The notes under the pieces: model-generated | What the model saw: the letters and a program-made list of their open reading frames with translations, nothing else | What the model was told of the DNA's origin: nothing | Databases searched by the model: none | Assembly (NCBI GenBank): GCA_943704525.1 | Contig: CALSCQ010001604.1 | Location: forward strand, 1-33,160 | Direction: 5' to 3' | DNA from: Pigoraptor vietnamica | Taxonomy: Eukaryota > Opisthokonta > Filasterea | DNA length: 33,160 nt | Shown: piece by piece, positions 1 to 33,160 of the stretch | How positions within the stretch are numbered: position 1 is the stretch's first letter | Layout: every line of letters starts with the position of its first letter | Made by a program: the position numbers and the translations under genes

Positions 1-57
<57 letters not shown>
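1..57. repeat. C-homopolymer and (CT)n tract at window edge
   Basis: The window starts with about 32 C followed by about 12 CT units. Relative to the minus-strand integrin-alpha gene this is a (GA)nGn tract inside an intron that begins at 81. The same composition recurs in an epsin intron. Confidence 0.9.
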
Positions 58-81
58 TCAAAACGCCATTTGTTCACCCAC

Positions 82-3000
82 CCATCACCGTTGAAGTCTC
101 CCGCGGCAAGTGCAGCGCCAAAGCTCGAGCCGGCCTGCTCGCCCCAGGCGGTCCACGAAGGCGCGCGCGTCGCATCGTTTGCAATGGCGCGAATTTCGAC
201 GCGGCCAAGGAACCCCGTGCGCGAAAAGAGCGACGAGCGGTACGACGCGGCGCCGCTGAGACGAGGGGCGCCAATGACAACGTCTGCGTAACAAGAGGGG
301 CTCGAGGGTCACTATAACCTGCACCGCGTGTGCAAGCGTGTGCATGCATGTGCGACCAGAGAATGCACGAGCCGCGAGCGCACAAATGTAATACCCACCA
401 GAGCCGGTGAAGAAGGAGGCCGTGATGATGGTCTTTCCATACCTGCTCATGGACACGCACGGGTGAGCACAGGCGCACACACGCACACAAGTACACACGC
501 AGTCACACGCCGCGCCATTGCATCACGACACCCACATGCCGTTGTTGGCGATGACGTCGTTTGTCTTGAATGACGAGTCCGACGTCGAGTAACCGGCGCC
601 GTCCACGAGCACGCGCTTGAGGAACGTGAAGGCGGGAGAGTACGTCTCGAACATGCCCCGCGCAACGCCGGCGTAGCGATTGGGCGATCCAATGACGATG
701 TTGCCGTTCGCGTCCACGGCGACGCTCTGGCCGGTCGCGTCGAACGAGTACGAAGCGTCGGCGTCCGTCGCGTCCAGATCAACGGGCACCGTCGACCCGA
801 CGTTGTCAAAGGCAAATACCTTGCCGTCCTCAGAGGACTGGCACGGCGACTGCAGTAGGGGGGCAAGGGGTTAGTGAGCAAGCTCGCGCACACACAGCCA
901 AATCGTGGCTCATACATGCGACCCTGAGATGAATTGCGAGGGAAGCGGGCGAGAGACTCACGTCAAAGCTGTACGTGCCCTGCGCGAGGCCCGCCGTGTA
1001 CCCGTTCGGGTAGAGCTGCAGCACGCGCCGCGTTGTCCCCGTGATCGAAATCCACTCGGTGCCCCTTTTGGATCCGCCGGGAAGCGCGGGGTACGACGAC
1101 TGGCACGAGTACATGTCCTCGCTGCAAATGCCCAGAAAGTTGATAATGCCCGTGCAGCGACGGCCACCGGAGCACTTGCCGTCCTTCGACCCGTCGGACT
1201 CTCCCGGGCAGTAGTTCGTGTTGTCGCTGAAGGGACCGTCGCGGTAGCAGTCAACCGACTTGCTCCACGGCGCGTCGAGATCGCAGAAGTGCCCAGAGTA
1301 CTTCAGGGTGACACCGAGATAGTTGAGCGTGTCCGTGTTGCACGGCGACGGCGTGCGCGCGAGGTAGTACGTCCCGTAGTAGTTGGTGGAGCAGCACGCC
1401 TGTAGGGGGAAGGTGTCGACGTAGCGCGTCGAACCGCAGCCGGCGCACAGGCGCGAGCTCCCGACAGAGTCCAGGCCGTACGAGATGGTCAAGGTATTTG
1501 CAAAGCCGCTCGCCGTTATCGTCGGGACGCCATTGTCCGTTACTCTCTGGGACGACGTCGGGTAGCGGTCGGCGCCGCTGTCCGCCGCGGGGTTAAAGTA
1601 GCCGACGAGGCGGTTGCGGTTCGTGAGCGAGAACTTCATTGGGTCCGTGCCCACGCAGTCCGAGGGGGTCGCGGCGCGGCTGCAGTCGGCGTCGTCGAGA
1701 TAGAGGTCAATGTCGGCATTGTTATTGTTCGGGTCGGCGATGAGCTGGATGTAGACGTTCTTGCGGTAGCGCGGGATGGTCGCGGCGACGAAGAACTCGC
1801 CCTGCTGCATCTGTCGGTTGAACTGGAGGTTGCGCGCGGCCGAGCACGCCGAGCCCCACTGGATTTCCGTGTCGGCCGCTGGGGTAAGAGGAAGAAAGAG
1901 AGGAGAGGGGGGGGGGGGGGATCAGACCAGGGATGCTTAAATAATCTCCCGTCGAGAAAGGCGATAGAATGCACCCCGACGACAGGAAGCAGTGGCGGCA
2001 AAAGCGAGGTCCACCCACACGACGCCTGGACCGGCGCATACACGGGGACGGACGAGCGGCCCGATGTGCACCCGGGCGCGGTGGCTGCGAACCCCGTGCG
2101 CGTGCCTGACCCGGTGCCGCCGGCGACCGAGGCACCAAAGAAGCTGCGGTACTTGCATTGCGCGGGCTGCGAGGAGGTGCGTGCGCGCACGAAAGAGGGG
2201 CGAGTGAGGCCACCCGCAACAAAACCACGCAATTCATCAGAGGACAAAGCCCAACTACAGGCGCGTGTGCGTGCGTAAATGGCACTTCTAAAAAAACCAG
2301 ACAAGTCCCCACGCACCGGCGCGACGGGACGGCGGTTGCCCGGGGTGGCCGACTGGAAGACGTACACGCGGCCCTGCTGCTCCGTGCTCGTGTCGTAGTT
2401 GTTCGAAGGGCTCTCGGTCGTGGGCGTGTAGTACGGCGCACCGACGAAGAGATGCCTTGAGGGGGAGGCGACGAGTGAGAGGGTGCTCAAGACAGCACGT
2501 GCCGTCACTCGGGAGACAGCCGACAGAAATGGCATCGCAGTGAAAGGACAGCGCAGAACACGACCAGTCACATCCATTCGAAGGACAGCGCAGAACACGA
2601 CCAGTCACATCCATTCGAAGGACAGCGCAGAACACGACCAGTCACATCCATTCGAAGGACAACGCAGAACACGACCAGTCACATCCATTCGAAGGACAGC
2701 GCAGAACACGACCAGTCACATCCATTCGAAGGACAACGCAGAATGCGCCAAATGCAATGCCATGCACCGCAGCAAGCAGTGCCACAGGTGCGTTGGCACA
2801 GTAACCGCCTAACCCGCGACAGCACGTCCATCCACGACAAGCCGCTGTGTGATTCCATCCCTCGTCCCCACAACAGACGCAAAGGACAAACACGACATCC
2901 CGCGTGCAGCGCAAGCACCCACTTGAGGGACGGGAGGTACGACATGGAGTGTCCAAAGCGCTCCGCAACATTCTCCGTGGCGCCTGTGCCCGTGAAGACG

Positions 3001-3137
3001 AGATTGGGGTTGATGGTGGCGTCCAGCACATCGCCCGACACGACGCCGTTCTGCGTGCGGTAAATGCCCCGCGCGGTCCCTGCGAGCGCGATGAGGGCGA
3101 CGAGCGCCCACACGCGCGCCACACGACGCGGTGCCAT
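82..3137 (-). CDS. ITGA: Integrin alpha-like FG-GAP protein (3' end missing)
   Basis: Likely the alpha chain of an integrin adhesion receptor, secreted through the ER and, if family-typical, anchored in the plasma membrane. Exons, 5' to 3': 3137-2923, 2455-2317, 2166-1975, 1858-962, 849-527, 442-399, 283-82; phases agree throughout (about 670 residues visible). It opens with a signal peptide (MAPRR, then a hydrophobic run ending near AGTARG). FG-GAP propeller motifs are visible: FGHSMSY with HLFVGAP in exons 1-2, DANGNIVIGSP in exon 5, DVVIGAP across exons 6-7, and the cation loop DFNGDG at the last visible exon. Exon 4 interrupts these with a PPC-like beta segment and a cysteine-rich stretch. 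The exon 3/4 junction is the least sure: acceptor 1859/1858 keeps phase, whereas a stronger-looking acceptor at 1879 does not. The last donor at 81 leads out of the window, so the C-terminal stalk, membrane helix and tail cannot be seen. A secreted FG-GAP protein other than integrin alpha remains possible. Confidence 0.8.
2544..2745. repeat. 37-bp tandem minisatellite, about 5.4 copies
   Basis: Copies start at 2544, 2581, 2618, 2655, 2692 and a partial copy at 2729, exactly 37 bp apart and almost identical. Each unit contains CAGAACACGACCAG and CATCCATTCGAA. The array lies wholly in the first intron of the integrin-alpha-like gene (2456-2922). All six frames cross it in various open stretches, but none looks like protein. 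Confidence 0.95.
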
Positions 3138-3231
3138 GAAAGTGCGTGCGGCCGAAAGGGGAACGCAGATGGAATGGCCCGTGTGGCGTTTGTGAGGGGG
3201 GGGAGGGAAAAAATAAGCAGACAGCAGAGGC

Positions 3232-3374
3232 GGTGTGTGTGTGCGCGTGTGTCTCTGTGTGTGCGTGCGTGCGTGCGTGCGTGTGTGCGTGCGTGTGTGC
3301 GTGCGTGTGTGTCTCTGTGTGTGCGTGCGTGTGTGCGTGCGTGCGTGTGTGTCTCTCTGTGTGTGTGCGTATGT
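3232..3374. repeat. GTGT/GTGC microsatellite
   Basis: Imperfect tract of GTGT, GTGC and GTCTCT units on the alpha side of the divergent integrin promoter. The open frames across it on both strands are low-complexity artefacts. Confidence 0.9.
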
Positions 3375-3559
3375 GGGCAATGGCTTTGTTTACCTGGACA
3401 ATTTCAAAATTTCGAGGCTAATAAAAAAAAATAAATATTTTCCATAGACATTTCATAGTAATTTTCGATTGGTCTGCGGAGTGGCCACGGCGGTTTCACT
3501 CCGCTGCGGCTTTGTGCGCGCGTGCATCCTGACGCAGGCACTCCATCGCTCCTCAGTCG

Positions 3560-3583
3560 CCACACACACACACACACACACAC

Positions 3584-3614
<31 letters not shown>

Positions 3615-3644
3615 TCTCTCTCTCTCTCGCGTCGCACACACACG
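3560..3644. repeat. (CA)n(TC)n microsatellite
   Basis: Blocks of CA repeats alternate with TC repeats about 130 bp upstream of the integrin beta start codon, probably in its promoter or 5' untranslated region. Confidence 0.9.
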
Positions 3645-3772
3645 TTCTGCTGCATTACGTGCATCTTTATCCTTCGCGTTCCCTTTCTTCTTTACGACAC
3701 ATTGGCACACACAGCGCACACTCGCGCACCACAACACACACATCCGCACACGCAGTTGCACTCGACGTGGGG

Positions 3773-4208
3773 ATGGCGCGGCTGCTGTTCATCGCGCTCC
3801 TCGCCCTGGCTGCGTTGGCGGCGCCCGTGTTGGCCATTGGTGAGTTCTCTATGCGCGGGACTTTACTGACGACAGCTTTGCGGTGTATCTGACGGATTGC
3901 CCCTGTGGTGCGTACGTGCAGACGCGTGCTCGTCCGCAACAACCTTCGAAACATGCGTGGGCGAGCGCGACGCGAGCGGGCGCTTCTGTGGCTGGTGCCT
4001 TGCGTCGACGTCTGACGTTGCGCAGTGCGTGACGGAGCAGCAGAACGCGGCGTCGCCGACGCTGTGTGCGGCGGGCTTTATCGGCTATGTCATTCGCGGC
4101 GAGGACAACAAGCTGTACACGACGAGCACGGTCTATGCGACGACCACGCGCTCGCAGCCGTGGGAGGTGGAGCAGCAGGAGATCAAGGCAGTGCTCAGGC
4201 CAGGTGGG

Positions 4209-4275
<67 letters not shown>

Positions 4276-4307
4276 CTGAGTGTTGTATATGTGCTGCTTG
4301 TGTGTGT

Positions 4308-4346
<39 letters not shown>

Positions 4347-7300
4347 CTGAGTGTTGTATATGTGCTGCTTGTGTGTGTGTGTGTCTCTGTGTGTGTGTGT
4401 GGGTGCGTGCGTGTGTGTGTGTGTGTGCATATACATGCACTTAGTTCAAGCTGTGGTCGTTTGTGTCTGCTGTCCATAGTTTGCCTTCGCACCGGCCGTC
4501 AGACTGCCAGCCGTATTTCCACCCGCGCCGTAGTGGCTCACACTGTCTGCGTTGTCCCAGGCGAGCCCATCTCGTTCACCATTCGCGTCAGCCCGATCAA
4601 GTGCAAGAACCTCGACTTTTACTACCTCATGGACGTCACGGGCTCCATGCGCGACGACAAGGACTCTCTCACGCGCCTCGCTTCGAGCCTCGCGACCGCC
4701 GTGCGCAACCTCTGCTCGACGGGGTGCTCGGGTACGACGCCGACGTCGTGCGCGCGCATTGGTTTCGGCACGTTTGTCGACAAGCCCATCAGTCCCATCG
4801 GGTACTGGCAGAGCCTCGCCTCCGAGGACGACAAGGTCGCGTACGGCGACGTCCCCGGCATGGCCTTCTTCCGCTCGCAGACGTCGGCGCCGGCGTTCAA
4901 CTACGTCTTCAAGAACCAGCTGTCGCTGACGGACGTCGGGGACGGCTCGACGTTCCAGAGTGCCGTGTCCGCGGCGCAGATCGCCGAGAACATTGACTAC
5001 CCGGAGGCCGCGCTCGAGGCGATGCTGCAGGCTGCCACGTGCTCGAACGTCGTCGGGTGGCGCCCCGCCGCGCGCCGCATGATGTTCCTCGCCACGGACG
5101 CCGACCCGCACGTGGCCGGCGACGGGACGAAGGCGGGGCTCTACGCCAAGAACTCTGGCACGTGCTACGTGCCTGCGGGGGTGACGGACAAGACGGCGGT
5201 GCAGGATGCCATCAACCGCGCGTCGATTGCGCAGGATTACCCCTCTGTCGGGCAGGTCGCGCAGTCGCTGCTGCTGAACAACATCTACCCGATCTTCGCG
5301 TACCCCCGCACCAAGATCCCCAACACGCGCGACAACCTCGAGAACATCAACGACGTCGTCTACCCGTCGATCCAGGCCGCCATGGGCTTTGGGTCCACCG
5401 TCCAGCTCACGGACAACAGCGACAACGTCGTCAACGTCGTGCAGGCCGCCTACAGCAGCATTCTCGTGGACGTGGGCATCCGCGCCGTGTCGGACGATGG
5501 CACGCCGTACCTCTCCGTCTCATCGAACCCCCCGAAGGCCACGCTGAGCTTCAACAACCCGTCGACGTACACTGTCACCGCGCGTTACGACGGCGGCTCG
5601 CAGGCGCCCTCGCCGCGCAAGACGTTTACGCTGACGCCCGTTGGCTACGACAGTGCGAGCCTCGTGGTTAAGACGACTCCCGAGTACCAGTTTTGCAACG
5701 ATACGGTCAAGGGACAGTCGCCGTTTGCCAACTTCTTCTCGTTCAACTGCAACGGCCGCGGCAAGAACGTGTGCGGGCGGTGCGTGTGCGACGCGGGCTT
5801 CTCTGGCCCGAAGTGTGAGTGCGACACGCGCCGCGACAACTGCGTCGTGGACGGCCTTGAGTGCTCTGGCCACGGGACCTGCAACTGCAACAAGTGCTCG
5901 TGCGCACCGGACAGCTTTTACTCGTACACGGGCAACCTGTGCGAGTGCGCGCAGATCCCATGCACCAACAACTGCAACGGAAACGGCGTTTGCACGTGCG
6001 GCGGCGTCTGCAAGTGCAACTCCGGGTTCTCGGGCGTCGCCTGCGAGTGCCGCGACGGGCTCGTGGCGTGCGCGAAGGACGCGGACTGCGTGCACGGCGC
6101 GTGCATCCAGGGCGACTGCGGCCAGAACCGCTGCATCTGCGAAATTGGCTACGACACGGACGCGGCGACGGGCAAGTGCGCGGTGGAGATCAAGACGTGC
6201 CCGCTCGGCGACAACGGCCTCGAGTGCAGCGGGAACGGGCGCTGCGTGAACGGCGCGTGCGTGTGCAACCCCGGATTCAACACGACGGCGACGTACAAGG
6301 CGTGCGGCTGCAACCAGACGGCGTGCGCGGGGAAGTCGTGCAGCGGCCACGGCACGTGCAACTGCGGCGTCTGCGACTGCGACGCGAACTACAAGTCGGA
6401 CCTCGCCGTCCCCGAGCTGTACGACTGCAGCTGCGCGCGCGATGCGTGCCCGCAGGACTGCAACGGCCACGGCAACTGCACATGCGGCGTGTGCAAGTGC
6501 GACGCGGGCTACAAGGGCACCGCCTGCGAGACGTACTGCCCGCGCACCGGCAAGACGTGCGCGGAGCTCGCGTGCATCCCCGGCGAGATCACGGACGCGA
6601 AGGGCTTCCTGCTCCGCAACGAGTGCGACGAGGAGTGCGGCGTGTGCCGCTGCGTCGTCGGCGTCGGCGAGAACTGCTGCAGCGACGACTGCCCCAGCGT
6701 CACGGTGGACACGTGCAGCGGCCACGGCGAGTGCAAGTGCGGCAAGTGCGAGTGCGCCCCCGGGTGGTCGTCGCCGGCGACTGGCTGCGGCTGCAACGCC
6801 ACGCTCGCATGCCCCTCGGCTGCGGGAGAGTCGGACCCGTGTGGTGCGAGCGCCGGCCGCGGCCGCTGCGTGCACGGCGAATTTAACGAGTTTGGCGAAA
6901 TTTTGTGCGGCGCGTGCGTGTGCAACGCGGGCTGGTCGGGTCCCTCGTGCAACTGCTCGACGGCGGCGTGCCCGACGTCGGACGAGATTGGCAACCCGCA
7001 GTGTGGCGCGAAGGGCGACTGCGTATGCGGAAGCTGCGTTTGCCGCGATGGGTTCACGCCGAACGCGCAGGGCGTGTGTCCCGAGCTGTGCTCTGCGACG
7101 AACCAGCGGCGGTGCGTGGCGATGGGCGAGACGACGCCATGCAGCGGCCACGGCAACTGCACGTGCGGCGTGTGCCGCTGCGAGTGGCCGTGGGCGGGCG
7201 AGTATTGCGAGGTGTGCACAGACGAGAGCTGCTTCGACTGCAGCGCGCGCGTGTCGTGCATGGACTGCACGCAGCGGCAGTTCTGTGCGTGGTGCGGCAA

Positions 7301-7853
7301 GGCGGGTCCCCTGGGAACCCCGACGGAGACCAAGTGCATCAAGCGCATCGCCGATGCCAACGCCACGTGCACGTACAACCACACGGTCGTCACAATGTGC
7401 AGCGGTGGGTGTGCACAGTACTTCTGCGCTGCTGTATTGCGGTGTGCCCAGAACTTCTGCGCGTCTTCCCTGTCTCTATTTTGCGCTAATGTTGATGTGG
7501 CGTGGTACAGTGGGCTCGGGCAGTTCCGGCGGCATCACGACGACGACGACCATTGTGGCGGGGGCGGTGTCTGGCGGCGTGGTGGCTGCTGCGGGCGTCG
7601 CCGGTCTCGTGGGCTTCAAGATGTACCAGCGCCACCTCGACAAGAAGGAGTGGGAGAGGTTCGAGAGGGAGCGCCAGGTGAGCATGCTGTCCGTTTGTGG
7701 CCGATGCTGTTTGCGTTCCCGGTGGCGACCTCGCATCTCACGCTGTGACTGTCTCAGAAATCCGAGTGGAAGTCCGACTCGAACCCGCTGTACCAGTCGT
7801 CCGTGCGCGAGACAGAGAACCCGCTCTACGTCGGCCGCACTGGCCAGACATGA
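3773..7853 (+). CDS. ITGB: Integrin beta subunit
   Basis: Beta chain of a transmembrane adhesion receptor. Exons 3773-3839, 3922-4203, 4561-7404, 7511-7677 and 7758-7853 give 1151 residues. Domains in order: signal peptide (1-20); PSI domain (about 23-75, ending in CGWC and paired cysteines); hybrid strand with the family signature LRPG; betaI domain from about 131 with MIDAS DVTGS (D141, T143, S145), ADMIDAS D148-D149, IGFGTFVDKPISPIG, a metal-site segment ENIDYPEAA and VGWRPAARR...TDADPHVAGDG; hybrid return; a stalk of about twelve CxCxxG EGF-like modules; a second PSI-like cysteine cluster next to the membrane; transmembrane helix about 1079-1100; and a 51-residue tail. The tail carries DKKEWERFERE, matching the animal DRREFAKFEKE segment, and two NPLY motifs (1129-1132, 1141-1144) for talin- and kindlin-type PTB domains. 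The stalk is much longer than the four modules of animal chains. The partner gene lies head to head upstream. Confidence 0.97.
4213..4436. repeat. (TG)n microsatellite in integrin beta intron 2
   Basis: Long TG tracts with two near-identical copies of a short unit containing GGCTGAGTGTTGTATATGTG, at about 4273-4301 and 4345-4370. It fills most of the 357-bp intron 4204-4560, which separates the PSI/hybrid start from the betaI domain. The intron happens to be open in one frame, so it can be mistaken for coding sequence. Confidence 0.92.
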
Positions 7854-8235
7854 TGAGGTCGTCTGCTTTGCTGCGCCCGCTCTCCCGCTGCGTTTGTTTT
7901 TTCACAAGTGCCTGTTCCTGTGACGTCATTAAATGGAGTGACGCATGTCCGGATGGGTTGAATCTGCACTCTGATTGGTCGGCGTGCACGTCATTGTGTG
8001 CCTGGACGGCCCATAAAAGGAAATGATAAAGATAATATTGCCAAATTTGGCCCTTGGGAAACGGCACGAGGTGAAACAAGTCCGACCTTCCCGAGCCTTT
8101 TGTTCTAAGTCATCGAACGCACGCACGCACGCACACACGAGCGACTTTGCTTCTGCGCGTACTGCCCTCTCTCTTTGTCGCGCTGGTAGAGACTCCTCTG
8201 TTGCCCTCGCATGAGGCCGTCGGCCAGCCGGTGAC
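7854..8235. promoter_or_regulatory. Intergenic region between integrin beta and 5-phosphatase, with CRE-like palindrome
   Basis: About 380 bp with no recognisable gene. It should hold the integrin beta 3' untranslated region and the promoter of the next gene. Visible motifs are the perfect palindrome TGACGTCA at 7921-7928 (the CRE consensus bound by bZIP factors), a reverse CCAAT (ATTGG, 7974-7978) and CCATAAAAGG at 8011-8020, which could be a TATA or CArG-like element or a 3'-end signal. Their use is inferred. Confidence 0.35.
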
Positions 8236-11200
8236 ATGGGCGTTGAGCGCACCTTTGTGCCCATCAGCGACGGAGATGTCGGCGACGCAGGAGGGCCGCT
8301 GCGGTGCGTTGTGAGCGTGCGTGGCCCCGTCGACTTGCGACCATGTTCATGCGCCGATTGGCGTGTATGTTGCATTGCGTCTTGCACTGAACGCGTGCGA
8401 GAGAATTTTTGTCAACGCTGTAAACTTATCGGCGTTGTTGCAGTATTGCGCTTGCGTCGTGGAACGTGAACTACGCGCGGCCGTCTGAGGCGGACGCACG
8501 CGAGTGGCTTGGCGTCGGCAAGCATGCCGCTGCGGACGTTTACGCCGTCGGGTGCGTTTTCGCCCTAATTGCTGATGGTCGAGCAACTCCATGCATGCGA
8601 CACTCCCATCAAACCCGTGTGTTTAGTTCTGCTTCGCGCGTCTTTCACGTGCGTTCGCGGCATTGCCCGTTTGTTGAGCGACGGAAGGCGCAGGCTGCAG
8701 GAATTCGACGGCAGCGTGCGCTCGTTTGTGCACCCCGACGGGACACTCCAGGCCGAGTGGGTCGCCGCCATCGAAAAAGGTGCCTTACAGCGGCCTCCTC
8801 CTGTCACTCAGCTGGCGTACATGCGCGAAGGCGTCATCTGTAGACCCACGAAGAACCTCAGCTTAAAGTAGATGCATGGACTCGCTGCTCGCACCCCAAC
8901 ACGCATACACACACGCGCACGTCGCGGCAACACACATACATACATTTTTACTTCCGTACGCTCATTATGAACTCGCACCCGAACACGCATACACACACAC
9001 CCGCGCGTCGCGGACACACACAAACACACACACACACACATTGACCTTTGCACTCACCTAGCCGTCCTTTGCTTTTGCTTGCCCCTTTTTCACTCAGCCA
9101 TTGCGTCGTTTGGCGGCGACCACGTGCTGCTGGCGGAGGTGCGGCTGGCGGGGATGCTCTTTGTTGTGTATGCGACGGGTCGCGTAGCCGGGGAGGCGCG
9201 CAACGTCAGCGCATCGTACGTCGGGTGCGGCCTTCGCGTGATGCCCTACTACCAGCTGGGCAATAAGGTGGGAGCACACACGCAATCCCTAGGCTCCATC
9301 ACACGTAATGCGCTTCTCAGTTGCACACCTGTCTCCAATGCACGCAAGAAGCGCACGCACAGGGAGAGCAATTGCCTCGGCGATGCACACGCGCACGTTA
9401 CGCAGCAGTTGGCTCCAGCGGACCCATAACACTGCGTGTAACTGTACTTCAGGGAGGCCTTGCCGTGCGCTTCGAGTACCGCGGCAAGTCCGTGTGCATA
9501 CTGAGCTGCCACCTCGCCGCGCACTCGCACTACTGCCAGCGCCGCAACCGCGACTTCCACAGGGTACGTGTGTGTGATGTTGTGCGGGGCGTAGTGATCA
9601 ACGTCCTGTTTGGGCGAGTGACTGTTGCGTTTGCGCGCCCTGCGTGCCTGTCCATCTCTTTCACAACTCGGAGCGACATTTGCATGGCATGACGATTCGG
9701 TGCGTTGCCGCAACCAATACTTTGCCCGTTCTCCCAGATTGTGCGCCGGCTTCGGCTGGGCGAAAGCCCTCTCTTCGCCGAGGCACGCCCCGTCCTCGAC
9801 CACGACTGCGTGTTTGTGATGGGCGATCTCAACTACCGCATATGCCTTCCGGGCGAAGAGGCGCGCCGCCTCGCGCACGCAGGGGACCTCGACGGCCTTG
9901 CGGCGTGTGACCAGCTGAGGCAAGTCGCAGTACGAATGTGATCGTGTTTGGGAATGGTTCATATCCGTTATGCGGTCGTCAGGCCCATTGTGTGCGTGTG
10001 TGCTTGCGTATGTTGCGCGCGCGCGCGTGTGTGTTTGCGTGTGCGTGCGTGTGTGTGCAGACACAATGCGCTCAGTGCTGTGAAATGCCATCGCTGCCGC
10101 CACGTGCACGCAACAGGCTGCAGCAACAGTACGGCCGGTCGTTTGTGGGGTTCGATGAGGCGCCGCTCTCTTTTCCGCCCACCTACAAGTACGACGTTGG
10201 CTCGCCAGCCTTTGACTCAAGGTGCGCCCTTCGCATAGCCCGCTTCTGTTTCCCTCCTATGTCTTGCGCTGTGCGGTGGTGTTGCATGCATTGCGCCGGT
10301 GCCTGACAACCGGTCGGCTCCGTCGGACTGCAGCGACAAGGCGCGTGGGCCTGCCTGGTGCGACCGCATCCTCTGGAAAGCCACCGGCGCGCGCGTTCGC
10401 CCGCTCGCCTACGACAGCCGACCCTCCGTCATCGCCAGCGACCACCGCGTGAGTATGGCTGCTGCACACGTATCTGCAAGTGTCACGTGGTGCGTGAAGT
10501 CCGTAATTGAAATTGGCGCTTTTTCTGCACAGCCCGTAATCGGCGTGTATGAGGTGCACCTGGACGCCACCGAGTCTCCCCATTCGTCACCGGCCTCGTC
10601 CCCGCGCTCGAATGGCAAGGGCGTCCCTTTGACCCAGTCAAACGGACATATCGGCACATCGCCGCACGTGCGACCCCGCGCACTCCCCGTGAGGACAGCG
10701 CTTGCCGCGGTGGACGCACTGATGCGGGCGCTCGTCGTGTCGTCCGCGCTGGTTGCCCTCTTCCTTGGAACGCCGCGGCCCGCCGAGCCCCTGCCGTCGT
10801 CGCCGGTGCGTGTGACGGGCGTCCTCGGCGCCGGCGGCGGCGTGCCATGGGCCGGGCGGCAGCCGGGCACGCTGTGGGCGCTGCTACGGGGCCTTCTCTC
10901 GACAGAGGGCATGGGACACCGGCGCCTCTTTCCGCGCACGGCCGCCGACCTGAGCGCGAACAGACTGCTTGCGCTCATGTTCCTCGCGGCACCCCTCCTC
11001 TTCGAGGCCATCGTGGGCGTGGCCTACGGTGCGTTGCCCCCTAATTCGCGACCGTGTCACCCCATGCCACGTGCATTTTCCCCTGTTGCCTCAAACGCAA
11101 GGCATCTGCTGACCACCCACCGTTCCCCATTGCCAGGTCTTTCGTACTGGGTGCGCGTCGTCGTGTCCCTCATCGTACTCGCCCCGGCCACGCGCGGCGC

Positions 11201-11345
11201 CACGCTTGCACTCGTGCCCGTGTGGGTGCTCCTGACATGGCCTGCCGTCGCCGCCGTTGCGCTCATCTGCGTGCGGGACAGCCTGCGCGCCCGGAGAAGC
11301 CTCGCTGCCGCAGTGTACCCCTCGCTCGGAATGCACAGAGCGTGA
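8236..11345 (+). CDS. Inositol-polyphosphate 5-phosphatase with C-terminal membrane segments
   Basis: Predicted Mg-dependent enzyme removing the 5-phosphate from inositol phosphates or phosphoinositides. Exons 8236-8303, 8444-8551, 8694-8779, 9098-9267, 9453-9563, 9738-9923, 10124-10221, 10334-10448, 10533-11028 and 11137-11345 give 548 residues. The full set of family motifs is in order: ASWNVNY, VGLQEF, RLAGMLFVVY, GNKGGLAVRF, SCHLAAH with RRNRDF, MGDLNYR (G210-R215), FPPTYKYD, PAWCDRILW (282-290) and SDHR (311-314). The exon 6/7 junction was chosen because it restores DQLRQQQYGRSF; a longer exon 7 starting near 10060 is possible. After the catalytic domain come a Ser/Pro-rich linker and about four hydrophobic segments (roughly 376-393, 458-477, 484-497, 501-524), so the enzyme is probably tail-anchored in a membrane. 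No SH2, SAC, RhoGAP or CAAX element is visible. ATAAAAAATTA at 11366 may be the 3'-end signal. Confidence 0.92.
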
Positions 11346-11581
11346 CCTTCCTCTCCCGTGTCCCCATAAAAAATTAAGCCAATCGGACAGTCCAGACAAT
11401 CGGAAACGAATGGAATGCACTCCACTTGTGTGTGTCTGTCGAGGGCGGCTGTCGTCAGAAGTTATCGTGCAACAGAGCCTCAACATCAATTCAACACTTG
11501 TACTCTCGCAAGCTCTTCCGCAGTTCCCAACTGAACTAGTCCGCAGCGAATCTCTCGCAGCCGTTTGAGCCCCCCTTCATC

Positions 11582-11956
11582 ATGGACAACAGCGACCAGG
11601 GCGAGGGATGGAACATTCCGGGCAAGGCGACGCTCACGGCCCTCGCTGCCTCCGTGCCGGGCCTCGTGGGCGCCTTCGTGCCACACCAGCCCACGATTGT
11701 CAAGGACGACGCCGAAATTAACAGCCGTCCAGGTGAGTGCGCACACGGTGTGGCGCCCTGCACAGTGGCGTGGGCACGTGACCGTCCCGACTTCGCAGAT
11801 GTGCACCCTGAGGACGCGATGGGAGGGAGCAACCTGCCAGTGGGCGAGCTTGGCCTGGCGCCACTAGGGCCTCTCGGGCACATCAATGAGACGGGCGTGA
11901 GCGGCAACCTCGCGCGCGCCGCGAGCAAGGACTCGGACCAAGCGCAGCAACAGTGA
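11582..11956 (+). CDS. Small hypothetical protein, two exons
   Basis: Not recognised. The model has exons 11582-11732 and 11799-11956 (102 residues), with a canonical GTGAGT donor and CAG acceptor. The 66-bp intron is a multiple of three and has no in-frame stop, so retention would give a 124-residue version. The protein starts MDNSDQGEGWNIPG, has a mildly hydrophobic Ala/Leu/Val stretch (about residues 17-32) too short and weak to call a membrane helix, then an acidic patch VKDDAEINSRPDVHPEDA and a Gly/Leu-rich tail ending QAQQQ. There is no signal peptide and no known motif. It is convergent with the CNK gene, whose stop lies 94 bp away. A real short gene is likely from codon use and splice sites, but function is unknown. 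Confidence 0.55.
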   Translation: MDNSDQGEGWNIPGKATLTALAASVPGLVGAFVPHQPTIVKDDAEINSRPGECAHGVAPCTVAWARDRPDFADVHPEDAMGGSNLPVGELGLAPLGPLGHINETGVSGNLARAASKDSDQAQQQ

Positions 11957-12050
11957 CTAACCATGTGGGACTAAAAAAAGACTGCCCGCACTTCACTCCG
12001 TGCCACTTCATTGCCTCCACGCAGCGCGCGCGGCTCGGCACTGCCGCGGC

Positions 12051-13430
12051 TCACCAGTCCATGAGGAACTTGAAGTCGGCCTTCTTCTTGTTCTCAATGT
12101 CGTTGTCGATGAGCATGTCCCGCGTGATCGTCGGCGCCTTGAGAATCGCGTCCAGGCGCGCAAGGGCCGTCGTCTTGTCGCGGAGGGTCGCGCGGAGGTC
12201 CTCGATCTTGCTCTGCAGCTCCGCCTTCCGCGTGTCGGAAACGCCGGGGTCGTCGAGAGAGAGCGAGTCCGTCGACTCGCTGCGCGTCATGTGGACCGTG
12301 CGGAGGTGCTGCGTCGTCCACGGGATCGTTGTGGTTAGCATCACATGCACGCACTCGCACAAAAGAGCTCACTCGCACAGAGCCCTAGATCGTTGTGCCC
12401 GCATCACGCGCGCGCACGCCCATGCACTCGCACATCGCCCAGTGTCAGCAGCCCAGTGCCAGCAGCCCCACCTCGAGGCGCTTGTCGATCATTGACGGCT
12501 GCCGGTGCATCGTCGCGTCCTTGCCCTGCGCCTTGACCGACGCCGCGCGGTGCGGCTCCTTCACCGACACCTGACGGCTCAGCGACGGCGACCCGGGCTC
12601 CTTCAGCGACGCCTGCCGCTCGAGTTCCTTCGCCGCCTGCTTCTGCGACCACTCAATCTCGCGCTGGAGCTTCTCGAGCTCGCGGTGCTGCCGCTTGCTG
12701 TCGTCACGCGACAACCTGAATTCGTCGTCGGAATCGCTGTCAAGCGCGTCGCTGTCGGCGTCGGCGTCGACATCCTCGCTCGTGGCCTCCTTTTCCTTCG
12801 CCTCCATCTCTCTCGCGTCCTTCTCTCTCGCGTCCTTCTCTTTGGCCTCCTTCTCTTTCGCCTCGCGTTCCTTCGCCTCCCTCTCCTTCGTCTCCTTCTC
12901 CTTCGCCCCTTTCTCCTTCTCCTTCTCCTTCGCGTGCTTGTCTTTGCCGTCCGTCTTCCGCACAGACGGCCCCCGCGCCCACGAGAACAGTCCCTCCTTC
13001 TCCCCCTCCTTCCCTTCCTTGCTCGATCGCGCAGTCTCGGGCGTCTTCGCTTCTCCGGCCGCGCGCGAGGGCGTCGGGGACGTGGGCACACTCTTGTCGT
13101 CATGGTTGAACGTCACGTTGTGGCCCTCTTTCGGCGGCGCCTCTGCGCAACACCCAGCGTCAGTGACAAAGCAGCACGTGTTTGCCACGCGCGTGTGTGA
13201 AAACGGCATCCACCTTCGTCCGACGCGGAGTCGTAGTCGACGATTTGCGGCGGCCGATACTTGGCGAGGCGAGCCTTTGCCTCCTCGGCTGCACGGGAGA
13301 AGAGAAGGTTGGGTCAAAAAGTTGCTGAGGCAAACACACAGACGGCACTGGACCTGCGGCCACAGCAACTCACCGGTCTCGTTGGGATCAAACTGGATAG
13401 CAGCGAGGCTCATTGCGTTCATCCACCTGC

Positions 13431-13470
<40 letters not shown>

Positions 13471-13504
13471 CGTGTGTGTGTGTGTGAGTGTGAGTGTGAG
13501 TGTG

Positions 13505-13551
<47 letters not shown>

Positions 13552-16516
13552 ATGTGTGGACGGCGTAGAATGGGATGGGCGGCCGATACTGTGACATTTG
13601 ACGTCGCACTGCCACTCACCGCGTCATATCCTGCTTCGTCTCTGCACTGAAGTAGTACGTGCGAGTGCCCGCGTGCGTGGCGCGGAACGACCACTTGCGG
13701 CCCTTGTCGGAGACGGGCTGGATGATGAAGCTGGGCAGCGTGATGATGCCCAGCGCACGCGAGTCCTGCAAACAGAACGCTCGTGAGCACGCACGGAACA
13801 GGAAGCAAGGAGCGCCGAACAAGTGCGCATTGCCGCAAAGGAATGCCATCAGAGTGTCTGGCAGACTCCTAGCGATCAATACAGCGTCAGGGTGAGTGAC
13901 CCACAAAGGACGTCTTGAAGTAGTAGAGCGTCGAGTCCTTGAGCACAAACCACCGCTTGCGCCAGTTCTTCGGCGTCAGGCCAGAGCCGCCCAGCTTGTA
14001 CAGAAACCCCTTGATCGTCGCGTCCCTTTGCACGCAAACAGGAAGAGTGGCATGAGACATCAATCCACAAGCAAGACTGCACGCATACCTCAAGCGCATA
14101 AGCGCACACATTGACAGATCCGAACGCGCCACAACTCACTTGAGCTCAACGCACAGGACGGGGACGTCGTGCGGCATCGCCGATGCGGGCAAGCTCCGGT
14201 TGAGCTTGGGACTTTGCGGCGGCGACCGCTTCTTCGTGGTCGTGTGACGGGGCAGCGGGTTCGTGCCTGTCATGTATGGCTTGTCCTCATGCTTCGCCTT
14301 GTCGTCGCCCTCCGCGCCCGGCGCCGCTGCGCTGCTCTGCTCGTGCGCGGCCTGCGCAGTCGCGGGCGGATTTTGCGGGGAATGGTGGGCCGGCGCTTGT
14401 GCCGACGGCGCCGCTTGGGCTGTTGAAGCGGCCCGTTGATGCGCAGGTACGTGGGCTTGTGAGTGCTGCCCGGATGCGGCGGGAGCGACGGCGGCCTGGG
14501 CTGCAGCTGCAGCAGGCGCGTGCTGCACTACTGCGGCGGGCGCGGGAGTGACGGGCTGGACTGCCGGTGCAGCGGCCGCGTGCTGCGCGGGGGCGGTTGT
14601 GACGGGAGCTGTCTCCGCGGCGGCTTGCGGCGGCGTCGATGCAGGCACCGCAGGACGGTGCGCGGGTGCGCGGTGGGCGGCCGCGCCAATGGCCGCGGCG
14701 GCGGGCGAGTGCGACACAATGATGCGCTCCTTCTTCTTGGGCTGCGGCTCCGAGTACGGCGCCGGCTGTTGTTGCGGTGCGCTTGCGGCCTCCTGCGGCT
14801 GCGAGTACACGGCCTGGGGGGCTGCGGCGGACGGCTGCGGGACGGAGTATATCGCCTGGCCCGCAGACTCGGCAGGCCGCGGCCCCGGCATCGAATAGAT
14901 GGCGGGCTGCGCGGGCGCGGGCTCGGCTGCAGGTGCGTGCGTGGCTGCTGATGGCGCGGAAGGGGTGGGTGCGGGCGCGGGCGCAGACTCAGGCGAATCC
15001 TGCGAGTGGTCCGCATGACGCACGACACGCCCGTCGATGCTCTTCACTGCGGACGACAGGCCTTCTCGCTGCTCCGCAGACACCTCAGCGCCCTCCTGAT
15101 CGCGGTCAATCTCGATGGTGGTGGGCATCGGGGAAATGCTCACGCGTCCTGCGCGTGATCGTTTTAGGGCGTGTTGTCATATGAACGTGGTGAATGCGTG
15201 CGTTGCTTCTGCAAGCGACCAAGTAACGAGATACCCACGGACTTCGCCGGGGCTCTCGGCGCCCAGCCGCGGCGACTTGAGCGCACTTCGCGGGCTCTTG
15301 GGGGACTGTTTGCATGGATTGTGTCAATCCAACAGCACCATCCACACACACATTCACATGCGCACGCACTCACAGCAGGCGCTGCCGATGTGCTCGTATT
15401 GATCGCGAGCGGCGCGGGTTTCCAATCCTTGGGCTTCCCCTCGGCCGCGCTTCCTTCAGCCGAAGCGACGGTGACCGACGGCGCAGCAGCGGGCGTGGAC
15501 GATGGCGCGGCAGCGGGCGTGGACGACGGCGCTGCAGCGGGGGCAGCGGCTTGGGGCGCAGTGGCGGCAGCGGCGGATGCAGAAGGGGCAGCAGTGGATG
15601 CAGTGGGAGGCGTGGGCGCGGCCGCCGTGGGGCCACCCGGGGGGTTCGGCACGCGCAGCTTGAAGACCACGCAGTCGCCGAGCGAGGGCAGCAGCGCCGC
15701 AAAGTCCTGCGCCGTCCACCCGATGATCGAGCGCCCCGACACCTCCACAATCTCGTCGCCGGAGGCGAGCTGACCCGAGCGCGCGGCGACGCCCCCCGGG
15801 AGAATGCGGTTGACGAGGAGCCCCCTGCTGGCCTCGTGGGGCTTCTTGATGGTGCACCCAAAGCCCTCCCCCTGGCCCTTCTGCAGGCGCACGAGACGGA
15901 AGCCGCGCGCGTCCCCGTCCGCCTCAAACTCGCCCTGCTCGTTCAGGCAGAGGATTTGCGCCATCGTAGACACGAGCTGCGGCATGAGGTTGAGCGGCGT
16001 TTCCGCGGGCGCCCCGCGGTCCACCAGGCTCCGCACGGCCCCCACCAGCTGCCGCCCCTGCTCCATCAGGTGCAGGCGCTGCCCGGCATCCTCCCCCGTG
16101 ATCGGGTACCGGTCCGCCCAGTCGATCGCAACCCGCGCAATGGCCGCAATGCGCAGGCACCGCGCGCGCGCGCCCTCCGCGTCTTTGGCGGCAATCGCGT
16201 CCGCCGCCTCCTTCTGATACTGATTCGCAGCGACGACGAGCGGCTTCAACTCAAGCGCCCGCCCACTCCCGCCGCCATCGAAACCCGCACGCAGAGACGC
16301 GACGGCCTTGAGTATGGCGAGTTGTTCGGCGGCTGCGGCGACGCCGAGCGACTGCAGATCGCTGGCCGTGAGGCGCAGCAGCTGTTCACCGGCCACGCGC
16401 GCGGCGAGGAATGCGGGCGCATGCTGGTCGATGCCTGCGCCGAGCCCCCGCAGCCAGTCGGCGACCTCATACTCCGTCCAGTACACGACGGCCTTGTCGC
16501 GAAGGAGGGCGGCCAT
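12051..16516 (-). CDS. CNK: CNK-type scaffold: SAM-CRIC-PDZ-PH protein
   Basis: Homologue of connector enhancer of KSR, a scaffold that in animals links Ras, Raf and Rho signalling at membranes. Exons, 5' to 3': 16516-15370, 15148-14140, 14025-13905, 13765-13620, 13426-13374, 13288-13214, 13142-12472, 12308-12051 (1159 residues, all phases agree). Domains: SAM (about 11-76, VADWLRGLG...[11 protein letters not shown]), CRIC-like helical region (84-190), PDZ (206-290, [28 protein letters not shown]), Ala/Pro linker, PH (about 720-818, [25 protein letters not shown], final Trp at 809), a Lys/Glu-rich coiled coil in exon 7, and a C-terminal helix in exon 8. The SAM-CRIC-PDZ-PH order is diagnostic of CNK. 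Four YSxP motifs (Y467, Y483, Y497, Y514) sit between PDZ and PH. Intron 1 uses the GTGCGT donor at 15369, needed for phase, rather than GTGAGT at 15373. The CRIC call is the weakest part. Confidence 0.82.
13435..13554. repeat. (TG)n/(TGAG)n microsatellite in a CNK intron
   Basis: A TG tract with an internal GTGAGT-rich block fills most of the intron between the two last PH-domain exons (13427-13619). Confidence 0.9.
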
Positions 16517-16819
16517 GGCACGCGGCAGTGTGCGCGCCCTGGCACGCGTTGCGGAGAACTGCGTCCGCCAACGGCCGTGCGATATCCGCCGGTGCGAGCG
16601 CGCAGAACACCGAAGAAGGTGTCGAGAGCACAGCGTGCAGTAGTACCACGAACGCTTTCGATTCTGCGACCACTTCGCGCATGCGAGTGTTGATATTTCG
16701 CCGCTCCCAAATTAGCTGGGAATGTCTCCCAGATCTGCGATGGCTTCCTAGATTGAATTTGGGTACTGGTACAAATCGAGACAGGAGACAACAGCGATCA
16801 TGACGCACAGCCTCGCACC
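16517..16819. promoter_or_regulatory. Divergent promoter gap between CNK and the KHE-like gene
   Basis: The 303 bp between two opposite start codons must serve both genes. The right half is less GC-rich (about 16690-16790) and holds CCCAAATTAGCTGGGA, but no clear TATA box, known factor site or coding exon was seen. Confidence 0.4.
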
Positions 16820-17865
16820 ATGGCGGCGCGCGCTCCCCGGGCGCTCTTCTTGCCCGTCACGCGCCACCGATGGGCCCTGCATTGGGTGCCACGGTCTGCG
16901 CACGGATCAGCGGATGACGGCGCGGTCGGGAAACAGTCGCCGACGGGGGACGTCCACGCAGGTGCGCAGGGCGGCACAGGGCCCTCAGACGGGCAGATCG
17001 GCGAGGGTCGCTTGCATGCATTGCTTGCCAAGGCGAAGGCGCGCGCTGAGGAAGAGTGGGATGAGCTGTCGCGTGCGGAGCCGTCCTCGATGAAAGGCCG
17101 CGCGTACTCCGTCATGAATGGGCTCATGTCGCGCATGGACCCTGTCGAGGCATTCTTCGCAGGCTTCAACGTCGACGTACCCGCTGACGCGGCGGCGTCG
17201 CATGCCCACCACACGCAACATGCGCACTCGGGGCACTCCCTCGTGCACCGCGGTATTCCACACAGCCCGCCGGCAATCGACTTTATGTTTCCCCATCAAT
17301 TGAACGAGCGGCTAGTGCGTCGAAGGCTCCGGCTGCTTGCGCTCGCGGCGTCGCGTGACATTGACAGTCGCTTTCGTGCCTGGTGCTATGCGGTGCCAAT
17401 GACGCTTGCGCTTGGTGTTGTTCCAGGTGAGATTTGTTCGTCGCTGTGGGGCGCTGCTTTGGCATCGCTGAATTTCCCCCCCCCCCTTCCCCGCCCCCCG
17501 CGCGTTCGTTATCCCCAGGACCAAACGTGTTTCTTGCGTGGAATGCGTTTCGTTGCCAATCGTTGTGGCGCGCACGAAGAGGTGCCGATCGTCTCTGCGC
17601 TCTGCTCGCTGCAAACTGCGTTGCGTTTACCCCGAGCGACGGCCTAGTAGTCCGGCAGTCGCCTGTCGCGGACGTCGACGACAGCCACGCACAGGGGGCG
17701 TGCGTGCATGTGCCAGCGTTTCTTGGCCCGCGTGAAATTGAGGCGTCGGCTGCGGCTGTTGGTGTGAGCGCGGCTGAGCTGGCCCAGGTGGTGCGACGCA
17801 CAAAAGTTCGCGATCCGCGGCACCCGCGCGATGCCAAGGAGCGTTTATTGCAATTGCTCGCATGA
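16820..17865 (+). CDS. Probable mitochondrial K+/H+-exchange-related protein
   Basis: Exons 16820-17426 and 17519-17865 give 317 residues. The N-terminus (MAARAPRALFLPVTRHRWAL) is rich in Arg and Ala and lacks acidic residues, as in a mitochondrial presequence. The middle is His-rich and soluble. The best clue is the segment across the exon junction: RRRLRLLALAASRDIDSRF, then YAVPMTLALGVVPGPN, then AWNAFRCQSLWRARRGAD. It follows the pattern I recall for the Mit_KHE1 family (helix, a Pro-bounded hydrophobic turn with VPxxPN, a W-x-A-x-R stretch, then R-A-x-x-G-A/S). Yeast members affect inner-membrane K+/H+ exchange. The match is by eye and weak at both ends. The intron contains a C-rich tract at about 17476-17500. 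The gene is transcribed away from CNK. Confidence 0.5.
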
Positions 17866-18134
17866 AGTCCTTGGCCGAACGTGGCTTTCGTTTTCTCCAA
17901 CATTGGTGGGACGTTTCTAGTGCTTGTACAATTCAGCCGTGCCTGGGAGTAAAGTTCCCAAAATAGCAACATGACAAGTCGGGGCCAACGGAATTTCAAG
18001 CCACTGATGACGCGGCTTCCGCACACACGCACATGAAAGCGCACAGGGCGCACACACAAAGTGTATAAAAGCTGTGTGCGCACGGAGTCACACTGAGTAA
18101 GGGATATCCACTCCACCTTGTCTCCAGCGGCAGA
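17866..18134. promoter_or_regulatory. Intergenic region with TATA box upstream of the oxygenase
   Basis: A good TATA match, TATAAAAG, lies at 18064-18071, about 65 bp before the start codon at 18135. This is a spacing expected for a core promoter with a short 5' leader. AGTAAAG near 17949 may belong to the 3' end of the preceding gene. Confidence 0.45.
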
Positions 18135-19177
18135 ATGGGCAACGACCAGAGTGACCTTCAGCGCGCGCGGCCCACGGTGGTCGCGAGCACCGCAAACACA
18201 GGCGACACGTCTTTGCTCCTGCGCGACGCGGAATTCGACAGCAGTGCCATTGTACGGCACGTCGTCCCCCTTCCCCAGGGCTACGAGAGGAACCTTGCGT
18301 TTGTGCTCGACAATGTCCTCACGAAGCGCGAGTGCGAGGAACTCATCGCGTTCAGCGAAGCGTAAGTACCGAGACGCCATGGATGTGAGGAGGCGAGAGT
18401 AGAGAACGTTGCGTGGCCTTGGCGGTCGCTGTCTGTGCCGAGGACTTGTTGGAAATGATGTGCGACGTTATGGCGCTGTGTGCTGAACTCCTTCGACGAC
18501 GTTTATTCCAGGGGCGGCTATGTCCCAGCGATGCTCAACGTAGGGCGGGGATACGAAATAATGGCGACGGACGTGCGCAATAATTCTCGTTACATGCTGG
18601 ACGATGTGCCACTCGCCGAGCGCATCTGGCAGCGCATCAAGGACCACGTGCCTGCCGAGTGGAAGGAACGCGACGCGCTGGGTCTTAATGAGCGGTGAGT
18701 TACCCCCGGGCCTCGTACTAGTGTAGCAGCACATTGTGTGCTGACAATGGTCTCTACCATGTTTTCAGGCTGCGGTTTCTGCGTTATGACCCGGGGGAGA
18801 AATTCAAGTCACACTGCGATGGCGCCTACTTCCGCGATAACGGCGAGCGGAGCTTCCTGACGCTGCAATTGTACCTCAACGAGGGCTTTGAGGGCGGATC
18901 CACCGCGTTTCTCTCAAGAACTCCAAAGTGCGGCCGCTTTGACTATGTCCCAAAGACAGGTGAGATATACCTGCATTACCCATCAGTGTCCACCTGCGCG
19001 GGCTAATCGGTCCCATTGCCCCTCCCAGGCAGCGCCCTTATTTTTCAGCACGACACACTGCACAAGGGCTCTCGAGTCAAGGCGGGCCGCAAGTACACCA
19101 TTCGCACGGACATTATGTTTTCGGCACCACGCGGCAGTGCCGGAGAATTGCCTGCTGAAGCGCCGAACGTGTTGTAA
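18135..19177 (+). CDS. 2OG-Fe(II) dioxygenase, prolyl-4-hydroxylase-like
   Basis: Predicted oxygenase using 2-oxoglutarate, O2 and Fe(II), related to the prolyl 4-hydroxylase catalytic fold. Exons 18135-18361, 18512-18694, 18769-18959 and 19029-19177 give 249 residues. The iron motif is H-x-D in KSHCDGAYF (H152, D154), with the distal His in FQHDTLHKG (H212 preferred, H208 possible) and basic 2OG contacts in GRKYTIRTDIMF (K222, R225). The core LRFLRYDPGEKFKSHCDG and LQLYLNEGFEGGSTAF is typical. There is no signal peptide, unlike collagen P4H. Instead the protein starts MGNDQS, which fits the N-myristoylation pattern MGxxxS, so it may sit at the cytoplasmic membrane face. The substrate is unknown. 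The start is supported by the TATA box 65 bp upstream and by the conserved fold beginning soon after. Confidence 0.88.
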
Positions 19178-19445
19178 CACAGTTGTAACCATGTTACATG
19201 ATATTGTGTAACGCTAATTAAACGAGATTTCGCAACATTTGTTTGAAATATTTTGTGGCCGCATTCCACAGCCACTCGCGCCCGATTCGGAATCCTCTCT
19301 CAAAAGCCTGCTGCGACACTCCAAAGCAGCCCACGCCGCACGCACGCACGCCAGCAGTGCCCCTCCGACAGAGAGGAGCGGAGAAAGCAGAGCCTGTCGC
19401 TGGTCCCTCGGCGCCCTCCGGTGAAGGAGGGTCGCAGCAGCGAAG
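19178..19445. promoter_or_regulatory. Intergenic region upstream of IFT172
   Basis: About 270 bp with an AT-rich start (TAATTAAACGAG near 19214, likely the 3' end of the oxygenase gene), then GC-rich sequence. No X-box-like palindrome for RFX factors was recognised by eye, and no gene was seen. Confidence 0.35.
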
Positions 19446-22400
19446 ATGCAGTTGAGGCACATTACCACGCTCGTCCCGGCGCAGGACGGGCCCGCCAAAA
19501 TCACCGCGCTCGCGTGGTCGCGCAACCATGCGAAGCTCGCCGTGGTGGGCGTTGACCGCGTTGTTGTGCTGTTCGACGAGCTCGGCGAGAAGCGCGACAA
19601 GTTTTCGACAAAGCCGGCGGACAGCCAGGTTCGCGCCCGCCAGCTGTTCGAGTGAAACAGTGGTTCACGTAGACGGGGCGAGGGCGATGTAGGAGTTGTT
19701 TGCGGGTCTTTCACTGCGAGGCAGGGGCGCGGTTCTGACTTTGTGGGGGATCGGCGTTGAGCAGGGCCCCAAGAACTACCAGGTGAAGGGGATGGCCTTC
19801 TCGCCGGACTCGTCGAAGCTCGCCGTGGCACAGAGCGACAACATTGTGTTCATCTACAAGCTCGGCGTCGAATGGGGCGAGAAGAAGTCGATCTGCAACA
19901 AGTACCCGCAGCAGAGCCCTGTCACGTGCCTCGTCTGGCCCCACCAGCACCCGAACACGGTCGTATTCGGACTCGCAGATGGCAAGGTACGCCTGCTTGC
20001 GCACGTGACCGCCATAGTGCGCAAATGCTCACACTCCCGTTACAGGTGCGCATCGGGAACCTCAAGACGAACAAGTCGCAGACGCTCTTCTCGACGGAGT
20101 CGATGGTGGTGTCGCTCGCGACAAGCCCCGACGGCATGGGATTTGTCAGCGGCCACGCGAACGGCGAAATTTACCGCTTCTTCTTTGACGAGTCCATGAT
20201 GGGAGCGCAGGTTGGTGCAGTCTTCATGGCCCGCGCATATGGGAGATCTACGTGCACGTTGCACCATGTCAACTTTTTGCTGACTACGGAGTGTGCAGGG
20301 TCGCCTCACGACGCACCCGTGCGCGCCGTATGCGCTTGCATGGGGCGAGACCGTCTTTGCCGCCGGCTGCGACATGCGCGTTGTCAGCTACGACAACGAC
20401 GGTGGGTGCCCGTCTGGCCGTCCCCTGTAGCGTGTGGGAGTACGGTTCATCAATGGAGTCCTGATGTGCGTGCTGTGCGTTGCGTGCGCAGGCCGCATCC
20501 AGCAGCAGTTTGACTACAGCCGCGACGACACGGAGCGCGAGTTTACCGCGGCGGAGGTCAGCCCGAGCGGGCAGTCGGTGGTCGTGGGGTCGTTCAACCG
20601 GCTGCGCGTGTTCAACTACAGCCTGCGCAAGAACAGCTGGGAGGAGGGCGGCGTCAAGACGATCGAGAACCTCTACACAGTCACGTGCCTCTCGTGGAAG
20701 CACGATGGGTCGCGCCTAGCTGTGGTTAGTAGGCAACTCGCCGTGTGTTTCTCGCTTGTCGTTGTGCGTTGTGCGTCGTCTGACGGTTTTTTCCGCACCC
20801 GTGCCTCGTAATTAGTGATTCGCCCATCATCAGTTCGCCTTGCCCTCGCCTGTCGCTGTGCGCTTTGTCTGACGAGCTTTCCGCCCATGTCTTGCTTAAT
20901 TAGTGCACCACAGTCAATTCGATGTGTGTCATCGCTTGTCCTTGTGCCGGTTGCCTGACGTCCTGTGCGCGCGCAGGGAACACTGTGCGGCGCCGTCGAG
21001 CTCTTCGACTGCTGCCTGCGCCGGGCGCGCTACAAGGGCAAGTTTGAGTTTACGTACGTCGGCCCCAGCCAGGTGATCGTGAAGCGGCTCTCGACGGGGA
21101 CGCGCATCGTGCTCAAGTCGCACTACGGCTATGAGATTTCGAAGGTCAACGTGTTTCAGGACCAATTCCTCATCGCGCACACGTCCGACACGCTGCTCAT
21201 GGGCGACATGGCCACCTGCAAGCTCAGCGAGGTGTGTGCGCGCCCGCCGTGTGCGTCGTGCCGTTCGCTCTGCTGTTCGCTTCCTGCGCCCTCCCTCTCT
21301 GCGGCTGCTCCATGCACGCGCGCGTGCCTCACACCCCCGGGCACTGCAGGTGGCGTGGCGGGGATCCGGCAACGAGAAGTTCCACTTTGACAATCCAAAC
21401 GTGTGCATGATCTTCAACGCGGGCGAGCTCTCAGTGATTGAGTATGGCATCAACGAGGTGCTCGGCTCGGTCCTCACGGAGCACATGAACCCGCGCCTCA
21501 TCAGGTGCGCCATTGACGCCCAAATGTTAACTGGCCTGTCTGCGGAGGCCCGTGCTCTGTGTGTGTGGGGGGGGGGGGGGGGCAACAAGACATGATGTCG
21601 CATGCTCGTTGTTTTTTAAATGATATGCTGAGATACCATGTTTGGCCGCAGTGTGCGCATCAACGAGCGCCGTCGCCGCAACGACGACGACAACAAGAAG
21701 ATTGCGTACCTCATTGATCTCCAGACCATTCGCGTGCTCGACCTCGTCACGGGACTTTCGCTTGCAGACATCGCCCACGACGCGCGCATCGACTGGTTGG
21801 AGGTGCGTTACGCCCGCCTGCGTGTTACGCCACCGCGCCTTCAGAATGCGTGCAGTTGCTCACCGCCGCACGTGCCCTCTCAGCTCAACGGCAGCGCGCG
21901 CAAGCTGCTCTTCCGCGACAAGCGGCGCCACCTCCACCTCTTCGACATTGCCACAGAGTCGCGCACGACGCTCCTCAACTACTGCTCGTATGTCCAGGTA
22001 CGTCTCTCGAAGCTACACGGGGCGCTTGTTGGTTGCGTCTTGTTCCCCTGTTGCTGTGAGCTCAAGCCCTTTCGCCTGCGCAGTGGGTGCCGGACAGCGA
22101 CGTCGTGGTCGCGCAGAACCGCGGCAACCTGTGCATCTGGTACTCGATCGACTCGCCCGAGCGTGTGAGCATGTTCCCCATCAAGGGCGAGATTGAGAAC
22201 ATTGAGCGCGCCGACGGACGCACAGAGGTCATCGTGAACGAGGGCGTGAACTCTGCGTCGTATGCGCTCGACGAGGGCCTCATCGAGTTTGGCACGGCCA
22301 TCGAGGACGGCAACTTTGAGCGCGCCGTCGCGTTCCTCGAGACGCTCGAGATGACGCCGGAGACGGAGGCCATGTGGCGCACGCTCGCGCAGCTGTCCCT

Positions 22401-25400
22401 CGCCGACCGCCAACTCGAAGTGGCCGAGCGCTGCTACGCCGCCCTGGGCGACATCTCACGCGCGCGCTACCTGCGCAATGTGAACCGTATTGCGGAGAAG
22501 GCGGCGGCCGAGGGCCACGGGGACGGACGCGACCACTACCTCGTGCGCGCTCGCCTTGCCGTGCTTGACAAGAAGTTCAAGGTGGCCGAGGGGATCTTCC
22601 TCGAGAACGCCGGCGTGGAGGAAGCGATGGAGATGTACCAGGAGCTGCACCGGTGGGACGACTCGATCGCGATTGCGGAGGCCAAGGGGCACCCCGAGCT
22701 GGAGAACCTGCGCCGCAACTACATGCAGTGGCTGCTGGACACGGGCCAGGAGGAGAAGGCCGGCGAGATGAAGGTGCGTGGCGGGTGTCGACTGCAGCGT
22801 TTGTTTCGAGCTCTGTGTTTGGGCGGTTTGCGCTGCTTGCGATCGTGTACTCACCCGTTCGCCACTGTGTGTGTTGTTTGTGCCTGCAGGAGCGCGAGAA
22901 GGATTACGCCGCTGCGATCAACCTCTACATGCGCGCCGGTCTTCCCGCGCGCGCTGCGCAGGTGGTCGCCCAGCACGAGGGCCTTGTGGGCAAGTCGGAC
23001 CTCCTCGAGCGGATTGCGGGCGCGCTGCTGAAGGCCGGGCTGTACGAGCGCGCGGGCGAGCTCTTTGAGAAGCTGCGCATGAACCCGCGCGCGCTCGAGT
23101 GCTACCGCAAGGGCCACGCGTACCGGCGGGCTGTTGACCTGTCGCGCGCTGCGTTCCCCACGGAAGTGGTGAAGCTCGAGGAGGAGTGGGGCGACTACCT
23201 CGTGCGGCAGAAGCAGATGGACTCTGCGATCAACCACTACATCGAGGCCGGGTGCGCCGTCAAGGCGATCGAGGCGGCCATCCAGTCGCGCCAGTGGAAC
23301 AAGGCCGTGCAGATTGTCGAGATGCAGGACGCGAACACGGCGCAAAAGTACTACCGCGACATTGCCGCGCACTTTGAGTCGGTCGGCGACTTTGACATTG
23401 CGGAGCGCTACTACGTGCGCTGCGGGCAGCCGATGGAGGCGATCCGCATGCACACGCGCGCGAACCGCTGGGAGGCCGCGCACAAGCTCGCGCTGACGTG
23501 CATGAAGCCGCAGCAGGTGGTGGACCTTTGCATCAACCAGGCGCAGGAGATGGAGGCGCAGGGCAAGTTCCGGGAGGCCGAGCGCCTCTACATCACGGTC
23601 GAGGAGCCCGACCTGGCGATCAACATGTACAAGAAGGCGCGGCAGTACGACGAGATGATCCGGCTGGTGACGGCGTACCACAAGAACCTGCTCGTCGAGA
23701 CGCACCTCCACCTCGCGAAGGAGCTCGAGACGGAGGGCAACTACCGGCTCGCGGAGCAGCACTACTGCGCGGGCAAGGACTGGAAGAGCGCGGTGAACAT
23801 GTACCGCGCCAACGACATGTGGGACGACGCCTACCGCGTCGCGAAGAAGGAGGGCGGCGCCAACCTCGCGAAGCAGGTCGCGTTCCTGTGGGCCAAGAGC
23901 CTCGGCGGGGACTCTGCGATCAAGCTGCTCACGAAGTTTGGTCTGCTGGAGCAGGCGATCGACTACGCGGCGGACAACGGCGCCTTCGATTTTGCGTTTG
24001 ACCTCTGCCGGTCGGCGATGAAGGGCCGGCTGCCGGACATCCATCTGAAGCACGCCATGTTCCTCGAGGACGAGGGCAACTTCCGCGAGGCCGAGGAGGA
24101 GTTCATCCGCGCGGGAAAGCCCCGCGAGGCCGTGCTCATGTACGTGCACAACCAGGACTGGCAGAGCGCCCAGCGCGTCGCCGAGAGCTACGACCCGTCG
24201 AGCGTGCTGGACGTGCTCGTCGGCCAGGCGAAGGCCGCCCTCGAGCGCAAGGAGTTTGGGCGCGCGGAGACGCTGCTGCTCCGCGCGCAGAAGCTGGAGG
24301 TTGCCATTGCGTTCTACAAGGAGCACGGGCTGTGGACGGACGCCCTGCGCGTCGCAAAGGAGTACATGCCGCACAAGCTGCCCGAGCTCCACGACGAGTA
24401 TGACCGGCACCTCTCGGAGACGGCGTCTGGTTCGGCGGGTCGCGACGCGCTCGTAGCACCCGCGCGCACGTGGGAGGCGAATGGCGAGTACTCGCGCGCG
24501 ATTGACGCGTACCTGAAGCTCGGCGCGGAGCACACGGCCGACATGGACTTCCTTGAGGGCGCGTGGGAGAAGGCAGTCGAACTCGCGATGAAGTTTGTGC
24601 CGGACCGCGCCGTGGACGTTGTCGCTACTGTCTCAGGGCGCCTAATCCAGATCAAGCGCTTCGAGGCGGTGAGTGATCGCGGGCCGTGCCTTGTGCCAGA
24701 CAGCGGGGATGCTTCTTGTTTCGGGCTGGGAATAATGAGTAGTGTTGTGCTGTAGTGGATTGCCGCTCACCGCCTGTTCCCCCGCAGGCCGCCGAACTGT
24801 ACGTGGGCGTGGAGATGTTCAAGGAGGCCATCGACTCGTACATCCGGGGCAACTGCTGGGACAAGGCGCGGTCGTGCGCGTCGGACTATGCGCCGCAGTT
24901 CCGCGACTACGTGGAGACGGCCTACGTGAAACACCTCAAGAGCGCCGGGCATGCGGAGAAGCTCGTCGACGTGGACGTCATTGCCGGCCTTGACATGTTT
25001 GTGCAGCGCGGCGAGTGGAACAAGTGCATCGAGAAGGCGCAGGCTCAGGTGGGCGCCTGAGAGTGCCTTGCCTGTGCGTGCGTTGTGTGTATCACGTGCT
25101 GACAAAGTGGCGCGCTGCAGGGACCCGAGGTGCTCGGCAAGTACGTTGCGCTGTACGCGGCGCACCTGATCAAGGAGAAGAACGTGGAGACGGCGCTCTC
25201 CCTCTTCAACAAGTACGGCGCGCCCGCGAACCCGCAGAACTTCAACATCTACAAGCGCCTCGCCGTCGAGGTCCTCTCCCGCGCGGGCTTCCGCGGCGAT
25301 GGCTACGGCTTTGGCGTCCTCCGCGAACTCAAGGCAGTCCTGCACCGCATCGTGAGTGCGCCAGCGTGTGCGTCTTGAAGAATGTGGAATTGCCGCTGTC

Positions 25401-26414
25401 CATCGTATGCGCTGTCTGAGGGAAAGGCCGTTGTCGTCGCGTTTGCTGACAGCTTTTGTGTGTGTGCAGGTGGATGCGCTCTCAGACCAGAGCGGCACTC
25501 CCGCTGCGCGCGAGTTTGATCGGCTGCTCTTCGTCGCCCACCTTGCTGCGCTGCGTGCGCGCTGCGGCGAGAAGGAACAGCTGGCGTCGTTCTGGGCCAA
25601 GATCTCGGTGGCGCTGCTGCGATACACGGATCAAATTCCCGCCGACAAGGCCTTCTACGAAGCCGGCACGGCGGCCAAGGTGCGTGGCGACCTGCGTGCT
25701 TTGCTTTTGTCTGTCCGCGCATGTGCCTCAACAGACCCTCCTCCGCTCGGCGCAGGCGTGCAATTGGGAGAACCTCGCGTTCGTGTTCCTCAACCGATAC
25801 CTCGACCTCAGCGAGGCGATCGAGGAGGGCTCGCTCGAAATGCTCGAGAACTCTGACTTTGTGCAGACGGACATTCCCTTCGAGGTCCCCCTGCCCGAGT
25901 CCCAGTATCTCTCGGTGCGTGCGCCGAGTAGTCTTGTCGCAGTGATGCGCTTGCTGTATCCGGGTGTGCGACTGGCTGGGGGTGCGTACTGACCTTGCGT
26001 TGCGTCCGCAGGAGGACAAGCGCGAGGAGGTGCGCGAGTGGGTGCTTGCCATCTCAATGGACCAGCAGGTCGACCAGACGCTCTCGCGAAAGAACTGCGA
26101 CGCGTGCGGCGCGGGCATGTACGAGGCGTCCCTCGTCTGCCACAACTGCAAGACGCGCTACGAGCCCTGCATTGTCACGGGTGCGTCGCAGTCAGCCGTG
26201 CGTGCTTCTTCTGGCCTGCTTCTTCTCTGCACGCTTCCTCTAGACTCACATTTCTGCTCCGCAACCCGCAGGCTACCCTGTCCTCCGCTCGCGCGTGCAG
26301 TGCAAGTCGTGCAGCCGCGCGGCGAACAAGGACGACTGGAACAAGTTTGTCATGTCGGAACGCGTGTGCCCGTGGTGCAACGACACGCAGAGCCCCGCAT
26401 TCTCAATCAAGTAG
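19446..26414 (+). CDS. IFT172: Intraflagellar transport protein 172 (IFT-B)
   Basis: Largest peripheral subunit of the IFT-B complex, needed to build cilia and turn trains around at the tip. Seventeen exons: 19446-19628, 19765-19986, 20046-20210, 20299-20401, 20492-20724, 20977-21231, 21350-21504, 21652-21802, 21884-21997, 22084-22773, 22890-24668, 24788-25048, 25121-25351, 25470-25679, 25756-25914, 26012-26180, 26272-26414. The product is 1740 residues; human IFT172 is 1749. The start MQLRHITTL...[12 protein letters not shown] and DKFSTKPAD are near-identical to the family. The first roughly 560 residues are two WD40 propellers ([30 protein letters not shown]). The rest is a helical TPR-like solenoid, mostly in the 1779-bp exon 11. 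The C-terminus has four paired-cysteine knuckles (CDAC, CHNC, CKSC, CPWC) and [12 protein letters not shown]. All phases agree, and no break was seen. Its presence implies a flagellum at some life stage. Confidence 0.98.
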
Positions 26415-26524
26415 GCCGTTACTTGGTCATCCAAAGTACACTCAACTACGAGCGCGTTGCGGCGTATTCGCCTGCGTAGTGCGTGCGTGCGTTCATTACA
26501 CCGTCGCAAACACTGCGCCGTCTC

Positions 26525-28991
26525 TCAGAGCATCACGTTTTCTGCGTGGAATGGGGGCAGACGAGATTACGACCCAGCTCGAAAGTTATCGGCACCCAAG
26601 CGAAGCACCCACCCAGCGAGTGCGCGTCGTCGTCGTCCTCATCCCCCGAAGCGGACCCAGCAATGCTCGGGCGCTTAGCACCATGGCGTCCGCCGCGGCG
26701 AAACGTCCACCCAACCCACTGGCGGTCTTCGCGCCCACTTCCCGACCGCTTCTTTTCGTGTCGCTCAAATTGCTGCCGCGTTGCAAGTGCGCCGTGAGCC
26801 AAAATCACTGCAATCAGAAGCCAGAAGGAGCGCCGCACAGCCTACCTCCTTCAAGTCACGTGCCGCGGCCGTGTCCTCAAACTCGTCAAAGTAAGACGTG
26901 TCCGTGTCGTCGGAAAGCGCAGGCACGAAGGGCGGCTCCTGCATGCAATGGACCGTCACGTGCTCCGCTGCGAAGGCGCTCTTTACGCAGAGACGCGAAC
27001 CCACCGACGCGCGGAGTGTGTCCCACGCAATGCCCTTGAGAAACGGGTGCGTCTGGACGGCCGCGAGCGTGTGCAGGCGCTCCTCTGTGCCGCACACCAG
27101 CCTGCGACAACCAAAATGCGTCTAAGGCACAGCAGTTCTTTCGCGCGCACTCTTGCGGCCACCCACCGAGCGATGACGTCCCACGCGGCGTCCGAGCACT
27201 CGACCTCGTCCTGGTCGAGGGTCGGCCGCTGCAGCACCTCCTGCCATCGGAGCACGTGGATCCACACCTCCTCCATGGTCTGCGCAGTGAACGGCGGAAA
27301 CCCTGCGACCGCACAAGAGAGATGCCAACACACATCAAACACCCGCAGATGCACGCCACGGCGAAGGCGCAATCTCGCGTACCGCAGAGAAACTCAAACA
27401 GGATGCAGCCGAGGCTCCAGTAGTCGACGCGGAGGTCGTATCCCTTGCCGCTCAGCATTTCCGGCGCCATGTAGTCCGGGGATCCCACGAGGCTGAAGGC
27501 GCGCGAGCGGTCCTCTGCGCGCGCCGTGCGGTGGATGGATCGCCTGTCCACCGACGAGTACTTGACGAGCTCGCGGCGAAGGCTGCCGTCCAGGCGGTCG
27601 CGCAGCCGCGAGAGGGCGTCGGGCGAAAGGTGCCCCTTGGCGAGCCCAAAGTCGGTCAGCTTCAAGTGTCCCTCGCGGTCGACGAGGAAATTCTCAGGCT
27701 GCGCAGGGACAAAGAAGAGCACGGCAACACAAGGGCGTCAGCAATGCGTCTCTTCACGCTGCGTGGCACCAGTCACGTGCCTTGAGGTCGCGGTGGATGA
27801 AGCCGTACTCGTGGAGCGCGGCGACACAGGCGACCATCTCGGCAAAGTAGAACGAGGCATGCTCCTCGCTCAACATGGTGCTGTCGTTGAGGAGGGTCCG
27901 CATGTCGCCGCCGGGGACGTACTCCATCGCCAGGTACACGCTGTCGGCGTCCTGGAAAGAGTAGAGCAGGCGCACAAGCCACACGCTGTCGACCGACCCG
28001 AGCACATTGCGCTCGTTGCGAATGTGGTGGACCTCGTTCTGGTCGCAGAGCTTCTTCTTGCGCATGCGCTTCACAGCGCACAGCTCAGCCGTGTCCGTCT
28101 TGCGGCACAGAAACACCTGCGCGGCCAAGTGAACTGCTGAGAGCACGAATGCAATGCGCCGCACGCACTAACCGCCCACAGCTAGTCGCAAATAACAGCA
28201 CCGCCCCGTAGTCGCCTGGCCCTATGCAAAGCTGGACACCCGTATAATCACACACACGTACCTCCCCATAGCCGCCCTGGCCTATCTGCGTGAGCACTGC
28301 AAAATCGTTGAAACGCAGTCGCAAACGCCGCTTCCGCAGCAGCGCACGCTCCTTGCCGAGATATCGCTTCCACTCTACTTCCCGTTCCGCCTCGCTCAGC
28401 TGCGGCCACCAAACGCTTTCAGACACACACACACACACACCACGCGCATACACACACACGCACACGCACACACACACACACATGCACGCACTCAGTATCG
28501 CACACATGGCGCTCACCTGCGAGTCAGCCTGCAATGCAGCCTTCATAGCTGCCGTTCGCTGTCGCCGCTTGCCAAGGTATGTCAGGAGATCAAAATAATA
28601 GTCGAGAAAAACTGCGCGGAAGGGCGCCGGCTAGTGAGCCAGCCGCATCGCACCAGCACACGACAAGGCATGGATGCTCTCAACCAAGGTATGTGCGACC
28701 ATTGCACGCCCGCAAGAGTGCAGTTGTCGCACACCCACACAGCTGGCTGGCCATGTGCATCGCCTCTGCAGAGTGCCGCACACTGCCCGGCGGCGGTCGT
28801 TGTATGCGGGGAATTGCCTGGTCCGTCGGGGCGGGCGCGGGGCTTGTTGACTCGCCGCGCACGCACACCTCCCCTTCGACATCGCCCCCGCGTGGACCTC
28901 CAAGCGCGTCGTCGTCGGACATGACCACGCTCTCGTTGCTCGGGCGCCGGTCGCCCGTGCCCTCGACGGCAAGAAAGCTTGCCGACGCCAT
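26525..28991 (-). CDS. DBF2: Dbf2/Sid2-type NDR kinase (AGC family)
   Basis: Ser/Thr kinase of the Hippo/mitotic-exit type, normally activated by MOB and a Ste20-like kinase. Exons, 5' to 3': 28991-28739, 28611-28517, 28399-28262, 28116-27781, 27698-27383, 27302-27167, 27101-26846, 26772-26613, 26541-26525 (568 residues). The N-terminal MOB-binding region shows LDYYFDLLTYLGKRRQR. Kinase motifs: GQGGYGEV (G156-G161), catalytic K178, FVPGGD-like YVPGGD, HRDLKPEN, DFG (D290), SLVGSPDYMAPE with activation Ser343, and hydrophobic motif WVGWTF (T533). LTQIGQGGYGEV and SLVGSPDYMAPE favour Dbf2/Sid2 over NDR1/LATS. The kinase insert between DFG and APE (about 50 residues) is typical of NDR kinases. 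The intron after HRDLK appears to use a GC donor (27780-27779). The last exon codes only a few residues and is less sure. The gene is convergent with IFT172 (110 bp apart). Confidence 0.93.
28423..28482. repeat. (CA)n microsatellite in the NDR kinase
   Basis: Interrupted CA tract within the intron 28400-28516, near the 3' splice side for the minus-strand kinase gene. Confidence 0.88.
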
Positions 28992-30170
28992 GCCGGCCGC
29001 TCGCGGTGGAACTGGGTGCAGGAGCTGACTATGCACACGAGCACCCCGCCTGTTCGGGGGCCCTGTGCGTATGGGTCGCGCGTCTCTTGAGCGCGTCTCT
29101 TGAGCGCGTGGGGACGTTCGTCTTGCGCGCGGCACAGGCAAGTCGGCCACAACGACGACTGTTTTTGGCGCCGTCGTCACGGGACCCTTTTGAATCTTGT
29201 TACGCCGGATGTTACACTACCGCCACGCTGCCGGCTCCGTTCCGTCCACGCCTTCTATACATTGGTCACGCAAGCATGCTCCAACGAAGCAATGCAATGC
29301 AGAGCACACGAAAGTATTGTTATTCTGCGGTTGCTCTGTGCTGCGAGTGCCTCCGCTGTTGAGCCGGCAAACAAACCACAACGCCAGCTTCAGTGAATTG
29401 CCTCAACGACCGTCACTCTTAGTCGCCACGTCGCAGCACGCCCTCAGTGGACGCGCAACACAGACGCACGGAAGAAGGAGAAACCGAGGAAGCGCACAAT
29501 CACGCCTGTTTTTTTTTTCTTTACCAACATTGGCATCACACGCAAGTGCACCGAAAATAGTCACAACAGCCGCGCGAAACTAAAGTTTTTGCCGCTGGTC
29601 ATTTGCTGGTTGTTTACCGGTCGTTTGCTGGTTGTTTGCCCGTCGTTTGCCCGTCGTTTACCGGCCGTTTGCTCGTCGTTTGCCCGTCGTTTGCTGGTCG
29701 TTCGTTTCGTCCTTCTTTTGCCGTCAGTGCAAGGCAAGGCGCGTCACCTTCTTGCCACTGATGCGCTGATGCCGCTGACTCGCACGGGGGAGCGCACATT
29801 GGCTATGGACACTTTTTTTCAAAAATGACCGCATATTCAAATTAAGAGTCCCGGGTCAGCAGGAACCGCACCCACGCCGTGAAATAACGCCTGCTCACTA
29901 TGGATTGACTATGGCGCGAGCGCAGTGAAATAATTGCGGGCGGTCACTTTGGCCATCCAATACACGGAGACACACACACACACACCGAGCACATCTGCTC
30001 CCGTTGCGTGCGTGGGAAAGAGTTGCCGTTGTGCAGAAGCAGTGAAAGTGTGCGCATTTGTGGTGTTCGCATTTCATACGCCTGCTTGCGCGTGTGTCGT
30101 TTGCCGGCAGAGAGCGTGACGGACCCCTGCGTCAGCGTCTGCGTCACACGCAGCGCACAGAACAGCAGCC
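28992..30170. promoter_or_regulatory. Long divergent intergenic region between kinase and epsin
   Basis: Nearly 1.2 kb without a convincing gene: open frames here lack splice-consistent or conserved protein. It contains a small direct duplication (TCTTGAGCGCG, about 29089-29110), a T-run at 29511-29518, an 11-bp tandem array (29597-29706) and an AT-richer stretch (29810-29850). It should contain both promoters and the 5' leaders. A missed 5' exon of either gene cannot be excluded. Confidence 0.5.
29597..29706. repeat. 11-bp tandem repeat, ten units
   Basis: Ten consecutive 11-mers of the form (G/C)GTCGTTTGC(C/T), with variants GGTTGTTTACC and GGCCGTTTGCT, run without gaps from 29597 to 29706. 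Each unit keeps a GTTT or ATTT core at the same spot. The spacing is close to one DNA helical turn. It lies about 600 bp from the kinase start and 465 bp from the proposed epsin start. Confidence 0.92.
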
Positions 30171-32882
30171 ATGCGCAAAGTGTGGGTGGCTGGGTGGCCT
30201 TGGTGCACCAAGGCAGTCTGTGCGGGGCCGGGTCAAGAGGAGGGAAGGGTGTGTGTGTGTGTGTGTGGGGGGGAGAGATGGGGATGACTGGGAAGGTGTG
30301 GGGCCGTGGGTGCGAGTGGGGAACGGTGTCTGACGGACGGTGCTGAACTGCAGTAAGAATGTCGTCAACAACTACTCGGAGGCCGAGATTAAGGTCCGCG
30401 AGGCGACGTCGAACGACCCCTGGGGCGCGCCCGGTACCCTGCTCGCGGAGATAGCCAAGGCAACGCACGACTAGTGGGTCTTTGCAGTGGGCTTGAGTGG
30501 AGGCGCTGGTCTGAGTCTGTGGCTGACGTGTGTGTATCGTGTTTGTGCTTGCCGCGGGCGCGCAGTCAGCAGTTTCCGGAGATCATGAGCATGATTTGGA
30601 AGCGTCTCAACGACCATGGCAAGAACTGGCGCCATGTCTACAAGGTGTGTTGCAGTCTGGCTGATGTGGCGCAGGGTGCGCTGTGTGCGTTGCGGAAACG
30701 TCCGGGGGCTGACACCCCCTGCGTCGCAGGCGCTTGTGCTGCTCGAGTACATTGCGAAGTCTGGCTCGGACAAGGTGGCGAAGGCGGCCCTGGAAAACAT
30801 CTACACCATTCAGACGCTCAAGGACTTCCAGTTTATCGACAACACCGGCAAGGACCAGGGCGTGAACGGTGCGTTGCCGTGCGGGAGCGATATTGGTCGG
30901 CGGGCTCAGAGAGAGAGAGAGGGGGGGGGGGGGGGGTGCGGACATCTGGAGGGCAATGTTCTGTTTTGGGATTCTGCTCAGATTGGCTCAGATTGGCAAC
31001 TCGTCCTGGCGAGTGGGAGGGGAAATGTGGAGTAAGAGGCTCGTGTGGCTGGCGTTGACCTTGGCTCTCTGTGGTTGTGCAGTGCGTGAGAAGTCGAAGC
31101 AGCTCGTGGCCCTCCTCAAGGACGAGGAGCGGCTGCGCGAGGAGCGCGAGCGCGCCCTCAAACTCCTCGACAAATTCGCCGGCGGCATGGAGAGCCAGCA
31201 CGCGGGCGACGCCGACGGCGCCCTTCGCGAGCGTCCGCCGCAACCTGCGTCGTCTGATCGCAACGCCGAATACCGCCCGCGCTCGGCCGAAGAGGAGGAA
31301 CGTCAGGTGCAACAGGCCCTCGAGCTGAGCCGCCGCGAGGCCGAGCAGCGCCGCGCGCAACAGCAGCAGTGGTGAGTTTTCGTATGTGTCGTACTGCGTC
31401 ATGGCATCGCATCACGAGCTGCCCTCTGACTCGCCTTGTGCTGCCAGGGGTGGGTCTGGTGGCGATGCGTGGGGTGCGCCGGCGCCCGCGCAGGCACCAA
31501 AGCAGAGCGACCCGTGGGGCGGCACCCCGGCTGCGGTCGCAGCCGCATCGCAGCCCCGCCGCGACCCATTCGGCGACCAGCCGGACCCGTGGGGCTCGTT
31601 TGACGCGGCGAACCCCCGGCCGGCCCAGGCGCCCGCCGCCGCCGCCGCGCCCGCCCGCCCGCCGCCCCCGCAGTCGCGCGTGTCGCAGCCCATTCTCGAT
31701 CCTTGGGGCTCGTCGGCACCCGCGCCGGCTCCTGTCCCCGCCGCAGCGCCCGCTCGTGCCGTTGACCCTTTTGGCGACTTTGGTGCGCCTGCTCCCGCGC
31801 AGCCCGCGCGCCCTCCTGCGCCCGCAGCCGCCGCTGCCGATCCTTTTGGTGGGTTTGGCGCGCCCGCGCCGGCTCCTGCGCGTCCCGCGGCCCCTGCGGC
31901 GCCCGTGGATCCGTGGGGCGGAAGCGCGTTTGGCGGTGCGCCTGCCCAGCCCGCTGGGGACGTGTGGGGCGCGCCCGCGCAGCCGGCGCCTGCCGCGAAG
32001 GCGCAGCAGCAGGGCAAGCCCATGGACCCCGCGCGCATGATGGCCCAGATTGCCGTCAATGCCACGCAATTTGACGAGTTCAGCAAGCTCAGCCAGCGCC
32101 CAGGGGGTGCGCCCGCGCCCGTGCCCGCCCCGGCCCCCGCCCCGGCTCCCGCCCCTGCCTCCGACCCGTTTGCGACCATGTCCAACGTGTCCTCTGCCCT
32201 CCCCGACCCCTTTGGCGCCACACTGCCGCCGACTGTGCCGCTGCAACCGCAAAAGCCGGGGCAGTCATCGTCCACGTCCAACGTGAATGCGCAGGTTTGT
32301 TGCTGTGCCTGCGCCCTTGTCTCTCGTTGCATGCTTCGAAACTAATTGGACTTGTGTGCGCAGTCGGGTCTCTGGTCGGGCACCGGCGGCCTTGTCAACC
32401 TCGACGCGCTTGCCACGCCCTCGAAGCCAGCCACGTCGAATCCCTTTGGTCCTGCAGCAGGCGCCGGCGCCGTGCGGCCCGCGGGATCGCCCGCGACGGC
32501 CAATCCCGCGAACCCGTTCCACCAGCCGTCGCCGTCGATGAACCAGCTCCGGACAGGCGACCCACTGGGCATGCAGCCCCAGCAGACGTCTCCCATTCGC
32601 CCGGCTGCCCCGGCCACGGCTGGCTATGGTGCCACCCCGGCCGCTGCTGGCTATGGTGCCCCGGCGATGGCGGGTTACGGTGCCGCGCCTACGGCGGCGT
32701 TTGGCACTGCTGGGTACGGTGCACCCGCAGCTGGCTACTCGGCCGCTCAGCCGATGGGTGCGTCTCCGTTTGGCGCCCCAGCGACAACTAATTATGCCGG
32801 CGGATTCCAGCAGCAGCAGCCGGCGCGACCGGCCACGACGCAGCCCGCCGCCGTCAACCCGTTCCAGAATTCTGGATGGTGA
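30171..32882 (+). CDS. EPN: Epsin: ENTH-UIM endocytic adaptor
   Basis: Endocytic adaptor binding PI(4,5)P2, ubiquitin, AP-2 and EH-domain proteins at clathrin-coated pits. Exons 30171-30181, 30354-30473, 30566-30644, 30730-30868, 31083-31371, 31448-32294 and 32364-32882 give 667 residues. The ENTH domain (about 4-145) has NNYSEAEIKVREATSNDPWG, IMSMIWKRLNDHGKNWRHVYK, QTLKDFQF, GKDQGVNVREK and LLKDEERLREER, all family hallmarks. One UIM lies at about 185-205 (EEERQVQQALELSRREAEQ). The Ala/Pro-rich tail carries repeated DPW/DPF motifs (AP-2 binding) and three NPF motifs (SNPFGP, ANPFHQ, VNPFQN; EH binding), then AGYGA repeats. The first exon is only 11 nt (MRKV), chosen because it has an ATG, a GTGGGT donor and the needed phase. 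It gives a very short helix 0, so another first exon is possible. A likely 3'-end signal, AATATAAA, lies near 32979. Confidence 0.94.
30249..30276. repeat. (TG)nGn tract in epsin intron 1
   Basis: A GT repeat running into a short G-run, in the 172-bp intron between the 11-nt first exon and the ENTH exon. Confidence 0.85.
30905..30937. repeat. (GA)nGn tract in epsin intron 4
   Basis: GAGAGAGAGAGA followed by a run of about 16 G, sense-strand in the intron 30869-31082. It is the same composition as the (GA)nGn tract at the left window edge. Confidence 0.88.
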
Positions 32883-33160
32883 TCTCGGCCCTTGAACCAG
32901 AAAAAAGCGGAGCGTTCCTGTACCCGTGCTGGCCTGCGTTTTGTCGTTGTTTTGCCTGCCCTGCGCCCTTGGATTGAAATATAAATTTGTTCGTAGATCT
33001 GGATTCGCGATCCATCTCGTTTGTAGTTGGCGTAGACGATCTTTTGAACGCTAACGCCACGCTTCTCAGTATGCTTCGTTAATGTCGTTGATTTCTCTTG
33101 CTATAGAAGTGACGACACACATACGCTTCCTACTACCCACCCCCGCTTCCCCCTCCCCCC
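32883..33160. other. Epsin 3' flank to window end
   Basis: Contains a probable cleavage/polyadenylation signal (AATATAAA near 32979) and then moderately AT-rich sequence. It ends in a C-rich tract (about 33135-33160). No gene or RNA was recognised. Confidence 0.5.

Follow-up and report, generated by a model that had tools for sequence, protein, structure and literature searches.

The window analysed here, the whole of contig C661 (33160 bases), carries what we read, at a probability of roughly 0.7, as the locus of an integrin receptor, belonging to a unicellular holozoan that is probably close to the filasterean Pigoraptor; in this reading, an alpha and a beta subunit gene run outward from one region of ~0.6 kb, a shared core would keep the two genes linked, and the products would heterodimerise. 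Exons of both genes were picked by hand from the sequence, and all 10 introns in the models of the alpha1 5' part and of beta1 are bounded by GT-AG. Integrin alpha1 is represented by its 5' part (82..3137, minus strand; seven exons at 3137-2923, 2455-2317, 2166-2019, 1878-962, 849-536, 442-399, and 283-82), which encodes 659 aa before the contig ends; its signal peptide region, MAPRRVARVWALVALIALAGTARG (3066..3137, minus strand), was recognised by eye as an N-terminal hydropathy peak. Integrin beta1 (3773..7853, plus strand) is complete according to the splice model and Pfam, with five exons (3773-3839, 3922-4203, 4561-7404, 7511-7677, and 7758-7853) and an open frame of 1151 aa. Between the two start codons lie the 635 bp of the divergent intergenic region common to both genes (3138..3772). 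The earlier note had described a leftward FG-GAP gene with a signal peptide, head to head with a complete rightward integrin beta and with 635 bp between the start codons, and the gene models reproduce this description down to exact coordinates and spacing.

On its predicted domains, the beta subunit of the window is a canonical integrin beta. Pfam matched Integrin_beta (PF00362; E 2.1e-51 to 4.2e-51, 174.5 bits) to a VWA (I-like) domain at 4611..5465 on the plus strand, EGF_2 to nine stretches, and Integrin_b_cyt (PF08725) with an E of 5.3e-15. The membrane helix and tail, GFKMYQRHLDKKEWERF...NPLYQSS...NPLYVGR (7511..7853, plus strand), were assigned from PF08725 and hydropathy, the peak at residue 1079 being second after that of the signal peptide, and NPLY occurs twice in the cytoplasmic tail. 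The predicted metal site (MIDAS) within the VWA domain reads DVTGSM in beta1 and likewise in beta2, another beta of the same genome, with Thr replacing the usual first Ser, while the corresponding position of beta3 departs further (DRTAAM).

The presence of both Runt and T-box marks holozoans, and the genome holds one match to Runt (E 3.1e-52) as well as T-box matches on six contigs (best E 1.1e-64). In two protein searches, the closest beta among the matches listed was a sequence of EukProt ‘Opistho-2’ (P0001), at 54-55% identity; the first of these searches scored just those 7999 candidates that had the most words in common with the query. The ‘Opistho-2’ clone is identified as Pigoraptor chileana in a passage of PMC7147346. 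Given Runt, T-box and a closest beta from Pigoraptor, the host is most likely a unicellular holozoan, and probably a filasterean; the apusomonad or breviate setting that had been entertained before is not supported.

Head-to-head integrin genes recur in this genome. Searches of the 32.5-Mb assembly (1395 contigs), which ignored introns and could therefore miss unpaired subunits with short exons, identified four beta loci and four alphas, with three of each in divergent pairs; because three of the four beta loci have an alpha as their divergent neighbour, the pairing appears to be more than chance. In addition to the pair of the window, alpha2 (C928:28443-21304, minus strand) lies head to head with beta2 (C928:29000-33497, plus strand), their starts 556 bp apart, and beta3 (C829:5624-1111, minus strand) lies head to head with alpha3 (C829:6555-12259, plus strand), their starts 930 bp apart. 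The fourth beta, on C373, has a VWA piece scoring 23.1 bits against a cut-off of 24.8, one exon with EGF_2 in eight stretches, another with Integrin_b_cyt (4.3e-16), and a canonical tail; its divergent neighbour, 590 bp off, is SF3B3-like by eye and matches the first propeller of the Pfam family RSE1/DDB1/CPSF1 (4.1e-82). The fourth alpha, an alpha-like gene on C1022 for which we have a partial model, shows FG-GAP repeats, a hemopexin repeat and, by eye, a membrane helix, and beside it, in divergent orientation, lies an open frame that spans at least 1670 codons of the stretch examined, with no Pfam match in its first 499 residues. Since beta4 and alpha4 are unpaired, an integrin gene of this genome need not be linked to a partner. 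Other FG-GAP loci were rejected as further alphas: those on C584 and C547 look like GPLD1 by eye, that on C244 resembles a ciliary propeller protein by eye, and those on C1027, C819, and C1014 have no integrin features recognisable by eye in the parts inspected.

The paired subunits have diverged considerably. Beta1 and beta2 are 45-46% identical, whereas beta3 in its best alignments shares 28-29% identity with beta1 and 25% with beta2; alpha1 and alpha2 share 31-36% identity, and alpha3 is 26-33% identical to both over local stretches. These low identities indicate that the linkage outlived deep divergence. All nine introns compared between alpha1 and alpha2, including the one broken by the contig end, agree in position and phase, each of the four introns of beta1 has a counterpart of equal position and phase among the seven of beta2, and by eye at least three positions are common to alpha3 and alpha1 and at least two to beta3 and beta1. 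The shared intron positions and phases show that the alphas descend from one gene and the betas from one gene, which fits two or more duplications of a pair that was linked beforehand. In a tree of 10 betas, beta1 to beta3 together with the Pigoraptor beta were split by a branch of 99/97 from the six other rows, five of them animal and one from a metagenome; beta4 and Capsaspora were left out of this tree, the latter because no Capsaspora protein was among the matches listed in the two beta searches. Beta3 formed a long branch, and the order of beta1, beta2, and the Pigoraptor beta was not fixed, although by identity the Pigoraptor beta is nearer to beta1 (55 vs. 43%). The tree therefore does not date the divergence of beta1 from beta2.

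The most likely reading of the persistent linkage, and a plausible one, is a bidirectional promoter that would yield matched subunit transcripts. The intergenic region of the window contains a single AT-rich dip (3371..3485; minimum 18% GC per 60 bp), which is one of three dips under 38% GC in the 33 kb of the window, and one such dip lies in each of the three alpha/beta intergenic regions. Against this reading, such dips occur elsewhere as well, with a total of two in the 18-kb stretch of C928 and eight in the 20-kb stretch of C829. The region between beta4 and its SF3B3-like neighbour, our only control promoter, has a weaker dip (down to 43% GC when read in fixed steps of 60 bp). No 9- or 10-mer is common to the three intergenic regions, and they have one 8-mer in common where 0.24 would be expected; a shared promoter motif was consequently rejected, there being nothing clearly beyond chance in the three regions. 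The spacing of ~0.6 kb is no evidence for a shared promoter either, since the beta4 and SF3B3-like starts are 590 bp apart.

An unlikely alternative to the shared promoter is that the linkage is a leftover of a duplicated ancestral alpha/beta segment that has not yet been broken, with an intergenic region that has no joint regulatory role. The lack of a shared motif clearly beyond chance and the similar spacing at the beta4/SF3B3-like locus would fit such a leftover, as would the fact that alpha4 and beta4 have already lost their linkage and lie on different contigs beside other genes. On the other hand, linkage persists among betas that share 25-46% identity and alphas that share 26-36%, and co-expression of the comparable Capsaspora pairs is noted in the relevant section of PMC5560861. 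A broader proposal can be formulated, which we regard as doubtful at present: in unicellular holozoans, integrins would evolve with the alpha/beta pair as the unit of inheritance, with linked cassettes duplicating (in this genome into a tandem array and a dispersed third pair), the shared promoter matching cognate subunits, and gene order encoding the partner. The third pair, in which the MIDAS is degenerate and both subunits have long cytoplasmic tails, would then be a receptor whose subunits diverged together towards a new specificity.

The remainder of alpha1 was recovered from a second contig. The window opens within an alpha1 intron, in a contig end made up of poly-C (1-32) and a CT repeat (32-57; together 1..57), and the last exon/intron boundary before this end splits an FG-GAP calcium-loop motif, GDFNGDG (82..122, minus strand). 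Using the alpha1 of the window as a genome query led to alpha2 on C928, whose right end carries, on the minus strand, an orphan alpha 3' half that has no 5' half. When joined in phase with C928:38484-34309 (minus strand), alpha1 extends to 1959 aa, the junction reads through the standard FG-GAP motif GDFNGDG|RLDLAVGAP, and the protein ends with a membrane helix followed by KLGFFKRKPKPPNLNDYGSGHDFSDT (the KLGFFKRK tail). The earlier note had looked to the missing 3' end of the minus-strand gene for a membrane helix and a GFFKR-like tail, and with the C928 part added both are present. The join is supported by the broken intron, which has the position and phase of its counterpart in alpha2, by the C-tracts at both contig ends (C928 ends with seven C and the window opens with 32), and by the result of a genome search with the 3' part of alpha2, which found one further alpha 3' half only (C928:34330-37800). 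That the 3' half on C928 belongs to another gene, with the alpha of the window ending otherwise and the tandem array being a matter of assembly reading, is very improbable: the two halves do lie on separate contigs with a low-complexity gap between them, but they are complementary orphans, continue one another in phase through an FG-GAP motif, and no second orphan 3' half was found in the genome. From this join we infer that two pairs stand in tandem, in the order leftward alpha2, rightward beta2, leftward alpha1, and rightward beta1, over ~25 kb plus an unsized gap, an order that depends on joining the contigs over a repeat of unknown length.

In the 5' piece of alpha1 within the window, Pfam matches FG-GAP in part, at residues 647-659, with a score of 17.6 bits that is below the cut-off of 22.1 (E 0.0037), whereas complete alpha1 exceeds the cut-off (E 2.2e-15, 56.6 bits) and alpha2 gives an E of 1.4e-16. 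About seven propeller repeats can be recognised by eye, where Pfam detects one or two FG-GAP stretches. A profile built from alpha1 and alpha2 matched 62 distinct PDB sequences at E <= 0.001 (best E 5.4e-17), of which the best 60 are all named integrin alpha, and aligns along about 180 positions with integrin alpha propellers of known structure. The KLGFFKRK tail of alpha1, reached through C928, is also found in alpha2, and alpha3 departs from it with LGLLHRR. No Pfam family of the animal leg (thigh or calf) matched at E 0.1 in complete alpha1, in alpha2, or in alpha3 without most of its tail; DUF11 was found in alpha2 (2.5e-7, above the cut-off) and just below the cut-off in alpha3, and was absent from alpha1. 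A protein search with alpha2, in which 7998 candidates were scored and the best 120 of 411 matches listed, most of them without a source name, gave, among the matches listed, no relative for which gene order is available. We see next to no room for the minus-strand gene being a non-integrin FG-GAP protein that merely adjoins an integrin beta, since the KLGFFKRK tail, the membrane helix and the PDB profile led to its rejection and the signal peptide, the propeller, the long leg region and the similar alpha2 beside beta2 speak against it as well, notwithstanding the below-cut-off score of the window piece, the GPLD1-like FG-GAP genes (named by eye) in the same genome, and the prokaryotic origin of the FG-GAP or ‘integrin alpha’ proteins among those listed matches to alpha2, in an unrestricted search, that have an informative source name.

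Both alpha1 and alpha2 contain a large insertion in the second propeller repeat as counted by eye. It is encoded by one exon, exon 4 in alpha1 (962..1878, minus strand), and measures about 306 residues in alpha1 and 336 in alpha2, the two being 41% identical. The alpha1 insertion has no Pfam match, and that of alpha2 matches PLAT at 0.012, under the cut-off. The alphaI domain of vertebrates is placed between repeats two and three in the relevant part of PMC4237329.

Heterodimer formation, ligand binding at the propeller and MIDAS, and binding of talin at NPLY are established integrin biology. In the reading proposed for the window, the genes of the two subunits run outward from one region of ~0.6 kb, in which a single AT-rich core would fire both ways and give matched transcripts. 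The linkage would persist because of this two-way core, and the alpha and beta products would pair as a heterodimer that may use the propeller and the MIDAS of beta to bind substrate or prey and may couple to talin, for which there is one match in the genome, through the NPLY tail of beta. In Capsaspora, talin is recruited to the tails of integrin beta by way of an NPXY/F motif, as stated in a portion of PMC6450878, and a passage of PMC4739763 describes a co-regulated adhesome with two submodules that go with particular paralogs of alpha and beta.

In comparison with animal integrins, the beta of the window has the same VWA domain with a MIDAS, EGF repeats, membrane helix and NPxY tail, and the alpha has the same propeller, membrane helix and GFFKR tail. 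They differ in that the MIDAS reads DVTGSM rather than the canonical DxSxS, in that the alpha, at about 1950 aa, carries in its second repeat (by eye) the ~306-residue insertion that has no VWA match, and in that its leg region is without the animal Pfam leg families. To our knowledge, animals do not as a rule have the genes of the two subunits next to each other. Aligned with beta1 over 838 positions, the beta of Pigoraptor chileana shows 55% identity, but at 850 aa it is without the C-terminal part.

The arrangement itself is already known, and the present genome is a further example of it. The earlier note had put it forward as an undescribed system, a claim overtaken by Grau-Bove et al. 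(2017; PMC5560861), who in the section concerned report four head-to-head integrin alpha/beta pairs in Capsaspora owczarzaki and one in Corallochytrium; beyond this paper, we recognised no further report of head-to-head integrin genes among the literature matches listed. As described there, those loci resemble ours in having a divergent alpha and beta side by side in a unicellular holozoan, with several pairs per genome in Capsaspora. They differ from the present case, where three linked pairs occur alongside an unlinked alpha and an unlinked beta; two of our pairs are inferred to stand in tandem, whereas that section is silent on clustering of the Capsaspora pairs. What the present genome adds are three pairs, the third of them strongly diverged, a probable tandem array, and two subunits that stand outside any pair. 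The pairs differ in their degree of divergence, and they offer a within-genome test of linkage against co-expression and partner choice, in which linked and unlinked subunits serve as mutual natural controls.

The third alpha/beta pair, beta3 and alpha3, lies on contig C829 of the genome assembly (G000 C829:1111-12259). The MIDAS of beta3 is degenerate (DRTAAM) and its cytoplasmic tail is charged and extended; the alpha3 tail comprises approximately 535 residues, with a proline-rich end, and carries YEDVGP/YEDIGP/YEEVGP motifs.

Additionally, two subunits were found unpaired. The fourth integrin beta, beta4 (G000 C373:~7204-11928), has a MIDAS read by eye as DFSGSM, spanning an intron, and a tail containing NPLY...NPIY with a match to Integrin_b_cyt (4.3e-16), while its divergent neighbour is an SF3B3-like gene, not an alpha. 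The fourth alpha-like gene, alpha4 (G000 C1022:~14.7-21.3 kb), encodes a membrane helix and, alongside its FG-GAP repeats, a hemopexin repeat (6.8e-6); GFFKR was not seen within the exon read. From metagenome contigs we also recovered an 851-aa integrin beta with a cytoplasmic domain (protein P0130, metagenome clusters). Its VWA region shares 31% identity with that of beta1, and in the integrin beta tree it sits on a long branch.

Within the integrin introns, a 37-bp tandem repeat (5.4 copies, 98%) occupies window positions 2544-2743 in the first intron of alpha1, and the second intron of beta1 contains a TG tract, imperfect and 215 bp long (window 4213-4427). The first intron of beta2 (G000 C928:29058-29192) appears to have a GC-AG boundary (GCAAGT).

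Elsewhere in the window, a protein with SAM (2.4e-12) and PDZ (1.7e-10) domains is encoded at 15164-16516 on the minus strand, and an IFT122-type TPR protein (79.6 bits, above cut-off) at 22929-24755 on the plus strand, the latter suggesting that this organism has a flagellate stage.

Whereas animal integrin alpha subunits have leg families of their own, the legs of alpha2 (residues 1271-1380, above cut-off) and alpha3 (residues 617-712, just under cut-off) match DUF11 (PF01345) instead; Pfam analysis did not find this family in the alpha1 leg. Both alpha1 and alpha2 carry a single-exon insertion in the second propeller repeat (repeat placed by eye), to which no known fold was assigned, of ~306 residues in alpha1 (window 962-1878, minus strand) and ~336 residues in alpha2 (positions 5880-6889, minus strand, of L015, the stretch bearing that gene). 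The alphaI domain of vertebrate integrin alpha, which sits between repeats two and three (PMC4237329), lies near this place.
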